NCBI GenBank assembly: GCA_015522635.1
Contig: WALW01000027.1
Span: forward strand, 62,001 to 126,000
DNA: 64,000 nt
Direction of reading: 5' to 3'
Source of the DNA: Candidatus Tiamatella incendiivivens
GTDB lineage: Archaea; Thermoproteota; Thermoprotei_A; Sulfolobales; Acidilobaceae
Within the stretch, counting starts at the first letter, position 1. Every line of letters begins with the position of its first letter. This document shows, one piece after another, positions 1-64,000 of the stretch. The notes under the pieces were generated by a model. It did no database searches. It saw only the letters and a program-made list of their open reading frames with translations, and was not told where the DNA came from. Position numbers and translations under genes: made by a program.

Positions 1-31
1 CCGTTAAATACTAAGTTTAGGTAGCATTATT

Positions 32-556
32 ATGAAGCCTAATATTGAAACGGAAGACTGTAGAATCCTGTATAAGGGACCTTCTAGAGACGGCACTATC
101 ATAGTTATAAGAAGAGCTTGCAAGGAAGACAGAGGAAGACTGATTGAGTTCTATCAAAGATTGTCTACAGAATGTATATATAACAGGTTCATGGGCATTA
201 TTAGGTATTTCGACCCGTATGTTGATCGTTTGTTGAAAGGTAGAGCTATAGTTGTGGTGGCGGAAACCGAGAATGGAAAAATTATTGGTGTTGCAGAAGC
301 TGTTTTCGATGAAGAGGGAAGGGCAGAATCCGGAATCGCCGTGTTAGATGACTATCAAGGAGCGGGTATAGGATCTCTTCTGGGAAAGTATATTCTCAGC
401 GAGGCTCGTAGAGCGGGTATAAAGAAAATGTATGCTTATATAATGTCGTCAAACATAAAAGCATTAAATATGGCTTTAAAATACGGAGCAAGAATAGAGA
501 AGAAGTACAGTGGTATGACCTATATAATATTTGATCTAGCAGAATCAAAGCGATGA
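32..556 (+). CDS. GNAT N-acetyltransferase, Pat-like
   Basis: The GNAT fold transfers an acetyl group from acetyl-CoA to an amine. The acetyl-CoA pyrophosphate loop is visible as YQGAGIG around residues 110-116, followed by the usual helix and a closing segment around KALNMALKYGARI. The N-terminal part (RRACKEDRGRLIEFYQRLS, then RF) resembles the archaeal and bacterial Pat-type protein lysine acetyltransferases, which include the enzyme that acetylates Alba in Sulfolobus. The length of 174 residues is normal for a single-domain member. The ATG start follows a GGTAG site, and the next gene begins 7 bases after the stop, so the two are probably cotranscribed. The substrate cannot be told from sequence; acetylation of a small molecule is equally possible. 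Confidence 0.85.
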   Translation: MKPNIETEDCRILYKGPSRDGTIIVIRRACKEDRGRLIEFYQRLSTECIYNRFMGIIRYFDPYVDRLLKGRAIVVVAETENGKIIGVAEAVFDEEGRAESGIAVLDDYQGAGIGSLLGKYILSEARRAGIKKMYAYIMSSNIKALNMALKYGARIEKKYSGMTYIIFDLAESKR

Positions 557-563
557 TGAAGAA

Positions 564-1271
564 TTGAGTGTAGCTGGAGGGAAAAATTACAGGAGAATAG
601 TATATACCGAAAAGCACTGGGAAATCCTCCGCAAACTTAGGAGTAGGGCATTGGAGATCCTTGAATGTTTGTCTCACAAGAACATCTATGCAATAGTCCA
701 TGGAAGTATTGCCAGAGGAGATGTTCATAAGGATAGTGATATTGACATCTTCATACCTCATCCTATAGGTTATCCTATAGTTATTGAAGCACTTTACTCC
801 TGTGGTTTGAGAGTCTATGAAACTCGTATCATTCAAGCCACGCCTACTTATGTTCCGAAGGTTTATTTAGTAATGAATCCTCTTGAAACAGAGGTTGTGT
901 CGTTTCCATTAGGCTCTCTTTCTAAAAGCGAACGAGAGTTTTACAAATGGGGAGGGGAATTAGATTACAAAGAGTTAAAGGAAAAACGTCGTGTAGCAGG
1001 TGTTAACAAAGATCTCTTACTCGTTTTACCTGTGACAGATGGGCATATGGAAATCCCTGTAATTGGGAACGAGAGATATGCATCTAAAACTGTTGGTATT
1101 GATATATCTACCGTTGATGAACGGATTAGGGTCTTATCGAGCCGGCGGGAGAAAGGAAGGACTGGGCTGTTTCTAGAGATTGTTTTGCCTGGAGAGACAG
1201 ATCTGCCGGGGATAGTTAAAAGGATAGCTGATAAAAACCCTTATTTCAGGAAGAGGGTAGGTGTTTTGTAA
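564..1271 (+). CDS. Predicted nucleotidyltransferase (DNA polymerase beta fold)
   Basis: A 235-residue protein with the GS..RGD...DSDID nucleotidyltransferase signature near residues 47-62, where the two Asp residues would bind metal. This fold adds nucleotides to proteins, RNA or small molecules. It resembles the archaeal conserved family COG1665, whose substrate is unknown. Translation appears to begin at TTG. The stop codon TAA is directly followed by the TTG start of the radical SAM gene, so the two are translationally coupled. The C-terminal third has no motif I recognise. Fold confidence is high; biological role is unknown. Confidence 0.8.
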   Translation: MSVAGGKNYRRIVYTEKHWEILRKLRSRALEILECLSHKNIYAIVHGSIARGDVHKDSDIDIFIPHPIGYPIVIEALYSCGLRVYETRIIQATPTYVPKVYLVMNPLETEVVSFPLGSLSKSEREFYKWGGELDYKELKEKRRVAGVNKDLLLVLPVTDGHMEIPVIGNERYASKTVGIDISTVDERIRVLSSRREKGRTGLFLEIVLPGETDLPGIVKRIADKNPYFRKRVGVL

Positions 1272-2315
1272 TTGGCTGACACCGTACTTGGTGACCCCGA
1301 AAAAGCGTTGCTAAGCAAGCCCTGGTTACCCGTTGGATGTAACTACTGCTTTACAGGATGCAAAGCAGTGATCTTCGTTACCGGATTATGTGATGATGGA
1401 TGCTATTATTGTCCGGTTAGTAGAGATAGACTAGGAAAAGATGTGTTTTTCGTAAATGAGGAAAGGATAGATCTAAGGGAGTTGGAACTGGAGATAGAGC
1501 GTACCGATGCGGAAGGGGCTAGTTTGACCGGAGGCGATCCTCTAGTAGTGCCTGAGAGAACTATTGGAATAATAAGGAGGCTGAAATCCTCATTCGGATT
1601 TGGTTTTCATATTCACCTCTACACTAGTGGAAGGTATGCTACTCCAGAAATCCTTTGGAGACTGTATTCGAGCGGTTTGGATGAAATGCGATTACATCCT
1701 ACAAGAGATCTTTTTCTAAATAGAATTGATTGGGCGGCTGAGATTGAAGGTTGGAGTGTTGGTGTAGAGATTCCTATATCTAAAAACTTAGACTCATGGG
1801 CGAGGAAAGTGATAGAGCATGCTGACAAAGCCGGAGCTAGTTTTGTTAACCTGAATGAGATGGAGGTTTCTCCCGCAAATATAACTGAATTAAAAGCAAG
1901 AGGACTCAAACCCTCTTTAAGAAAACCAGTAGTGGAATCAGCCTTTGAGACAGGTGTAAAACTTGTAGCTTGGGCTAAGAAAAAGGAATTAAGAATAAAC
2001 GTGCATTTTTGTCCATCAAGCTATAAAGATTCTATACAGACTAGAAACAGGTTCCGAAGAACTGGATTTGTCGACGCTAAACCATATGAAGAACCAACTA
2101 TAGATGGAACATTAAGATATGGTGTATTAAGAAATTGTAGAAACATAATAAACCAGGAAGATGGAGATTATATAGAAAGGGAATTCCGTATTCCACCCGT
2201 TGAAAAATGGATTAAGCTTAAGGCGCGTAACTATAGTTGCGAAGGCTTTATTGAAGAAGCGTATCCTACGAGGAATAGGAAACCAGTTATTGAATCAACC
2301 CGAATCTATCCTTGA
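1272..2315 (+). CDS. Radical SAM protein related to PFL-activating enzymes
   Basis: The N-terminus carries CNYCFTGCKAV and then GLCDDGCYYCP, a cysteine cluster with the CxxxCxxC spacing of a radical SAM 4Fe-4S site, plus TGGDPL, the SAM-binding GGE-like motif. It resembles COG2108, archaeal proteins related to pyruvate formate-lyase activating enzyme. At 347 residues it is the expected length. The extra upstream cysteines (residues 23-30) could hold a second metal site. The TTG start follows GGTG by about eight bases and abuts the previous stop. The 3' end overlaps the convergent PfkB kinase gene by 21 bases. The substrate is not known. Confidence 0.85.
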   Translation: MADTVLGDPEKALLSKPWLPVGCNYCFTGCKAVIFVTGLCDDGCYYCPVSRDRLGKDVFFVNEERIDLRELELEIERTDAEGASLTGGDPLVVPERTIGIIRRLKSSFGFGFHIHLYTSGRYATPEILWRLYSSGLDEMRLHPTRDLFLNRIDWAAEIEGWSVGVEIPISKNLDSWARKVIEHADKAGASFVNLNEMEVSPANITELKARGLKPSLRKPVVESAFETGVKLVAWAKKKELRINVHFCPSSYKDSIQTRNRFRRTGFVDAKPYEEPTIDGTLRYGVLRNCRNIINQEDGDYIEREFRIPPVEKWIKLKARNYSCEGFIEEAYPTRNRKPVIESTRIYP

Positions 2316-3221
2316 AACATAAACTTTCCCAGCAAGATCGGTTATTTCATCCGTGTGTGGCATATTAGAAGATCCTAACTTGGCAATTTTTAGTGTACCA
2401 GCAGCAATGGCATGTTTTAGTGCCATTGATGGATTTCCTGTTTCCATATAAATAACATTAAAAGCTGCATCAAATGCGTCTCCTGCGCCTGTTGTATCAA
2501 CTATACGTATGCTTGTTTCAAGGTGACCAGAGTATCTTCGTCCATTCCAGTAAAGGGAAGCTCCTTCTTCTCCCCTCTTAACTGTAATAATCTCGGGGAT
2601 GTCTTTGATTTTTTGGAGGTCTATAATATTTATTCTAGTTCTTTCCTGGAGATTCAAGAATTCGATTCTATTGACATGAAGTATATGTACATGCTCGACT
2701 AGATCTATAACCCCATAGGGGTTAACAAAAACCCAACCTCCCGGATCATAAGAATAAATATGCCCCTTACACCGCTCAACGAAGGCTAGAACAAGTTCTG
2801 GATTAACACTAGCAAAGTGATAGAATAACTTGTCAGAACTGCACGGAATGTCATCGATACTTAGAAGATCATTAGCTCCTCTATGCGTTATCAGTATACG
2901 TGAATCAGAATCCATTAACAGTAACACTACTACTTTGCCTGTATCCGTCAGATCACTTTTTGAGACGTGTGCAACGTTAATACCTGCATTTCTTAGGAAA
3001 TCTAGTAATCCCAAGCGTTCAGCATCTCGACCTACTTTTGCCACAAGGCTTATCATATACCCCATGTTTTTCACTGCTATACTATAGTTAACTGCAGAGC
3101 CTCCTGTTCCTATCCATGTTTCATTGGATCTAATGTTCTCATCTAGGTTAGGCATCCTAGGAAGTTTGAAGGTTAGATCTAGGTTTATGTTTCCGACAGC
3201 AACTAAGTTAGGTGAGTTCAA
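2295..3221 (-). CDS. PfkB-family sugar or nucleoside kinase
   Basis: A ribokinase-like (PfkB) kinase of 308 residues. The catalytic base and anion hole motif DTTGAGDAFDAAF lies around residues 240-252, and the N-terminal half has a glycine-rich substrate motif (GTGGSAVNYS). The TTG start is supported by GAGGT just upstream. It sits 11 bases downstream of a nucleoside phosphorylase gene on the same strand. That pairing suggests a substrate from nucleoside breakdown: a nucleoside, or ribose 1-phosphate as for the archaeal PfkB-type ribose-1-phosphate kinase. Ribokinase or another sugar kinase activity remains possible. Confidence 0.85.
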   Translation of the reverse strand: MNSPNLVAVGNINLDLTFKLPRMPNLDENIRSNETWIGTGGSAVNYSIAVKNMGYMISLVAKVGRDAERLGLLDFLRNAGINVAHVSKSDLTDTGKVVVLLLMDSDSRILITHRGANDLLSIDDIPCSSDKLFYHFASVNPELVLAFVERCKGHIYSYDPGGWVFVNPYGVIDLVEHVHILHVNRIEFLNLQERTRINIIDLQKIKDIPEIITVKRGEEGASLYWNGRRYSGHLETSIRIVDTTGAGDAFDAAFNVIYMETGNPSMALKHAIAAGTLKIAKLGSSNMPHTDEITDLAGKVYVSRIDSG

Positions 3222-3232
3222 TTGCTTTTACC

Positions 3233-4030
3233 TCAGCCTATCATATCATATAAAATTCTACTCGCCTCATTTGCAACATTTATCGCGTAATCAACACCAG
3301 CATCTATCACAAATTCATCTGTTACTCTATTCGCCACAGCTGCACAGATACAACCGGTTAGGAAGTTGTATATACTACCTAGAGTGAACAGGAGGGAGGC
3401 CTCCATTTCGAATGCTTTGACGCCAAGCACTTGAAGCCTTGGTATAATCAATGCAGCCTCTTCGGTCATAAATCCCCTGAATCCTGGTCTACCCTGGCCT
3501 AGATAGAAACTGTCAGTACTAGCTACTATCCCTATGTGATAGTGATATCCTAGTGTATCAACAGCTTCAACCAACGCTTTTACAACTCTATAATCAGCTA
3601 TAGCAGGATATTCTATTGGTGCATATTGTTTACTAGTACCCTCGAGTCTAACTGCTCCTGTAGCTATAATTAAGTCACCAGGTTTTATTTCATGCTGAAT
3701 GGCACCACAAGTCCCGACTCTGATCATAGCTTTTGCTCCGATTCTTAGCAGTTCTTCAATGGCAATCGCAGTGCTCGGAGAACCTATTCCAGTACTTGTG
3801 ACCGAGATAGGTATACCTTTGTAGGATCCAGTATAGGTTCGGTATTCCCTGTGATTTGCAATAAATCGCCTTTCACTCCATTTCTTGGATATGTAGTCTG
3901 CCCTACTGGGATCTCCAGGTAACAGTACTATAGGGGCTATTTCTCCTGGAGCTATATTGATATGATATTGCTTACCTTGAGAAGTCACAGGTACAGCTGC
4001 GCTTTTCAAGTCATCCAAGACCAGCACCAC
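3233..4030 (-). CDS. Purine/uridine nucleoside phosphorylase (NP-I family)
   Basis: This enzyme splits a nucleoside with phosphate into free base and (deoxy)ribose 1-phosphate. Family motifs are clear: LLPGDPSRADYI near the N-terminus for phosphate binding, GIGSPSTAIAIEEL, RVGTCGAIQ, and FEMEASLLFTL, in which the Met-Glu contacts the ribose. The length of 265 residues fits a hexameric NP-I enzyme. Uridine phosphorylase is a slightly better guess than purine phosphorylase, but the base specificity cannot be read with certainty. The GTG at 4030 is the first start; the next codon is also GTG. It is the first gene of a two-gene operon with the PfkB kinase. Confidence 0.88.
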   Translation of the reverse strand: MVLVLDDLKSAAVPVTSQGKQYHINIAPGEIAPIVLLPGDPSRADYISKKWSERRFIANHREYRTYTGSYKGIPISVTSTGIGSPSTAIAIEELLRIGAKAMIRVGTCGAIQHEIKPGDLIIATGAVRLEGTSKQYAPIEYPAIADYRVVKALVEAVDTLGYHYHIGIVASTDSFYLGQGRPGFRGFMTEEAALIIPRLQVLGVKAFEMEASLLFTLGSIYNFLTGCICAAVANRVTDEFVIDAGVDYAINVANEASRILYDMIG

Positions 4031-4084
4031 CTATCTATATTATATCTACATTATTACCTAAAATACCCTGGTCGGGTGAAGGAT

Positions 4085-4288
4085 TTGGATAAGCAGATGA
4101 AATCAAGGTTACTAGGTATAACAATGTTGTTGGCAGGATTCATTCTTATGACACTCTATCCTTACTTAATATATTTTAGAGGAGAGAAAGTAGCTTTTGA
4201 AGTTGTAAAGGCCACTCTAACCGTTGTAATTATTTTCCTCTCAGTGGTGTTGATTTCTATCGGCGTCAATCTTTACAGGAAGGAGTAG
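4085..4288 (+). CDS. Small two-helix membrane protein
   Basis: A predicted protein of about 67 residues with two hydrophobic helices, roughly GITMLLAGFILMTLYPYLIY and VVIIFLSVVLISIGV, and a basic C-terminal tail. I chose TTG at 4085 because GGTGA lies five bases upstream at 4075-4079; the in-frame ATG at 4097 and GTG at 4076 are alternatives. A longer reading from 3962 would run antisense through the phosphorylase gene and is unlikely. It lies 7 bases before the PP-loop gene. I do not recognise the family. Confidence 0.6.
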   Translation: MDKQMKSRLLGITMLLAGFILMTLYPYLIYFRGEKVAFEVVKATLTVVIIFLSVVLISIGVNLYRKE

Positions 4289-4295
4289 ATAGTTA

Positions 4296-5636
4296 ATGTT
4301 CACAATTCTCGTAAGAGGAAAGAAGGATCGAGAAGCGACTCGAAAAGCAATTAACATCTTTTACCCTAACTGGGGCATAAAAGTGGGTACTCTAGGTGGA
4401 GTCCGATCTTCTAAGCTTTCTGATGCAATTTTAGACAAGATTAAGCCTTTTACTCTAGTTCTAACAGGTCGAAGGGATATAGAATATGTTAGGGACGCAT
4501 TCTCGAGGAAAGGTCTAGCTGTTTTCGCGGGGTATAGCTTAGTTAATAGAAGTGAGGTTAGAAATGCGAGGTTAGAAATGATAGCTCATTCTATTGATAA
4601 AGGAAGATCTATAATTAGAGCAGGACTATCATACTTTGATTCAAGTTACATATTCGCTTTTTCTGAGAATCATGGGAGTATACGGGAATTTCACCCTGAA
4701 ATGGATAACTTCCTTATACTGACTGAGAAGGGTGCGTCTATAGCGTCAGAAATAACAGGTGTTCAGATGAGGCCCCCTATCGTAGTTTACAAGTATGGAG
4801 AAGGCTTACATGAGTTTTATAATTGTGGAGCACTGATAGCAACTGCTAGATTTGAAATGAACGCCACGCGTGTTCTTGAGAAGTTACCTTTTGAACTTGT
4901 TTGCAAAGATAACCGGGATCTTTTAGCTTCAAACCAAACTGTTATCAAAGCAATGGATCTCTTCTTGAAACAGTTCCTAGAAAAGACTGCTACAGAACAA
5001 GCAGATAAAATAATTATACCTTGGAGTGGAGGAAAAGACAGTACTGCGGTCCTTATAGCTGCAACCAAAATATTTGGTAAAGATAGGGTAATTGCATTGT
5101 TCTCTGATACTGGTGTTGAGTTCCCTGAAACAATTAACTATATAGAGAAAGTAGTAAGTCAGTTAGGCGTTGATCTCCATGTAGAAAAAGCTGGATTAGA
5201 TAAGGCAATTATGTTTAGAGGTCTTCCTAAGCTGGATGATAGATGGTGTACAGGGTTAAAGCTTGAGGCTCTGAAGAAAGGTATGATTAAGATAGGTAGG
5301 GATTATGGGAATTATATAATATTAGTCGGAGATAGAGATGCTGAGTCCAAGCTTAGGGTTAAACGCTCTCCTATTAGAGTAGAGAATGGACATCTAGTTT
5401 TGTCTCCACTCAAACTTTTCAGCGGAGCACAAGTCGAGTTATACATTAAGAGTAAAAGTGTCCCACTAAACCCGTTGTACGAAAAAGGCTTCTATAGAGT
5501 TGGTTGCTATGTATGCCCAAGTCTAAGGCATTGGGAGTTAAGCATAGTGAAGAAGGGAAAGCTATTAGGTGACGAGAAAAAGAACATATTTTTCAACATG
5601 CTCCTGAAAGAAAGAATGGCGGAGGAGGACGATTAA
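4296..5636 (+). CDS. PP-loop ATPase, PAPS reductase-like
   Basis: A 446-residue protein in two parts. The first ~230 residues match no family I can name. The C-terminal half is an adenine nucleotide alpha hydrolase of the PAPS reductase/ATP sulfurylase type: IIPWSGGKDSTAVLI is the PP-loop, followed by ALFSDTGVEFPETINYI, DDRWCTGLK and a cysteine pair in GCYVCPS. The cysteines could hold an iron-sulfur cluster or take part in sulfur transfer. True PAPS reductases are much shorter, so assimilatory sulfate reduction is doubtful; a sulfur-transfer or tRNA-modifying role is as likely. The stop is two bases before tyrS, so the two probably share a transcript. Confidence 0.75.
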   Translation: MFTILVRGKKDREATRKAINIFYPNWGIKVGTLGGVRSSKLSDAILDKIKPFTLVLTGRRDIEYVRDAFSRKGLAVFAGYSLVNRSEVRNARLEMIAHSIDKGRSIIRAGLSYFDSSYIFAFSENHGSIREFHPEMDNFLILTEKGASIASEITGVQMRPPIVVYKYGEGLHEFYNCGALIATARFEMNATRVLEKLPFELVCKDNRDLLASNQTVIKAMDLFLKQFLEKTATEQADKIIIPWSGGKDSTAVLIAATKIFGKDRVIALFSDTGVEFPETINYIEKVVSQLGVDLHVEKAGLDKAIMFRGLPKLDDRWCTGLKLEALKKGMIKIGRDYGNYIILVGDRDAESKLRVKRSPIRVENGHLVLSPLKLFSGAQVELYIKSKSVPLNPLYEKGFYRVGCYVCPSLRHWELSIVKKGKLLGDEKKNIFFNMLLKERMAEEDD

Positions 5637-5637
5637 C

Positions 5638-6726
5638 ATGGATATGGAGGAGAAGTACCAGTTAATAACGCGGAATGCTGTTGAAGTAATAGTTTCTAAT
5701 GAACTAAGAGAAGCGCTTGAAACGGGTAGAGAACTGAAAGGATATATAGGAATAGAACCTAGTGGTTTCTTCCACATAGGATGGCTTATATGGAGCTATA
5801 AGGTAGATGATATGATTAGAGCTGGGGTGAAATGGAGGCTTTTAGAAGCCACTTGGCACGCCTTGATCAACGATAAGTTAGGAGGAGACATAATGAAAAT
5901 TAGGAAAGCAGCGAGATTGATCCGTAAAGTGTTGTGGGCTATTGGAGTAGATATCGAGAAAATAGAGTTTGTCGATGCCGAGAACCTTGCCAGAGACAAA
6001 GAATACTGGGCTACAGTTATCAGAGTAGCAAAGTCAAATAGTCTGGCTAGGATTAAGAGGGCATTAACCATCATGGGTAGAAAGATAGAAGACGCTGAGA
6101 TTGACTCGTCAAAACTGATCTACCCGTCAATGCAGGTTTCTGATATTTTTTATATGAATTTAGACATAGCATTAGGTGGAATGGACCAAAGAAAAGCCCA
6201 CATGCTGGCGAGAGATACAGCTCTGAAGCTTGGCTATAAGAAACCGATATCCATACATACTCCTCTACTGACAGGGCTTCAGGGTTTAGGTAGAATGGAT
6301 CCTTCAAAGGTTTCAGAGGAAGAACATGCCATCGAGTTTAAAATGAGTAAAAGCAAACCCGAATCAAGTATTTTCATTCATGATCAACCTGAGGACATAA
6401 GGAGAAAGTTGAAGAAAGCATATTGCCCGCCAAGGCAGGAAGCATTTAATCCTGTCCTTGAAATAAGCAGATACGTACTATTTAATAGAGGAGACTTCAA
6501 TTTAGTTGTTGAAAGACCGGAGAAATATGGAGGAACCGTAGTATATGAAGGATATGATAAACTTCTAAAAGACTACTTAGAGGGTAAGCTTCATCCTGCC
6601 GACCTGAAGAAGGCGACTGCTGAAGCACTTATTGATCTATTAACACCTATCAGAGTAAGGCTTCTTTCAGATAAAGAGGCTGTCAGACTAATAAATGAAC
6701 TGTCCTCTGTGAAAATAACTAGGTAA
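5638..6726 (+). CDS. tyrS: Tyrosyl-tRNA synthetase
   Basis: Class I synthetase charging tRNA-Tyr. The HIGH signature appears as GFFHIGWL near residue 45, the tyrosine-binding region as YPSMQVSDIFYMNLDIALGG, and the KMSKS loop as FKMSKSKPESS near residue 235. At 362 residues it is the compact archaeal/eukaryotic form, without the bacterial S4 domain. The GMDQRKAHMLARD motif is typical of archaeal TyrRS. The ATG start lies just after the previous stop. The polB coding region begins downstream on the same strand. Confidence 0.95.
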   Translation: MDMEEKYQLITRNAVEVIVSNELREALETGRELKGYIGIEPSGFFHIGWLIWSYKVDDMIRAGVKWRLLEATWHALINDKLGGDIMKIRKAARLIRKVLWAIGVDIEKIEFVDAENLARDKEYWATVIRVAKSNSLARIKRALTIMGRKIEDAEIDSSKLIYPSMQVSDIFYMNLDIALGGMDQRKAHMLARDTALKLGYKKPISIHTPLLTGLQGLGRMDPSKVSEEEHAIEFKMSKSKPESSIFIHDQPEDIRRKLKKAYCPPRQEAFNPVLEISRYVLFNRGDFNLVVERPEKYGGTVVYEGYDKLLKDYLEGKLHPADLKKATAEALIDLLTPIRVRLLSDKEAVRLINELSSVKITR

Positions 6727-6779
6727 TGATCATTAACCGATTTTACCCTCCAAGGCATTACATTATTTTGGGGATAGTT

Positions 6780-9167
6780 TTGGAGTTGATTTCCTTCCAA
6801 TTACTTGACGCGTCATACGAGATAGATGGTTCTGAACCTAAAATACTCCTGTGGGGTAGAACATCAGAGGATGAAAGGATTTTACTGATTTACAAAGGGT
6901 TTAAACCTTATTTCTATATTGTTCCTAGAGATCCTCGGATCAACGAGGACGAGCTAAGACAAGTTAGCCTCCTCTCTAAACCAAAGAGTCCTATTCTTAA
7001 TATAGAGATAGTAGATAGAAACTTTTTTGGAAGACCTGTTAAGGCATTGAAAGTCACCACATTAATCCCTGAGTATGCTAGGATATACAGGGAAGCTGCT
7101 GCAAAACTAGGGTTTGTAGAAAGAGTTTTAGAGGCTGATATCCGATATACTATGCGGTTTCTAATAGATTCCAATTTATACCCTTTAAGATGGTATGAAA
7201 CAGGGGTTAAGGAGCTCAGCGAAAAGGGATACCGAGTTAATCACGTATACGAAGTAACAAGTGATATTATAGAAATCGAAGAGGCTAGCTCGAGAGATCC
7301 ATTAGAAGGCCTTCGAACTATGGCTTTTGACATAGAAGTATACAGCAAAGAAGGTTCTCCTGACCCATTACGGGATAAAGTCATTATAATAAGCACAAGC
7401 AAGGAGGGCGAGTCTTCTACTCATACTCTTTGGGATTCGAGTGATGAACAAGGCCTAATATCAATGTTTACTAGAGAGATATTATCTTACGACCCTGATA
7501 TAATCGTAGGTTATAACCAGGATAAATTTGACTGGCCTTTTCTAAGGGAGAGAGCTTCTAAGTTAGGGATTAAACTAGATGTAGGAAGAAGAATAGGTTC
7601 ACAACCCGAGACCAGTGTCTATGGACATATATCCGTTGCTGGCCGATTAAACGTCGATTTGTATAACTTTGCAGAAGAAATACCTGGCTTGACCCTCAAG
7701 ACTCTCGAGGAAGTGGCGGAGTTTCTTGGTGTGAAAAAGAAAAGTGCAAGAATTCTCATCCCTTGGTATAGAATCCCGGAATACTGGGATGATGCTGATA
7801 GAAGAAATAAATTGATCCAATATGCTACAGATGATGTTGAATCTATATATAGGTTGTCAGAGAAGTTCCTTCCGTTCGGAGCACAGCTCAGTTCAACTAC
7901 TGGAATACCTTTGGATCATGTGATGGCAGCCAGCACAGGGTTTAGGTTGGAATGGAGGCTTATAAGAGAAGCTTACAAGAGAAATGAACTTGTCCCTGAA
8001 AGAGTTGAACGCCCAACTGCTTCTTACATTGGAGCATTAGTTTTAAAGCCAGAGCCAGGGATAAAGGAGAAGGTTGCAGTTCTAGACTTTGCAAGTATGT
8101 ACCCTAGCATTATGGTGAAGTATAACGTCGGACCTGACACACTCATAAGAGAGGGAGAGGACTACCCTGAGGAAAATACTTATGTAGCTCCTTCTGTGGG
8201 ACACAAGTTTAGAAAAGAGCCCTACGGGTTCTTTAAAGATGTCTTGAAAAAGTTCCTTAAGTGGAGGCGTGATATTAAGTCTAGGCTTAAGGAGCTCGAA
8301 CCATCTTCAATTGAATATGTATTGCTGGATCAAAGGCAAAGGGCCATTAAGGTTCTAAGTAACGCCACGTATGGTTATATGGGATGGAGTGGAGCTAGAT
8401 GGTATTGCAAAGAATGTGCTGAAGCAGTTACAGCATGGGGTAGAAACCTTATTTTATCTGCTATCAAATACGCTAGGAGTTTAGGGCTAAAAGTCTACTA
8501 TGGAGACACTGACAGTCTCTTTGTTGACTATAATGAAGATAACATAGAGAAACTTACTGACTTTGTGGAAAAAGAAATGGGTTTTGAAATAAAGATTGAC
8601 AAAATCTATAGAAGAATACTCTTTACAGGTGCAAAGAAAAGGTACGCGGGACTAACAGTAGATGGATTATTGGACGTGACGGGATTAGAGGCTGTTAGAG
8701 GAGATTGGTGTGAGCTAGCAAAAGAGGTACAACTAGAGGTTCTTAAAATAGTCCTCCGTGAAGGTAATGTAGAGAAGGCTGTAGAGTACGTATTAAAGGT
8801 CATGGATGATCTTAGGAATAGTAGAATGCCTATGGAGAAACTTGTAATATGGAAAACCTTGACTAGAAGACCAAGTGAGTATAAAATGGATGGGGCTCAC
8901 GTTAGGGCTGCACTTTTACTAGAAAAGTATGGTTACAAGATAGCTCCTGGCATGAAAATAGGTTATGTAATTATCAAGAACCATGGGAAATTAGCTGATA
9001 GAGCTAAGCCTTTTATCCTAGCATTAAAAGAGGAAATCGATACTGAATACTATGTCAATAAACAAGTGATTCCTGCAGCTCTTAGAGTTCTACAAGTTCT
9101 AGGAGTTGGTGAGAACAGGCTAAAAATGGGAAGTAAAGGTCAGAGGTCTCTATTTGACTTTATGTGA
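6780..9167 (+). CDS. polB: Family B DNA polymerase
   Basis: Replicative or repair polymerase with 3'-5' exonuclease. Exonuclease motifs are present: FDIEVY (ExoI), VGYNQDKFDWPFL (ExoII) and YATDDVESIY (ExoIII). Polymerase motifs follow: DFASMYPSIM (A), RAIKVLSNATYGYMGW (B) and YYGDTDSLFVDY (C, around residues 573-584). The protein ends in GQRSLFDFM, a PCNA-interacting PIP box. An ATG at 6726 exists, but the family N-terminus (LLDASYEI) begins shortly after TTG 6780, which has GGGGAT upstream, so I chose TTG. This gives 795 residues, close to Pyrodictium-type PolB. All catalytic Asp residues are intact. The last 8 bases overlap convergent dnaG. Confidence 0.95.
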   Translation: MELISFQLLDASYEIDGSEPKILLWGRTSEDERILLIYKGFKPYFYIVPRDPRINEDELRQVSLLSKPKSPILNIEIVDRNFFGRPVKALKVTTLIPEYARIYREAAAKLGFVERVLEADIRYTMRFLIDSNLYPLRWYETGVKELSEKGYRVNHVYEVTSDIIEIEEASSRDPLEGLRTMAFDIEVYSKEGSPDPLRDKVIIISTSKEGESSTHTLWDSSDEQGLISMFTREILSYDPDIIVGYNQDKFDWPFLRERASKLGIKLDVGRRIGSQPETSVYGHISVAGRLNVDLYNFAEEIPGLTLKTLEEVAEFLGVKKKSARILIPWYRIPEYWDDADRRNKLIQYATDDVESIYRLSEKFLPFGAQLSSTTGIPLDHVMAASTGFRLEWRLIREAYKRNELVPERVERPTASYIGALVLKPEPGIKEKVAVLDFASMYPSIMVKYNVGPDTLIREGEDYPEENTYVAPSVGHKFRKEPYGFFKDVLKKFLKWRRDIKSRLKELEPSSIEYVLLDQRQRAIKVLSNATYGYMGWSGARWYCKECAEAVTAWGRNLILSAIKYARSLGLKVYYGDTDSLFVDYNEDNIEKLTDFVEKEMGFEIKIDKIYRRILFTGAKKRYAGLTVDGLLDVTGLEAVRGDWCELAKEVQLEVLKIVLREGNVEKAVEYVLKVMDDLRNSRMPMEKLVIWKTLTRRPSEYKMDGAHVRAALLLEKYGYKIAPGMKIGYVIIKNHGKLADRAKPFILALKEEIDTEYYVNKQVIPAALRVLQVLGVGENRLKMGSKGQRSLFDFM

Positions 9168-10434
9168 GGTCTTGAAATGTAAAGAATTGTATTCCTGGAG
9201 GTCTCACTGTTATTTTACCAGTCCTAACACCAACAACGATTTTTATTCCTTTGGAATCCGCCAACTCTAGTAATCTTTGAGTTATTATGCCATCCATTAT
9301 TATCGCAAATATTTCATCTTCCGCTTTCTCGAGCGCAGCATACAAGTCTCTTACTGGAACTTTTATTATTTCATTCCACGCAGAATCATATAGTATTGCC
9401 TCTAAAGTTCCTTTTAGATCATTAATTTCATCCAGAACTTCTCTGGGTATAGCAATAGTTTCAATACCAAGTTTCTTCTCCTCGACTTTCTCTTCAGCTA
9501 CCTGTTTAGCTCCTTCCTGCTCTACAGGACCCTCCTCCTCTTCTTCAACAGCCTCAATATACTGCTTTTCTTCTACAGGCTTCTCTTCAAGTTTTTCCTC
9601 AGTGACCACTTCCTCCTTCTCTATTCCTAACTTCTTTCTCATCTGATCTGCAGGAATAATGTCCTTTAAAGATCTCGAAATCTCCTTACCCGTTAGATCC
9701 TCTACCTCTTTTCCAGGAGGAGCTCTAGCCACATAATCTATGTCAACCTCGCTCAACAGTGTTTTAAGAATTAACTCCCCTCCTCTATCACCATCAACAA
9801 AAGCTATTGTAGTTTTTTTCTTGGCAAGCCCCTTTATTGTATCTGGAATTTTTTCTTTGGCTCCCTCGAGTGCTATAGTATTCTTAATACCATATTTCAT
9901 TAAATTAATTACATCTGCTCTCCCCTCTACTATTATAACGGTATCACTTCTATCAACATCCGGACCCGCTGGAAGACGGTCATCACCATAGTAGATTACT
10001 TCAGGGGCTTTTTCGGGAGTTACTATTTTCTTTAGTATTTCCTTGGTATCAGGTGTGGATTCCCTCCACTGATTTAGTATATTTTTTGCCCTCTCAACGA
10101 TTTTTTCTAGCTTCTCGAGTCTGAGATCCTTTATTTCAATCAATTGAATATTTGCGTCATAAGGACCTACTTTATCTATAGTTTCTATCATGGCCGCAAT
10201 TACAGCCGTCTCCGGTCTACTTAGATTACTAGGTATTTCAATCTCTCCCACAGTTTTTGATCCCTGATGCTTTATGTCTACTTTAATTCTCCCAACTCTA
10301 CCTTTATCTTGAAGCTCTCTTAGATCAAATTCTTGGCCGAGAAGGCCTTCTGTTTGACCGAATATTGCTCCTATAATATCATGCCTGTCTACACGGCCGT
10401 GAATTTCTATTTTGAACTTGACTATATACTTCAA
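9160..10434 (-). CDS. dnaG: Archaeal DnaG (TOPRIM) primase-like protein
   Basis: Archaeal DnaG homologue. The TOPRIM domain spans roughly residues 160-260, with the catalytic Glu in IIVEGRADVINLMKYG (E170) and the DxD in FVDGDRGGELI (D214, D216). In archaea the protein has primase activity in vitro and also associates with the exosome through Csl4, which is encoded in this window. Residues ~270-325 form a low-complexity region rich in Glu, Lys and Val, common in this family. The TTG start has AGGTGA six bases upstream. Length (424) is normal. Confidence 0.93.
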   Translation of the reverse strand: MKYIVKFKIEIHGRVDRHDIIGAIFGQTEGLLGQEFDLRELQDKGRVGRIKVDIKHQGSKTVGEIEIPSNLSRPETAVIAAMIETIDKVGPYDANIQLIEIKDLRLEKLEKIVERAKNILNQWRESTPDTKEILKKIVTPEKAPEVIYYGDDRLPAGPDVDRSDTVIIVEGRADVINLMKYGIKNTIALEGAKEKIPDTIKGLAKKKTTIAFVDGDRGGELILKTLLSEVDIDYVARAPPGKEVEDLTGKEISRSLKDIIPADQMRKKLGIEKEEVVTEEKLEEKPVEEKQYIEAVEEEEEGPVEQEGAKQVAEEKVEEKKLGIETIAIPREVLDEINDLKGTLEAILYDSAWNEIIKVPVRDLYAALEKAEDEIFAIIMDGIITQRLLELADSKGIKIVVGVRTGKITVRPPGIQFFTFQDLT

Positions 10435-10462
10435 TTATCTTCACCTTTCATGTATAGCACAC

Positions 10463-10473
10463 TTTATTTTAAG
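10463..10473 (-). promoter_or_regulatory. Candidate TATA box of dnaG
   Basis: Read on the minus strand this is CTTAAAATAAA. Its centre is about 34 bases before the dnaG TTG, leaving room for a very short leader that holds the AGGTGA site. The rest of the 224-base gap between dnaG and the glutamate dehydrogenase gene shows no coding frame or RNA I can support. Confidence 0.45.
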
Positions 10474-10658
10474 TGTCATTCAGCGCAGTTGAATGTTATT
10501 TTTCCCATACTCCGCGCTCTATTTTGTTAGAATGGATATGTACCAGATATTTTATTGTTTGCCGTATTTCTCAAGTTAGCGGAGTTGAAATCATGAAGAT
10601 AGAAGGAATATAGTAAAAACTAGATTATTAGTATAGAATGGAGTGGAAAGCTGAGGGG

Positions 10659-11924
10659 TTAGATTCTTCCCCTCAGCTTCATAGCATCATAGACCCTCTT
10701 GACTGCTAAGGCATATGCAGCCGTTCTCATGTTGTACTTGGATGTGTCAAGTTTGTTCTGCCAGAAGTCCCAGACCGCATTGAAGTTATTCATCATCTTC
10801 TCCTCTAGTCTAGCCTTAACCTCTTCTTCTTTCAGCCATCCGCCCATTCTATTGTTAACCCATTCGATATGACTTACAATTACTCCTCCAGCATTTGCTA
10901 GAATGTCAGGAACTACCACTATACCTTTCTTTGTGAGTATTGCTTCGCCATCAGGCGTCGTAGGACCGTTAGCAGCTTCAGCTATGATTTTAGCCTTAAC
11001 CTTGTCAGCATTCTCAGATGTTATCTGGTTTTCGAGAGCTGCAGGAATCAGTATATCCGCATCAATGTATAAAGGATCTTTTGTTCCAATCTTTTTCTCT
11101 ACCTCAGGATAATTTATAACTGAACCTGTCTTTTGTTTGACCTCAAGTAGTTTTTCTACGTCTAGTCCATTTGAATCGAATATTCCACCCTTACTATCGC
11201 TTACAGCAATAATTACTGCACCCATCTCGGCGAGGGACTTTGCTGCAAATTGTCCAGCGTTACCAAATCCTTGTATAGATACCTTTTTACCCTCAATTCC
11301 ACCTAGCACTTTCTTTGCAGCCTCTGCAGCTACTACAGCTGTACCGTGACCTGTGCTTATAACCCTAGTCTGAAGTCCTCCTAGAACAAGTGGTTTACCT
11401 GTGACTACACCGAATGCGTGAAATCCTTTCAGCCTGCTATACTCATCCATATACCAAGCCATAGTCTGAGGATTTGTATATACATCAGGTGCCGGTATGT
11501 CCTCATCTATTCCCACTACCTTTGCTATCATTTCAAAATACTTCCTACTCAATCTTTCTAGTTCGCCAGGGCTAAGTTTATGAGGATCTACTTTAATACC
11601 GCCCTTGCTTCCACCATATGGCAATTGTGCAAGACTGTTTTTCCATGACATCCACATTGAGAGAGCTATTACCTCGTGTTCATGCACATCAGGGTGATAT
11701 CTAACGCCTCCTTTATAAGGTCCAAGTGCACTATTGTGCTGGCTTCTCCATCCAGTGAAGATCTTAATGGATCCATTGTCCATTTTGACAGGTATACTTA
11801 CCCTAACAAGTCGCTCAGGTACTGAGAGGATTTCATATACCTCATCTGATAATCCGAGTATTTCTACAGCCTGCTTTAACTCTTTCTTTGCTTCTTCATA
11901 GGGATCTCGAGTTACGTGACTCAT
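10659..11924 (-). CDS. gdhA: Glutamate dehydrogenase
   Basis: Hexameric GDH interconverting glutamate with 2-oxoglutarate and ammonia. The substrate domain carries GPYKGGVRYHPDV and LPYGGSKGGIKVDP, where the Lys residues bind and protonate substrate. The Rossmann domain has SIQGFGNAGQFAAKSLAE. The length of 421 residues matches crenarchaeal enzymes, which are often abundant in peptide-fermenting hyperthermophiles. The ATG start has GGTGAA six bases upstream. It is transcribed alone from a well-formed promoter with a palindrome near the predicted start site. NAD or NADP preference is not certain from sequence. Confidence 0.96.
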   Translation of the reverse strand: MSHVTRDPYEEAKKELKQAVEILGLSDEVYEILSVPERLVRVSIPVKMDNGSIKIFTGWRSQHNSALGPYKGGVRYHPDVHEHEVIALSMWMSWKNSLAQLPYGGSKGGIKVDPHKLSPGELERLSRKYFEMIAKVVGIDEDIPAPDVYTNPQTMAWYMDEYSRLKGFHAFGVVTGKPLVLGGLQTRVISTGHGTAVVAAEAAKKVLGGIEGKKVSIQGFGNAGQFAAKSLAEMGAVIIAVSDSKGGIFDSNGLDVEKLLEVKQKTGSVINYPEVEKKIGTKDPLYIDADILIPAALENQITSENADKVKAKIIAEAANGPTTPDGEAILTKKGIVVVPDILANAGGVIVSHIEWVNNRMGGWLKEEEVKARLEEKMMNNFNAVWDFWQNKLDTSKYNMRTAAYALAVKRVYDAMKLRGRI

Positions 11925-11953
11925 GTGTATTCACCATAGTTATGGTTTCGGAT

Positions 11954-11990
11954 AACCCTATTTGGTAGGGTTGTTATTTAAGCCTTTCCG
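11954..11990 (-). promoter_or_regulatory. gdhA promoter with palindromic operator candidate
   Basis: On the minus strand a BRE/TATA element CGGAAAGGCTTAAATAA lies at 11990-11974. Just downstream is a perfect inverted repeat, AACCCTA (11954-11960) and TAGGGTT (11966-11972), with a 5-base spacer. The expected transcription start is about 11952, so the palindrome fills the space between TATA box and start site. That is a common place for an archaeal repressor to block polymerase recruitment. Confidence 0.55.
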
Positions 11991-12097
11991 TTTGTATATT
12001 TAGAACCATGAAGATATGAGGGGAAAATCCCGTGTTCCACGTGTAATGGAATTCCATATAAACTAGTAATTACTGTGTGATACACTGGTGTTATCAT

Positions 12098-12937
12098 GTG
12101 CACAACCCGATAATCCTTGAAACGGATTTTGGATATGATGACCCATACACAGGTATAATGAAGGGAGTTATAAAGACTATCAATTCTAATGCAGAAATCA
12201 TTGATCTAACTCAAGGAATTCCGCCCTTCGATATAAATGCAGGTGCATATGTTCTCTATACATCCTACAAGTTTTTTCCGGAGAACTCGATATTTACAGT
12301 AGTCATTGATCCGGGAGTAGGTTCAAGTAGAAAACCCATTTTGGCAAAGGCATGTAAACGATATTTTGTTGGACCAGATAATGGCGTTCTTTATTCTGTT
12401 ATTCGTTCTTGTTATAACAACAAGTCGCTTGACTTTATTAAGGTGATAAATTCCGGCATGTTGTTAAACAAAGTCTCCATGCTTGCAGGGTACTTTGACT
12501 TGCATTTATCCAATACGTTTCATGGAAGAGACTTATTCGCACCAGCAGCTGCACTTGTCTCTATGGGAGAGGAAATAACCGAATTCGCACCCACATCTAT
12601 TAGCCTCAGTGATATCGTGAAATATGAATTGATTTACAATATAGAAAAAGACGGTTTAATTTGCTTTAGACCAATCTATGCAGATAGATTTGGTAATGTG
12701 GCATTAAGTACGGTGTTTAAGGATTTTGTTTCACGTCACAAGATGTCTGGTAAAGTGTTGTTTATTACAAGTGAGGGTGATAAGTTTACCGGAGTAATAG
12801 GATCTACATTTTCTGACGTACCATCAGGTAGCATAGTATTGTATCCTAACAGTTTCGGGTTCCTTGAAATAGCCATTAACAAAGGATCTGCAGCCAAGCT
12901 TATTGGAAAGCCTGAATTGATTTGTTTTAAGAACTAG
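12098..12937 (+). CDS. SAM hydroxide adenosyltransferase (DUF62 family)
   Basis: Members of this family use water or hydroxide to cleave S-adenosylmethionine into adenosine and methionine; relatives are the fluorinase and chlorinase. Seen here are ILETDFGYDDPYTGIMKG at the N-terminus, VIDPGVGSSRKPI and VGPDNGVLY, then a C-terminal beta domain. I start at GTG 12098 because GGTG sits seven bases upstream; an earlier GTG at 12077 would add seven residues with no site. The resulting 279 residues fit the family. It is divergent from gdhA. The biological role of SAM hydrolysis in archaea is not settled. Confidence 0.88.
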   Translation: MHNPIILETDFGYDDPYTGIMKGVIKTINSNAEIIDLTQGIPPFDINAGAYVLYTSYKFFPENSIFTVVIDPGVGSSRKPILAKACKRYFVGPDNGVLYSVIRSCYNNKSLDFIKVINSGMLLNKVSMLAGYFDLHLSNTFHGRDLFAPAAALVSMGEEITEFAPTSISLSDIVKYELIYNIEKDGLICFRPIYADRFGNVALSTVFKDFVSRHKMSGKVLFITSEGDKFTGVIGSTFSDVPSGSIVLYPNSFGFLEIAINKGSAAKLIGKPELICFKN

Positions 12938-13350
12938 CTAATGCATCTTATCTTACATCTAGATGTTTCAGTCTTCATGTTACCGAACAGGCTTTTTGGA
13001 ACGATTATCAACCCTTCCGTTTTGTCGATTATAACACCTGAGAGGGGATTTACAGGAGGATCTGGTAATCCTTCCGGTTTCTGTTTTCCATAGTATTTGA
13101 GGTATACCTTGTAACCCTTTTTCTGCTTTTTCCACCAATACATCCCGTGGTACTCATATATTATTTTTGTACCATGAGAATTTTTATAGTAAACCTTGTG
13201 AACAGGTTTTAAGTAGAACCCTGTCTTCTTTATCATAGAATTATAAGCATAGATGGATGTTCTGTAATCATCGAGAAGCTTCTCTAAGATCCCCATGCAT
13301 CCTTGTAGTGCTATTTTCTCGCAATTTTGGCGTTCAGTCGGCTCTTCCAA
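12934..13350 (-). CDS. Hypothetical basic Tyr/Lys-rich protein
   Basis: A 138-residue protein I do not recognise. The middle is rich in Tyr, Lys and Trp (YHGMYWWKKQKKGYK), with a proline-containing linker and four Cys residues, two near each end. The composition suggests nucleic acid or rRNA binding, but that is only a guess. The TTG start follows a G-rich stretch (GGAGGGGGATGA). The stop overlaps the convergent DUF62 gene by four bases. Confidence 0.55.
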   Translation of the reverse strand: MEEPTERQNCEKIALQGCMGILEKLLDDYRTSIYAYNSMIKKTGFYLKPVHKVYYKNSHGTKIIYEYHGMYWWKKQKKGYKVYLKYYGKQKPEGLPDPPVNPLSGVIIDKTEGLIIVPKSLFGNMKTETSRCKIRCIS

Positions 13351-13525
13351 TTCATCCCCCTCCGGGTCGTATCGTCGCAGGCTGCCTCATCACGCCTAAT
13401 AATACCATATAGTACTATCTTGGAATATTAGAAATCTTATTTTTATAGCGTATGGCCACTAAAAAGGCTAAGTGTCCCTATATTTTGGAGTAGATGAAAT
13501 AATTAATAGTTGAGGGAATTCGATA
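13351..13525. other. Intergenic region with a GC-rich island
   Basis: The gap between two divergent hypothetical genes. Positions ~13356-13397 are markedly GC-rich for this AT-rich sequence, and the minus strand contains GTGATGAGGCAGCCTG. It resembles the C box of a C/D guide RNA, but I find no CTGA D box. The remainder is AT-rich, as expected for promoters. Confidence 0.35.
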
Positions 13526-14101
13526 ATGGAATACATAAAAATTCCTGTTAACGAGGAAACGCTCTCATTTCTCAAAGGTCTAGCCAATAAGAAAGGAATA
13601 AGCCTTAAAAAACTAGCTGGTGATCTATTTAAGGGAATTACAAATTATTTAGAAGAAATAGAAAGCTATGCCAATGAGAATTCCATAGATTGTGACACTG
13701 CTGTATCAGAGCTCATGGATTATGGTGTAATACTTTGGGATGAAATAGTTTCAATGATCCTTGATGTTCTTCACATCGACAGGCAAGTAGTTCTAGATGA
13801 TTTGATGTTTGATCACATAGATTCAAGCATAATACTAGTTTTCACGAGAACAGAAGGAAGTAAGGGATTAATTGATGAGATTACCTTAGATCTAAGCTGT
13901 GAAGGAACATCATTATATGCCATTCATTTCTTAAGGGATAACGAGGAATGGGAACTCAAAGAACTGCCCGAAGGATTCGAACCTGTTTTCGATAGGGACG
14001 AAAAAGCTGTTATCCTGAAAACGAGAGGTAAAACCTTAGAAGATCTTCCTACAACAGGAACCTTAGAGAATCTTATGGAGGAACTTATAATTAAATACTA
14101 A
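13526..14101 (+). CDS. Hypothetical acidic protein
   Basis: A 191-residue acidic protein that I cannot assign. The first ~45 residues (IPVNEETLSFLKGLANKKG...) look like the start of a ribbon-helix-helix or short helical domain. Later there is a helix-rich stretch and a beta-rich segment with EWELKELPEGFEP. No catalytic motif or membrane segment is visible. The ATG start is the first available in a long open frame. It ends four bases before the convergent KH protein gene. Confidence 0.6.
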   Translation: MEYIKIPVNEETLSFLKGLANKKGISLKKLAGDLFKGITNYLEEIESYANENSIDCDTAVSELMDYGVILWDEIVSMILDVLHIDRQVVLDDLMFDHIDSSIILVFTRTEGSKGLIDEITLDLSCEGTSLYAIHFLRDNEEWELKELPEGFEPVFDRDEKAVILKTRGKTLEDLPTTGTLENLMEELIIKY

Positions 14102-14105
14102 AAAT

Positions 14106-14702
14106 TTAGAGTTCTTCTTTTCCAGTTCTCCAAAGGCCGACTGCTTCCCTTCTCTTTATCCCTCTCATCATAGTGTTAATATGTCTATAGACGGTTCCGT
14201 GTTGCCTACCCTCAGCTAGCATTTCAACGGCTCTCTTTGCCGCCATTGCTCTTTCATAACTACCTATTATAGCTACATGGTATTTACCTACAACGATTGT
14301 AGTGCCTGTCATTTCTTCAATAGTCCGCCTTGCTCTACCCTTTTCTCCTATAATTCTACCCTTAATCCTTTTCAAAGTATTCTGATTATCCCCTATAAGG
14401 TTCTTCAAGTCAATGACTAGAAGAACATTATCATCGTCAAGAAGAGCGGAGGCTTCCTCAGGTGTAAATCCTAGTCCTATAGCTTTGACTATTTCAGACG
14501 CTTTCATCACATTTATAGGAGGTACACTAGGTGTTTCAGATTCAATTACTACCATGGAATTCTCTGTGTCGACTGTTATTAAGGTACCAGTTTTACTCAT
14601 AATCTCGTTTTTAGTCTCTCCCTCTTTACCTATTACTATGGGAATTCTATCCAGTGGTATCTTCACATGCATCCTATTTGAAGCCCACGGATTGCTAGTC
14701 AA
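14106..14702 (-). CDS. KH-domain rRNA-processing protein (Pno1/Dim2-like)
   Basis: Two KH domains: the first contains IPIVIGKEGETKNEIMSKTG and the second GRIIGEKGRARRTIEEMTG, both with the GxxG loop that binds RNA. The C-terminal AAKRAVEMLAEGRQHGTVY is characteristic of archaeal Dim2/Krr1 homologues. In eukaryotes Pno1/Dim2 works in 40S maturation. Here it lies next to RIO1 and aIF1A on the same strand, which also act on the small subunit, so an operon for 30S assembly is likely. The TTG start has GGTGG six bases upstream; an in-frame ATG is ten codons further in. Confidence 0.9.
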   Translation of the reverse strand: MTSNPWASNRMHVKIPLDRIPIVIGKEGETKNEIMSKTGTLITVDTENSMVVIESETPSVPPINVMKASEIVKAIGLGFTPEEASALLDDDNVLLVIDLKNLIGDNQNTLKRIKGRIIGEKGRARRTIEEMTGTTIVVGKYHVAIIGSYERAMAAKRAVEMLAEGRQHGTVYRHINTMMRGIKRREAVGLWRTGKEEL

Positions 14703-14751
14703 ATAAGTCCACCCATTCTATGGAGTCTCTCTTAAGGCTTATCATATTTTC

Positions 14752-15540
14752 CTAAGAATATATACATGAGAAAAGCTTTTGCTTAATTGCATCTTCCTGT
14801 AGATCTTCCTCCCCAATGAAACCTCTGAAAAATCTGAAAATGTTGTTCAAGTCTCTTACAAGAAACTCTTTTGCCATAGGATGATCAAGTGAAATCGATT
14901 GACTAACATCAATAATATAAACTCTTTTTCTCCAAAACATTAAGTTGAACTCGGATAAATCCGCGTGAACTAATTTCGTGTAACATACTATTCTCTCTAA
15001 GTTCACCCGAGTTTGTCTATAGATTTCTTTTGCAAGCCCAAGGTTTGCTTTGAGTTCGGGGACTAACTCTTTCACGAGAGGAGCCCGTTTGCCTTCCTCC
15101 CCAATAAACTCCATTACAATAACATTTCCCTTGAGTGCATGAGGGCGGGGAACCTTGACATGATGCTTATACATTCTTTTCATATTTCTGAATTCTTTTC
15201 TAGCCCATTCATAAATCAATCTTCTATAATCGTTCTTGGGAATTTCCTTGAATCGAGAATCTCCGGTAATATATTTGGCAATGCCCTTCCTGAACTCTGC
15301 TGTCATAGTTAAGTAAATCTTCACTGCAAGATCGTTTCCTTCAGGAGTCTTTCCCCAGTAAATCCTTGATTCTTTCCCACTACTAACAACACCATAAAGC
15401 TTGTCAAGAACCTTCTTCCTGTACAGGTAAAATAAATGTTGTTCCGTGAAAATATCAAAGACTTCTTCGACGGTTTCGAGAAGATCACTATCCTTTATAC
15501 GTTTTTCTCTTTGCCTCCTCAGCCAACGGTTCTTACCTAT
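14752..15540 (-). CDS. rio1: RIO1 atypical serine kinase, ATA start
   Basis: ATP-binding kinase/ATPase of small-subunit maturation. Read from 15540 it has 262 residues, the usual archaeal RIO1 length: an N-terminal winged-helix-like part, VVSSGKESRIYWG (the RIO STGKEA loop, residues 51-63), LAVKIY with catalytic Lys74, VHADLSEFNLM with Asp194 and Asn199, and IIDVSQ with Asp211. No ATG, GTG or TTG lies in frame between an upstream TGA and GTG 15324, and that GTG is inside the ATP-site strand. The best start is ATA at 15538-15540, which overlaps the aIF1A stop as TAATA and has GAGGTG eight bases upstream. A start-codon sequence error cannot be excluded. Confidence 0.85.
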   Translation of the reverse strand: MGKNRWLRRQREKRIKDSDLLETVEEVFDIFTEQHLFYLYRKKVLDKLYGVVSSGKESRIYWGKTPEGNDLAVKIYLTMTAEFRKGIAKYITGDSRFKEIPKNDYRRLIYEWARKEFRNMKRMYKHHVKVPRPHALKGNVIVMEFIGEEGKRAPLVKELVPELKANLGLAKEIYRQTRVNLERIVCYTKLVHADLSEFNLMFWRKRVYIIDVSQSISLDHPMAKEFLVRDLNNIFRFFRGFIGEEDLQEDAIKQKLFSCIYS

Positions 15541-15866
15541 TAGAAGCCCACCTCTTCGAGGAATTCCTCGCTGAGATATCCTCCATTTATTAGCTTCTTA
15601 ATTTCATCTCTCCAGTACTTGTATACAATGTCAGCTTTATCACTCTCCTCGGACCAGGGAGCTACCAGCAGGATGTCCCCCTCTCTTATCCATATCCTTC
15701 TCCTCATCTTACCCGGAATTCTAGCCTTGAAGGTCTTTCCGTTGGTACAGAGAACTTCTATGAAGCTTCCACCTAATATTTTATGTGCTACACAAATGAT
15801 TGTCTCCTCATCCGGGAAGGGTGTTTCACCTCTTCGATTCCTCTGCCTTCCTCTGCCTCTCGCCAA
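15540..15866 (-). CDS. Translation initiation factor aIF1A
   Basis: S1-like OB-fold factor that binds the ribosomal A site during initiation. The 108-residue protein has the typical basic N-terminal tail (ARGRGRQRNRRG), then the OB-fold strands with FKARIPGKMRRRIWIREGD and VYKYWRDEI near the end. The TTG start has GGGTGGATGA upstream. The 3' end overlaps the proposed RIO1 start by one base, indicating coupled translation. Confidence 0.94.
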   Translation of the reverse strand: MARGRGRQRNRRGETPFPDEETIICVAHKILGGSFIEVLCTNGKTFKARIPGKMRRRIWIREGDILLVAPWSEESDKADIVYKYWRDEIKKLINGGYLSEEFLEEVGF

Positions 15867-15891
15867 CTATCATCCACCCTTTACTCTACAT

Positions 15892-17022
15892 CTATGATAT
15901 AATGTAGAGTGCTTTTTCAGTTAAATACACGATATATTCCTCTCCTTCTCGGAGCTCTTTATTGGTTAGGTTTACCACCTTCTCGGGAGGATACTCTATT
16001 GTACTAGTATACCCGCTTTCTATATCCAAGAAGATAGTACTGTAAGGATCCCTGGATACCAGCATCACTTTCTTGCTCTTACTAGTATGTATATACTCTT
16101 CTATTTTATGTGACCAGAATTGATCCGGGTTTAAACTTGACTCTCTACCTGATTCTAAATCCATCAATTTGATCCTTGTTCCAGTAATGTCTAAAACGTA
16201 ATTTGGGGACCCGTCTATACTTATTATGTCCCCATTTTTGACAGATGCTACTCTAAGAGATACTGTTAGATGCCCCAGTCTCCTACCATCATTTCTTCTG
16301 CCTGATAAACTGTAGGTTTCTATTCTTTTACCGAGAAATCTTCCTGATATCTTTGAAGCAATAATTCTTGCCGAGGTAGCATCCGTGATAAGTAAGTCAA
16401 GACCTTCCTTCTTATCTATAATATCAACTATTTGTTCCTTCAGTTTCATAGAAAGAGTATCCAGATAGTCTAAAACCAAGTTTTTCTCATACTCACTTAG
16501 TTTACCTCCTATTCCTCTGACTTGAATTAGAGCTTCATGATAACCTACCTTCTTACGGATACACCTAGGACAGAGTCCTGCTGACACCCTAACTTTAACC
16601 ATATAGTCTTTTTCTAGAACGACGCCCTCTATACTTTTACCTTCTACCATTACCTTGAAGTAGTATTCTCCATAAGTGTTTATAGGTGTTTGAGATTCCA
16701 GGCTCTTAATAGATACAAAAGCTATTCCCATTACCGGTTTAATTTTTGAAACAAGCGCTGTGTAGACGGCTTCGTACACTGCTTCCTCTAATGTACTGGG
16801 GTATGAGTATATCCATTGTTTCCCTATCCTATAGGCTCCGCATGAATTGCAAATGGTTATGCTGAGATTATCTGGGACTTGAGCAACTCCGTATTTTTCT
16901 AGAAAACAGTCTTTACAGAGATTACCTACAAACGGTAGGTTTGGAGATTTCTTTCTACCGCAAACAGGGCATACTATACCGTTTCTATTAGGTTCAGTAC
17001 TTGAACTTGTAGATTTGGACAT
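15892..17022 (-). CDS. NMD3-like ribosome biogenesis protein
   Basis: Archaeal homologue of NMD3, the adaptor of 60S subunits. The zinc ribbons are visible as CPVCGRKK, CKDCFLEKYG, CNSCGAYR and CPRCIRKKVGYHEALIQVRG; the last is the family's diagnostic segment. Downstream lies the eIF5A-like beta-rich C-terminal part. I start at ATG 17022 because GGTGAT lies seven bases upstream; the GTG at 17034 would overlap that site. The protein is then 376 residues. It overlaps the preceding DUF424 gene by 29 bases. Confidence 0.88.
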   Translation of the reverse strand: MSKSTSSSTEPNRNGIVCPVCGRKKSPNLPFVGNLCKDCFLEKYGVAQVPDNLSITICNSCGAYRIGKQWIYSYPSTLEEAVYEAVYTALVSKIKPVMGIAFVSIKSLESQTPINTYGEYYFKVMVEGKSIEGVVLEKDYMVKVRVSAGLCPRCIRKKVGYHEALIQVRGIGGKLSEYEKNLVLDYLDTLSMKLKEQIVDIIDKKEGLDLLITDATSARIIASKISGRFLGKRIETYSLSGRRNDGRRLGHLTVSLRVASVKNGDIISIDGSPNYVLDITGTRIKLMDLESGRESSLNPDQFWSHKIEEYIHTSKSKKVMLVSRDPYSTIFLDIESGYTSTIEYPPEKVVNLTNKELREGEEYIVYLTEKALYIIS

Positions 17023-17314
17023 GTGGAATATCACCTATTCTTAGCACTGAATCCTCTGTCACCAAGCCGAGTTCCTTAGCTAAATCCACGGAATGCTCTC
17101 CTACCAGAATTATTATATCATATAAAGCCATCAAACTTGCCACTTGATCCTTGTTGGCTATTTCACCTTCATAGAGCTCTTTGTTTACCTCTATGGTAAG
17201 CTCGTTACTAACAAATTTCCTTCTCAATAAACCGTAGTCAGCTACAGCTAACATTGGAGGATGACCAGATATTCTGTGAACTTTATAATGAAAGAGATCT
17301 GATTCCTCGACCAA
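16994..17314 (-). CDS. DUF424 family protein
   Basis: A 106-residue protein of the archaeal DUF424 family, recognised from the N-terminal HRISGHPPMLAVADYGLLRR and the later ELGLVTEDSVLRIGDIPHVQIYKF. It is commonly found near aIF2 beta and NMD3, as here, which suggests a role in translation or ribosome assembly; no activity is established. Translation probably starts at TTG. Its 3' end lies inside the 5' end of the NMD3 gene. Confidence 0.75.
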   Translation of the reverse strand: MVEESDLFHYKVHRISGHPPMLAVADYGLLRRKFVSNELTIEVNKELYEGEIANKDQVASLMALYDIIILVGEHSVDLAKELGLVTEDSVLRIGDIPHVQIYKFKY

Positions 17315-17348
17315 AGGGAATCATCCTCAGGGAAGGTATGAATTAAGG

Positions 17349-17774
17349 TTAAATAGGTTTGACTGGTTGTTCTGCTCCACATGCTTCGCATATAAGAACC
17401 CATGTCTTTCCTCTTTTGACAAGTATGGTATCAGGCCTGCCACAAGTTGGGCATATAACATATGATTTAACGAACTTCTCCAAGATCATATTCAAACTTT
17501 TACTTGACACCCTAATGTTTACTTTCAGTATACCGCTCTCCGGATCATAGTTTCCAGCAGTAGCCAATTCTTTCAGAAAGTATCTTGACAAGATGTCTGG
17601 GTTTCTTCTAAGTTTATCTACTATTTCCCTAAAATTCCTTATTATTGTCTGGCTACCCATATGGATCACCTCTACCTTTGGCATCTCAAACCTTTCATAT
17701 CCATGTTTTTTAGACGGTACTTTAGAGTAAAGCCTCTCCAATAGCTTATTGTAATCGTCTTCAATTTCTCCCAC
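17349..17774 (-). CDS. Translation initiation factor aIF2 subunit beta
   Basis: Subunit of the heterotrimeric aIF2 that delivers initiator tRNA. The 141-residue protein has a short N-terminal helix that contacts the gamma subunit, a central alpha-beta domain (NFREIVDKLRRNPDILSRYF, then LATAGNYD), and a C-terminal zinc ribbon with CPTCGRPDT and CEACGAEQP. The GTG start has GGTGAG upstream. It is the promoter-proximal gene of the minus-strand set aIF2 beta, DUF424, NMD3. The alpha subunit is encoded separately at 50.8 kb. Confidence 0.95.
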   Translation of the reverse strand: MGEIEDDYNKLLERLYSKVPSKKHGYERFEMPKVEVIHMGSQTIIRNFREIVDKLRRNPDILSRYFLKELATAGNYDPESGILKVNIRVSSKSLNMILEKFVKSYVICPTCGRPDTILVKRGKTWVLICEACGAEQPVKPI

Positions 17775-17847
17775 TTAACTCACCCTTAGAACGTTGTTAT
17801 TGGTCGAGGCTTAATAACTGCTAGCTGTAAGATGTGTGAATTGATGC

Positions 17848-19143
17848 ATGATGAGAGTCTATATAGAGACATACGGGTGTGCATTGAACGTCCATGATAC
17901 TATAGTGATGGAGAGCTATATCGCTCGGAAGGGTTATAAAGTAGTTAGAAGTTTAGAGGAAGCAGATGCAATAATCTTGAACACTTGTGCTGTTAGGCTC
18001 GACACTGAGAGAAAGATGGAAAAAAGACTGCGAGAAATTCATAATAAGTTCCCTGAAAAGAAACTAGTCGTCGCTGGATGCCTAGTTAAGTCTAGACCTT
18101 ATTTAGTTTGTAAAGTAGCACCTCACGCAAGTATGGTTTCTCCACAAAACATCCACAAAATCACTGAAGTCTTAGAAAAACCTCGCAGAGTAATACTACT
18201 AGATGGTGATAAAGAAAGAGGATATTTACCCACTATAACTAACAGCAAAACAATAGCAACAATAGCAGTGAGCGAGGGTTGCTTGTCAAACTGTAGTTTT
18301 TGTATAACTAAAATAGCCCGAAGAAGAGTCTCAAGCTATCCCGTTACTACTATTGTAGAGGCAATTAAGATGTTAGTAAATAAAGGTGTGAAAGAAATTA
18401 GGTTGACTGCCCAGGATACAGGTGTTTACGGGTATGATATCTCTGGTAGAAAAATGCTACCCGAATTAATCAGCTCTATTCTCGAGGAAGTAAAGGGGGA
18501 GTATTACATAAGAATCGGTATGATGTCCCCTCAACATCTCATTGACATACTTGACGAGGTTGTTCCTCTATACAGAGACCAACACTTATTCAAGTTTTTC
18601 CATATTCCCGTTCAGTCTGGAAGCGATAAAATTCTTAGACTAATGAACAGGGAATATACTGTTGATGAGTATATCGACCTAGTTAAAGAGATTCGGGGGA
18701 AAATCCCCAATGCTTATCTTGCAACAGATATCATAGTTGGTCATCCTGGAGAAGACTTTGAGGATTTTTCTCAGACAATAGAACTGGTAAAAATCCTAGA
18801 GTTTGATAAAGTTCATATAGCAAGGTACACTTACCGGCCAAGGACGCTTTCAGGTAAACTGAGACAAATACCTGAGCCGGAGAAAAAGAAGAGAAGTAGT
18901 ATACTAGCCCACATTGTTGAGGATATCGGTTTTAGGAAAAATAAGGTGTTCCTAGGGAAAAAGATTGAAGCCATAATATTGGATGAAGGTTTTAAGCATC
19001 AATCACTCATAGCTAGAACGGAAAACTATAAGCCTGTAGTTATTTCGAGTGGATATGAATACTTGTTAGGTGAGAAAACCCAAATTCTAGTTACCGGCTA
19101 TACATTTTTTGATCTGAGAGGTGTACCTATTGTCCATAGGTAA
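17848..19143 (+). CDS. tRNA t6A37 methylthiotransferase (archaeal MtaB/CDKAL1 type)
   Basis: Radical SAM enzyme that adds a methylthio group to t6A37 of tRNAs reading ANN codons. Three parts are visible: an N-terminal UPF0004 domain (VYIETYGCALNVHD, NTCAVR, VAGCLV) whose three Cys bind the auxiliary cluster; the radical SAM core with GCLSNCSFCITK; and a C-terminal TRAM domain. IPVQSGSDKILRLMNREY and TDIIVGHPGEDFEDF are typical of the archaeal branch. Length (431) is normal. The first of two adjacent ATG codons is used as the start. Confidence 0.93.
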   Translation: MMRVYIETYGCALNVHDTIVMESYIARKGYKVVRSLEEADAIILNTCAVRLDTERKMEKRLREIHNKFPEKKLVVAGCLVKSRPYLVCKVAPHASMVSPQNIHKITEVLEKPRRVILLDGDKERGYLPTITNSKTIATIAVSEGCLSNCSFCITKIARRRVSSYPVTTIVEAIKMLVNKGVKEIRLTAQDTGVYGYDISGRKMLPELISSILEEVKGEYYIRIGMMSPQHLIDILDEVVPLYRDQHLFKFFHIPVQSGSDKILRLMNREYTVDEYIDLVKEIRGKIPNAYLATDIIVGHPGEDFEDFSQTIELVKILEFDKVHIARYTYRPRTLSGKLRQIPEPEKKKRSSILAHIVEDIGFRKNKVFLGKKIEAIILDEGFKHQSLIARTENYKPVVISSGYEYLLGEKTQILVTGYTFFDLRGVPIVHR

Positions 19144-20017
19144 CTCACTATACTGTTCTGGGGTTTTTATCGAACCCCTAATCCACCCTAAACCAGGCGG
19201 TGTCACTAGAGTTATCAGCCACCCTGATAAATCCATATATAATTTTATGCTAAACAGCCTTGTATTCTGCGATTCAATCCTTCATATATCCTGGGATAAA
19301 TCGGATGATTGTATGATAGGAAGGACATTCGAGAATATCATATTTCTACTTAGAAAATATAGGTTGGAAATCAACACTTCTATGGGATCCTGGGTTCTCC
19401 ACACTCCAATCATATTATCTGCTAAAATTCTTGGAGAAAGCAGGCGCCCAAATATTGAAGCAATAGTTAATAGTTCCATTGAACTGATTAAATCAGCAAG
19501 TTCCTGTGACGCTAAGGGATATTTCGAGTTACTGAGATACTATTCCCCCAGTCACCTAGGAAAACTAAGGAAGGGAGGAATAGATGCCAAGGAAATGGAG
19601 GGAATAGATTTACCTAGCTTCTATAACATCGTCAAACGAGCTGGGCAAGGAGATATCGTTCATAAAGAACTTATTCAAGGGTATCCAGTGAGCTTAGAAG
19701 CGTCCAAGTCTATTAGCTTGCTAGTCAAAAAGGGTTTAAATTTTGAGGAATCAGTCTATCAGACGGTTTTACGTTTGATGTCAAAATATCTTGACACCTT
19801 AATTGCAAGGAAGTATGGAATAAGAATTGCACTAAGAGTCTTAAAGTCAGCGAAGCTTGTTTTAGAGAATAAACTACGCTACCAGGAAATGGAATCTTTT
19901 ATGCGATCAAACAACCTTAATCCAGGTAGTATATTAGACATAGTTTCCATGGGTATAACTTTCTACTTTATAGAAAACCTAGAATCAGACTTCGATGAAA
20001 GAATCCTAACCGGCTAA
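19130..20017 (+). CDS. CitG/MdcB-like triphosphoribosyl-dephospho-CoA synthase homologue
   Basis: The protein opens with FIEPLIHPKPGGVTR, matching the conserved PKPGLVdR-type motif of CitG. That enzyme makes the prosthetic group precursor of citrate and malonate lyases from ATP and dephospho-CoA. A helical body and a HLGKLRKGGIDA segment follow. I start at TTG 19130, six bases after GGTG at 19120-19123; GTG 19121 would leave no site. Both overlap the end of the methylthiotransferase gene. No citrate lyase genes are present, and in archaea without these lyases the substrate may differ. Confidence 0.75.
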   Translation: MSIGNSLYCSGVFIEPLIHPKPGGVTRVISHPDKSIYNFMLNSLVFCDSILHISWDKSDDCMIGRTFENIIFLLRKYRLEINTSMGSWVLHTPIILSAKILGESRRPNIEAIVNSSIELIKSASSCDAKGYFELLRYYSPSHLGKLRKGGIDAKEMEGIDLPSFYNIVKRAGQGDIVHKELIQGYPVSLEASKSISLLVKKGLNFEESVYQTVLRLMSKYLDTLIARKYGIRIALRVLKSAKLVLENKLRYQEMESFMRSNNLNPGSILDIVSMGITFYFIENLESDFDERILTG

Positions 20018-21174
20018 TCCATCGGTGATATCCCCGTTTTTAGTATCCTCTCGAACTGTGCTTGTGTTTCTTTCATCCACTTTATTCCTCTGAATATGAT
20101 TTCAGACTGCTTCTTTTCTATAGAAATAACTGAAAAATCGACATCTAGTCTAAACATGTACTCTATAAAGTCTTCGAGAAAAGAATAATTATGAAATCTT
20201 AATTCAAACGTTTCACCTATACCATTTTCTTTCACATATTTTTTAATGGAATTTAACGCCGGATTGATGAGTGCCTTGCCTAGTTCTAGAGCTTTATTCC
20301 CGATTAATTCACTGTCATAGCCTCGTTCGTAGTACATAAAGAGTTCCCTGACGAGCCTTGGGAAAACGAAATATCTACCCTCATCAAATGGAGATCTCAT
20401 TCCTATACTGATATCATCGATATTGATATAGCTAGTAGTATATTTCAGTGGTTCGACCCTATAGAACGGGTCCTTTAGAACAACACCCTCTCTCTTCTCT
20501 TTTTCCAGCTCATCTATTATTTCGAAAAGCTTCTTACTTTCATGCTTCCATATGACACCTAATCTTCTAACATTACGCAATCCACAATCAGATACTAAGT
20601 TTACTCTTTCATTAGCACTCAGAGGATTTTTACCTAAAAAGATATCAAAAATGAAGATATCCCATTGAGGCGCTTCTGGGTATTTATACCTGATATACGG
20701 ATTCTCTAGACCAACAACCTCACCGACAATTATGGTGCTTTCTCCCAGCATACTTAAGAGGTGCTGAATATTTTCCCTATATTTTCTCCTTATCCTATGC
20801 GTTGTATATGGGCAGATATATCCCCCTCTGGTAGCCGCATAAATTTTATCTCCTATTTTGAATAGCCTTACATTGTATCCGTTCATCTTCTCCTCCACAA
20901 CTATTTTATCAATAAAGTAATGGTTCAGCGCTCTCTTAGCCAGAACAATCCTTTTCATATGAGGGTATCCTGGTATAACTTTGTATTCAGTATCTGTTTT
21001 GATTATTGCAGTGCCCTCGTAATACCTACCTATATCTCTTCTAAGAACTAGATATTTCAACTCCCCATAAGCCATTGCACGTATACTTCTCGTTTTCGAT
21101 AATCTCTCAGCTCTCTTTAAACTGAAATCTAATCCTTTAGTTAGAGCTTCAATAACCCATTCACTTGGCATCAT
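20014..21174 (-). CDS. ATP-dependent RNA ligase (Rnl3 family)
   Basis: Archaeal homodimeric RNA ligase of the Pab1020/MthRnl type. The nucleotidyl-acceptor Lys is in EEKMNGYNVR (motif I, KxNG instead of KxDG, typical of Rnl3). Motif III appears as WDIFIFDIF, motif IV as EGVVLKDP and motif V as EPLKYTTS. C-terminal and dimerisation domains complete the 386 residues. These enzymes join or circularise RNA with 5'-phosphate and 3'-OH ends, perhaps in sRNA or tRNA processing. The ATG start is doubled (ATGATG). The 3' end overlaps the convergent CitG gene by four bases. Confidence 0.92.
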   Translation of the reverse strand: MMPSEWVIEALTKGLDFSLKRAERLSKTRSIRAMAYGELKYLVLRRDIGRYYEGTAIIKTDTEYKVIPGYPHMKRIVLAKRALNHYFIDKIVVEEKMNGYNVRLFKIGDKIYAATRGGYICPYTTHRIRRKYRENIQHLLSMLGESTIIVGEVVGLENPYIRYKYPEAPQWDIFIFDIFLGKNPLSANERVNLVSDCGLRNVRRLGVIWKHESKKLFEIIDELEKEKREGVVLKDPFYRVEPLKYTTSYINIDDISIGMRSPFDEGRYFVFPRLVRELFMYYERGYDSELIGNKALELGKALINPALNSIKKYVKENGIGETFELRFHNYSFLEDFIEYMFRLDVDFSVISIEKKQSEIIFRGIKWMKETQAQFERILKTGISPMD

Positions 21175-21276
21175 TGGAACCTGTTTATGTATTAATTAGA
21201 GTTAAGGGTTTTCAAGATACACCCTTATCTTACCACTTCGGAGTAGTAATTTTCAACTATGCCATTCAACCTGGAA

Positions 21277-21290
21277 TTTATATATAAAAA
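21277..21290 (+). promoter_or_regulatory. Strong TATA box of the ATPase K subunit gene
   Basis: TTTATATATAAAAA lies about 45-58 bases before the ATG. The predicted transcription start near 21309 gives a leader of about 25 bases containing the GGTG site at 21323-21326. Confidence 0.7.
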
Positions 21291-21334
21291 CAGAAGAGAC
21301 AGCTAATTATACTTGAAAAACTGGTGCATATAAG

Positions 21335-21661
21335 ATGGACATGAAAAAAATACTCTTTCTGGGAATGATAGCTGTTTTCGCATTAGTAATAGCGGTAGAG
21401 ACCGCTCCTACATTCGCAGCTCAAACCCAACCAGTGACTCAAGCAACGGGAGTCTCAACTAAAATGCTTGGCGCTGGATTAGCTGTTGGTTTAGCAGGAG
21501 TTGGAGGGGGGATTGCCGTAGGTATTGCTGGTGCCAGTGCTATAAGTGCTATAGCTGAAAAACCTGAAATGAGTGGTATAGCAATATTGATTGTAGCGCT
21601 CGGTGAAGGTATAGCAATATACGGTTTCGTTATCTCACTGCTAATTATGTTTACACATTAA
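21335..21661 (+). CDS. atpK: A-type ATP synthase subunit K (proteolipid, c-ring)
   Basis: Rotor-ring proteolipid of the archaeal ATP synthase. The 108 residues have an N-terminal signal-like hydrophobic segment (~5-29) ending at AQTQ, then a two-helix hairpin: a glycine-rich helix (GAGLAVGLAGVGGGIAVG) and an outer helix with the ion-binding Glu91 in ALGEGIAIYG. Glu in this position binds H+ or Na+; the flanking residues seen here do not settle which. The rest of the ATPase operon is absent here, so this subunit is expressed on its own from a strong promoter, fitting the high copy number needed for the ring. Confidence 0.95.
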   Translation: MDMKKILFLGMIAVFALVIAVETAPTFAAQTQPVTQATGVSTKMLGAGLAVGLAGVGGGIAVGIAGASAISAIAEKPEMSGIAILIVALGEGIAIYGFVISLLIMFTH

Positions 21662-21687
21662 TGGAAAACTGTTTATCTAACTATAAC

Positions 21688-21706
21688 CTTTTTTATAAAA
21701 AAGTCT
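21688..21706 (+). terminator. T-rich terminator after atpK
   Basis: CTTTTTTATAAAAAAG sits about 30 bases after the stop codon. It is a U-rich run embedded in a perfect palindrome. Archaeal polymerase terminates at such T runs. The convergent S26e gene ends downstream, so the element may serve both directions. Confidence 0.5.
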
Positions 21707-21773
21707 TATAAAATAAATTAGTTTTCCAATTTAAATTCAACAATATAAAAATGAAAGCACATTATAAAAGTAA

Positions 21774-22061
21774 TTATATCGAAAGGCCTTTCCTCTTCCG
21801 TTCCTGCTCGGGTCTTATTTTCACTAAACCCATGTGAACAGCACAACTTATACAATAACACTTAGTCACTGGATACCTAGTTATAATAGCACCTTTTTTT
21901 TCAAGCTCCCTAGCTAATTGAGGGTCAACTGGGCTATACATACGTGTCACACAGATTGCTTTGTCTTTAGGAACCAACCTCCCACAGTTATCACACTGTA
22001 CCCGCTCTACATATCCTTTAGATCCTTTTCTCCTACCTCTACTCTCTCTTTTCTTGGGCAT
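21774..22061 (-). CDS. rps26e: Ribosomal protein S26e
   Basis: Small-subunit protein found in eukaryotes and Thermoproteota-type archaea but not most Euryarchaeota. The 95 residues show a basic N-terminus (KKRESRGRRKGSKG) and two zinc knuckles, CDNCGRLVPKDKAIC and CYCISCAVHMGLVKIR. Its presence is one of the better lineage markers in this window. ATG start with a GGAG-type site upstream. Confidence 0.96.
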   Translation of the reverse strand: MPKKRESRGRRKGSKGYVERVQCDNCGRLVPKDKAICVTRMYSPVDPQLARELEKKGAIITRYPVTKCYCISCAVHMGLVKIRPEQERKRKGLSI

Positions 22062-22113
22062 CTCCTTAATACCTCCTTATCTCACTAACTGATAACCCAA
22101 GCACTTCATCGTA

Positions 22114-23565
22114 TTAATATGTTTTAGCTATTCTAAGCCAATGCTTCGCTTTCCTACCACATACAGGGCATTTCTCATTCACTGGAATATCATTTTCAGG
22201 GTAAGGCGTCCCTAAAGCTTTGGCATCAATATATTCCATCAGTTCATAAGCACATTTTTGATCACCGCACCATGGAACCTCTACTATCCCACGATTTGAA
22301 GCTATATAGTCTTTAGCTTCATCTAGAGATGTCATCCTCTTAACGTTCTCCTTTAGAAAACTCCATGCTCTATTTGCTAGGTTCTCCATAATGCTATTCA
22401 TGACTTCAATAATTTTCCCAGCCAATTCGTCGAGATTAATTGCCATTTTAGTGCCCGTATCTCTTCTAGATAAGGTTACTGTACTACCGTTAAGTTCGTT
22501 TTCACCTATCTCGAGCCTTACCGGTACTCCTCTCGTTTCCCAGTAATAGAACTTTGCACCTGGTCTTAACTGTTCCCTATCATCTATTTTCACCCTCAAC
22601 CCTTTTTGGGATAGCAAAGCCTTGATTTCCCCGGAATACTTTAGTATTTTTCCAAACTCAGTACTTCTACTAGGAATGGGGACGATTACTATCTGCGTCG
22701 GAGCTACATTCACCGGTAGAATAGCTCCTTTATCGTCGCCGTGCATAGCTATTACTGACGCCACTACTCTGTCACTTAACCCATAGCTAGTTTGCCAAGG
22801 ATAATCAAGCGACTCGTCTTCTAGTTGTATCTTGAAGTCAAAAGTTTTCGGAAAGTTCTGGCCAAGATTATGGGCTGTTCCGATTTGTAGGACTCTCCCG
22901 TCAGGGAAAACAGTATCGAAAGCTATTGTATAGAGTGCTCCTGCAAATTTATCCCACTCCGGTCTTTTCGATATAATGTATGGAATACTGAGCTCATCAA
23001 ATATTCTCTTATATATGCTTATAGCTTCTTGGACTTGCCTATCAGCATCTTCTTTAGATACATGAACAGTATGGGCTTCTTTGAAGGTTGTGACTTCACG
23101 TAATCTTATCATTGGCTTGGTAGACTTGGTTTCATACCTGAATATACTAACTACCTGATAATACTTCTTAGGCAACTGTTTATAGCTCTTGATCCACAAG
23201 CTTTCCATGTAAGTTATACTTGTCTCACTCGTTGGTCTAAGAGCAAGTTTTACGTCGAGAGGTTCCAAGCCTCCTTGTGTAACCCAGTATACTTCATCTT
23301 CAAATCCCCTAATATGCTCCTTTTCTTTACGTAATAGAGTATCGGATATAAGAAGGGGAAGCAATATTTCTTCATGTCCTGTTTCGTCTAGTTCCTTTCT
23401 TATTAGCTCAATTATCCTTCTCCGCAATTGAAACCCGTATGGCATCCAAATCCCCATTCCCTTGACAGGATAACGCCCATAATCATAGAATTCCCCATTT
23501 TCCAGGATGTTGTCAAACCATTTTGAGAACTCTTTCTGCCATTTACATCTAATAACTTTGTTCAT
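22114..23565 (-). CDS. proS: Prolyl-tRNA synthetase (archaeal/eukaryotic type)
   Basis: Class II synthetase. Motif 2 is seen as [17 protein letters not shown], the proline pocket around [16 protein letters not shown], and the anticodon domain at QIVIVPIPS. The C-terminal zinc-binding domain has CAYEL and [11 protein letters not shown] and ends in the conserved Tyr. The longest frame starts at ATG 23598, but a TATA box lies at 23601-23610, so transcription begins near 23580; ATG 23565 is therefore the likely start and gives 483 residues. It is divergent from trmY. Confidence 0.95.
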
Positions 23566-23600
23566 ATCTTTCCCCGCCTTGTTATTGCAGTATAGCATGC

Positions 23601-23610
23601 TTTTTTAAAC
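23601..23610 (-). promoter_or_regulatory. TATA box of proS, possibly shared with divergent trmY
   Basis: GTTTAAAAAA on the minus strand lies 35-45 bases before proS ATG 23565. The AT-rich box is nearly symmetrical and could also drive the divergent gene, with a start near 23632. Confidence 0.5.
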
Positions 23611-23681
23611 GTTAATTTCAGATGTGGTTTTCTAGGTGGTGAAAAACATTTTACACCCATGAAACTGAAAACTGTAATAAT

Positions 23682-24269
23682 ATCTTCTTAGTATATTCGC
23701 CAACGGCTATTATCAAGGGAAATCTCCCTCATAAAGGCTATGCAGGACATAGTGGAAGACTCGACGTTATAGTAAGAAGTATTTCAGCTTCAATGATCAA
23801 TGAGAATACTTGCTTTATTGGTTTCTTAGGAGGGCAATATAAGGAAACCAGCATACAGGCAATAATCATTTCTAACATGCTCCAACTTGAATCTTTCAGC
23901 GAGAAATCCATTTTCATGTCGATTTACAAGTGCTTCAAGAGTAAACACACCTGTAAAGACATTATAATAGATGAAGCTGACTTTCCGTTTTTAATTAATA
24001 ACCTGAGAAAAACAGGCTATGAGTTTTTCTTGCTAGATGAAAACGGGGAAGATTATTGTAAACATTCTAGGAAAATACTCTCAGGAAGAAATATATTCAT
24101 AATGGGAGCACATGAGGATATACCCTCAGAGTCTTTTGAAGTCTTTAAGAGATATAGCATTAAAATTTCCATAGGCCCAGTATCACTTCATACAAGTCAC
24201 GTTATCGCATATCTATCAACCATAATTCGAAGATTAACCGGTCAAATCACTCCCTGTCCAATGTTTTGA
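23682..24269 (+). CDS. trmY: tRNA pseudouridine(54) N1-methyltransferase TrmY, 5' end unresolved
   Basis: SPOUT methyltransferase making m1-pseudouridine at tRNA position 54. The N-terminal region reads IFLVYSPTA and later GHSGRLDVIVRS, matching TrmY (GRLDLLCR). ENGEDY, IFIMGAHEDIPSESFE and KISIGPVSLHTSHVI match the SAM-binding knot. The whole open frame has no ATG, GTG or TTG before ATG 23793, although conserved residues lie upstream. The frame is open from a TGA at 23640-23642. An ATG at 23659 in another frame would encode a short peptide and then join this frame after a -1 shift near 23684-23688. So either a one-base deletion, a sequence error, or a rare start codon is involved. 23682 (ATC) is a nominal start. 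Confidence 0.8.
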   Translation: MFLVYSPTAIIKGNLPHKGYAGHSGRLDVIVRSISASMINENTCFIGFLGGQYKETSIQAIIISNMLQLESFSEKSIFMSIYKCFKSKHTCKDIIIDEADFPFLINNLRKTGYEFFLLDENGEDYCKHSRKILSGRNIFIMGAHEDIPSESFEVFKRYSIKISIGPVSLHTSHVIAYLSTIIRRLTGQITPCPMF

Positions 24270-24825
24270 CTCCAAGAATTACAGCATACAATGCAGCGGC
24301 AAGTAAGCCAAGCATATATGTAAGCATAATGATGTTCATCACGTACGACGGGGCAATATCAGTTATTATTAATAACACCAAAATTATTATGATCCTATCA
24401 CTTCTTTCAAGCAACCTATGTTCGATAGGTTTTCCAAGGCTTGCAGCCCTTGCTTTAGAATATGTTATCGTTATAGTAAATCCTAGGGATAAAGTTACAA
24501 GCAATGGGTCATATCCAGCCAATATTAATGATACATAGTATATTGTATCAACAAACCTGTCTATCATAGAATCCAAGAACGCTCCAGCCGGACGAGCCTT
24601 GCCTGTTTCTCGAGCAACAGCTCCGTCTAATATATCAAAGAAGCTTGCAACCAAGAGTAGTATCACAGATAGAAATAAGTGATCATAATAAACTGATATA
24701 GGAACGAAAAGAGCAACTATGGGGCTGGCAAGGGTTATATAATCAGCTTTAACTTTACTCCCCAATCTTCGAGCGAGAAGCGATAATGACTTTTGAACTT
24801 GAGGTCTTAGCTTTGAAAGAACCAT
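24247..24825 (-). CDS. CDP-alcohol phosphatidyltransferase, archaetidylinositol phosphate synthase-like
   Basis: Integral membrane enzyme joining CDP-archaeol with an alcohol such as inositol 1-phosphate. The family signature DGxxAR(x8)GxxxDxxxD is seen as DILDGAVARETG then GAFLDSMIDRFVD. About six membrane helices fill the 192 residues. The N-terminus (MVLSKLRPQVQK) matches archaeal AIPS proteins, so I keep ATG 24825 even though it overlaps endonuclease IV by 71 bases. The 3' end overlaps trmY by 23 bases. The CDP-archaeol donor would come from CarS at 50.2 kb. Confidence 0.85.
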   Translation of the reverse strand: MVLSKLRPQVQKSLSLLARRLGSKVKADYITLASPIVALFVPISVYYDHLFLSVILLLVASFFDILDGAVARETGKARPAGAFLDSMIDRFVDTIYYVSLILAGYDPLLVTLSLGFTITITYSKARAASLGKPIEHRLLERSDRIIIILVLLIITDIAPSYVMNIIMLTYMLGLLAAALYAVILGVKTLDRE

Positions 24826-25672
24826 CCTCTAAAACCTCCTTGCATAACCCGATCATATACTGAGCATCCTTTTCTAGGATAGGGCTCTCTGATATTATAA
24901 CACCATCTATTCCGGTCATAAGATATGCTTTGCACACTATAACCCAGTCAGGACCATATTCTTCTTCTCTTAAAGTATGATGCATTTTCTCTCCACCTTT
25001 TCCATACTCAATCTTAGAGAAATGAGCGTGCAATGGTTTAACAGCATACAAACCTAATTCTTTCTCTATTTTATCTATAACATTAATTACATCATCTATG
25101 CTTAAGACCGCTTTACCTTGATTTCTCGCATATAGATGGGCCCAATCAACAGCTGGCCTGCATTTCTCGATGCTCTTACAAATTTCTATAGTATCATCAA
25201 CACTACCAACTTGAGTATCTTTTCCAGTAGTCTCAGGAGCTACCCAAGGCCTAGTATATCCTTGACTTTTTACCTCCTCTTCAAGCTTCTGCAATTGGTC
25301 TATAATCTTTTTGACTGCATACTCCTTAGAAGGCCAGCCTTTGTAGTAGCCTGGATGGAAGACTACGGCATAAGCATTCATCCAGTGTGAAGCCCTTATA
25401 GCTTCAAAAAGTCTCCTCCTGCTAGCTTCCACCTTCTCCTTTTCCTTTGATGCTAGATTGATATAGTACGGGGCATGCATGGAAAGTGTTATATCATATT
25501 TGGCAGCCTCCTTTCCTAGTAAATTAGCCTTCTCTTCAGATATTCGAACACCCCTAACAGCTTCGTACTCCAAGGCATCCAAACCTATTTTATATAGGTA
25601 TTCAGGTACTTTTTCCATAGGTCCTTTGGAACTCACTGGTTTACCCGCAGGACCAAATCTAAGTCTTGGCAT
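24755..25672 (-). CDS. nfo: Endonuclease IV (AP endonuclease)
   Basis: TIM-barrel enzyme cutting DNA at abasic sites in base excision repair. Metal ligands and motifs are visible: SMHAPYYINLAS, VVFHPGYYKGW, VAPETTGKDTQVGS, CRPAVDWAHLYAR and LHAHFSKIEYG. I start at ATG 25672, which has GGTGAG about six bases upstream, rather than ATG 25705; this gives 305 residues and begins MPRLRFGPAGKP. It would act after the uracil-DNA glycosylase at 46.6 kb. The gene overlaps the AIPS gene by 71 bases in the same direction. Confidence 0.93.
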   Translation of the reverse strand: MPRLRFGPAGKPVSSKGPMEKVPEYLYKIGLDALEYEAVRGVRISEEKANLLGKEAAKYDITLSMHAPYYINLASKEKEKVEASRRRLFEAIRASHWMNAYAVVFHPGYYKGWPSKEYAVKKIIDQLQKLEEEVKSQGYTRPWVAPETTGKDTQVGSVDDTIEICKSIEKCRPAVDWAHLYARNQGKAVLSIDDVINVIDKIEKELGLYAVKPLHAHFSKIEYGKGGEKMHHTLREEEYGPDWVIVCKAYLMTGIDGVIISESPILEKDAQYMIGLCKEVLEDGSFKAKTSSSKVIIASRSKIGE

Positions 25673-25811
25673 ACAAAACTCACCAGTAATCACTATATAC
25701 TCCATGAAGGATTTTTCTATTGTCTTCCTCTACATACAATGGATATCAAACGATAGATACTATAAATGTGAATTTGGTAGAAGATATTATTGATATTAGT
25801 AAAAGGAAGGA

Positions 25812-26132
25812 TTAGTTAGAAGAAAATTCTTCTACCTTCTCAATAGCTATTTCTACAGCTTTCTCCGGGTCAGGTTTATAGTTACTTCCAAGTGGAAGCT
25901 GTGCCAAGAGCGGTTTTATACTGCCGTCGTTCATTTTGACCATAATCTGCGGTAGAGCCGCCATTCCGAGGTCATCAGTTATTCCATGATCTATAGCAAA
26001 CATGTAATCTTCCTCAAGTATATCAAGTTCGAGGCCAAGTTTCTCAGCTACCGCTCTAGCTATATTCTCCCACATCTTACTATATGGATGATGCTTAGCC
26101 GTATCCAGTATTATCTCGACAGGGTTAGCCAT
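25812..26132 (-). CDS. Thioredoxin-fold-like small protein without CXXC
   Basis: A 106-residue protein. Its arrangement (ILDTAKHHPYSKMWENIARAV, then FAIDHGITDDLGMAALPQIMV) recalls a thioredoxin fold with the cis-Pro segment ALPQIMV, but the CXXC position reads HHPYS, so redox activity is unlikely. I start at ATG 26132 because GGTGTGA lies just upstream; the longer frame to 26258 has no similar site. The family is not recognised with certainty. Confidence 0.55.
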   Translation of the reverse strand: MANPVEIILDTAKHHPYSKMWENIARAVAEKLGLELDILEEDYMFAIDHGITDDLGMAALPQIMVKMNDGSIKPLLAQLPLGSNYKPDPEKAVEIAIEKVEEFSSN

Positions 26133-26300
26133 CGATTTCACACCAAAAGAATGCTGGGATACTAGGGGTAAATAAGTATTAGTAGGTGGTCGGAGAGCAT
26201 GTGTCATCACTGCTTCTTCATATAAAGTCGGAAGCTCGGTTCCCGGATTCGTCCTCACTCCACCGGTTTCATATTTTTATCTTCAACACTTAATTTAGGG

Positions 26301-27170
26301 ATGGTGTATAAATTGGTATGGAAGGCGAGATACGGGCTAGTCTATTCTATACTTGATTTAGCTGGTAAAGGTATAGCAAGTAGTTTATCTAAGCTTCTTG
26401 GTGATGTAGAGTCTGTTGAATGCCAAAGCGATCCTTGCTCGGAGGCATACTTTATTCCTAGCATCAACTCCTATCTTGTAGGTTTCTCCCAGGATGTGAT
26501 ATACTTTGATTTTCTCGACAAATTCTTCGATGTAGAAAGCTATGTATTTCTCTCAAGACATAAAGCTGAAACGGGAAGGAAGAGCTTAACAGTGCATCAC
26601 ACTGGAAACCCTCTACCCCAAGCCAGCCATGGAGGAAACCCGTTAGAGCTTTCTATTTCAAGTTCCCATATGGCAAAGAAACTGTTATCCATACTCTTCA
26701 GAAAAACCAGGGAAGCAGGACTTTCAGACGAGTATGAAGTTACTCTAGAAGCCACTCATCATGGCCCGACCAGTTTATCCACACCGTTAACATTTATTGA
26801 AATAGGTAGCACAGATGATGAATGGAGAGACCCTCGTGCTAGGAGGGTTATAGCTGAGACAGTGATTCAAGCCTTACAAGATATAATCAAACCTGATTAC
26901 TGTGTACCTGTAGCAGGATATGGGGGCGGTCATTATCCAATTAAACACACAAGAATTCATTTGCAGGAACATTACTGTTATGGTCATATTCTCGCTAAAT
27001 ACGCTTTTTCTAACGGTGTCAACCCTGATGTAATACGTCAAAGTATACTGAAAAATCATCCAAGACCTGTAGAGCTAGCTATTATAGAGAAAAAATCGCT
27101 TAAATCGCAGATCAGGAAAGACCTCGTCTCTATTTTTGAAGAACTAGATATCAAGTACAAGTATGTTTAA
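26301..27170 (+). CDS. dtdA: D-aminoacyl-tRNA deacylase, archaeal type
   Basis: Zinc-dependent quality-control enzyme (DtdA/GEK1) releasing D-amino acids from tRNA. Seen: VYSILDLAGKGIA at the N-terminus, SLTVHHTGNPLPQASHGGNPL, EVTLEATHHGPTSL and GYGGGHYPIKHT, which carry the conserved His and Gly residues. Length 289 is normal. A T-rich TATA element near 26272-26280 would place the transcript start almost at ATG 26301, so translation may be leaderless; TTG 26313, six bases after GGTG, is an alternative. The gene ends about ten bases before the convergent tRNA-Cys gene. Confidence 0.93.
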   Translation: MVYKLVWKARYGLVYSILDLAGKGIASSLSKLLGDVESVECQSDPCSEAYFIPSINSYLVGFSQDVIYFDFLDKFFDVESYVFLSRHKAETGRKSLTVHHTGNPLPQASHGGNPLELSISSSHMAKKLLSILFRKTREAGLSDEYEVTLEATHHGPTSLSTPLTFIEIGSTDDEWRDPRARRVIAETVIQALQDIIKPDYCVPVAGYGGGHYPIKHTRIHLQEHYCYGHILAKYAFSNGVNPDVIRQSILKNHPRPVELAIIEKKSLKSQIRKDLVSIFEELDIKYKYV

Positions 27171-27179
27171 ATGTGTGGA

Positions 27180-27284
27180 TGGAGCCGGGGCCGGGATTCG
27201 AACCCGGGGAAAACGGGTCTCCGCGATGGGTTAATAGCCGGAAGCTCTGCAGCCCGCCGCCTTGGACCGCTCGGCCACCCCGGC
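27180..27284 (-). tRNA. tRNA-Cys (GCA) with 28-nt intron
   Basis: The minus strand folds into a full cloverleaf: acceptor GCCGGGG/CCCCGGC, D arm with GAGCGGTCCAAGG, anticodon stem GCGGG/CCCGT, loop CTGCAGA with anticodon GCA, T arm CCGGG-TTCGAAT-CCCGG, and U73, the cysteine identity base. CCA is encoded at 27182-27180. A 28-base intron (27246-27219) interrupts the anticodon loop at the canonical 37/38 position. The mature tRNA is 74 nt plus CCA. Confidence 0.93.
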
Positions 27285-27361
27285 TTCCACCTTCTTTAGG
27301 CTTTGCTCCTGGTCTTTATTTTATTTACCTCCAATCTACCATTATGGCTTGGAGAGATTCC

Positions 27362-28360
27362 ATGGTACTTATTATAGATATATTGAATAGTATAGGAAAA
27401 GAGGTTTATGACAGACAACTCAAGAGTAGTCTAATTGACAAGTGTGTTCAAAGTAAAATAGAGGATCTGAAAGTTCTCATACCTGGTTGCGGTGCACTAG
27501 GATCCGTTATAAGCGAAATATTAGTAAGGCTTGGTGTGCGTAAATTTAGAATTATCGACTTTGATTTTATCGAGCCATCTAACTATCCTAGAACTCAAAG
27601 TATAGGTCTACTGGATTCGTTAGGTAGAATTCCTAAAGTTATTGCGTGCGAGTCTCTCCTAAGAAGAATAAATCCATTCGTAGAAATCGAATCTATCTAC
27701 GGGTGGATATCACCTTTGAACGCGGAGTCTTTGGTTGATGGAATAGATATAGTTATGGACGGTCTTGACAATTTGAAAACTAGATCATTTATATCTAGAG
27801 CTGCATGGGTTAAGGATGTGCCTTACATTTACTCTGGCGTATCTGACTATTATTACAATGTTATTCCACTGATACCGGGGAAAACCCCGTGTTTTGATTG
27901 TATATTTACTGTACCCGAAAGAGAGGAAGGAGGTATTCCTGTACTTGCACCTACGGTATATACTGCTGCTGCGACAGCAGTGATGATCTTACTCAGTATA
28001 GTAAAAGGTATCGTGGAGCCTAATATGATTATAGGCGATGCCTTCAATTTTTCCGTAGACAAAATTGCAGTTTCAATGGACCAGTGTGAGTGCAATTTTC
28101 CTATCAAGAATTCTAGATCCTGTATCATAGAGAATATTGGAGACAAACTAGCCTTATTTACGAGTGGAATACACCCCTTTAACCTAAGACATTTATTAAG
28201 AAATGAATGTACAGTAATCAATAACGATAAGTGGGTTTCATTACTAACCTGCGGGCCTGAAATTCTCTCAATCTATAGAGACAGTACTGTAATATGTGAA
28301 AAAGGCAATTGCAGCCAAAGTTTGAATTATATTGCTGGGAAGCTAGGATGCCTGTTATAG
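27362..28360 (+). CDS. E1-like adenylyltransferase (ThiF/MoeB/UbaA family)
   Basis: ATP-dependent activator of ubiquitin-like sulfur carriers or SAMPs. The N-terminal Rossmann motif LIPGCGALGSVISEIL is followed by RIIDFDFIEPSNYPRTQ, with the nucleotide-binding Asp and Arg, and DGLDNLKTRSFI. Zinc ligands are CFDC and CEC. Likely roles are molybdenum cofactor, tRNA thiolation or protein samp-ylation. The frame extends back across the tRNA gene, but ATG 27362 has GGAGAG five bases upstream and begins the homologous region. The C-terminal ~85 residues are not recognised. The gene overlaps the DUF429 gene by 13 bases. Confidence 0.85.
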   Translation: MVLIIDILNSIGKEVYDRQLKSSLIDKCVQSKIEDLKVLIPGCGALGSVISEILVRLGVRKFRIIDFDFIEPSNYPRTQSIGLLDSLGRIPKVIACESLLRRINPFVEIESIYGWISPLNAESLVDGIDIVMDGLDNLKTRSFISRAAWVKDVPYIYSGVSDYYYNVIPLIPGKTPCFDCIFTVPEREEGGIPVLAPTVYTAAATAVMILLSIVKGIVEPNMIIGDAFNFSVDKIAVSMDQCECNFPIKNSRSCIIENIGDKLALFTSGIHPFNLRHLLRNECTVINNDKWVSLLTCGPEILSIYRDSTVICEKGNCSQSLNYIAGKLGCLL

Positions 28361-28917
28361 TTAGCGGTATCGATTTATCAGCTAACCCGAGGAAGAGGAG
28401 TGGCATATGTATTATAGCTAATGGAGTTTTATCATCTTGTATTAAGAAACCAAAAGATTCCGAGATAATAGATTTTATATACTCTATGGGGAAGCCAAGG
28501 GTAGTAGCTATAGATGCTCCTTTATCTATAGTTGATAAAGGCTTTCGGGACGTAGAACGGCTTTTGATCAAAGACGGATTCAAACTCTTACCCTTAGGGT
28601 TAGAAGGAATGAAGAGACTAGCTGAACGTGCGATTCGTTTGAAAAATATATTCGAGAAAGAAGGGATTACAGCCCTAGAAACCCACCCTAGAAGTGCATT
28701 TATCTCAGCTGGGTGCTACTGGGAAAATATTAGTTTCACCGGCTGCCTTGCAAGGTACGTTAAGCTAGAAAGTAACCTAAACCTGAAAAACAAGGATATT
28801 CGAGATGCAGCAATCGCAGCTTGTGTTGCTTGGATGTACCTGAATAAAAAGACGCTGGCCTATAAGTCCTCTGGGGATTCTATCTATTTATTGCCTAGAC
28901 TGAACACGAAAATATGA
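28348..28917 (+). CDS. DUF429 family predicted RNase H-fold nuclease
   Basis: A 189-residue protein beginning VIVSGIDLSANPRKRSGICI, matching the DUF429 N-terminal strand with its Asp, then VVAIDAPLSI and TALETHPRSAF. The acidic residues could form an RNase H-like metal site. The start ATG 28348 overlaps the end of the E1-like gene and is preferred to the out-of-family upstream start at 28309. Its cellular role is unknown. Confidence 0.75.
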   Translation: MPVIVSGIDLSANPRKRSGICIIANGVLSSCIKKPKDSEIIDFIYSMGKPRVVAIDAPLSIVDKGFRDVERLLIKDGFKLLPLGLEGMKRLAERAIRLKNIFEKEGITALETHPRSAFISAGCYWENISFTGCLARYVKLESNLNLKNKDIRDAAIAACVAWMYLNKKTLAYKSSGDSIYLLPRLNTKI

Positions 28918-28933
28918 AAATGACGATGTCAAG

Positions 28934-28941
28934 TTATATAG
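28934..28941 (+). promoter_or_regulatory. TATA box of the HMG-CoA reductase gene
   Basis: TTATATAG is centred about 25 bases before GTG 28963. This places the transcription start at or next to that codon, so the mRNA may be leaderless. Confidence 0.55.
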
Positions 28942-28962
28942 TATTGAGAGGTGCACATAGAA

Positions 28963-30240
28963 GTGCCTGTTAAGAATTCACGTATATCCGGCTTCTATAA
29001 GAAAACTATCAAAGATAGAACTAAGATAGTGAAAGACCTTATAGGACTCTCCGAAGAGGAAGTTAAAATCCTTCATTCTTGGGGAAACCTAGATCCTAAA
29101 ATAGCTGATGCCATGATAGAAAATGTGATAGGGGCTATGACTTATCCTTTCGCGATTGTAACCAATTTCAAAGTAAATACCAAGGATTACCTCATTCCCA
29201 TGGTGATAGAGGAATCATCTGTTGTAGCAGCAGCAAGTAACGCTGCTCGAGTCATGAGAAGAGATGGGGGAATAAAAGCTGTTACAACAGGGTCTGTTAT
29301 GATTAGTCAAATACAACTTGTCAATGTTAAAGCTCCATACTACGCTAAAATGAAGATCATTGAACATAAAGATGAAATCCTCAAGTTAGCCAATGACCAA
29401 GATCCCGTTTTAGTAAAGCATGGCGGTGGAGCTAAGGATATAGAGGTTAGGGTTATTGACAGTCCTCAAGGACCAATGGTTATAACCCATCTTATTGTAG
29501 ATGTTAGAGATGCTATGGGAGCCAATGCTGTAAACACTATGGCTGAGAAGGTTGCTCCGTTGATCGAGAAAATAACTGGCGGTAAGGTATATCTTAGGAT
29601 ACTAACTAATCTTGCAGAGAAAAGATTAGCTCGGGCTTGGGTTAAAGTTTATAGAGAAGACATAGGCGGAGAAGAGGTTGTTGACGGTATCGTAACGGCG
29701 TCAAACTTTGCTTGGGCAGATCCGTATAGAGCAGCAACCCACAATAAGGGTATTATGAATGGGGTAATAGCTGTTGCACTTGCCACTGGACAAGATCACA
29801 GGGCTCTCGAGGCAGGGGCACATGCTTATGCCGCAAGAAATGGGGTATATATGCCGCTTTCAATATGGGAAAAAGACGAATACGGAAATCTTGTTGGAAG
29901 CCTAGAACTTCCTATAGCTGTAGGTTTAGTAGGAGGAGCTGTGAAAGTTCATCCAGCAGTTAGATTAGCCATAAAAATACTTGGAGTTGAAACATCACAA
30001 GAACTATCTGAAATAATGGCAGCTGTCGGACTAGCCCAGAATTTTGCAGCGTTGAAAGCTTTAGCAACCGAAGGTATTCAAAAGGGACATATGAAGCTTC
30101 ACGCTAAAAATATTGCAATTATGGCTGGTGCCTCTCCTGAGCTTGCTGATAAGATAGCAAACATAATGGTTTCTGAGGGAAAAGTTAGGTTTGATAGGGC
30201 TAAAGAATTATTGGAAGAGATGGGGCATAGCTCTAGTTAA
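28963..30240 (+). CDS. hmgA: HMG-CoA reductase, class II
   Basis: Reduces HMG-CoA to mevalonate for archaeal lipids. The motifs are those of the class II (Pseudomonas mevalonii/Archaeoglobus type) enzyme, not the class I form usual in crenarchaea: IGAMTYPFAIVTNF, PMVIEESSVVAAASNAAR with the catalytic Glu, THNKGIMNGVIAVALATGQ with the Lys, and AGAHAYAARNG. About 425 residues is right for class II. The start is GTG 28963, nine bases after GGTG and about 25 bases from the TATA box; GTG 28951 is an alternative. It converges with, and overlaps by 33 bases, a gene that looks like a shrunken class I reductase. Confidence 0.93.
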   Translation: MPVKNSRISGFYKKTIKDRTKIVKDLIGLSEEEVKILHSWGNLDPKIADAMIENVIGAMTYPFAIVTNFKVNTKDYLIPMVIEESSVVAAASNAARVMRRDGGIKAVTTGSVMISQIQLVNVKAPYYAKMKIIEHKDEILKLANDQDPVLVKHGGGAKDIEVRVIDSPQGPMVITHLIVDVRDAMGANAVNTMAEKVAPLIEKITGGKVYLRILTNLAEKRLARAWVKVYREDIGGEEVVDGIVTASNFAWADPYRAATHNKGIMNGVIAVALATGQDHRALEAGAHAYAARNGVYMPLSIWEKDEYGNLVGSLELPIAVGLVGGAVKVHPAVRLAIKILGVETSQELSEIMAAVGLAQNFAALKALATEGIQKGHMKLHAKNIAIMAGASPELADKIANIMVSEGKVRFDRAKELLEEMGHSSS

Positions 30241-30912
30241 TTTCAATGCGAATATCATAGTCTCTCTTAACTTCTTTTCATAACAGTAGAGCTGCGGGTT
30301 TTCTTTGCTAGTGATTATTTTTGCAATATCAAGTATCGTTGGGTTTATTTTGAATAAAACGTCATCCACTTCTAATAGTTCTTGTATGCCCTGAGATATG
30401 CAGTGAACATTTGAACCGTTCATACATACAATTATTCTTTCTACCTTCAATGCAGAGGCAATTGCAAATGAGAATAGAAATATTTTGAAAGCTGGGAGAT
30501 TAATTGCATATTGTAAAAGATCACCCGTACTGATGTTCTCTATATTCATTTTTTCAGAATCATACTTTGCCTCTGCTAATTTCATGGCAATATTGCTTAT
30601 CATACTTGTTACATAGGCTAGCGGGATATATGTTTTCTTGTTATTGCCACCTACCCGGTAATGAAAAGGTCCAACAACTATTAAGGGAATCTGAAGTGTC
30701 CCAATTATTCCACGCCTTATATCCTGTGGGATGACTTCAAAATCTATTATACCAGACGCTACTGAGGATAGATTTACATCTTCTATTTTCTCTATTATTG
30801 CCCTTCTGATGAGGACTTCTGCATTTCCATTATTGGCCTCTAAAAAATACATTTCTCTTTTACTTGTGGAAAAGTGTTTAGAGAGAATGCTGTTAATATT
30901 GACAGACTTCAT
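30208..30912 (-). CDS. Degenerate class I HMG-CoA reductase-like protein
   Basis: A 234-residue protein whose residues 35-112 resemble the substrate-binding start of class I HMG-CoA reductase: RRAIIEKIEDVNLSSVASG, IIDFE, then GTLQIPLIVVGPF and YIPLA. Class I enzymes have ENxIGxxQIPxGVAGP and IPLATTEG there; here the catalytic Glu of TTEG is gone (AYVTSM). A later STGDLLQYAIN recalls TGDAMGMN, and MNGSNVHC may correspond to SGNxCxDKKP without its Lys. The NADPH-binding insert is missing. It is the last gene of the synthase-thiolase-DUF35 operon, 18 bases downstream of DUF35. It cannot be an active reductase; it is a relic or a pseudoenzyme. Homology is my inference. Confidence 0.6.
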   Translation of the reverse strand: MKSVNINSILSKHFSTSKREMYFLEANNGNAEVLIRRAIIEKIEDVNLSSVASGIIDFEVIPQDIRRGIIGTLQIPLIVVGPFHYRVGGNNKKTYIPLAYVTSMISNIAMKLAEAKYDSEKMNIENISTGDLLQYAINLPAFKIFLFSFAIASALKVERIIVCMNGSNVHCISQGIQELLEVDDVLFKINPTILDIAKIITSKENPQLYCYEKKLRETMIFALKLTRAMPHLFQ

Positions 30913-30930
30913 ATTTAACGCACTCTTATT

Positions 30931-31341
30931 TCATCTTTGACTTATAGCTGGCCTAAACTTGTATCCATACTGAATTAGTCCGGCAGTCCGGTCTTCCCTG
31001 ATTTTCCTCACGACTGCTTCAACTTCCATTCCTTCACTGATTTCCCCAGGTGAGATATCAGTTACTTGAGCTATAATCTTCGTGCCTCTCAAGTCTATTA
31101 GTCCTATTATTAGAGGTGTTTGAAGTTTGTAGCCTTCAGGCGGATTATATGATACTGTATAGGTTAACAGTCTACCTTTCCTTGGAAGGTTTACTGGCTC
31201 TATGTTGCCAGAGCCGCAATAAGGACATGTGTTTTGCGGAGGGAAGAAGATTTTCCCGCAACTCTTGCATTTTCCTCCTATTAGTCTGTAGTAACTTATT
31301 CTATTCCTCCAATATATTGGGACAGAATACTCCATTGACAA
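30931..31341 (-). CDS. DUF35 zinc-ribbon/OB-fold acyl-CoA-binding protein
   Basis: A 136-residue DUF35 (ChsH2-like) protein. The zinc ribbon is GGKCKSCGKIFFPPQNTCPYCGS split over two CxxC pairs, followed by an OB fold (GRLLTYTVSYNPPEGY, LIIGLIDL). In archaea a DUF35 protein bridges acetoacetyl-CoA thiolase and HMG-CoA synthase in one complex that channels the intermediate; the three genes are adjacent here in that order. It starts seven bases after the thiolase stop. Confidence 0.93.
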   Translation of the reverse strand: MSMEYSVPIYWRNRISYYRLIGGKCKSCGKIFFPPQNTCPYCGSGNIEPVNLPRKGRLLTYTVSYNPPEGYKLQTPLIIGLIDLRGTKIIAQVTDISPGEISEGMEVEAVVRKIREDRTAGLIQYGYKFRPAISQR

Positions 31342-31347
31342 GGGACT

Positions 31348-32469
31348 TCACCTCCTACCTATAAGTATTCCGGAGGCATTAGATCCTAATCCGTTAATTC
31401 CTAGTATCATAGCTTCTTTAGCTTCAGGCATTTGTATTTGGAATGTTCCTGAAAGGATTCCTGAAAGTTCAGCAACTTGATATATACCTGTTGCACCAAA
31501 TGGATGACCTCTAGCTTTCAAGCCGCCAGTAATATTCATAGGGATATCACCGTCTCTGTCGAAAAAACCTTGGTTGGCTAAATCTACGGATTTGCCTTTC
31601 TCAGCTAATCCGATTGATTCTATCATTAGATAGGGAGTTATTGTGAATTGATCTGTTACATCATAGATATCTATTGATAGATCGCATCCATTTTCATTCT
31701 TTATCTTAGAGTATACCCGGCGGACAGCAGGGAAATCTAGTAAATCCTCTTTGTGGGTCACCGGCATCGCATCGGTTGAACTGTAGGCGTATTTTATTTC
31801 TGCGAGTGCAGAGTTCGGGTTTCTAGTTATTAGAACCGCACTAGCTCCATCTACTAGTGGGTAACTATCTAGCAGTGTTATTGGTTCGCTTATTATGTTA
31901 GCCTTAACAACAGAGTCCTGATCTACTGGGAATCGTAGAGCAGCATATGGGTTATCTGCCGCGTTTTTATGCATAAGAGCAGGCCAGTACGCTAGTTCTT
32001 TATGCGTCTTATCATATCTCTTCATATACTCTTTCATGGCCAACGCGTGTAGTGATGCATGGCCAACGCCCATATACGCCTCATATTCGCTATCAAATAC
32101 TTTACTTATTTCCTTGTACATTCTAGCTGCAATGAATTCTGTAGTCTTCTCGGCTCCTATGACTAGAATGTTGTCATACATGCCTCCTGCCAGTAATCTG
32201 AACGCTATTAGTACAGAGTTATGGCCAGAAGTCTCACCAGTTTCTACTCTTATTGCTGGAACTCCAGTGAAACCTGATATTTCAGTTACCTTAGAAGCAA
32301 GGTCAAGTTGGCCTATCGAACTTGCAGAGAACAATGATGAAACTATAATCATATCGGGCTTAACTAAGCCTTCCATATCATTCAAAGCATCTGAGACGAG
32401 ATTATATATACTCTTATAGTACGATCTTCCAAGTTTAGTCATTCCATACGACTTAACATAAACTCCCAT
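31348..32469 (-). CDS. Thiolase-fold protein of the mevalonate cluster
   Basis: A 373-residue thiolase-fold protein. The context, between HMG-CoA synthase and DUF35, indicates acetoacetyl-CoA formation from acetyl-CoA. The C-terminal catalytic His is present in GGLKARGHPFGATG. The expected nucleophilic Cys, in the motif VEAACASG, is replaced by Glu79 in VETGETSG. The C-terminal Cys-containing motif is also absent (GINGLGSNASG). It may therefore have lost thiolase chemistry, serve as a scaffold, or act like the Cys-less aldolase Ltp2, which also pairs with a DUF35 partner. The gene begins 14 bases after the synthase stop. Confidence 0.88.
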   Translation of the reverse strand: MGVYVKSYGMTKLGRSYYKSIYNLVSDALNDMEGLVKPDMIIVSSLFSASSIGQLDLASKVTEISGFTGVPAIRVETGETSGHNSVLIAFRLLAGGMYDNILVIGAEKTTEFIAARMYKEISKVFDSEYEAYMGVGHASLHALAMKEYMKRYDKTHKELAYWPALMHKNAADNPYAALRFPVDQDSVVKANIISEPITLLDSYPLVDGASAVLITRNPNSALAEIKYAYSSTDAMPVTHKEDLLDFPAVRRVYSKIKNENGCDLSIDIYDVTDQFTITPYLMIESIGLAEKGKSVDLANQGFFDRDGDIPMNITGGLKARGHPFGATGIYQVAELSGILSGTFQIQMPEAKEAMILGINGLGSNASGILIGRR

Positions 32470-32483
32470 TCCATATCACCATG

Positions 32484-33542
32484 TTAGACTATGCGTGTAA
32501 TTATGTTCCTATACTTAGTATACAAAGCGTAATCCACCGTCTTCTTTCTAACTAGGTAGTCATCGACTGTTAGGGCTTTATCTTTTCTATTCACTACGCC
32601 TTCACTAACGACTATGCTGTAGGCATCGCTTCCCGCTCCACTACCAAATGGAGCTACAAGTATTCGTTGACCTGGTTTTGCTTGGTCGAGAACCCTAGCT
32701 AGGCCTAGTAGAGCACTTCCGTTATACGTATTTCCTATGAATGGTGTTACTAAGCCTGGAGTAATTTTTTCCTTAGGGAATCCTAACATTTTACCTACCT
32801 TAAGAGGGAACCTTCCGTTAGGTTGATGGAAGATTGCATAGTCGAAGTCTTCTTGCTTCAAGTCAAGAGTTTCCATTAATATTCTAACAGAATTTACAAT
32901 ATGATGGAAATATGCAGGCTCTCCTGTAAAGCCTTCTCCATGCAGAGGATAGGGTTGTAGTGCCCTTCTCCAAAAGTCAGGGGTGTCTGTTACATATGTA
33001 TAGGATCCTTCAATGATAGCTGCCTCAGTTCCATCAGGTTTTCCTATAACAAAAGCTGCTCCTCCGCTGCTTGCAGTGAATTCGAGAACATCCCCTGGAT
33101 TTGCTTGTGCTGTATCACTACCTATTGCTAGGCCATATTTTATGAGGCCTCCTAGTGCCATGCCTATTACAGCCCTGAAAGCTTCGCTTCCCGCTCTACA
33201 GGCAAATTCTAAATCCGAGGCCATTGTCGATGGGGTTATACCTAATGCTTCTGCTATTATAGTAGCACTGGGTTTCACAGCATAGGGTTTTGACTCGCTT
33301 CCAAACATGACGGCGCCAATCTCCTTCGAATCAATCATTGATCTTTTCAACGCATTATAAGCAGCTTCAAGTCCTATGGTAAGTGAATCCTCATCCGGTC
33401 CATCAACACTTTTTTCTCTAACATTTAGGCTGGCTGAGACGCCTTTATGCCAACCCCATATTCGAGTTATTTCACTCATAGGAAGCCTGTATCGGGGGAT
33501 ATATGCTCCCCAACCGTAGATTGCGGCAGGATCGTGTAGCAA
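32484..33542 (-). CDS. HMG-CoA synthase
   Basis: Condenses acetoacetyl-CoA with acetyl-CoA to HMG-CoA. The N-terminus IYGWGAYIPRYRLPMSEI is typical of archaeal enzymes; the nucleophilic Cys is in DLEFACRAGSEAF, and the His and Asn of the active site are in YAIFHQPNGRFPLKVGK and GNTYNGSALLGLA. I start at TTG 33542, six bases after GGTG, giving about 352 residues; the GTG at 33551 overlaps that site. It leads the mevalonate operon of synthase, thiolase-fold protein, DUF35 and the class I reductase-like gene. Confidence 0.95.
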   Translation of the reverse strand: MLHDPAAIYGWGAYIPRYRLPMSEITRIWGWHKGVSASLNVREKSVDGPDEDSLTIGLEAAYNALKRSMIDSKEIGAVMFGSESKPYAVKPSATIIAEALGITPSTMASDLEFACRAGSEAFRAVIGMALGGLIKYGLAIGSDTAQANPGDVLEFTASSGGAAFVIGKPDGTEAAIIEGSYTYVTDTPDFWRRALQPYPLHGEGFTGEPAYFHHIVNSVRILMETLDLKQEDFDYAIFHQPNGRFPLKVGKMLGFPKEKITPGLVTPFIGNTYNGSALLGLARVLDQAKPGQRILVAPFGSGAGSDAYSIVVSEGVVNRKDKALTVDDYLVRKKTVDYALYTKYRNIITRIV

Positions 33543-33638
33543 GCTGTCCACCCTTTATGCAGTTGTCTAAAATTCATTAGACAGAAACCTACATAAAAAC
33601 TTAAACTTGACGGAAAAGAGTATAATCGCTTATATGGA

Positions 33639-34748
33639 TTAATCGTATAACCAGCAAGCGACTTTTCTTCCAGGCTTTACCTCCTTAAAGGGAGGTTTGT
33701 CTTTCGGGCATTTTTCAGCCAACTTAGACCTACCTTCTTGGCCACCAACTGATCTATTATAGTAGACGCATCTTGGATGGAACCTGCAACCGGGAGGTAT
33801 ATGAATAGCACTCGGTACTTCACCTATAATTGGCACTTCTCTTATTTTCTTCCTATTCTCAGGGTTGGGATCAGGTATAGCGGCAACTAGAGCCTTAGTA
33901 TATGGGTGTAAGGGATCTGAAATTATTTCCCTAGCCTCACCTAATTCAACTATTTTACCTAGATACATGACGGCTATTCTATTACATACGTATCTAGCAA
34001 CAGCCAAGTCGTGAGTGATAAAAATATATGAAAGCCCTATATCATGCTTTAACTCATTGAACAATTCAAGTACTTCGGCTCTAATTGATACATCTAACAT
34101 TGAAACAGGCTCGTCTGCAATTACCAGACGTGGGTTTAGAATAATAGCGCGTGCAATCGCAACTCTTTGCCTTTGACCTCCACTAAGCTGATGTGGGTAT
34201 CTATCAATAAAATCTTCAGCCGGTGTCAACCTAACCTTCTCAAGAACTCTAATTATCATCTCTTCTTTTTCTTCTCGAGTCGAAGCTACCTTGTGGACAT
34301 CTATCGCTTCAGCAATAACGTTTCGAATCCTATAGCGTGGGTTCATGCTTCCATAGGGGTCTTGGTAAACTATTTGTAGATCCCTTCTTAGAGGCTTGAA
34401 TTTTTTCTGAGGAATAGTTACTAAATCGACTGTCTCACCAGAATCTATGTCAACTCTGTCTTCTCTAAGATCGTCTAGGACAGATTTACTAGGTTTGAAT
34501 TTTATAGAACCGTCTGTAACTGGGACTAATCTAAGTATAGCTTTTCCTGTAGTTGTTTTTCCACAACCACTCTCGCCCACAAGACAGAAAGTCTCTCTTT
34601 CATGGACTTCAAACGAGATACCGTCTACTGCATGAACATATAACTTTGCCTTGCCCCTCAGATTATCAATAAAGCCTTGTGAAACAGGAAACCATACTTT
34701 AAGATCATTAACTTCAAGGATTTTTTCTCCTATATTTGTGGTATACAT
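33639..34748 (-). CDS. Peptide-type ABC transporter ATPase (DppF/OppF-like)
   Basis: ATP-binding subunit. Walker A is GESGCGKTT, the Q-loop region is LQIVYQDPYGSMNPRY, the ABC signature LSGGQRQRVAIARA, and Walker B LVIADEP, with a switch His in ITHDLAVA. The C-terminal oligopeptide-transporter domain has CRFHPRC and CPKDKPPF, which in relatives bind an iron-sulfur cluster. ATG 34748 has GAGGTG seven bases upstream; an upstream TTG at 34766 overlaps dppD. Last gene of the operon. Confidence 0.93.
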   Translation of the reverse strand: MYTTNIGEKILEVNDLKVWFPVSQGFIDNLRGKAKLYVHAVDGISFEVHERETFCLVGESGCGKTTTGKAILRLVPVTDGSIKFKPSKSVLDDLREDRVDIDSGETVDLVTIPQKKFKPLRRDLQIVYQDPYGSMNPRYRIRNVIAEAIDVHKVASTREEKEEMIIRVLEKVRLTPAEDFIDRYPHQLSGGQRQRVAIARAIILNPRLVIADEPVSMLDVSIRAEVLELFNELKHDIGLSYIFITHDLAVARYVCNRIAVMYLGKIVELGEAREIISDPLHPYTKALVAAIPDPNPENRKKIREVPIIGEVPSAIHIPPGCRFHPRCVYYNRSVGGQEGRSKLAEKCPKDKPPFKEVKPGRKVACWLYD

Positions 34749-34762
34749 ACGTTTACACCTCT

Positions 34763-35728
34763 TCAATCGTAGAGATGGCAGGCTGTATAATGCCCCTTCT
34801 CTAATTCCTTCAAAGGCGGTTCTTCCTTATGGCAGATGTCCATTACCTTATTACACCTAGGTGCAAACCTACATCCCGGTGGAGGGAATCTTAGGTCGGG
34901 TGGAGCTCCAGGTATATACTCCAGTTTTGTAACTGGTCCTGTAAGCCTAGGTATAGCCCTTATTAAAGCCTGCGTATAAGGGTGAAGTGGATTATTGAAT
35001 ATCTGTTCTGCAGTACCGAACTCTACAATTTTACCAGCATACATAACAGCGATTTTCTCTGCCAATTCAGTAACAGCTCCTAAGTCGTGACTTATTATAA
35101 TGATACTGCGTTTCTTTTTCCTTTGCAATTCCTTCAAAAGATTGAGTATCTGTGACTGAACTACTACATCTAATGCAGTAGTAGGCTCATCGGCTATAAC
35201 TATGTCTGGTTCGAGAGTTAATGCCATGGCAATGACTACTCTTTGCTTCATCCCTCCTGATAGTTCATGGGGATATCTATCGGCTATAGTTGTTGTTAAA
35301 CCAACGCTATCTAGGAGTTCATCCACTCTCTTGAAAGCCTTTTCTCCGGAATAACCTGCTAATAGCATTGGCTCCGCAATCTGCTCGCGAATCTTATAAA
35401 CAGGATTGAGTGCGTTCATCGCACCCTGGAATATCATACTAACTCTCTTCCATCTAATCTTTTCTCTTATTCCCCCCTCAGTCATCTTAGTTATATCCAT
35501 ACCATCAATCACAACGGAACCGCTGACAATTCTACCTGGAGGAGGGACGAGGCCTATTATGCTCCATGCCAACGTAGATTTTCCACAACCACTCTCGCCC
35601 ACAATGCCTAAGGTCTCTCCCTTTTCTAGCGTAAGTGATACATTGTCAACAGCTTTCACTATGCCCCTTAAAGTATAAAAATAAGTCTTTAACCCTTTAA
35701 TTTCAAGCAATGGCAAGGCAAACACCAT
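34763..35728 (-). CDS. Peptide-type ABC transporter ATPase (DppD/OppD-like)
   Basis: The second ATPase of the pair. Walker A GESGCGKST, Q-loop VSMIFQGAMNALNPVY, signature LSGGMKQRVVIAMAL and Walker B IVIADEPTTALD are intact, and the C-terminal Cys motif (CRFAPRCNKVMDIC) is present. 321 residues is the usual length. It lies about 160 bases downstream of the solute-binding protein gene; that gap is AT-rich, with T runs that could end some transcripts or hold a weak internal promoter. Confidence 0.93.
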   Translation of the reverse strand: MVFALPLLEIKGLKTYFYTLRGIVKAVDNVSLTLEKGETLGIVGESGCGKSTLAWSIIGLVPPPGRIVSGSVVIDGMDITKMTEGGIREKIRWKRVSMIFQGAMNALNPVYKIREQIAEPMLLAGYSGEKAFKRVDELLDSVGLTTTIADRYPHELSGGMKQRVVIAMALTLEPDIVIADEPTTALDVVVQSQILNLLKELQRKKKRSIIIISHDLGAVTELAEKIAVMYAGKIVEFGTAEQIFNNPLHPYTQALIRAIPRLTGPVTKLEYIPGAPPDLRFPPPGCRFAPRCNKVMDICHKEEPPLKELEKGHYTACHLYD

Positions 35729-35887
35729 TCCACCAGCGAAACTACCGGAGCAAAATACTTGCGCTTACTAGATTTTTAATTTTACAAAATAAAATCAAAT
35801 TCTACTAATACCCATACGAATATCAACTTTGCAGCTATTAATTTCAAAAAAAGAAAACATAAAAATGGGAGAATATTTTTATAGTCA

Positions 35888-38560
35888 TTACTTTCTCATA
35901 GCATACCAAGCTGCCGCTATTATTATGATGATAATGATTATCACACTAGCCCATAGTGCTGCATTGCTCTTCTTCTGGGTAGTTGTTGTTTGTGTGGGCG
36001 ATGTAGATGTTGCAGAGCTCGTTGTTGTACTCGTGGTCGTAGTTGTTGATGATGTCGTCGTAGTACTTGTGCTAGTAGTGCTTGTTGTACTCGTGGTCGT
36101 AGTTGTTGATGATGTCGTCGTAGTACTTGTTGAGGTCTGAGGAGGAGCCTGTAATGTTAGTACTTTCTGGAAAGTAGCTGGTATACTGTAGCCGACAGGG
36201 TATGCTAGAATAGCCATCGAATACTGACCTTCTGGTAAGTTAGACGGCAGTTGCACTTTAAATTCCCCAGGCTTTACTTGAATAACATCTAGGAATGCTG
36301 ACTTGTAGTTGCTTAAATCAATGAGAAGGACATAAACCATTGAATTCTGCTGGGTTGCAGGATTACCGTTAACAGTAGCATCAATTAAAGCTATCGGAGT
36401 CCCCTTCGTGTTGTAAGCTATATCAACAGTCTTTACATTCATAGATAGACTCCTTGGTGAAAGCTCTGCTGCTACAAGGCTGGGTTGAACTGGGAAGTCT
36501 TGTATTCTCTCTAAAGTAGCTACATCATTAATATTATCATAGCTTGTCAGTTTGAAGGGACCGTTTCCTATCACAAGGTTACGGTACTCATTATAGAAGC
36601 TTATTAGATTATGTACACGTGCCTGCCAGTCGCTTAGCGAGAGCACACCTAAGTTTATAAGTTGTTGAACCCAGTCCGGTGGAGTGTTTATTGTGTTATT
36701 AATATAGTTTATCATCATCTTATCCTGGTCTGTCGAGATTAAGTGAACTTGTGGTAATCCTGTACTACCAGAGGCCTCCATAGTATAAACTAGCTGGTGG
36801 TTCCTTGTAGCCTGATCCATTGCAGCATAAAGTTCCAGTGGGAATGCTGACCATGGATTCATAGTTTGTGCTGTTAGACCGTCATCAACCGATGTGTAGT
36901 TAGAGTATACCGTCACTGCAGTACTGTTTATGACCTTTATGGCTACAAAGTTAGTAAGGAACGTATAGTAATATCCTAGTAGTGATGTTTCTGCTCTATT
37001 ATCTTTTGTTGTATTAGTACTAGTATCATGGCTGTATTCCTCTATAACGTATATAGGAGCCAGTAAATCAGCAATCGTTTCTGTAGTTCCATCATGGAAC
37101 TTCAGCTTACCTAGCAACTTGAAGTTATAAGTTATAGCATCCTTAGCATATAGCGTTCCCTCGTCACTCACATGCTTCCACTGATGAGCTTTATAATCAT
37201 AGATCAAAGCGTTGCCTGGAACTTGTAATGTAGGGTTGCCTTTCTGTACGCTCCATGTTGCAGTGTTAGCAGGGCTCCAACCCGTGGCACCATCCGTTAT
37301 CCTACTGGTTACTTCAGGCCATATAACTGCCTGATATACTGATTGGCTATACATGTCCTGCCATCCGGCCACAGGGTTCCATCCCCAACCGGATTTATAT
37401 ACATACCTGTCACTTAACTTCACAATATCTGTCGTGTAATGGAGGTTAAGGTAAGTGTATGTATTCCAGGGCCATGCCTTGGGGCTGGTTATAAAGCCTG
37501 TTAGACCCGGTGCTGCAATATAGAAGTCTCTAGTCGCAGCTACCCATATACGTACGGATTCCTGGAATCCTAGATCTAATATCTTGTTGATCATCTGGTA
37601 GAACTGAGCTGATGAATTATATTCACCATTGTCTAATGCAGTTGCTATTTTATCTATTGTAGCATTCTGATAGTTCCAGTATCCGCTTTCTAACCATCCC
37701 GGCATACCGCCCCATATGCTACTATAGAAGTATACCGCATCACCATAGTTGTACTTTGTCATACCTGTTATGCCCCATCCTTCAGTGTATAAGCTCCACT
37801 GACAGTCGCCTGGGTTTCCTGAATAGACTATTTGGAAAGCAGCACTGAAGTCCTTGTACATCCTGTTAACCGTAAGATTGGCTTCCTGTTCTAGAACGTT
37901 AGCAAGCATATCACCAATATTCCTACGCTCGTCTTCAGTTCTAATGACGAAGTTTACAGTAACTGGCTTCCCATCCTTATACCACTTACCGTTTTGGAGA
38001 ACGGCACCGTCTCTCTTTAGGGCGTCAGCGAGAAGGTGAAGGCCGTAGGATTTCCCTTTAGCCTCAACTATACTCATCCACTTTGTGTTGGTAGATATTA
38101 AATGAGGATAATCAGGGTCAAGTGGAGTATAAGAATTAACTATCGGTAACGCGTATCCCTTGTATATATTGGTTACAATTTGTTCCCTTGGTATCAGGAA
38201 TTCAAGTGCAAATCTTGCCTCCCTATCAGCGAACAGGTTAAACATGCCATTGCTACACTCGTTCGCTGGGTTTACTAGAATATCTGTTAAACCCGCGAGT
38301 GGTGCCATAACAGTAAATCCTTTCGTCTTAAGGGTTTGAGCTGTTTCAGCACTCCTTATTCCAAACAACCTGCCTTGGGTTTCACCATTTTGAAGTGATT
38401 GAACTGCTGTTGCGTCATCAACTATCTTCTCGATCGTTATCTTATTGACAAGAACACCTTGTTGAGCGTTTGCTTGGTATAGCGGAATGAGTGGTAGTAA
38501 CATAATGACTATTAACAGTATCGAGAAATACTTTTTCACTATTAGACTCACCTCTAACAT
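35888..38560 (-). CDS. ABC transporter solute-binding protein (family 5), membrane anchored
   Basis: A large extracytoplasmic receptor of 890 residues. It has an N-terminal signal peptide (KKYFSILLIVIMLLPLIPLY), a family 5 binding domain (for example LADALKRDGAVLQNGKWYKDG), a Ser/Thr linker of about 60 residues near the C-terminus, and a final membrane helix (ALWASVIIIIIIIIAAAWYA) with a short basic tail. The Thr-rich linker, probably glycosylated, and the C-terminal anchor are typical of crenarchaeal binding proteins. Substrate is likely peptides, but sugars are possible. It is the third gene of the operon. Confidence 0.9.
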   Translation of the reverse strand: MLEVSLIVKKYFSILLIVIMLLPLIPLYQANAQQGVLVNKITIEKIVDDATAVQSLQNGETQGRLFGIRSAETAQTLKTKGFTVMAPLAGLTDILVNPANECSNGMFNLFADREARFALEFLIPREQIVTNIYKGYALPIVNSYTPLDPDYPHLISTNTKWMSIVEAKGKSYGLHLLADALKRDGAVLQNGKWYKDGKPVTVNFVIRTEDERRNIGDMLANVLEQEANLTVNRMYKDFSAAFQIVYSGNPGDCQWSLYTEGWGITGMTKYNYGDAVYFYSSIWGGMPGWLESGYWNYQNATIDKIATALDNGEYNSSAQFYQMINKILDLGFQESVRIWVAATRDFYIAAPGLTGFITSPKAWPWNTYTYLNLHYTTDIVKLSDRYVYKSGWGWNPVAGWQDMYSQSVYQAVIWPEVTSRITDGATGWSPANTATWSVQKGNPTLQVPGNALIYDYKAHQWKHVSDEGTLYAKDAITYNFKLLGKLKFHDGTTETIADLLAPIYVIEEYSHDTSTNTTKDNRAETSLLGYYYTFLTNFVAIKVINSTAVTVYSNYTSVDDGLTAQTMNPWSAFPLELYAAMDQATRNHQLVYTMEASGSTGLPQVHLISTDQDKMMINYINNTINTPPDWVQQLINLGVLSLSDWQARVHNLISFYNEYRNLVIGNGPFKLTSYDNINDVATLERIQDFPVQPSLVAAELSPRSLSMNVKTVDIAYNTKGTPIALIDATVNGNPATQQNSMVYVLLIDLSNYKSAFLDVIQVKPGEFKVQLPSNLPEGQYSMAILAYPVGYSIPATFQKVLTLQAPPQTSTSTTTTSSTTTTTSTTSTTSTSTTTTSSTTTTTSTTTSSATSTSPTQTTTTQKKSNAALWASVIIIIIIIIAAAWYAMRK
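36022..36130. repeat. 60-bp tandem duplication in the Ser/Thr linker
   Basis: Two identical 49-base segments occur at 36022-36070 and 36082-36130, a 60-base period, inside the linker of the binding protein. The period is a multiple of three, so it lengthens the linker by 20 residues without shifting frame. The near-perfect identity implies a recent event. Confidence 0.9.
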
Positions 38561-38681
38561 ATTAAATGTTTAGTGGTCTAGTTCTTGTATTAATGACTAG
38601 CTCTATTTAAAATTATTCTCAACATATAGTGGGATAAGAATATGAATAATGGTTCACAAATAAATGTTTGAGAAACACGGA

Positions 38682-40229
38682 TTATTTTTGTAGCTTAGGA
38701 GCAACTATGGGTTCTATAGCTCTTCCCAATAGCAGAAAAGTCGCTGAGAATACGACTAGCGCCAAACCTGGGAATAAATAAGTCCACCACCAACCATTTA
38801 GTATTGCCTGAGAACCATAGGCGTTTTGAAGCATCTTACCCCACGTAGGAGCAGTTGGATCACCGAATCCTAGTAATGCTAAGCCTGCTTCGGTAACTAT
38901 TATTCCCGGGATGCTTAGAACTGCTATTGCTATAGTATATGGAAGTACCTGAGGAAATATATGTCTAAATATTATTCTTGACGCACCTGCCCCAGAAGCA
39001 CGTGCAGCTTCTACATATAATTGCTCGCTTATTTGTAGAGCTGCACTTCTTATAACTATTACAGGTCCAGCCCAGAACAATATTATCATTAATCCTGCTA
39101 GTACCATTAATGTTATAGATTGACGGAATATGTAGGAAAGTACTATTAGTATGGGTAGGAATGGAAGAGAATTAACTATGTCCGCTACCCTCATCAAAGC
39201 TTCTCCCCTCATATCCTTCCAGAAACCAGCTAATGTTCCATAGATAGCTCCCACGAAGGTTGAGACGAATGTTACAGTGAATCCTATTACGAAGGCAAAA
39301 GGAACACCTAGTAGAAGGCCTAAACCTACTGGTCTTGCCTGATTATCAGTACCAAATAAACCATAGCAATTTGGCATGAATTTCCATTCAAATGAAGTTA
39401 AGTTAACCGAACCGCTGTTACTAGTTGGGGATACTCCTTTTTCTGTAAGGAAAACAGCGGTTATATTAATGGTATAATCTCCTTTCAGTGGTGTAAGCGT
39501 TTCTCCTTTACTTCCGTTCACAACACTGGCGAATAGGAGTTCATTGTTTATTATCGGGTTTACTACAATAGAGGTATTCGCGTATAGTTTTTGCAGGCTT
39601 CCCATTAGAAACGGATATATTGTATTGCTTTGGGAAATATATGTTAATCCTAACGGTAAGACCTTTATACTGTTTCCTTTTCTTTCAAGCGCACCATATA
39701 AAGCAGTTACTTTACCAGTTTGAAGCGTCGAATTATAAAAAGTTACCCTAGATCCGTCAGGCCGATCAAGTGTGTAGTATAGCTTTACAAATGAAACGTT
39801 TGCACCTACTCTAACAGCGGTTGATACAAGAACATCACTCGGAAATGCATTAGATTTATAGTTAAATTTATAGGAGTATTCCGTCTTATACCCCGCGATT
39901 TTCGTTGGTCCAAATAATCCTTGTACTGTAATCAAAGTTTTCTTTATCCCCGTTTTATTGAGATCGCCATAATGAACATCAATCTTTTGATTAAACTTGC
40001 TTGAAACCGACCAGCAAGGAGGAGCATTTACGGGATATTTATAAGGCCATAACGCTGTTACTCCCTGGGCATACTCTGTTGTAATAGTAGGATAGTAAAA
40101 TGCTACAACGTACCCGGCCATTATTAGAAATAGTATAAGTAAAATAACGCCTGTTTTTCCTGAGAAACTCATCCATATTATCCGAGCATTCATAGAAAAT
40201 GATTCCCTCCAGTGCTTTAGTTTAGGCAT
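38682..40229 (-). CDS. ABC transporter permease (DppC-like) with large external insert
   Basis: Inner-membrane permease. Its C-terminal ~220 residues hold the usual five helices and the EAA loop (EAARASGAGASRIIFRHIFPQ), which contacts the ATPases. A first helix (VILLILFLIMAGYVVAFYY) is followed by an extra ~230-residue extracytoplasmic region before the second helix, making 515 residues in place of about 300. The insert probably meets the large binding protein. It starts 10 bases after the dppB stop. Confidence 0.9.
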   Translation of the reverse strand: MPKLKHWRESFSMNARIIWMSFSGKTGVILLILFLIMAGYVVAFYYPTITTEYAQGVTALWPYKYPVNAPPCWSVSSKFNQKIDVHYGDLNKTGIKKTLITVQGLFGPTKIAGYKTEYSYKFNYKSNAFPSDVLVSTAVRVGANVSFVKLYYTLDRPDGSRVTFYNSTLQTGKVTALYGALERKGNSIKVLPLGLTYISQSNTIYPFLMGSLQKLYANTSIVVNPIINNELLFASVVNGSKGETLTPLKGDYTINITAVFLTEKGVSPTSNSGSVNLTSFEWKFMPNCYGLFGTDNQARPVGLGLLLGVPFAFVIGFTVTFVSTFVGAIYGTLAGFWKDMRGEALMRVADIVNSLPFLPILIVLSYIFRQSITLMVLAGLMIILFWAGPVIVIRSAALQISEQLYVEAARASGAGASRIIFRHIFPQVLPYTIAIAVLSIPGIIVTEAGLALLGFGDPTAPTWGKMLQNAYGSQAILNGWWWTYLFPGLALVVFSATFLLLGRAIEPIVAPKLQK

Positions 40230-40239
40230 TTTCCATCAC

Positions 40240-41262
40240 CTATGCTCTTTTCACCCTAGGATCTAAATAGGTATATAGAATGTCAAGGGCGAACCTTGTC
40301 AAAAGGTAAAGTAATGTTGTAATATATGTGAGCTCTACAAGTACTGGCACATCATTACTTTCTATTGCATCCCAATATAATCGCCCCATACCGAACCAAT
40401 TGAACACCAGTTCTGTGATTATGGCTCCATTTACTACGCTGAGAACAAGGCTGAAAAGTACTATGGTAACTATCGGGGGTGCAGCTGCCCGTAAGACGTG
40501 CTTCATTAACACATCATGCTCAGGGACGCCCTTAGCTCGGGCTACTGTAACGAAATCTTCATTAAATGTGTCAAGAAGTATGTTGCGCATTCTGAATGCT
40601 GAATCCCCTATGCTTAAAATTGTTACTGTTATGACAGGTAAAGCCATTCTTCTTAATACATCAACGATATTCGTCCAGTCCGTTTGAGCACCTGGCCCGG
40701 CAAATACATGCCATTTATAGGCAAATAAGTATATGAATACCATTGCAAGCCACCACCAAGGCATGCTAACACCAAATACACTCCAAGTTATAACAGTGTT
40801 ATCTATCTTCCCGCCAGGGCTTCTAGCTGCATATAACGCTAGTGGTAATGCAAATAGTAGTGTTAGAATAGAGGATGTAGTAAATAGAAGTATAGAAAAT
40901 GGTATTCTTTCCCCTATTATATATAGCACTTTTCTACTTCCTTGATGCCAATACATGGATGTTAATGTTGTCGAGTTTAGGTCTGTAAATTTAAGCAGGT
41001 CTACAGTATACTTTAGCGATAAAATATACCATGGTTTATTTAGTCCTTGAGATTCTACGTATGTTTGCAGTCTTTCATTAACCCACTCCATTCTTTCTTG
41101 CGGAGTTAATCCTAACTGGTTTTTTACCTGTTGTTGCAATGACTGTTTATACTGGTTAATTTGTATTTGAGCCATAGGACCTGATGTCATAGCAGCAACT
41201 ATAAAGGTCACCGCCACCAATACTATTAATAGATTAACTACTTTAATCACTAACCAGCGCAA
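40240..41262 (-). CDS. ABC transporter permease (DppB-like)
   Basis: First permease, 340 residues and about six helices. The N-terminal helix (VVNLLIVLVAVTFIVAAMT) is followed by an external loop; the EAA-like motif is in VARAKGVPEHDVLMKHVLRAAAPP. Translation begins at TTG 41262 after GGTGAGAGG. It is the first gene of the five-gene operon dppB-dppC-binding protein-dppD-dppF, transcribed leftward and divergent from the hypothetical gene at 41409. Confidence 0.93.
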   Translation of the reverse strand: MRWLVIKVVNLLIVLVAVTFIVAAMTSGPMAQIQINQYKQSLQQQVKNQLGLTPQERMEWVNERLQTYVESQGLNKPWYILSLKYTVDLLKFTDLNSTTLTSMYWHQGSRKVLYIIGERIPFSILLFTTSSILTLLFALPLALYAARSPGGKIDNTVITWSVFGVSMPWWWLAMVFIYLFAYKWHVFAGPGAQTDWTNIVDVLRRMALPVITVTILSIGDSAFRMRNILLDTFNEDFVTVARAKGVPEHDVLMKHVLRAAAPPIVTIVLFSLVLSVVNGAIITELVFNWFGMGRLYWDAIESNDVPVLVELTYITTLLYLLTRFALDILYTYLDPRVKRA

Positions 41263-41408
41263 TGCCTCTCACCGTTAATCGAGCATACCATTCTAAAGCA
41301 CTGCCAGGGATTCCTTTGTTTGTTTTATGAATAGAGGTCTTATTAAATCTACGTGCAAAGAATACATCACAATATAGAATACTTATAGATGAAAAGGTGA
41401 TTGCCTAC

Positions 41409-42002
41409 ATGGAAATAACAATAGCTACTCCCTTCTATGAGTTGGAATCAGATAGAACTAGAATCTATGGGGAAAACCATTTCATATCTTACTTAAACAA
41501 CTCTCCTAAACTCTTTACTCTTATTTATACAAAGGATTTAGGCTTTACTAACAAGCCCCTACCACAATCCCAGCCTCTTAAACCAGTATATGATAGTTCA
41601 TCATACCTGCAGCTTTTAGTTAAAGAGATATCTAACCTATACAAAAACTATAGTGAACAAGTGGTTTCGTTTCCCTCTTTCAAGGAAACACTCAGATATG
41701 TTCTGGCAGTAATCATAGGGTTTGGTAAGAAAACTCCCAGGGCAAAAGTGAATAAACGTGATGCAGAACTCTTTAATGCAATTTACTATGTTAAAGATGT
41801 TCTAAAACTGGATCCAGAAAACAGTTTTAGAATATTAAGTATGAAATGGTTAAATCTCGAATTAACCCTAGATAACAATGAATTCCATGCTAATATAACT
41901 GGGAATAAGAGGAAGAATGAATATAGAGTTCTAGAGCTACTTTATATTCAGAACACCACTCTGAGAGGCTACTTAGCCAAACTAGTTAGTAAAAGGGTCT
42001 GA
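41409..42002 (+). CDS. Hypothetical protein
   Basis: A 197-residue protein that I do not recognise. It starts MEITIATPFYELESD, has a helical middle with an Arg/Lys-rich patch (GFGKKTPRAKVNKRD), and no signal peptide or membrane helix. ATG 41409 lies seven bases after GGTGAT. It is divergent from the ABC transporter operon, but I see no DNA-binding motif that would suggest it regulates it. Confidence 0.6.
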   Translation: MEITIATPFYELESDRTRIYGENHFISYLNNSPKLFTLIYTKDLGFTNKPLPQSQPLKPVYDSSSYLQLLVKEISNLYKNYSEQVVSFPSFKETLRYVLAVIIGFGKKTPRAKVNKRDAELFNAIYYVKDVLKLDPENSFRILSMKWLNLELTLDNNEFHANITGNKRKNEYRVLELLYIQNTTLRGYLAKLVSKRV

Positions 42003-42093
42003 GTGAGTTGGTTGTCTTCATTTTTAACATTACAGGCTGCCCGCCTCTTCATCCCCAACTTATTATACTAGAGATAAGAGATTTTAATAGTCT

Positions 42094-42106
42094 TTTTTAA
42101 ATAGGA
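42094..42106 (+). promoter_or_regulatory. TATA box of the TBP gene
   Basis: TTTTTTAAATAGG is centred about 39 bases before GTG 42138, so transcription should start near 42125. Between this and the upstream gene there is a short GC-rich patch (42033-42057) with no firm assignment. Confidence 0.55.
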
Positions 42107-42137
42107 AGCGTATTTTAGTTAGAGTTGGTGTATTGGC

Positions 42138-42728
42138 GTGGGAGAAGCGGAATTCGAGCCTCAAGTTCAAATCGAAAATATAGTTGCTACTGTTATACTC
42201 GAACACGAACTTGATCTACAGCAGATAGAGTCAAAAATAGAAGATGTAGAGTACAACCCTGATAGATTCCCAGGGCTTATTTATAGACTACATGTACCCA
42301 AAGTCACTGCATTAATATTCAAGTCAGGTAAAATGGTTGTAACAGGTGCCAAAAGCGTCAATCAGCTTGTGAATGCTGTAAAGATAATAATGAAGAACCT
42401 TAAAGAACGTGGAATACCGCTTCATGGGAGGCCAAGAATTCAGGTTCAAAACATAGTTGCATCTGCAAACCTAGGTGTAGAAGTAGACTTAGAGAAGACT
42501 GCGCTTCTCATAGAGAATACCATGTATGAACCGGAACAGTTCCCAGGATTAATATATAGGATGAAGGATCCCTATGTTGTACTCCTGATATTCAGTAGTG
42601 GTAGAATGGTAATTACTGGAGCAAAGCGAGAAGAAGAAGTATACCGGGCTGTTGAAAAGGTCTTCCAGACACTTAAGGAAAGAGGTTGTATTAGAGAATA
42701 CGAGTTTGAAGAAGAGGAATTTCTTTAA
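42138..42728 (+). CDS. tbp: TATA-box-binding protein
   Basis: General transcription factor that recognises archaeal TATA boxes. The two imperfect repeats of the saddle are obvious: [20 protein letters not shown] with RFPGLIYRL and MVVTGAKS, then [19 protein letters not shown] with QFPGLIYRM and MVITGAKR. The acidic C-terminal tail ([10 protein letters not shown]) is common in crenarchaea. The GTG start has GGTG about eight bases upstream. Its partner-like AAA protein TIP49 lies 1.6 kb away. Confidence 0.97.
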
Positions 42729-43483
42729 GCTACAATATACTCCTTTATATATCTCATTTCAGGCATTTCTAGAGTCATACCAGAATCAGATATGAAAAGC
42801 CTAGCACGATCTGGTATACCGAACTTTCTTATTATTGGTGAAAGATATGCGTCATTATTCAAGGAAACAGGATTACCTGACTGATACACGCCGAAAGCAG
42901 GTAGTACGATCACTTTCGTATCACAACAACTTAGAGGCATAAACAGGAATGCAGGGAATCTGGCTGCAACCATTCCACCAAGCCTGATGACAGCAACAGG
43001 ATGCTCATGACCCATAACTAAATATTTATAATGGCTTATTACCTTTTCGCCAGGGAAAACGTGCCCATGTACAACAGCTATAGAGTCTTCTATTTCGTAT
43101 ACCCCGTCAACTGTTTTTATGCCAAGATTAGTAAGTAACCTCTTAATGAACGTATCGTGATTACCACGAACGAGAACAATGCCTTCGACACCATAGTCTC
43201 TTATTGTTTTAACAAATTCTTCGATCTCGACTCTCTCTTGCCAAGTCAAGGCTTCAAACTTATGTTTCAGATCTCCGGCTATGACAATTTGGTTTAAACT
43301 ATATTCCTCAATAACTTCTTTGATATCCTTAAGAGCCTCCTTTAATTGAACTCTAGGGAGATAAACACCTTCTTCCTCAGCTTCGCTTTCATATCCTAAA
43401 TGGACATCTGCTATCATTAGAATCGTGTCATAGATTAGAGCTTTCTTTCCCCTTGGAATTATAAACACGTTATTTAAATTCAT
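42725..43483 (-). CDS. Metallophosphoesterase
   Basis: Calcineurin-like phosphoesterase resembling archaeal COG1407. Metal-binding motifs are intact: [31 protein letters not shown] and VVHGHVFPG with MGHEHP. The substrate is unknown; relatives are phosphodiesterases of nucleotides or nucleic acids. ATG 43483 is preceded by GGGGGAGG, a strong site, so the longer frame to 43537 is not used. The resulting protein is 252 residues. It converges with TBP, overlapping by four bases. Confidence 0.88.
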
Positions 43484-43580
43484 ATTCCTCCCCCTTGACT
43501 TATTGATTAATCGAAAAGTAAAGTGATTGCCGTCCAAGCATGGGTGATGAAAAGTTAGGAGCCTTGTGGGCGGCGGGTGA

Positions 43581-43694
<114 letters not shown>

Positions 43695-43739
43695 CAGTCT
43701 GTTAGGTTAAAGTTTGGATGCTTTAAAAATATACTCCTA

Positions 43740-45101
43740 TTATTTCAAGAGCTTCTCTGAGTATTTTTCAGTGAGTTCTAGGCTTATGCTAGTATCTGCA
43801 AATAACCCAGCCGCTTTTTCTACATCAATTGGTTCTACTTTGACCCTGTTCTCCCTCTTAGCTAATATTCTAGCTGGCTCCATTAGTTGGACTGCATATC
43901 TCAGACTTTTCTCTACTCCTATTCTAGTTAGTAATTCAAGGGCTTCATCGGTTAGAGGTATACCTTCCTCATCAGACCGTATTTTGATAATCTCTCTTAC
44001 ATCCTTCCTAGAGTACGGCTCTGTTGGAATTATCAAGAGCCTGTCAAGGAGATCAAGAGGAATTCCATGAGGAGCTTCTATATCTGTTCCTCTTATTTTA
44101 GTGAGACCTCTATTTGTAGCTAATATTAGTATTGGGGCTAGTTCCCCTTCAATAGCCCTTGTGAGGAAACTAAACGCTTCTAAATCTAGCATATGAGCAT
44201 CATCAACGAATAAAACGCCTGGAACTATTTCTGCCTGTCCGCTCTCAACCATTTTCTTAACCTGTTCATCAACATTTTTCCTTACTTCAGGGCTAACTTC
44301 TTTTTCTGCTTCAAGAAAACCAAAGAAGCTAGTATATGCTGCTCTTTGCATTACCGCTATTACGTCCAAGTCGTTTAAAGTCACAGTATGTACGGTTTCC
44401 TTAACCTTTTTAACAGAACCTTTAGGCATTTCAACGAGTCTTGGACCGCCTATATCGTAGTCCTCCTTTGACTTTGACTGTACCCTTCCCAGCCTTCTAA
44501 CATGCCCTGTTTCCTCGTCTATTTCTATATAATCCCCCTCTTTCACACTAACCCGAAGTAACTGTTGAGCTACCTCCTCGGGAACTCTGAGTTTAGCTTC
44601 GTCGTCCTCAGTTTCTAAAGCGACTACCGCTCCCACAGGAATCTGAGCATATGGCATAAATGGATTCTTCTCGTATTGATAAGATATTTCCTTGACGGCT
44701 CCCTCATAGACTTTTCTTGTTTCCCTTATCCTGACACCTATAGCTCTCCTTATTGCCTGCATTAGGAATTCCGTTTTCTTTATTTCACTGCTATAAATTT
44801 CTGATCCGCTGATACCTACAAAAGGTGTGTCTTCCCCCAATTCTCTAGCTATACCTATTGCAATTGCAGTTTTACCAGTGCCGGAGGGGCCTATGAATAG
44901 TACTCCTCTACCTGTCATTCTACCTTCCTTAACCATTTCTACTACTATACCAGCCGCTTCTCTCGCCTTTGCTTGGCCTACAAGCCCGTCTTTTACTTTA
45001 ACAGCCTTCCCATTCTCTTCAAGCCCTAAACCCCTTATGTGACTGTGTATACTGATTCTCTGTAATCTCGAAACAGGCTTCTCTATTTTTATCTCAACCA
45101 T
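43740..45101 (-). CDS. TIP49/RuvB-like AAA+ ATPase
   Basis: Archaeal homologue of eukaryotic RuvBL1/TIP49, a AAA+ ATPase of transcription, chromatin and snoRNP assembly complexes. Walker A is GPSGTGKTA, Walker B LFVDDAHMLD, sensor 1 ILATNRG, and the OB-fold insert (domain II) is present around residues 130-240, including HVRRLGRVQS. The arrangement of 453 residues matches TIP49 rather than bacterial RuvB. Found mainly in crenarchaeal lineages. Its proximity to TBP fits the original TBP-interacting name but is not proof of function. Confidence 0.93.
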   Translation of the reverse strand: MVEIKIEKPVSRLQRISIHSHIRGLGLEENGKAVKVKDGLVGQAKAREAAGIVVEMVKEGRMTGRGVLFIGPSGTGKTAIAIGIARELGEDTPFVGISGSEIYSSEIKKTEFLMQAIRRAIGVRIRETRKVYEGAVKEISYQYEKNPFMPYAQIPVGAVVALETEDDEAKLRVPEEVAQQLLRVSVKEGDYIEIDEETGHVRRLGRVQSKSKEDYDIGGPRLVEMPKGSVKKVKETVHTVTLNDLDVIAVMQRAAYTSFFGFLEAEKEVSPEVRKNVDEQVKKMVESGQAEIVPGVLFVDDAHMLDLEAFSFLTRAIEGELAPILILATNRGLTKIRGTDIEAPHGIPLDLLDRLLIIPTEPYSRKDVREIIKIRSDEEGIPLTDEALELLTRIGVEKSLRYAVQLMEPARILAKRENRVKVEPIDVEKAAGLFADTSISLELTEKYSEKLLK

Positions 45102-45221
45102 AGACCTTCACCGAGTAAAAGCATAATTGCCATAGTAAGGAAATCAATGTTACCTTGTTATCCAATCATAATCCTTTTTATACAATATATTGGTATCCTT
45201 TGTGGATCAGGTGATGATATA

Positions 45222-45470
45222 ATGGGAGGAAAACAGGGGAAGTATATCTACATAAAAATTAGAGAAGATGGGTATGTAAAAGCAAGAGTTTTCAAAAACA
45301 AAGCAGATGACGATCCAGATAAATACTTGGTGACAGGCCCTAAAAGGAGTAGTGCTCCCATAACTTATTCCATCATAGACATTGATGATTTACCCGTAGA
45401 GATACAGGATAAACTTCTTGGCAAAACTTCCACTGCAGAGGAACCCGAGGAAGAACCCAAAGAATCCTAG
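45222..45470 (+). CDS. Small hypothetical protein with acidic tail
   Basis: An 82-residue protein starting MGGKQGKYIYIKIREDGYV and ending in an acidic tail (AEEPEEEPKES). A T-rich TATA element at 45174-45190 and GGTGATG just before ATG 45222 support this start over the upstream ATG at 45147. It is followed four bases later by the glycosyltransferase gene. I do not recognise the family. Confidence 0.65.
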   Translation: MGGKQGKYIYIKIREDGYVKARVFKNKADDDPDKYLVTGPKRSSAPITYSIIDIDDLPVEIQDKLLGKTSTAEEPEEEPKES

Positions 45471-45473
45471 TAA

Positions 45474-46571
45474 TTGGTTGAAATAATATTGACAGAAAAA
45501 TCTAACTGTAACTTATCTGTAGTTATACCTACATATAATGAGAAAGAGAATATAAAATTACTTCTACCTAGGATAATAGAAGTACTTGAAGATTATAGTT
45601 GCAAGGATTTTGAAATAATTATTGTAGACGATAACAGCCCTGATGGAACATCAGATATAGTTAAAGAGTTATCTAATGAGGACAATAGAATTAAACTCAT
45701 AGTCAGAACTAACGAAAAGGGCCTAGCTACCGCTGTAAAAGAAGGGTTGAAGCAAGCAACAAGAAAATATGTAATAGTTATGGATGCAGATTTCCAGCAT
45801 CCTCCAGAATTGATTCCCGAACTTTACCAGACAGCCTTAGAAGGATATGATATCGTTGTCGCCTCGCGGTATATTCGTGGAGGAGGAGTAGAAGGATGGA
45901 GTGTAATCAGGCTACTGGCTAGCAAAGCTGGATGCCTTATAGCTAGGATGCTAGTTAGAGGAGCCCGAGGCGTGAGAGATAATATGTCAGGTTACTTCAT
46001 TGTTAGAAAATCATCTATAGATATCGACCGGTTAAACCCGAGAGGATACAAGATCCTTTTAGAGATCTTAGGAAGACATAGGGATATAAAAATTACAGAG
46101 ATACCGTATATCTTTAAAAATAGACTGGCTGGAGAAAGCAAAATAAGCACAAACACCCTAGTCAACTTTTTGGTTCATATTTTCAACGTGTCAGAACCCC
46201 TAAAATTTGCAGCTGTAGGTGCCTCGGGCGTACTAGTTAACCTTGGTATAATGTGGTTTTTCTTATACTATGGGTTGTCTAAGGAGTTATCCAGCCTTGC
46301 AGGTATAGAAGCAAGTATAATAAGTAATTTCCTCCTGAATGATAGTTTTACTTTCCAGGGAAGAGAAGAAAAGAAGTATGGGTTCCTTGCAAGGCTTTTA
46401 TTTTATCACCTATCATCCTCGGTTTCTGCAATAACAACATTCTTAACAATGCTATTGACAACAGAGTATCTTGGGATACACCCTGTCTTGGGACAGTTTA
46501 TAGGTATATTATTGGGTTTTGCTGCAAACTACCTACTAAGCTCACGGGTGATATGGCTTGAAAAACCCTGA
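45474..46571 (+). CDS. Dolichyl-phosphate mannose synthase-like glycosyltransferase fused to GtrA
   Basis: GT-A family 2 enzyme: LSVVIPTYNEKENIKLLL, IIIVDDNSPDGTSDIV and VMDADFQHPPELI (the DxD metal site) match DPM1. The C-terminal ~120 residues are a GtrA domain of four membrane helices (EPLKFAAVGASGVLVNLGI and further helices). It likely moves a hexose to a dolichyl phosphate carrier for protein glycosylation, such as the Thr-rich receptors here. The TTG start is four bases after the previous stop; it overlaps the UDG gene by 14 bases. Confidence 0.92.
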   Translation: MVEIILTEKSNCNLSVVIPTYNEKENIKLLLPRIIEVLEDYSCKDFEIIIVDDNSPDGTSDIVKELSNEDNRIKLIVRTNEKGLATAVKEGLKQATRKYVIVMDADFQHPPELIPELYQTALEGYDIVVASRYIRGGGVEGWSVIRLLASKAGCLIARMLVRGARGVRDNMSGYFIVRKSSIDIDRLNPRGYKILLEILGRHRDIKITEIPYIFKNRLAGESKISTNTLVNFLVHIFNVSEPLKFAAVGASGVLVNLGIMWFFLYYGLSKELSSLAGIEASIISNFLLNDSFTFQGREEKKYGFLARLLFYHLSSSVSAITTFLTMLLTTEYLGIHPVLGQFIGILLGFAANYLLSSRVIWLEKP

Positions 46572-47202
46572 AAATGAAAAAACTAGTGAAATAGTTAAAA
46601 TCATTAATGAAATTAAAAACTGTACCAAATGCCCCCTGTATAAGTATAGAACCAATCCTGTACCAGGGGAAGGCCCTCTTAATGCTAAGGTAATGTTTAT
46701 TGGTGAAGCTCCAGGTAGAAATGAAGATACACAAGGAAGACCTTTTGTGGGCAAAGCCGGCGAGCTTTTAGACTATTTACTAAGCTTAGCCAGCCTAAAA
46801 CGTGATGAGGTTTACATAACTAATGTAGTGAAATGCCGCCCGCCAAATAATAGAGATCCCAGCCCCGAGGAGATCTCTTCTTGTCTGCCTTACTTGAGGA
46901 GGCAAATTAGGATTATAGAACCTAAGATAATTGTGTGTTTAGGTCGCTTCGCTGGATACACGATATTCCACCTAGCCCGTCTTAAATGGGGTGGAATGTA
47001 TCGCTCTCACGGTAAAGTATATTCGGTTATAGTTGAAGGAATTCCTGTTAAACTTATCGCAACATTTCATCCTGCATCAGCTTTCTATAAAAGAGAAGTT
47101 CAATCTTTCCTAGAAGAAGATTTTAAGGAAGTTATTGCGAGTCTTATCCGAGATTTAGCTGAACCGTATAAAGAAAGAAAGACATTATTCGACTTCATGT
47201 AG
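46558..47202 (+). CDS. udg: Family 4 uracil-DNA glycosylase
   Basis: Removes uracil arising by cytosine deamination, a heavy load at high temperature. The active-site motif is GEAPGRNED, and HPASAF carries the second motif. The 4Fe-4S cluster ligands are C22 and C25 (NCTKCPLY), C93 and C109. The protein ends in RKTLFDFM, a PIP box like the one on PolB, for docking on PCNA. The TTG start follows GGTGAT by seven bases, inside the end of the glycosyltransferase gene. Confidence 0.95.
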   Translation: MKNPENEKTSEIVKIINEIKNCTKCPLYKYRTNPVPGEGPLNAKVMFIGEAPGRNEDTQGRPFVGKAGELLDYLLSLASLKRDEVYITNVVKCRPPNNRDPSPEEISSCLPYLRRQIRIIEPKIIVCLGRFAGYTIFHLARLKWGGMYRSHGKVYSVIVEGIPVKLIATFHPASAFYKREVQSFLEEDFKEVIASLIRDLAEPYKERKTLFDFM

Positions 47203-47211
47203 GTTGATGCA

Positions 47212-49083
47212 TTATTTCACGTTCTGTAATGCTTTTCTATAAGAGTAGATTGCTAGGAGATATCCTATAGAAACTCCTAGAAATACCATGGAGACTAGGT
47301 AGATTGTTTGCACATTATACTCTGGACGTTGATAGCTACTAATTAGAGTCTCATTAGTCTGTTGTAAGAGTTGTGTAGAGTGAGATACTAGTATCCAGAA
47401 TATAGCAGATGATACTCCGTATGAAGTGATTCCCTGAGCTGTTTCGAGATCACCCATTATAGTAAGCTGTTTTCCATATTCTATATAATCCATAGTAAGA
47501 ATAGAGGGATACCCGGATGCTAAGGCTCTCATTTCTAGGAGACTGGCTGTATTCTCTAGCTCCTGCGTATAACTTCTTATTCCTTGTAGATATTGGAGAC
47601 CTTCTGCTAGAGCAGTGTCTATCATACCAGTGAACCTTGACAATGAATCAGCCATAACTTCCATAGCTAAGCCGAATGCTATAGTATCATTTCCACTATA
47701 CCAATATTTCTGTGATAAACTAAGAAGTTCTTTATCTCTATCTAGGTTTTTGAGTAGTTGGTTTTTCAACTCATCGCTTAACTTAGATTCCTTTATTAGT
47801 GATAGCTGGTAGTTCAGAGTGATCTGAGCATATTCTATATATGATTTCAATGCCTTATGAACATTGCTCTTAGATATGAGAGGCGGTTCATTGCCTAGTA
47901 ATGTAGCTAACTTGACCCAATGAGAGACACTTGTAATTCTTGCTTTGAGATAGCCTAAATTCCATGATTGAGTCAATCTGTCCATAGAGGAGTATGATTC
48001 CATTAATTGCAGAAAGGTAGTATTAGCTTCTGCAAGCCTTGATGCAGCAACCGATTTTAACTCAAACTCCCATAAGGTATTGCCGTTTATTTCCCTAAGC
48101 AATCCACCAAGGCTAGTCATGGATTCTTTTAGCTGACTTAATTCTTCGGATATAGTACTCGTATTAGTTGACAGAAGATAAAATTCATAAAATGCCGTTG
48201 CATTCACAAGTGCTCTGAATGCAAGGCTTGCTGCAGAGTAGGGGTATATAGCGTTATTATGTATAGTTTTGTTGGTTTCCTCAATCAGCAACATTGTATT
48301 ACGATAAAGCTCACTGTGTTTACTTGTAAAATTTCTAGGTATTACTGTAAGATTTCTATAAGCCATACTAATCATATTAACAGCGTCCTTCACTGTTTGA
48401 ACTTCATATTCGTTGGGAATCGATTTGTTAATGTTACTTAACTGTAGTCCTAACGTTGTATTTGGATCATATCCGAGCATTCTTGATGCATTAAATATGC
48501 CAGTAATAAAGACTACTTTGCTTCTACTAGTTCGATTAACGTCACCTATGTTAGCGAGTGGAAGAAATAATTTATAACCAGATGCCTCTGCTGCTTTGAG
48601 TTTAATTTCTACTCCCCCTATAGGAACAGAAGAAAAGTCAGGGCTTATTGCACCCGTAATTACGTGGTCCAAGCTTACATTGAAACCCTTCAATAGAAGA
48701 TATGTTGTTAGAGCTATACCAAAACTAGCACTAGGCCCCTCAACAGAATCTGTTGTATGAAACTGAATTATGGCATCCAGACTCCTCCAATCAACACCAG
48801 CAGCTGTACAGGCTATATAGAATGCTAGTTCGCTACTAGTCTTAGTAGAGGATGATACGCTACCACCTGCTTGGACATCTACGTTCCCAACTCCTTTTTT
48901 TACAGTAACTGATATGTTCACCAGTTCACCTTCGTGATCCTTAACCGCGGGTGCTATAAACCAGCCCGTCCTACTTGCCTTGTTACTAGGATAGGCTTGT
49001 ACGACCAGGATAGTATTGGATATAATTATTAGGATTAAACCCAAGCCTATTGCCATTCTTAACATAACCAGCCTTGCTTTCAA
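47212..49083 (-). CDS. Secreted, membrane-anchored Lon-like (S16) protease
   Basis: An unusual layout: signal peptide (~7-31), an N-terminal S16 Lon protease domain (residues ~45-200) with catalytic Ser118 in VEGPSASFGIAL and Lys161 in GGVEIKLKAAEASG, a long helical region of about 380 residues, and a C-terminal membrane helix (YLVSMVFLGVSIGYLLAIY). There is no AAA domain, so it does not unfold substrates with ATP. The catalytic domain would face outside. Related proteins occur in crenarchaea; the function is not established. TTG 49083 is preceded by GGGGAT. Confidence 0.82.
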   Translation of the reverse strand: MKARLVMLRMAIGLGLILIIISNTILVVQAYPSNKASRTGWFIAPAVKDHEGELVNISVTVKKGVGNVDVQAGGSVSSSTKTSSELAFYIACTAAGVDWRSLDAIIQFHTTDSVEGPSASFGIALTTYLLLKGFNVSLDHVITGAISPDFSSVPIGGVEIKLKAAEASGYKLFLPLANIGDVNRTSRSKVVFITGIFNASRMLGYDPNTTLGLQLSNINKSIPNEYEVQTVKDAVNMISMAYRNLTVIPRNFTSKHSELYRNTMLLIEETNKTIHNNAIYPYSAASLAFRALVNATAFYEFYLLSTNTSTISEELSQLKESMTSLGGLLREINGNTLWEFELKSVAASRLAEANTTFLQLMESYSSMDRLTQSWNLGYLKARITSVSHWVKLATLLGNEPPLISKSNVHKALKSYIEYAQITLNYQLSLIKESKLSDELKNQLLKNLDRDKELLSLSQKYWYSGNDTIAFGLAMEVMADSLSRFTGMIDTALAEGLQYLQGIRSYTQELENTASLLEMRALASGYPSILTMDYIEYGKQLTIMGDLETAQGITSYGVSSAIFWILVSHSTQLLQQTNETLISSYQRPEYNVQTIYLVSMVFLGVSIGYLLAIYSYRKALQNVK

Positions 49084-49128
49084 CTATCATATCCCCTTCT
49101 AGTGATTACATTTACCTACTAAAGCTTC

Positions 49129-49138
49129 TTTATATAAA
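49129..49138 (+). promoter_or_regulatory. TATA box of the gene at 49182
   Basis: TTTATATAAA is centred about 48 bases before ATG 49182; transcription should begin near 49159, leaving a leader with GGGGTG. Confidence 0.6.
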
Positions 49139-49181
49139 CAATAGTATAATTAAACATTTAGATAGAAGTAGGGGTGTAAAA

Positions 49182-49664
49182 ATGTCACAGTCGCCTTCGA
49201 AGGGAACCAAAGACTTCAAATTGGTTACATTCAAAGTAATAACGCTAGATCAAGTGCTTAAAAACGAGAGATTAATGAACCTATTATATTTACTATCTAA
49301 GTTCAAGGAGCTAAATGAAAAAACAATCTACCATTTAGTTCATGAAGTTCAAGAGAAAGGCCTCAATCTAGGATATAATTTCTTTGTAGTAGGTGGGCAT
49401 CCGAATAGCAAACAACTTAAAGATGATTTAGTTGCATTAATGTATGTTGATCTAGTAGAAGCAGAGCCGCGAACCAAGAAAGTCAAACTGACCGGTCACG
49501 GCTTAGATATTATTGAGAGCTACACAAAAGAATTATCTTTAGATAAAAAATCACTAACAGACAACATACTAGAGGAGATCAAAAAGAAAATCATGGTTCT
49601 AGATAACGAAGTAGATCTGGAGATGACCCTCAGAAAAAACCGTAGGAGGGGTCGTAGGTTTTAA
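49182..49664 (+). CDS. Hypothetical helical protein, likely winged-helix
   Basis: A 160-residue protein with a LMNLLYLLSKFKELNEKTIYH helix region, a middle loop (FFVVGGHPNSKQLKDDL) and TKKVKLTGHGLDII, which together suggest a winged-helix domain; the tail KNRRRGRRF is strongly basic. ATG 49182 has GGGGTG five bases upstream; the longer frame to 49074 runs past the TATA box. It may be the first gene of the large plus-strand operon. Not assigned to a known family. Confidence 0.6.
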   Translation: MSQSPSKGTKDFKLVTFKVITLDQVLKNERLMNLLYLLSKFKELNEKTIYHLVHEVQEKGLNLGYNFFVVGGHPNSKQLKDDLVALMYVDLVEAEPRTKKVKLTGHGLDIIESYTKELSLDKKSLTDNILEEIKKKIMVLDNEVDLEMTLRKNRRRGRRF

Positions 49665-50242
49665 AAGATAATAATATCTATCCATTATTTGGAGAATTCA
49701 CTTTTCCCATATTTTTCACGGATAAAAAATCCGTTCTAGTAGACTTTATAGAAAACATAGCATTACACTACATTTATACTGGTACGAAGGTTACCATAAT
49801 AGCACCACCATCCTATAAATTCAAGGAAAGAATAAAAGGTGTGTCCCTCTACAAGGTGCTAGATATACATGAACAAACTATAAAATTACTCGAAAACTTG
49901 AGGAAACAGACTCTTGTAATTCTTGTCGATCTAACTTACTTTTACAGAGAGAACCCCCTTGAACCAGCAGTATCTAGGCTAACAGTGTTTCAGCTTGCAT
50001 TACTTAGATATCATGCTGATAAATATGCTTCAGTAGGCACTATCGAAACTAGTGAACAGCCAGACCGTGTTTCCGCATTCAAATACGCTTCATTTTACAG
50101 TGACTGTATTTGCAGAATCGGAAAAGAGCCGGGTGGAAAAGAGTTTAAAGTTGAAAGCCTCTATACGAGTAGTCGAAAACCTCGGAAACTATTAGTGACA
50201 TTCACAAAGGATGGGGGGATGTTATGGACGTTTCTGGACTAA
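49658..50242 (+). CDS. P-loop-less RecA-fold-like protein, start unresolved
   Basis: The frame is open from just after a TAG at 49655-49657 to 50242. Its first ATG, GTG or TTG is GTG 49841, yet the upstream part also reads as a normal protein (PLFGEFTFPIFF, VDFIENIALHY, KVTIIAPPS). The full length would be about 190 residues. TLVILVDLTYFY looks like a Walker B strand and CICRIGKE a later strand, so it may be a RecA/KaiC-fold relative that has lost its P-loop. GGAGGGG at 49645-49651 would fit a start near 49658-49661. Overlaps the carS start by 19 bases. Confidence 0.5.
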   Translation, partial: VLKDNNIYPLFGEFTFPIFFTDKKSVLVDFIENIALHYIYTGTKVTIIAPPSYKFKERIKGVSLYKVLDIHEQTIKLLENLRKQTLVILVDLTYFYRENPLEPAVSRLTVFQLALLRYHADKYASVGTIETSEQPDRVSAFKYASFYSDCICRIGKEPGGKEFKVESLYTSSRKPRKLLVTFTKDGGMLWTFLD

Positions 50243-50736
50243 TAAGAGAGTACATCGACTTGCTGGTAATTTTTTTACCAGCCATGGTTGCAAACGGGGC
50301 CCCTGTTGTATTTAAGGGTAGAACTCCTCTTGATATGGGTAGAGAATTCATTGATGGAAAGAGAATTTTTGGTGATGGTAAAACAATTGAAGGATTCCTT
50401 GTGGGAGTGCTGGCAGGATTGGTTTTCGGTTTATTAGAAGCATTAGTTGCATTTAATTGCAAATTTTTATACGTAGGATTCTTAGGCGGTTTAGGGGCAA
50501 TGCTAGGTGACATCACAGGATCATTCTTTAAAAGAAGAATAGGCTATGAGAGAGGAGAGCCTCTGTTATTTGTTGATCAGTTAGATTTTGCTTTATGTGC
50601 CACGATATTTTACTATTTAATTAGGGTAGAAATGAATTTCTATGCTCTCTTACTAATTTACTTAACTATTTTCATCCTACATGTTGGAACAAATAGAATA
50701 GCATATGACCTCAAACTTAAAGACGTCCCCTACTGA
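50224..50736 (+). CDS. carS: CDP-archaeol synthase
   Basis: Membrane enzyme (formerly DUF46) transferring CMP from CTP to unsaturated archaetidic acid. Seen: IFLPAMVANGAPV, GKRIFGDGKTIEGFLVG and GDITGSFFKRRIGYERGEP with LFVDQLDF, all typical of CarS. About five membrane helices in 170 residues. ATG 50224 is preceded by GGGGGAT. Its product feeds archaetidyl transferases such as the one at 24.2 kb. Confidence 0.94.
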   Translation: MDVSGLIREYIDLLVIFLPAMVANGAPVVFKGRTPLDMGREFIDGKRIFGDGKTIEGFLVGVLAGLVFGLLEALVAFNCKFLYVGFLGGLGAMLGDITGSFFKRRIGYERGEPLLFVDQLDFALCATIFYYLIRVEMNFYALLLIYLTIFILHVGTNRIAYDLKLKDVPY

Positions 50737-50792
50737 GACAACATAAGTTATTTAGCATTAACAGACTGTTCTTCTAAGCAGGGTGCAGTGTG

Positions 50793-51602
50793 ATGCCGTT
50801 AAAACCAAGGAATCCATTACCTTCAGTAGGAGAATTAGTCATAGGTACAATAACGAATATCAAAGATTATGGAGCATACCTAAAGCTCGATGAATATGAT
50901 AATTTACCCGCATTTCTGCCTTGGAGCGAGATTGGAGCTAGACTGATGAGAAACTTCAACAATCTATACCATGTAGGAGACAAGATTGTTGTGAAGGTTA
51001 TCCGTGTTAATAGAAAGAAAATGCAGGTTGATGTTAGTTTAAAGAAAGTTATGGAAGGTGAGAAAAGAAGAAAAATGATGCAATTCAAGAGAAGGGTAAA
51101 AGCTACCACCTTAGTAACTATGGTAGCCGAAAAAATAGGGGCCAGTATCAATAATGCTTACCAAGAAGTTATCTGGCCACTAGAAAACCATTACGGTGAT
51201 CTCATGACCGCTCTAGAATATACTGTCATTGAAGGCCCTGAAGCACTCAAACAGGCAGGCATCCCTGAACACTGGATCAAACCCTTATACGAAACAGCTG
51301 TGAAGCATGTGGAAGTAAAGCAAGTGAAGATTTCGGGCATGTTTGAGATTAGATCATTAGCACCAGAAGGAGTAGAGAGAATAAAGAAATTACTCACTAA
51401 TATAATTAGGTATGTTTCAAGAAAAGATGAATCAGTCAACGTCAAAGTTTTCACTATAGGAGCACCTAAATATAGAATAGATTTAATAGGATACGATTAC
51501 AAGATCCTTGAAGTTGCATTATCTAAAGCTTTAAAGAAAGCAGAGAAGGAGGCAAAGAAACTAGAGTTTGAGTTCAGTTTCACCAGAATAAAAGAAAAAT
51601 AA
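50793..51602 (+). CDS. Translation initiation factor aIF2 subunit alpha
   Basis: S1 domain at the N-terminus (GELVIGTITNIKDYGAYLKL, LPWSEI, VDVSLKKV), a helical middle domain, and a C-terminal alpha-beta domain that contacts the gamma subunit. The eukaryotic phosphorylated Ser is replaced in the ARLMRN loop. ATG 50793 is seven bases after GGGTG. Nop10 follows, the usual archaeal order. Confidence 0.95.
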   Translation: MPLKPRNPLPSVGELVIGTITNIKDYGAYLKLDEYDNLPAFLPWSEIGARLMRNFNNLYHVGDKIVVKVIRVNRKKMQVDVSLKKVMEGEKRRKMMQFKRRVKATTLVTMVAEKIGASINNAYQEVIWPLENHYGDLMTALEYTVIEGPEALKQAGIPEHWIKPLYETAVKHVEVKQVKISGMFEIRSLAPEGVERIKKLLTNIIRYVSRKDESVNVKVFTIGAPKYRIDLIGYDYKILEVALSKALKKAEKEAKKLEFEFSFTRIKEK

Positions 51603-51623
51603 CTGGAGCGATGGTGACTAGCA

Positions 51624-51824
51624 TTGAAATGGCTTCTCAGACGATGTAGAAAATGTGGCAGATACACACTTAGAAGAGATATGTGCCCAGTATGTGGAGG
51701 AGAACTCTACGTACCGCATCCTCCAAGGTTTTCGCCTGAGGATAGGTATGTTTCTTACAGGTATAACGCGAAAAAACAAGCTGGTACAGTAAAGCAGTCT
51801 AGTTGCATTAGTGGGAGGTGCTAA
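51624..51824 (+). CDS. nop10: H/ACA RNP protein Nop10
   Basis: Small protein of the pseudouridylation complex. The zinc ribbon CRKCGRYTLRRDMCPVCGG is followed by HPPRFSPEDRYVSYR, the signature that contacts Cbf5. The TTG start has GGTGA six bases upstream. The C-terminal ~12 residues (TVKQSSCISGRC) extend beyond most homologues. Ends two bases before csl4. Confidence 0.94.
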   Translation: MKWLLRRCRKCGRYTLRRDMCPVCGGELYVPHPPRFSPEDRYVSYRYNAKKQAGTVKQSSCISGRC

Positions 51825-51826
51825 TA

Positions 51827-52444
51827 TTGAAAAGCATTGTAACACCAGGGGATGAACTCGGAGTAGTTGAAGAATATCTAGAGGGAGAAGGTATCTATGA
51901 GAATGGAAACGGATATCTGAGGAGTATGTATACTGGAAAAGCTTTTTACGATATGGTTAAGAGGACAGCCAATGTTATACCTGCTAGGAAAGCTAAGTTT
52001 CCAAGACCAGGAGATACGGTTATTGGTGTTGTGACCACAATAAAGCCTGATATGGTTATACTAGATGTTTATGGTAAAGTAATTCTGTCTGGGAGAACAA
52101 TTATTGTCGAAGAATTCTCAGGTACACTTACAGGATTAATTCCTATCAATTTAGTAGCACATGAGTATGTAAAGGATGTACATGATTACTTCTATATTGG
52201 AGATATCATTATTGCTCAAGTGACTGGCTCGCGAAACCCCTTCCAGCTATCAACAAAAAAACTGATGCATGGAGTTGTTCATTCATTATGCCCAGAATGC
52301 AATACTCCTCTAGACATCGTTAATGAAAGAACAATGAAATGTCCGAATTGTGGAAGAACAGTTAAGAAAAAGGTTGCACTAATTAAGAATAGAGATAAAA
52401 TTTACCATAAAATGAAGCGAATACTCAGCTTCTACATATACTAG
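51827..52444 (+). CDS. csl4: Exosome subunit Csl4
   Basis: RNA-binding cap subunit of the archaeal exosome. N-terminal domain (VTPGDELGVVEEYLEGEG), S1 domain (PGDTVIGVVTTIKPDMVILDV) and C-terminal zinc ribbon (CPECNTP, CPNCGRTV). TTG 51827 lies seven bases after GGAGGTG. In archaea Csl4 binds DnaG, which is also encoded in this window. Confidence 0.94.
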   Translation: MKSIVTPGDELGVVEEYLEGEGIYENGNGYLRSMYTGKAFYDMVKRTANVIPARKAKFPRPGDTVIGVVTTIKPDMVILDVYGKVILSGRTIIVEEFSGTLTGLIPINLVAHEYVKDVHDYFYIGDIIIAQVTGSRNPFQLSTKKLMHGVVHSLCPECNTPLDIVNERTMKCPNCGRTVKKKVALIKNRDKIYHKMKRILSFYIY

Positions 52445-52502
52445 TACAATTTGTATTTCAAGCTAGCTATCTTATAAATAGGTTTCATATGCGTGATGCG
52501 AG

Positions 52503-53156
52503 TTGCCTCAAGATAAAATGAAGAAAACAGTTCTATACGTCAAGATTCCAAAAGGAATAGGACTTAGTGAGTCAGAACTCATAGATAAAATACTGAGTAG
52601 TTCAAAGACAAAGTTTACTTCGATTAAGTACGATAAAAGTCTTCTACGAATAGAATTCCATACCAATGACTACCTGAGAAAGGAAGTGATTCATTCTATT
52701 AGAAACATTTTATTTCAATATACTAAAAAGATAGATGAAAACTTAAAACAATATTCAACCACCGAAATAAGTCGTCTTGCCGGATCAGCTTTACCTATAG
52801 ATCCTTTAGTAGAACTATTAAAAATCGAGGGTTTTCAGGCATATAAATCTAAGAACGGGGTTGAGACGAATACGCCTTTGGAGATATTAAATAAAATTCT
52901 AATCAATATAGCAGAAAAGTATAGGGAAATAATCAAACTGAAAAGCCTAACTAAACCTGCTAGATCTCTTTTGACAGTTCTAATATATATCTTCCCGGAA
53001 AAAGGTATTAACGATATTTTATGTGAACTACATGTTAATGGGTATCTGATAGAAAAGGAGAATAAGATTTCCGTATCTCAAGATTGGAGGAAGATATTAT
53101 GCAAACTATATTTAATGCCTCAAACAAGCAGTAAATCTCCGAGGGTGTGTGATTAA
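52503..53156 (+). CDS. DUF2067 family protein
   Basis: A 217-residue protein of the crenarchaeal DUF2067 family, often beside Csl4 and RpoL. KKTVLYVKIPKGI starts a small alpha-beta domain; the rest is helical (VELLKIEGFQAY). A TATA-like TTATAAATA at 52472-52480 would start transcription near 52500, so TTG 52503 may be nearly leaderless; ATG 52518 is an alternative. Function unknown. Confidence 0.65.
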   Translation: MPQDKMKKTVLYVKIPKGIGLSESELIDKILSSSKTKFTSIKYDKSLLRIEFHTNDYLRKEVIHSIRNILFQYTKKIDENLKQYSTTEISRLAGSALPIDPLVELLKIEGFQAYKSKNGVETNTPLEILNKILINIAEKYREIIKLKSLTKPARSLLTVLIYIFPEKGINDILCELHVNGYLIEKENKISVSQDWRKILCKLYLMPQTSSKSPRVCD

Positions 53157-53158
53157 AA

Positions 53159-53440
53159 ATGGAAATCGAAGTGGTAGAGAAAGATAATAATAAACTTATA
53201 TTCAGGCTTAAAGGAGAAGATCACACTATTGCTAACTTACTAGTAGGCTACTTGAAAAGGGTAAAGGCTGTTGAAAGAGCATATTATAATGTACCCCACC
53301 CACTAACTGGTGTTCCCGAAATTACTGTTCTAACAGACGGTTCTAACAGCTCTCCCCAAGTAATCGAAACGGCGGTGAAATCTATATTAAATGATCTTCG
53401 ATTGTTTAAAGAAAAATATAGTAAAGCCCTTGAGGGATAG
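53159..53440 (+). CDS. rpo11: RNA polymerase subunit Rpo11 (L)
   Basis: Alpha-like subunit that pairs with Rpo3 in archaeal RNA polymerase assembly. The conserved GEDHTIANLLVGYL and AYYNVPHPLTGVPEI are clear, and length (93) is standard. The ATG start lies two bases after the DUF2067 stop. The 3' end overlaps the next frame. Confidence 0.96.
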   Translation: MEIEVVEKDNNKLIFRLKGEDHTIANLLVGYLKRVKAVERAYYNVPHPLTGVPEITVLTDGSNSSPQVIETAVKSILNDLRLFKEKYSKALEG

Positions 53441-53762
53441 AGAAATAAAACGAGAAGCAAGGTTTCTACATGTCAAATGTGCAAAATCTATTTGCACTAT
53501 TCTAGTATCCCGCGGACTAACAATAGATAATGCTGTTATTCTTCCTCGAGAATCGTTATGCTCTAGGATTATGGAGTTCAGCTTCATAAACCAAGTCAGA
53601 TATGTCTGCGAGGAAAACGATGAAAACTGTTATCTAGATGTGCCAGTGGTTCGGTGTAATGATATAATTGTCGAAAACGAGAGACTAATAGTAATTAACG
53701 TTTTTGCCAAAAGAGTAGCTGTTAAGGCCGAGGTGGTGGTTCATGGTGAAGTTTTGCCCTAA
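53391..53762 (+). CDS. Hypothetical protein between rpo11 and tfs
   Basis: A 123-residue protein with seven Cys residues (for example HVKCAKSIC and CEENDENC) and a beta-rich C-terminal part (NERLIVINVFAKRVAVKAEVVV). I do not recognise it. ATG 53391 overlaps rpo11 by 50 bases, with GGTGAA 11 bases upstream; TTG 53430 would shorten the overlap. The stop overlaps tfs by 20 bases. Confidence 0.55.
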   Translation: MIFDCLKKNIVKPLRDREIKREARFLHVKCAKSICTILVSRGLTIDNAVILPRESLCSRIMEFSFINQVRYVCEENDENCYLDVPVVRCNDIIVENERLIVINVFAKRVAVKAEVVVHGEVLP

Positions 53763-54084
53763 ATGCGGATCTATAATGATTCCTAGAAAGGAGGGTGGCA
53801 AAACTGTATGGATATGCCCAAAATGCGGCTACAAAGTAGAAGCTACAAATAAAGACAGAGTAGTCATTAAAAGCAAGACTAAACACAGTCCGAGAGATAA
53901 GCTTATTGTCATCGAGGACGATATGCCTCCTACTGCATCTCTCTTAAAGGGAGTTATTAGATGCCCAAAATGCGGATCAGATGAGGTTTATTACTGGATG
54001 GTTCAAACAAGATCTGCTGATGAACCAATGACTAGGTTTTACAGGTGCAAGAAATGTGGATATACCTGGCGTGAATATGAATGA
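53743..54084 (+). CDS. tfs: Transcription factor S (TFS)
   Basis: Archaeal TFIIS-like factor that stimulates transcript cleavage in backtracked polymerase. The N-terminal zinc ribbon CPKCGSIMIP...CPKCGYK and the C-terminal CPKCGSDEVYYW with TRSADEPMTRFYRC are complete; Asp-Glu of SADEP is the catalytic pair. 113 residues is normal. The stop overlaps the next start as ATGA. Confidence 0.96.
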   Translation: MVKFCPKCGSIMIPRKEGGKTVWICPKCGYKVEATNKDRVVIKSKTKHSPRDKLIVIEDDMPPTASLLKGVIRCPKCGSDEVYYWMVQTRSADEPMTRFYRCKKCGYTWREYE

Positions 54085-54274
54085 TACCTGCTTACAAATT
54101 GAGGCACTACATAAATCTCTAGTCAAAGCTAATAAAATATTAGAGGAAGCCATTGCAAGAACACCTGCTACTATTACCTCGTATCCTAGACTTGTTTCAT
54201 TGAGTGAGTTAACTAAAGGATCTTCGAATATTATAAAAGAATTGCTGGAAACATATTGTAAAACCAATGGTTAG
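54077..54274 (+). CDS. Small helical hypothetical protein
   Basis: A 65-residue helical protein starting MNDTCLQIEALHKSLVKANK. ATG 54077 overlaps the tfs stop by four bases (ATGA). No motif is recognised. It ends just before the PCNA promoter. Confidence 0.6.
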   Translation: MNDTCLQIEALHKSLVKANKILEEAIARTPATITSYPRLVSLSELTKGSSNIIKELLETYCKTNG

Positions 54275-54289
54275 TAATATAATATATCC
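54275..54289 (+). promoter_or_regulatory. TATA box of the PCNA gene
   Basis: TAATATAATATATCC is centred about 45 bases before TTG 54327. A start near 54308 would leave a short leader with GGGGTG at 54313-54318. Confidence 0.5.
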
Positions 54290-54326
54290 AAGACAAAGAC
54301 TTTAGAATAATTGGGGTGTAGTGTTT

Positions 54327-55067
54327 TTGGCGAAACTACAGTTTATGAACGCAAGGCTATGGAGATTTATGATAGAGTCTATAGAAAAAGTTATAGCCGA
54401 AGGTGTATTTGTACTCGATGGAGAAGGCTTGAAATTGAGGGCAATTGATCCCTCAAAGATTATGATGGTAGACTTGTTTTATCCTAAAGAGGCTTTTAGT
54501 TTTTATAATATAGAGAATGAAACTGCTCTAGCTGTAAACTTTGAAGATGTAATAAAAATGTTTAGGAGAGCATTAAAAAATGATGTTCTAGAACTGGACT
54601 TCGATGAATCTCATATCTATATAACACTGCAGGGAAAAGGTATTAGAAGCTTTAAACTGCCTCAAATTCAACTACCCTATGAGAAACTCCCTGAACCGAA
54701 AGTAGGATTTACTGTTCATGCGAAAATGATGGGCAGTATTTTCAGCGATATAATCAAGGACATAGAACTCGCGGGAAGCTCTGTTACATTTACTGCCAAA
54801 CAAAACAAACTATACTTATCCTCACTAGGTGATATAGAGGAGGCAGAGGTTGAGCTTTCTATAGAGAAACAGAACCTGATAGAACTGGAGATAGAGTCAG
54901 AGGACACTACTTCCTATTCGGTAGTATATTTATCTAACATGGTTAAGGCCACGAAAGTTGCAGAGTCTGTTACCATACATTATAGTGAAGATGCGCCGTT
55001 AAAAGCAGACCTAGAATATATTGGCGGTGGAAGGCTGACATTCTATGTCTCGCCACTTATCACGTGA
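54327..55067 (+). CDS. pcn: DNA sliding clamp PCNA
   Basis: Ring-shaped processivity factor. The N-terminal MNARLWRFMIESI, SKIMMVDLFYP and the C-terminal LKADLEYIGGGRLTFYVSPLI are typical. The interdomain loop is intact. TTG 54327, eight bases after GGGGTG, gives about 246 residues. Partners PolB and UDG in this window carry matching PIP tails. Overlaps priS by 23 bases. Only one PCNA is visible here; crenarchaea often have three elsewhere. Confidence 0.95.
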   Translation: MAKLQFMNARLWRFMIESIEKVIAEGVFVLDGEGLKLRAIDPSKIMMVDLFYPKEAFSFYNIENETALAVNFEDVIKMFRRALKNDVLELDFDESHIYITLQGKGIRSFKLPQIQLPYEKLPEPKVGFTVHAKMMGSIFSDIIKDIELAGSSVTFTAKQNKLYLSSLGDIEEAEVELSIEKQNLIELEIESEDTTSYSVVYLSNMVKATKVAESVTIHYSEDAPLKADLEYIGGGRLTFYVSPLIT

Positions 55068-56121
55068 CTCTCGTGAATTTATTGTTGCAAAATATTATAG
55101 GACAAAAGGAGATGATTTAGTCCTCCCATATAACTTCAGGTCACGCGAATTTGCCTTTCAATTATTTAGTGCAAAAAGATATATTCGACACCTATCATTC
55201 GGATCAAAAGAAGAACTAATAAGGTGGATTATAACCAAGCTTCCACACTCTGTCTTCTATAGTTCCGCTATATATGAGATTCCAGACGCTCCTAACATGA
55301 AGGAGAAGGGTTGGACTGGTGCAGAGCTTCAATTAGATATAGATGTTGATCATCTAGCTGAGTGCAAAAATGATATATACAACCCATGTAAAGACTCCTC
55401 CATGGATATAAAATTATTCAAGGAAAACTGTTTAGAAACAGGGTTTCTGAAAGCGTATGAAGCAAAGATCATCCTGGAAAGAGATTTTGGCCTTAAACAT
55501 ATCGAAATACATTTTTCTGGAAACAGAGGGTTTCATGTCCTAGTCAGGGATCGGGGGGTTCTTTTACTGGAAGGAGATGAACGAAGGGAATTAGCAGACT
55601 ACTTAAACGGCACAGGTTTAGCTTTAAACACTGTTATCCCGAAGAGGAGAGGTTTGACAAGTCAAATACCAACCCCCGAAGAACCTGGGTGGAGAGGACG
55701 ATTAGCAAGATGGGCTATAAACTTATATAAAAATAAAAAAGGACAAGTAGATAATGGTTTTGAGGAGTACTTCTGGAATAACCTTGAAAAAATTATCCAA
55801 GTCACAAGCATTGAAACAGACGCCCAGGTCACGATTGACACTACCAGATTGATTAGAATTCCTGGCTCTGTAAATGGTAAGTCAGGGCTTTTAGTCTCTG
55901 ATATAAAAAAGACCCCAAATATGGAAATCTATCTAGACGAATTCTCTCCCTTTAACGGGACGTTGAAAATAACTCCACTCTGTAATATGGAAGTTTTCTT
56001 CGGAGGGAAGAAGCTAGTGTTTTCCAAGAATATAGCTTATAAAGTGGAGGGAAGCATTGGTGTGTTCCTTCTTTTTAAAGGTTTAGCAAGACTAGTTTAC
56101 TCAGGTGATTTAATTGTCTAG
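55045..56121 (+). CDS. priS: DNA primase small (catalytic) subunit
   Basis: Synthesises RNA or DNA primers. The metal-binding DxD is in LQLDIDVDH, and HFSGNRGFHVLV is the conserved nucleotide-binding loop. Length (358) matches PriS. The start overlaps the end of the PCNA gene. The large subunit PriL is not in this window. Confidence 0.95.
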   Translation: MSRHLSRDSREFIVAKYYRTKGDDLVLPYNFRSREFAFQLFSAKRYIRHLSFGSKEELIRWIITKLPHSVFYSSAIYEIPDAPNMKEKGWTGAELQLDIDVDHLAECKNDIYNPCKDSSMDIKLFKENCLETGFLKAYEAKIILERDFGLKHIEIHFSGNRGFHVLVRDRGVLLLEGDERRELADYLNGTGLALNTVIPKRRGLTSQIPTPEEPGWRGRLARWAINLYKNKKGQVDNGFEEYFWNNLEKIIQVTSIETDAQVTIDTTRLIRIPGSVNGKSGLLVSDIKKTPNMEIYLDEFSPFNGTLKITPLCNMEVFFGGKKLVFSKNIAYKVEGSIGVFLLFKGLARLVYSGDLIV

Positions 56122-56635
56122 TCTACCTGCTGGAGGACCATTCAAGGCTGCTATGGGTGTAATAGAGGCTCTGAGCAGGGAGCATGTAAAAAAGATAACG
56201 GATATGATGTCGTCATATTGTGGAAATAGATCTAACAATGAATTCTGTAATGAGCTTGTTAGGGAGTTGGAAAGCTCCTCTGAACTCATTTCTCGTATAA
56301 GGCTTAGAGATATGGGTTTATCCGGGAAAAACTGCCTCGAAGATTACGAGGGACTTGATAAAAAAGTGTTTGCGTTTATAAAAGGACTAGTCGAAGTTTA
56401 TGCATACCATATTGCTGGAAGGTATCTAGTAACGGATTCTGGTAATGTAGTAGTGAGAATCAAGAAAAGCTTCTATCATCCGTCTGAGAACATACAGCTG
56501 TTAGAGGGAGACTATACATTCCTGTCGTTTTCGGATTCTATTACATTCACAGCCTTAGGATTAGTAGAGCCTGTAACATCTAGTATAATTAATATTCAGC
56601 TTAGTGAAGGGCAAATATTTAATGCTCAAGGATAA
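56114..56635 (+). CDS. Possible GINS subunit (Gins15-like)
   Basis: A 173-residue protein directly after priS, overlapping it by eight bases. In Sulfolobus the Gins15 gene lies next to priS. The N-terminal ~110 residues are helical, like a GINS A domain, and VVVRIKKSFYH followed by GDYTFLSFSDS and LGLVEPV recalls the small B domain. There is no strong signature, so this is inference from position and layout. Confidence 0.45.
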   Translation: MSSLPAGGPFKAAMGVIEALSREHVKKITDMMSSYCGNRSNNEFCNELVRELESSSELISRIRLRDMGLSGKNCLEDYEGLDKKVFAFIKGLVEVYAYHIAGRYLVTDSGNVVVRIKKSFYHPSENIQLLEGDYTFLSFSDSITFTALGLVEPVTSSIINIQLSEGQIFNAQG

Positions 56636-56668
56636 CACCCTTTTTGTTCTAGGCTATGGGGTGGTAGA

Positions 56669-56956
56669 ATGAAGTTTCCAAAGAAAATAAGAACGTATTG
56701 CCCAAAATGCGGCACGCATACTGTTCATACTGTTAGTATTTACAAGCATGGTAAGAGACGTAAGTTGTCTGAGGGAGAAAGAAGATACAAGAGGAAGAAA
56801 GAAGGTTATGGAAGCCAAAGGAAGCCGGAACAGAAACGGTTCGCCAAGGTAACTAAGAAAGTTCTACTCAAGGTAAGATGCACGAAATGTGGGTATACAA
56901 CATACCGGCTAGGTATTAGACTTAAGAAAATAGAGCTAATAGATGTGATGAGGTGA
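56669..56956 (+). CDS. rpl44e: Ribosomal protein L44e
   Basis: Large-subunit protein near the E site. The zinc ribbon is [10 protein letters not shown]...[10 protein letters not shown]. The central basic [20 protein letters not shown] is diagnostic. 95 residues is normal. Overlaps the region before S27e by its stop TGA. Confidence 0.97.
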
Positions 56957-56961
56957 GACTA

Positions 56962-57168
56962 ATGCCCTTCGTTCCTAAAAGAAGGGTTTTAATACCAAAA
57001 CCCAAAAGCAGGTTCATACAAGTAGTATGCCCTAACTGTGGTTACAAGCAAATAATATTCGATCACGCCACATTCCCTGTGAGATGCTTGTCATGCGGCG
57101 AACAATTAGTCGTTCCTACGGGAGGCAAAGCAAAAATACTTGGAATAGTAGAACGCGTTCTCGAGTGA
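56962..57168 (+). CDS. rps27e: Ribosomal protein S27e
   Basis: Small-subunit zinc protein of 68 residues with [11 protein letters not shown] and [21 protein letters not shown] 56962 has GGTGA at 56952-56956 upstream. In most archaea aIF2 alpha and Nop10 follow L44e-S27e; here they are 5 kb upstream. The plus-strand run ends here. Confidence 0.97.
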
Positions 57169-57216
57169 TTTTTGACTACATGACAACAAACCACACAACA
57201 AACCACAATACCCCTC

Positions 57217-58275
57217 TTATAACCAGGGGAATTTATACTCGTTAGAACATTGTTTTATAGCCATAGTGGCCTCGCCAGGAGTTAGAACTGGTTTATGAAA
57301 ATCGTTTAAGTCGTCTATGGGCAATCTAGGACAAGATGTAACTATATATGCATCAATATAGGTGGAATCTATGTTCAATAGCGCATTTTTAGATAGATCT
57401 GCAATTATGAATTCCCTGTACGATTTCCCACGATCCTCCAAGATATTCTTTAAAGCATTTATTAGCCATGGTCTATACTGCCCTGTTTTTGATCCTATTA
57501 TTAGTCCAAAACTATCAGCATTCATTGCCTGAAGGATTCTATAGTACCGTCTCCTTAGTATCTTATCCCTTGCCCATCTGTCATAAAGTACTTCTCCAGT
57601 ATATGGGTCAATCTTTATCACAGGCTTAGAAGATGAAAGCAGTGCACCTATATAGTGGAAATCACCTCCCGACATGAGAACGTGGGCATCAACTAGGTTT
57701 TCTATTCTACTAATGGCAGAATAATCACAACCTAATATTTGTCCTTTTTCCATTTCATTAAATCTAGGTTCAGGAATTACAGCGTCTATCCCCTTTTTCA
57801 CAAGTTGGCTAGCAGTTCTTGGAAGCTCCTTGACGTGTTGTATGGTCCCAACTATGGATACCTTTTTGGCACCTATATCTCTGAGGATCCCAGCAAGGTT
57901 TTCTATAGTGTAGTTTGGTATTCTGCGAGTACTATACGCCGGTATGAAAATTGTTTTACTTAGTACTTTCTCTAAACCTAGAACTGAGCCTAAATTGCTT
58001 GGATACTTATTATGACCTATATGTATGATTAAGCTAGGGTTTAGTGCGGATATTGTTTCTAGATGGAGATCACATGCACCATATATAGATGATATTTCAA
58101 CTACTATCCTTACATCCGAGTTAATTTTCCTTAGACAATCCATCACCTTATACGCGAAAGGCTTCAAACCGTCTGATAACTGAATAAGAAGGATATCTGA
58201 AGCCCTAATCAGCCTAACATGCTCATCCCGTAACTCTATAACATAGGGATCCTTCAAGCATGTAATTGATTTCAT
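57217..58275 (-). CDS. dph2: Diphthamide synthase Dph2
   Basis: Radical enzyme that transfers the aminocarboxypropyl group of SAM to a His of elongation factor 2. The three cluster cysteines are in SSIYGACDLHL, ILGCDYSAI and TSCPRLPIDDL. I start at ATG 58275, six bases after GGTG; the upstream TTG-ATG at 58311 would read through a GC-rich island. The protein is then about 352 residues. Confidence 0.9.
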   Translation of the reverse strand: MKSITCLKDPYVIELRDEHVRLIRASDILLIQLSDGLKPFAYKVMDCLRKINSDVRIVVEISSIYGACDLHLETISALNPSLIIHIGHNKYPSNLGSVLGLEKVLSKTIFIPAYSTRRIPNYTIENLAGILRDIGAKKVSIVGTIQHVKELPRTASQLVKKGIDAVIPEPRFNEMEKGQILGCDYSAISRIENLVDAHVLMSGGDFHYIGALLSSSKPVIKIDPYTGEVLYDRWARDKILRRRYYRILQAMNADSFGLIIGSKTGQYRPWLINALKNILEDRGKSYREFIIADLSKNALLNIDSTYIDAYIVTSCPRLPIDDLNDFHKPVLTPGEATMAIKQCSNEYKFPWL

Positions 58276-58281
58276 CTTAGA

Positions 58282-58354
58282 CACCGGGTCGGCCCTGCGC
58301 GGGGTCATCAAAGCCAGTTATTCCGGCTAAGCCCTTTCGAGCCTCGTCATCCCC
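58282..58354. other. GC-rich island, candidate structured RNA
   Basis: A ~73-base stretch well above the local GC content, between dph2 and the VTT gene. On the minus strand GGGGATGACGAGGCT pairs with a GGCTTTGATGACCCC end, and an AGCC/GGCT hairpin lies inside. GC-rich intergenic islands in AT-rich hyperthermophiles often mark ncRNA. The D boxes of a C/D RNA are not canonical, so I do not name a class. Confidence 0.35.
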
Positions 58355-58433
58355 AATTACCTAGTCAAACTTATCTAATATAGCTTTAAAATACCCTTAT
58401 TTTCATTGTGATAGATCGAAGGGGATATTTCAT

Positions 58434-59144
58434 TTGGATATAGGTACAATTTCAAGTATCTTCCATAACATGGAAAACCTAGGTATCTTAGGGATATTCA
58501 TAGTAGCCTTCCTCAGTAACATTCTTCCTTATCTTACGGTACCATATCTTGTAATAATATCATTATATGCAGCCTCCACTGGCAATGCTATTGACAAGAT
58601 AGCTATAGGATTAGCAGGAGGAATAGGCGCTGGCTTAGGAAAAACGATTCTTTTCTTCTTCATTAGAACTGGTAGAAAACTCATATCAACAGAGAAGAGG
58701 GAGCAGTTAACAAAATTTGCCGACATGTTCCAAAGGGGAATTTTTCTAGCCTTACTGCTATTTGCAGCTACCCCACTACCGGATGATGTATTCTACATTC
58801 CACTAAGCGTTACTGGATACAGCATACTGCGATTCTTCATAGCTGTCACTTTAGGCAAAACAGTAATCACTGGTATGTCAGTAGCTTTTGGCTCGTCACT
58901 TTCAATCCTCACAGGCGAAACAAGTATAATGTCCCCTGAAATTATACTAGCAACAATAATTGTAACACTTATTATAACATACGTTGTTGTTAAAATGGAC
59001 TGGGATAGAGTGATCGTTGTTTATAAGAAAAAAGGGTTTATATGGGCTATAATCGAAGTATTATTCCAGTCTATAGTGATAATTTTCTTCTTCCTAAAGC
59101 CGCTTTACAATAAATACACTGGATATTTAAACAAATCACAGTAA
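58434..59144 (+). CDS. VTT-domain (DedA/SNARE-associated) membrane protein
   Basis: A 236-residue protein with about six membrane helices. The VTT/DedA features are NILPYLTVPYLVI near the start and ATPLPDDVFYIPLSVTGY with the conserved Pro-Asp-Asp. Relatives are lipid scramblases or flippases. The TTG start has a GGGGAT site upstream. Stands alone. Confidence 0.85.
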   Translation: MDIGTISSIFHNMENLGILGIFIVAFLSNILPYLTVPYLVIISLYAASTGNAIDKIAIGLAGGIGAGLGKTILFFFIRTGRKLISTEKREQLTKFADMFQRGIFLALLLFAATPLPDDVFYIPLSVTGYSILRFFIAVTLGKTVITGMSVAFGSSLSILTGETSIMSPEIILATIIVTLIITYVVVKMDWDRVIVVYKKKGFIWAIIEVLFQSIVIIFFFLKPLYNKYTGYLNKSQ

Positions 59145-59296
59145 AACCCCTGTGATTATTGTAGTTTCTTGTTCATAGGAATTACTGGAAATTCTAGATT
59201 TAGAGTTCAACGAGTTACTGTTATTAGAGACAACGAAGATTATAAAGAATCCTGTAGGGTTTCCTATGAAAAGAGAATGGGTGCTAGAGTTAGTTG

Positions 59297-59956
59297 ATGG
59301 ATATCGAGGATTTTGTAGCGGAATACGGAGAAAGGGGGAAGATTATTCTTAAAGCCATATATGAAGAAGCAGTTTACCCAAGTAGCGATACTAAGCTAGG
59401 TGATTTCAATTTCAAGTCTCTCAAGAGGAGATTAGTAAATTATGGTTTAAACTATAACCCTTCCCCCCTTCTGCGAATTTTAGAGAGAGAAGTTGGGTTC
59501 ATAGAAACCTCTTATAAGAGCTCCAATCAGCACTGGTGGAAAGTAACTAATTTGAATTTACTGAAAAGAATAGTAGAGGATAGAGCATACGATGATGACC
59601 CTAGAGTACGGTTACTTAGAATACAGTTCTATAGCATAGATCCCCTAGGTGTCCTCGAGTATCTTAAGAAGGTTTCTAGAAAAAAGAGGCTATTAGACAG
59701 TGATAAAAGAAGATTCAGATCAGTAGTTTTCGATGTTCTACCTGTTATAGTCAAATTCCTCGAAGAAACAGAAGAATATGAAGAGGAGCTATCCATAGAA
59801 CGAGAGGTTTCTAGTCAAATATTAGATTTAGCGGAAACAGTATCTTTCAAACTGTCAGGATCAGTTAATAGTGCTGGACGACGTTCCCTATTCAAGGGGA
59901 TGCAAGGAATCGGAAAGGGTGGAGAGCCTATTCCTGATGAACGCTACCGCTTCTGA
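59297..59956 (+). CDS. Hypothetical protein, probable winged-helix N-terminus
   Basis: A 219-residue protein. The first ~95 residues (KIILKAIYEEAVYPS to HWWKVTNLNLLKRIV) look like a winged-helix domain. A basic stretch, SRKKRLLDSDKRRFR, and a helical region follow. Not assigned. The start is ATG 59297, next to TTG 59294. The 3' end overlaps the convergent pantothenate gene by 69 bases. Confidence 0.6.
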   Translation: MDIEDFVAEYGERGKIILKAIYEEAVYPSSDTKLGDFNFKSLKRRLVNYGLNYNPSPLLRILEREVGFIETSYKSSNQHWWKVTNLNLLKRIVEDRAYDDDPRVRLLRIQFYSIDPLGVLEYLKKVSRKKRLLDSDKRRFRSVVFDVLPVIVKFLEETEEYEEELSIEREVSSQILDLAETVSFKLSGSVNSAGRRSLFKGMQGIGKGGEPIPDERYRF

Positions 59957-60661
59957 TAGTATTTTCCTATTATTATACTTGCTAACTATCTCCTCCAAAT
60001 ACTGTTTGGGTTCATTCATTAGCTTCTTGGTATAATTGATAAGTAGAGGAAACGCTCTACATATATTGTCGACTATAGTTATATCAGCAAATTGAGATGT
60101 GCGAGAGAACGGGTTCAAATCTATGGTAACTACTTTTTTACCAAGTTTCTTAAGCGCTTCAGTTCTATCACCATCTTCTAGTGGAACCAATACTACATCT
60201 GCTGAGTATATTCCTTTAACACTTACAACTCTTCTCCAACTTTCCAGTCCTTCTAGCTTCGTTTTTGTATCATATACCCCTAGCACTTCTGGAGCTCCAT
60301 GATCCTTTAGCCAATCGTAGATGGCTTCTTCTCTTTCCCTTGTCCGATAAAACAAGTTTACTTCCAACGGAATACCTGTTAGCCTCGAGTATTCGACTAG
60401 TGACTCGGGGACGAGAACTGCAGTATTGCCGTTAACGCTAATAACAGTCCTTCGTCCTAGAAGCATTAATGCAGCTCCTGCTTCTATGGCTCTTATAGCA
60501 AACTCTCTGGTTTTCTCACCAATTATATAATCAAAAGCTTCTCCTCTACCGTGCGCTATTAATCCTGCAAGAGCAACCATGCCTCTCTTATATCCTTCTA
60601 TTATTTTCTCCCTTATCAATAACGACTCGTATCTCGGGTGAGATCGAGGGATTTCTGTCAA
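59888..60661 (-). CDS. 4-phosphopantoate-beta-alanine ligase
   Basis: Archaeal CoA pathway enzyme (COG1701) joining 4-phosphopantoate with beta-alanine. Seen: IPRSHPRYESLLIREKI at the N-terminus, GLIAHGRGEAFDYIIGE, VSVNGNTAVL and TIDLNPFSRTSQFADITIVDNI. 257 residues is normal. It follows the pantoate kinase gene on the same strand by 22 bases, so substrate passes from one to the next. The overlap of 69 bases with the convergent gene is unusual. Confidence 0.93.
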   Translation of the reverse strand: MTEIPRSHPRYESLLIREKIIEGYKRGMVALAGLIAHGRGEAFDYIIGEKTREFAIRAIEAGAALMLLGRRTVISVNGNTAVLVPESLVEYSRLTGIPLEVNLFYRTREREEAIYDWLKDHGAPEVLGVYDTKTKLEGLESWRRVVSVKGIYSADVVLVPLEDGDRTEALKKLGKKVVTIDLNPFSRTSQFADITIVDNICRAFPLLINYTKKLMNEPKQYLEEIVSKYNNRKILSEAVAFIRNRLSTLSDSLHPLE

Positions 60662-60683
60662 AGATTACACCTCTATAATCCTC

Positions 60684-61549
60684 TTAGATCACAGTAAATA
60701 TTATTCCATTATACTCTGGTTCCAGTCTAAGAATCCTAGCTCCTGAAGGTAATTCTTTTATTCTATTGACAGCATCTAATAGCCTATCTTTTTCGACGAA
60801 CACCACGGCAACTGATTTTTTGGCATAACTCCCAACTACACCTGGGATTGATTTCATAGAACAAAGCTCATCACTCGAGAAAGAGTGCATTCTAGCTTTG
60901 AACGTAAATTCCTCCGAAACCTCCAAAAATTTTTCAAATCCCGGTTGCTCACTAAATCTCGTTAAGAGTTTCAAGGCAAGTTTTCTAGTTTTATAACTAT
61001 ACATGCTAAGTAGCTTGTTGGTATGCATCCTTTCTTTATATACCGATAACACACTAATCGAATTAGGCATATAAAAACCTTCGACCTTACCTTTAGAAGG
61101 GGACCCCTCTTTCACTCTAAAAGCTATTCCCTTTCCATAAGAGATTGCTAGAACGTCTCCTAAGCCGGTTTTTTCAAGGATCTCGGCAATATGTGCATCC
61201 TCGAGAGAATCAAGATAGCTTTTAGATCCTGATAGAAAACCTGAAATCAAAAAGTACCCTAAGAATGTCGCTGCGCTAACAGCATAACCATAGCCAGGTG
61301 GCAAAGTTGTTTTGACTCCTATATGTTATTTCCATATTGTTTTCTAATAAAAGGTAATTCATCAGCAGGTTTATAGGGGAATGACATCTTTTGTCTAAAC
61401 AAGCATGCCCTTAATTTGGGGGAAACTATTAAGCCGAGGCCTTTTGATCCGCTTCTTGAGTAATCTGCTCTTATATAGGGGACCCAGATGGATGTTATAT
61501 GGTGAGGTATTTCTACACAGCCTTGCCTGGAAAAATTCCTGTTACCCAT
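60684..61549 (-). pseudogene. Pantoate kinase, split by an apparent frameshift
   Basis: GHMP-type pantoate kinase of archaeal CoA synthesis (COG1829). The N-terminal part (61549-61319: VEIPHHITSIW, RSGSKGLGLIVSP) ends at TAG in a different frame from the rest (61304-60684: LPPGYGYAVSAATFLGY, IPGVVGSYAKK). Both parts match the same family and would join as NNIGVKTTLPPGYG if two bases were removed from the run at about 61320-61324 (ATATA to ATA). The joined length, about 287 residues, is normal. Either a sequence error, a real mutation, or recoding is involved. I mark it broken, but the flanking pathway genes are intact. Confidence 0.85.
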
Positions 61550-61573
61550 GTCTTTGAGCACCAAGTAATAGAA

Positions 61574-62404
61574 TTAGAACCATATGTCAATACCTGGGGA
61601 AGGTGGCATTGAACGCTTATGGCGAGTTGCTTCATATCGCTCAAGCACCTTGTCAAAATGACTACATTCAATGCCTTCTATTGAGCATGTTTCTTCTTTA
61701 CTCAAGTGTCTATCAAAGTATAGATGTAAAATAGCGTCAACAATGTCATAAGTTATCCCCAACTCTCTTTCTGCTAGATGGCCGGGAACTAGTCTTGGAG
61801 AACTAGGTTTATAAGCTATTCTCTTAGGCACACTGAGTACTTCAGCAATTTTTCTTACCTGTGATTTATAGAAGCATCCTATTGGTAATATGTCAACTCC
61901 ACCGTCACCGTATTTTGTAAAATAGCCTATTAGTATCTCGCTCCTATCACCTGTCCCAAGTACCATTAGATTATATTTATTAGCATAATAGTAGAGTAGG
62001 CTCATTCTGATGCGTGCTCTTAGATTGCCAACAGACATAACATCGCTCTCTTCATAGACAGGTACAGTTGAAGTATAAACATCAACTATAGGAGATATTT
62101 CTATTAAATGTGGTGAAACACCAAACTTTTTAGAGAGTTCTATTGCATCACTGATATCCTCCTTAGGTGTAACCCTTTGATCAGGCATTACGAGTGTTCT
62201 AACCCGCCCGGTTCCCAAGGCTTTTATTGCTAATGCAAATGAAGCCGCTGAATCTACTCCTCCGCTTAAGCCAACCACTACGCCATTAGCCTTTGACTCA
62301 GAGATTCTTGAACGAACAAACCCAATTACATTATCTATTATTTTATTCCAATCCCTATCTACAAGAAATTCTACGATTTCTTCCACACTGCTGAATTTCT
62401 CCAT
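61574..62404 (-). CDS. nadE: NH3-dependent NAD synthetase
   Basis: Amidates deamido-NAD using ammonia. The PP-loop is VVGLSGGVDSAASFALA, with MPDQRVTPKEDISDA, LGTGDRSEILIGYFTKYGDGG and KPSSPRL following. No glutaminase domain is present at 276 residues. It lies three bases after coaBC and before the pantoate kinase gene, so cofactor genes form one operon. Confidence 0.95.
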   Translation of the reverse strand: MEKFSSVEEIVEFLVDRDWNKIIDNVIGFVRSRISESKANGVVVGLSGGVDSAASFALAIKALGTGRVRTLVMPDQRVTPKEDISDAIELSKKFGVSPHLIEISPIVDVYTSTVPVYEESDVMSVGNLRARIRMSLLYYYANKYNLMVLGTGDRSEILIGYFTKYGDGGVDILPIGCFYKSQVRKIAEVLSVPKRIAYKPSSPRLVPGHLAERELGITYDIVDAILHLYFDRHLSKEETCSIEGIECSHFDKVLERYEATRHKRSMPPSPGIDIWF

Positions 62405-62407
62405 TCT

Positions 62408-63646
62408 TTATTCACCCATGAACAGTTTCTTTCTAATTCTATCTAGTATAAACCTTGATACCTCTTCTTTCCTCATTTTAGGTGAAATCTCATAATTCCC
62501 ATTTTTATATGCCATAAGAATTTCATTGTACTCCGAGGCAAATCCTATGTCCTTTCTTCCAACGTTATTTGCTATAGTTAGCTCAGCATCATGTTTTTTC
62601 AGTTTATTGAAAGCCATCTCTTTAAGCTCGTCAATGCTTCCAGCGAGATCGGCAACAAATGCAACCATAACCTTAGGCCTTTTTTGAATACCAGATATAA
62701 CTTTCGGTGTCGGAACAAGATTTACCGTTATTTCTTGTCCACTTCTTAGTTTTCTATCGTGAAACTCTGAAGGTTTAAAGTCCACTGGAGAAGCAGCAGA
62801 TATTATAACGTCGAATCGAGTTAATGAAGTTAACTCCTCCATTTTATAAGCCATCTCCTCCGTCGTCTCGACCCTCACAACTTTATCGAGGAATTTGGGA
62901 ACTCTAACTTCTAAGTGCCCAGTCAAAAGAACGACATCAGCTCCCCTCGCATAAGCTTCTGAAGCTATTTCAACACCCATTCTACCGGTTCCTGGATTTG
63001 TTATGAAACGCACCTTATCCAAGTATTCGCGTGTAGATCCAGCAGTAACTAGCATTTTAACTCCCTTTAAGTCTCGTCCACGTAGAATCAGTGGAATGCT
63101 CCATCTTACGATGTCATCTACCTCGTGAATTTTCAGTGATCCTTCCACAATGCGGGGAGATAATGAATACACATAGCCTAGATCCTGAAGCTTAGTAAGT
63201 GACCCGGAAAGATAGCTGGTTTTATACATGTTTAAATGCATAGCTGGCACTAAAAGTACATTCTTCTTGTAACCTATAAACGATACTGCTGTAAGTGATA
63301 CATTTTCATCAGTTATCCCTTGTGCCATCTTGGATATAGTGTTAAGAGTAGCAGGGACTATGACCATGGCATCGCATCTTCTTGCCATATATATATGTTC
63401 TGTTTTACCAGTTAGTCCAGTTATAACGGGGTTTCCTGTAGCCCATTCAAAGAGGCTTGGTGATATCATTTTCAATGCTTCCGGAGTCATCATGATGTGA
63501 ATGTCTGCCCCTCTTTTAATGAGGTTTCTTGCATAATCTACTGACTTATAAAGCGCGATGCTGCCAGTCACACCTAGTAAGATACATTTGCCCTTTAATT
63601 CGCTTGAAACTATAGACCTGATGTCTCTTACTGGATGGTAATCCAC
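62408..63646 (-). CDS. coaBC: Bifunctional phosphopantothenoylcysteine synthetase/decarboxylase (CoaBC, Dfp)
   Basis: The N-terminal flavin decarboxylase domain has LLGVTGSIALYKSVDY, VPAMHLNMYKTSYLSGS and PATLNTISKMAQGITDE. The C-terminal CTP-dependent synthetase has VTAGSTREYLDKVRFITNPG and AASPVDFKPSE. Both steps of CoA synthesis are covered in 412 residues. The GTG start follows GGGGAGG. First gene of the CoA/NAD operon. Confidence 0.95.
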   Translation of the reverse strand: MDYHPVRDIRSIVSSELKGKCILLGVTGSIALYKSVDYARNLIKRGADIHIMMTPEALKMISPSLFEWATGNPVITGLTGKTEHIYMARRCDAMVIVPATLNTISKMAQGITDENVSLTAVSFIGYKKNVLLVPAMHLNMYKTSYLSGSLTKLQDLGYVYSLSPRIVEGSLKIHEVDDIVRWSIPLILRGRDLKGVKMLVTAGSTREYLDKVRFITNPGTGRMGVEIASEAYARGADVVLLTGHLEVRVPKFLDKVVRVETTEEMAYKMEELTSLTRFDVIISAASPVDFKPSEFHDRKLRSGQEITVNLVPTPKVISGIQKRPKVMVAFVADLAGSIDELKEMAFNKLKKHDAELTIANNVGRKDIGFASEYNEILMAYKNGNYEISPKMRKEEVSRFILDRIRKKLFMGE

Positions 63647-63749
63647 TTCCTCCCCCTCATCCTATATGCATATTTTAGTTTATATGGGAATCAAAAATCT
63701 TGTATTACTATATGTAAGGAAACACGGGGAACAATGGGTGATAACAACG

Positions 63750-64000
63750 TTGGCAAATGCTTTAAAGACGAATTGTTTAGTGAGGCCTGTAATGCCTTCG
63801 GAGCTCATTGTCGTAAAGGGAGTAAATGAGGCTGTTTTACCCGAAAATTATCCTACATTCTTCTATTATGATGTTTACAGGAATTGGGGGGATATATTTC
63901 TCGTTGCAGTATGTAACGGACAAATAACCGGTTACATTATGAATAGAATAGAAACTAAAATAGATAGAAATGGTCTTTTCCTCTGGAAAACGTATAAGGT
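63750..64000 (+). CDS. GNAT acetyltransferase, RimI/ArdA-like (partial)
   Basis: The gene runs off the window end. TTG 63750 is seven bases after GGTGAT. The 84 residues visible include NEAVLPENYPTFFYYDVY, NWGDIFLVAVCNGQITGYIM, matching the N-terminal acetyltransferases of the archaeal Ard1/RimI type, which have LPENYP near substrate. A TATA-like TTTATATGG at 63679-63687 supports a promoter. The CoA-binding loop would lie beyond the window. Confidence 0.8.
   Translation, partial: MANALKTNCLVRPVMPSELIVVKGVNEAVLPENYPTFFYYDVYRNWGDIFLVAVCNGQITGYIMNRIETKIDRNGLFLWKTYK

Follow-up and report, generated by a model that had tools for sequence, protein, structure and literature searches.

A conserved AUA codon as the probable translation start of the RIO1 kinase gene in Candidatus Tiamatella incendiivivens

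The gene for the RIO1 kinase of the archaeon Candidatus Tiamatella incendiivivens probably begins at an AUA codon that overlaps the stop codon of the preceding aIF1A gene, a reading to which we assign a probability of roughly 80%. The gene lies on the minus strand of a 64,000-nt stretch of contig WALW01000027.1 (hereafter the window; the genome to which it belongs is designated G000), and the proposed start, ATA at positions 15538 to 15540, is retained at the same alignment column in three species of the genus.

The rio1 reading frame and its start site

The rio1 gene is the fifth in a minus-strand run of genes ordered aIF2β-DUF424-NMD3-aIF1A-rio1-KH, in which its neighbors are genes for translation initiation and ribosome maturation. 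Upstream of it lie an aIF2 β subunit-like gene (17349-17774; Pfam PF01873, eIF-5_eIF-2B, E = 3.1e-35), a DUF424 gene (16994-17314; PF04242, E = 7e-19), an NMD3-family gene (15892-17034; Pfam NMD3, E = 2.4e-43), and the gene for aIF1A (15540-15866; Pfam eIF-1a, PF01176, E = 1.1e-22; NCBIfam aIF-1A). Downstream is the gene for an archaeal PNO1-like KH-domain protein (arCOG04150; 14106-14702; NCBIfam NF010328, E = 8.1e-75; Pfam KH_PNO1_2nd), which has a TTG start preceded by the Shine-Dalgarno (SD) sequence GGTG.

Read from stop to stop, the RIO1 frame occupies positions 14752 to 15597 (281 codons), and the 262-amino-acid portion that extends from ATA to the stop codon (14752-15540) matches the RIO1 family profile (PF01163) with E = 1.7e-56. 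The best matches to its product in the PDB are RIO1 proteins, including 4otp and 1zp9, and together with the profile match these identify the RIO domain of an archaeal RIO1 kinase. The nucleotide loop, the AVK lysine, and the HADLSEFN and IDVSQS motifs are all contained within the 262 residues.

An in-frame scan of the minus strand from position 15597 detected no ATG, GTG, or TTG codon ahead of the GTG at 15322-15324, which bears out what had been claimed in an initial reading of the DNA made from its sequence only (hereafter the sequence-only reading). This GTG, the first canonical start codon in the frame, specifies Val73 and is located deep inside the kinase domain. Initiation there would eliminate the first 72 residues, including the SSGKES loop that begins at codon 53, and the alignment of the resulting product to PF01163 would not begin until profile position 15. 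Because the loop and the entire N-terminal part would be removed, GTG 15324 was rejected as a sensible start. The earlier reading had placed both this loop and the catalytic lysine upstream of the GTG, which holds for the loop but not for the lysine, since the lysine of AVKIY is codon 74 and thus lies just 3′ of the GTG.

As had also been proposed, the stop codon of aIF1A (TAA, 15542-15540) and the ATA codon (15540-15538) share a single nucleotide to form TAATA, and an SD-like GAGGTG (15549-15554) is positioned 8 nt 5′ of the ATA; our analysis reproduced these coordinates. Among SD-led ATG genes of G000, start codons most often lie 7 nt from GGTG (38 of 75 genes) and next most often 8 nt (11 of 75), and the rio1 spacing is therefore normal. 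The ATA is the sole near-cognate AUN codon at SD spacing. Two other near-cognate codons, CTA and CTT, occur in frame 5′ of the ATA, and it is conceivable that one of these is used instead, in which case initiation would still be non-canonical. However, CTA and CTT are only 5 and 2 nt from the SD, as compared with the 7-8 nt norm. At the corresponding site in a neighboring genus (G034), ATA, ATT, and TTA are all available as candidates, but only ATA occupies the column in which relatives have TTG (see below), and use of an adjacent near-cognate codon, whether CTA or CTT here or ATT or TTA in G034, is therefore a reading that we regard as quite improbable.

The aIF1A-rio1 junction among relatives

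All of the genomes compared, G000 included, are draft assemblies, and G000 consists of 27 contigs. Given this draft status and the apparent frame breaks found elsewhere in G000, for example in an argC-like gene (C10:78979-80013), the first suspicion must be that a sequencing or assembly error has masked a canonical rio1 start. The junction sequence GAAGAGGTGGGCTTCTAATAGGT is, however, identical in G000 and in two genomes of different species in the same genus, G045 and G046, which were assembled separately and whose RIO1 proteins are 74% and 70% identical to that of G000, respectively. G045 and G046 both carry ...CTCGAAGAGGTGGGCTTCTAATAGGT, being identical around the aIF1A-rio1 junction, and G046 matches JALUZI010000146.1, a Desulfurococcales metagenome-assembled genome. 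Since the sister species preserve the same arrangement, error can be dismissed for practical purposes, and we give it only a minute probability. The sequence-only reading had directed attention to whether close relatives have a canonical codon at this place, and both congeners keep ATA. Recurrence of the junction among congeners is more than chance.

A canonical start codon is missing from the orthologous RIO1 N-terminus in G000, G046, and G034, and the only one in G045 is an ATG at codon 7. In G034, whose RIO1 is 61% identical, no ATG, GTG, or TTG is present at the orthologous place (GAGGTGACATAATTTTAGGA). Elsewhere in the family, most RIO1 proteins start within columns -2 to 2 relative to the ATA. 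Three genomes of one genus (g9; G029, G030, and G031) have TTG exactly in the ATA column, giving N-termini such as LGKARWLKRR, and the genus designated g13 has GTG one codon upstream of that column.

The nucleotides that follow the ATA are also under coding constraint. Codons 2-6 (G-K/R-x-R-W) are conserved with synonymous changes: in the alignment of relatives, Arg5 is encoded as CGT, CGT, AGG, and CGA, and Gly2 as GGT or GGA. These synonymous changes indicate that coding begins before codon 7. This bears on the alternative that rio1 starts at codon 7 (15520-15522), which is CTG in G000 and G046 and ATG in G045, and that the RIO1 protein is accordingly six residues shorter. Three genomes of genus g4 (L026, L066, and L067) offer a parallel, as their apparent rio1 start is a TTG at codon 7 with GGAG at a spacing of 7. 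Nevertheless, no SD was found before the G045 ATG, G034 has CTC at codon 7, and the conserved codons 2-6 agree with the N-terminal sequence of most of the family. Thus, a start at codon 7 seems unlikely. In the g4 genomes, the end of aIF1A overlaps the TTG at codon 7, and the RIO1 N-terminus would thus shift between genera.

The RIO1 frame is open for 19 codons upstream of the ATA into aIF1A, and this feature, along with conservation of the junction in three species, might be taken to indicate that a -1 shift near the aIF1A stop generates an aIF1A-RIO1 fusion that has no separate start. Against such a mechanism, no slippery heptamer is visible at the junction, the junction sequence differs in G034 (GAGGTGACATAATTTTAGG) with the frame relation unchanged, and other family members have ordinary, separate rio1 starts; we consider a fusion very improbable. 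The ATA at 15538-15540 is therefore the best-supported start of rio1, on the basis of the TTG in its column in three g9 genomes, its distance from the SD, its conservation in three species, and the coding constraint downstream. In calling ATA the only plausible start, the sequence-only reading goes slightly too far in view of CTG at codon 7 and the upstream CTA and CTT.

Weak start codons appear to be common for this gene. Among 39 family rio1 genes that were fetched and have a canonical start, TTG is used by 18, GTG by 16, and ATG by approximately 5. The last share compares with 45% ATG among SD-led genes of G000 (binomial p of ~3e-5, which is indicative only, as the genes are related by kinship and come from different genomes). 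RIO1 thus appears either to withstand low output or to require it, and attenuated or feedback-controlled synthesis of RIO1 is plausible as a putative function of its start, which may instead have arisen by drift. A Sulfolobus islandicus strain with rio1 deleted has been described (PMC7744417).

Initiation machinery and a possible mechanism

When codons at SD-defined start positions of G000 were counted, ATA was found at 5 of 313 such positions as compared with 17 of 313 control positions. There is no enrichment of ATA genome-wide, and AUA can therefore be at most a rare start in this organism; the count does not support its use as a regular one. The genome contains an initiator tRNA-like gene (contig C19, minus strand) with an ordinary CTCATAA anticodon loop (CAU), as well as an ordinary aIF1, and neither an altered initiator anticodon nor loss of aIF1 was seen. 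Because AUA is unenriched and both initiator tRNA and aIF1 look normal, the most economical interpretation is that the normal machinery sporadically initiates at near-cognate codons and that the code is unchanged. The initiator tRNA gene (oriented position ~118159), which was missed by ARAGORN, is normal through the anticodon stem, and its T-arm is apparently interrupted by an insert of ~30 nt (GGTGGTTCAAAACGGAGCGGCTACTC...) that resembles a tRNA intron in a non-canonical location.

We infer that initiation occurs at AUA itself, with Met as the first residue, coupling to aIF1A termination, and a low yield. In the mechanism we propose, a 30S subunit that is held by GAGGTG within the 3′ end of aIF1A, and that is either newly arriving or left from termination at the overlapping UAA, would present AUA in the P site. 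The ordinary initiator tRNA would pair with the first two bases of the codon, the C34-A3 mismatch being tolerated, and the RIO1 product would carry Met as its first residue. Initiation at AUA would be helped by the good SD and by aIF1A termination at the overlapping stop, RIO1 yield would be expected to fall below that of aIF1A, and near-cognate initiation would likewise take place in a small number of other genes in the genus.

In Escherichia coli, AUA is cited as having at most ~1% of the efficiency of AUG (Hecht, 2017, cited in PMC12864459). An E. coli rpoS mutant in which ATG was changed to ATA nonetheless showed a decrease in protein of only up to 5-fold (PMC12864459), and for this reason a low yet functional output of RIO1 from AUA is credible. 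The two cases are alike in that an AUA start would yield protein, but the rpoS codon is a laboratory mutation in a bacterium, whereas the rio1 AUA has been kept by evolution. Like the unidirectional gene pairs with short overlaps for which termination-reinitiation coupling has been described (PMC10666635), aIF1A and rio1 have an overlapping stop and start, with an SD located inside the upstream gene. They differ from those pairs in that the rio1 start is AUA, and reinitiation there would therefore have to use a near-cognate codon. Canonical archaeal initiation, for which a review gives AUG, GUG, and UUG as start codons and does not mention AUA (PMC7531240), resembles the situation proposed for rio1 in being SD-led and in involving initiator tRNA-CAU, aIF1, aIF1A, and aIF2. 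In S. solfataricus, aIF1 is reported to favor discrimination against non-canonical starts (PMC6237735).

Other candidate near-cognate starts in the genus

Starts of orthologous genes were compared between ~99% of G000 and ~485 kb of G045 (about a third of that genome), yielding 342 well-aligned pairs. A first coding scan yielded many candidates that were in fact antisense shadows, frame breaks, or contig edges, and the analysis was therefore restricted to genes with confirmation in G045. Besides rio1, three genes combine an SD with an ATA or ATT codon at a spacing of 7-8 nt in both species, and for each of them at least one of the two species has no canonical start that could be used. A DUF359 gene, similar to GTP-dependent dephospho-CoA kinase (C19:306600-307193), has ATA in both genomes at a spacing of 8 nt, and G034 has ATG in the same column. 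For the RNase Z gene (C23:50140-51051), G000 has ATT and G045 has ATA, each at 7 nt, and the other family genomes that were examined have canonical codons close to the N-terminus. A gene for a LUD/4Fe-4S protein (C10:95816-97033) has ATA at 7 nt in both; its first canonical codon in G045 is codon 52, and in G000 a GTG that is not preceded by an obvious SD lies six codons 3′ of the ATA. Apparent CTG starts at an SD spacing of 7-8 nt are shared by G000 and G045 in a CBS-domain gene (C25:54174-54992, plus strand) and a DUF447 gene (C25:49699-50274, plus strand). Putative near-cognate starts would thus account for roughly 1%-2% of the genes compared.

ATA figures among the possible initiators in NCBI translation table 11. 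Conserved AUA starts in nature are to our knowledge very rare, and we found no case of an archaeal AUA start codon in the open-access literature. Near-cognate initiation as such is known, and what is new is a putative AUA start kept by three species, accompanied by the companion genes. The bacterial infC gene, which encodes IF3, has an AUU start and is autoregulated by IF3. Both infC and rio1 belong to the translation apparatus and combine an SD with a conserved near-cognate AUH start. Differences are that rio1 is archaeal, has AUA in place of AUU, and encodes a protein that is not a known fidelity factor. By analogy with infC, the AUA and AUU starts of rio1 and of the DUF359, RNase Z, and LUD/Fe-S genes, and perhaps the CTG and ACG starts, might constitute a fidelity-sensitive device for low expression, through which RIO1 output would follow the activity of aIF1, aIF1A, and aIF2 or the maturation of 30S subunits. 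We put forward this archaeal counterpart of infC control as a tentative and rather doubtful idea.

The genus, which is related to Desulfurococcales, offers a natural test case of non-standard initiation. Several of its genes have a putative AUA start behind a good SD, including one that belongs to the aIF1A/aIF2β run, and the stringency of start-codon selection in archaea thereby becomes directly testable. Gene callers that recognize only ATG, GTG, and TTG truncate or lose such genes, including one for a core ribosome-maturation factor.

An ATA start is doubtful for a NusA-like KH gene (C14:3305-3829, plus strand), as its congeners show ATG and GCG in the column. Across the three loci (L255, L256, and L257), the ATA/ATG/GCG column is followed by a shared ACG at an SD spacing of 7; no canonical start was seen at that place in G046, and an ACG start is possible. 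In a winged-helix regulator (C1:6246-7238, plus strand), the first canonical start, at codon 119, comes only after the HTH domain, and a CTG after GAGG appears to be the start. Within the window, a coding-like frame that has no Pfam match (49658-50242, plus strand) shows a coding signal that precedes its first canonical start and begins right after GGAGGGG, and this may reflect either a frame break or a near-cognate start. Both the argC-like gene mentioned above and an aminotransferase-like gene (C10:82263-82925), each on the minus strand, appear frame-broken in the G000 draft.
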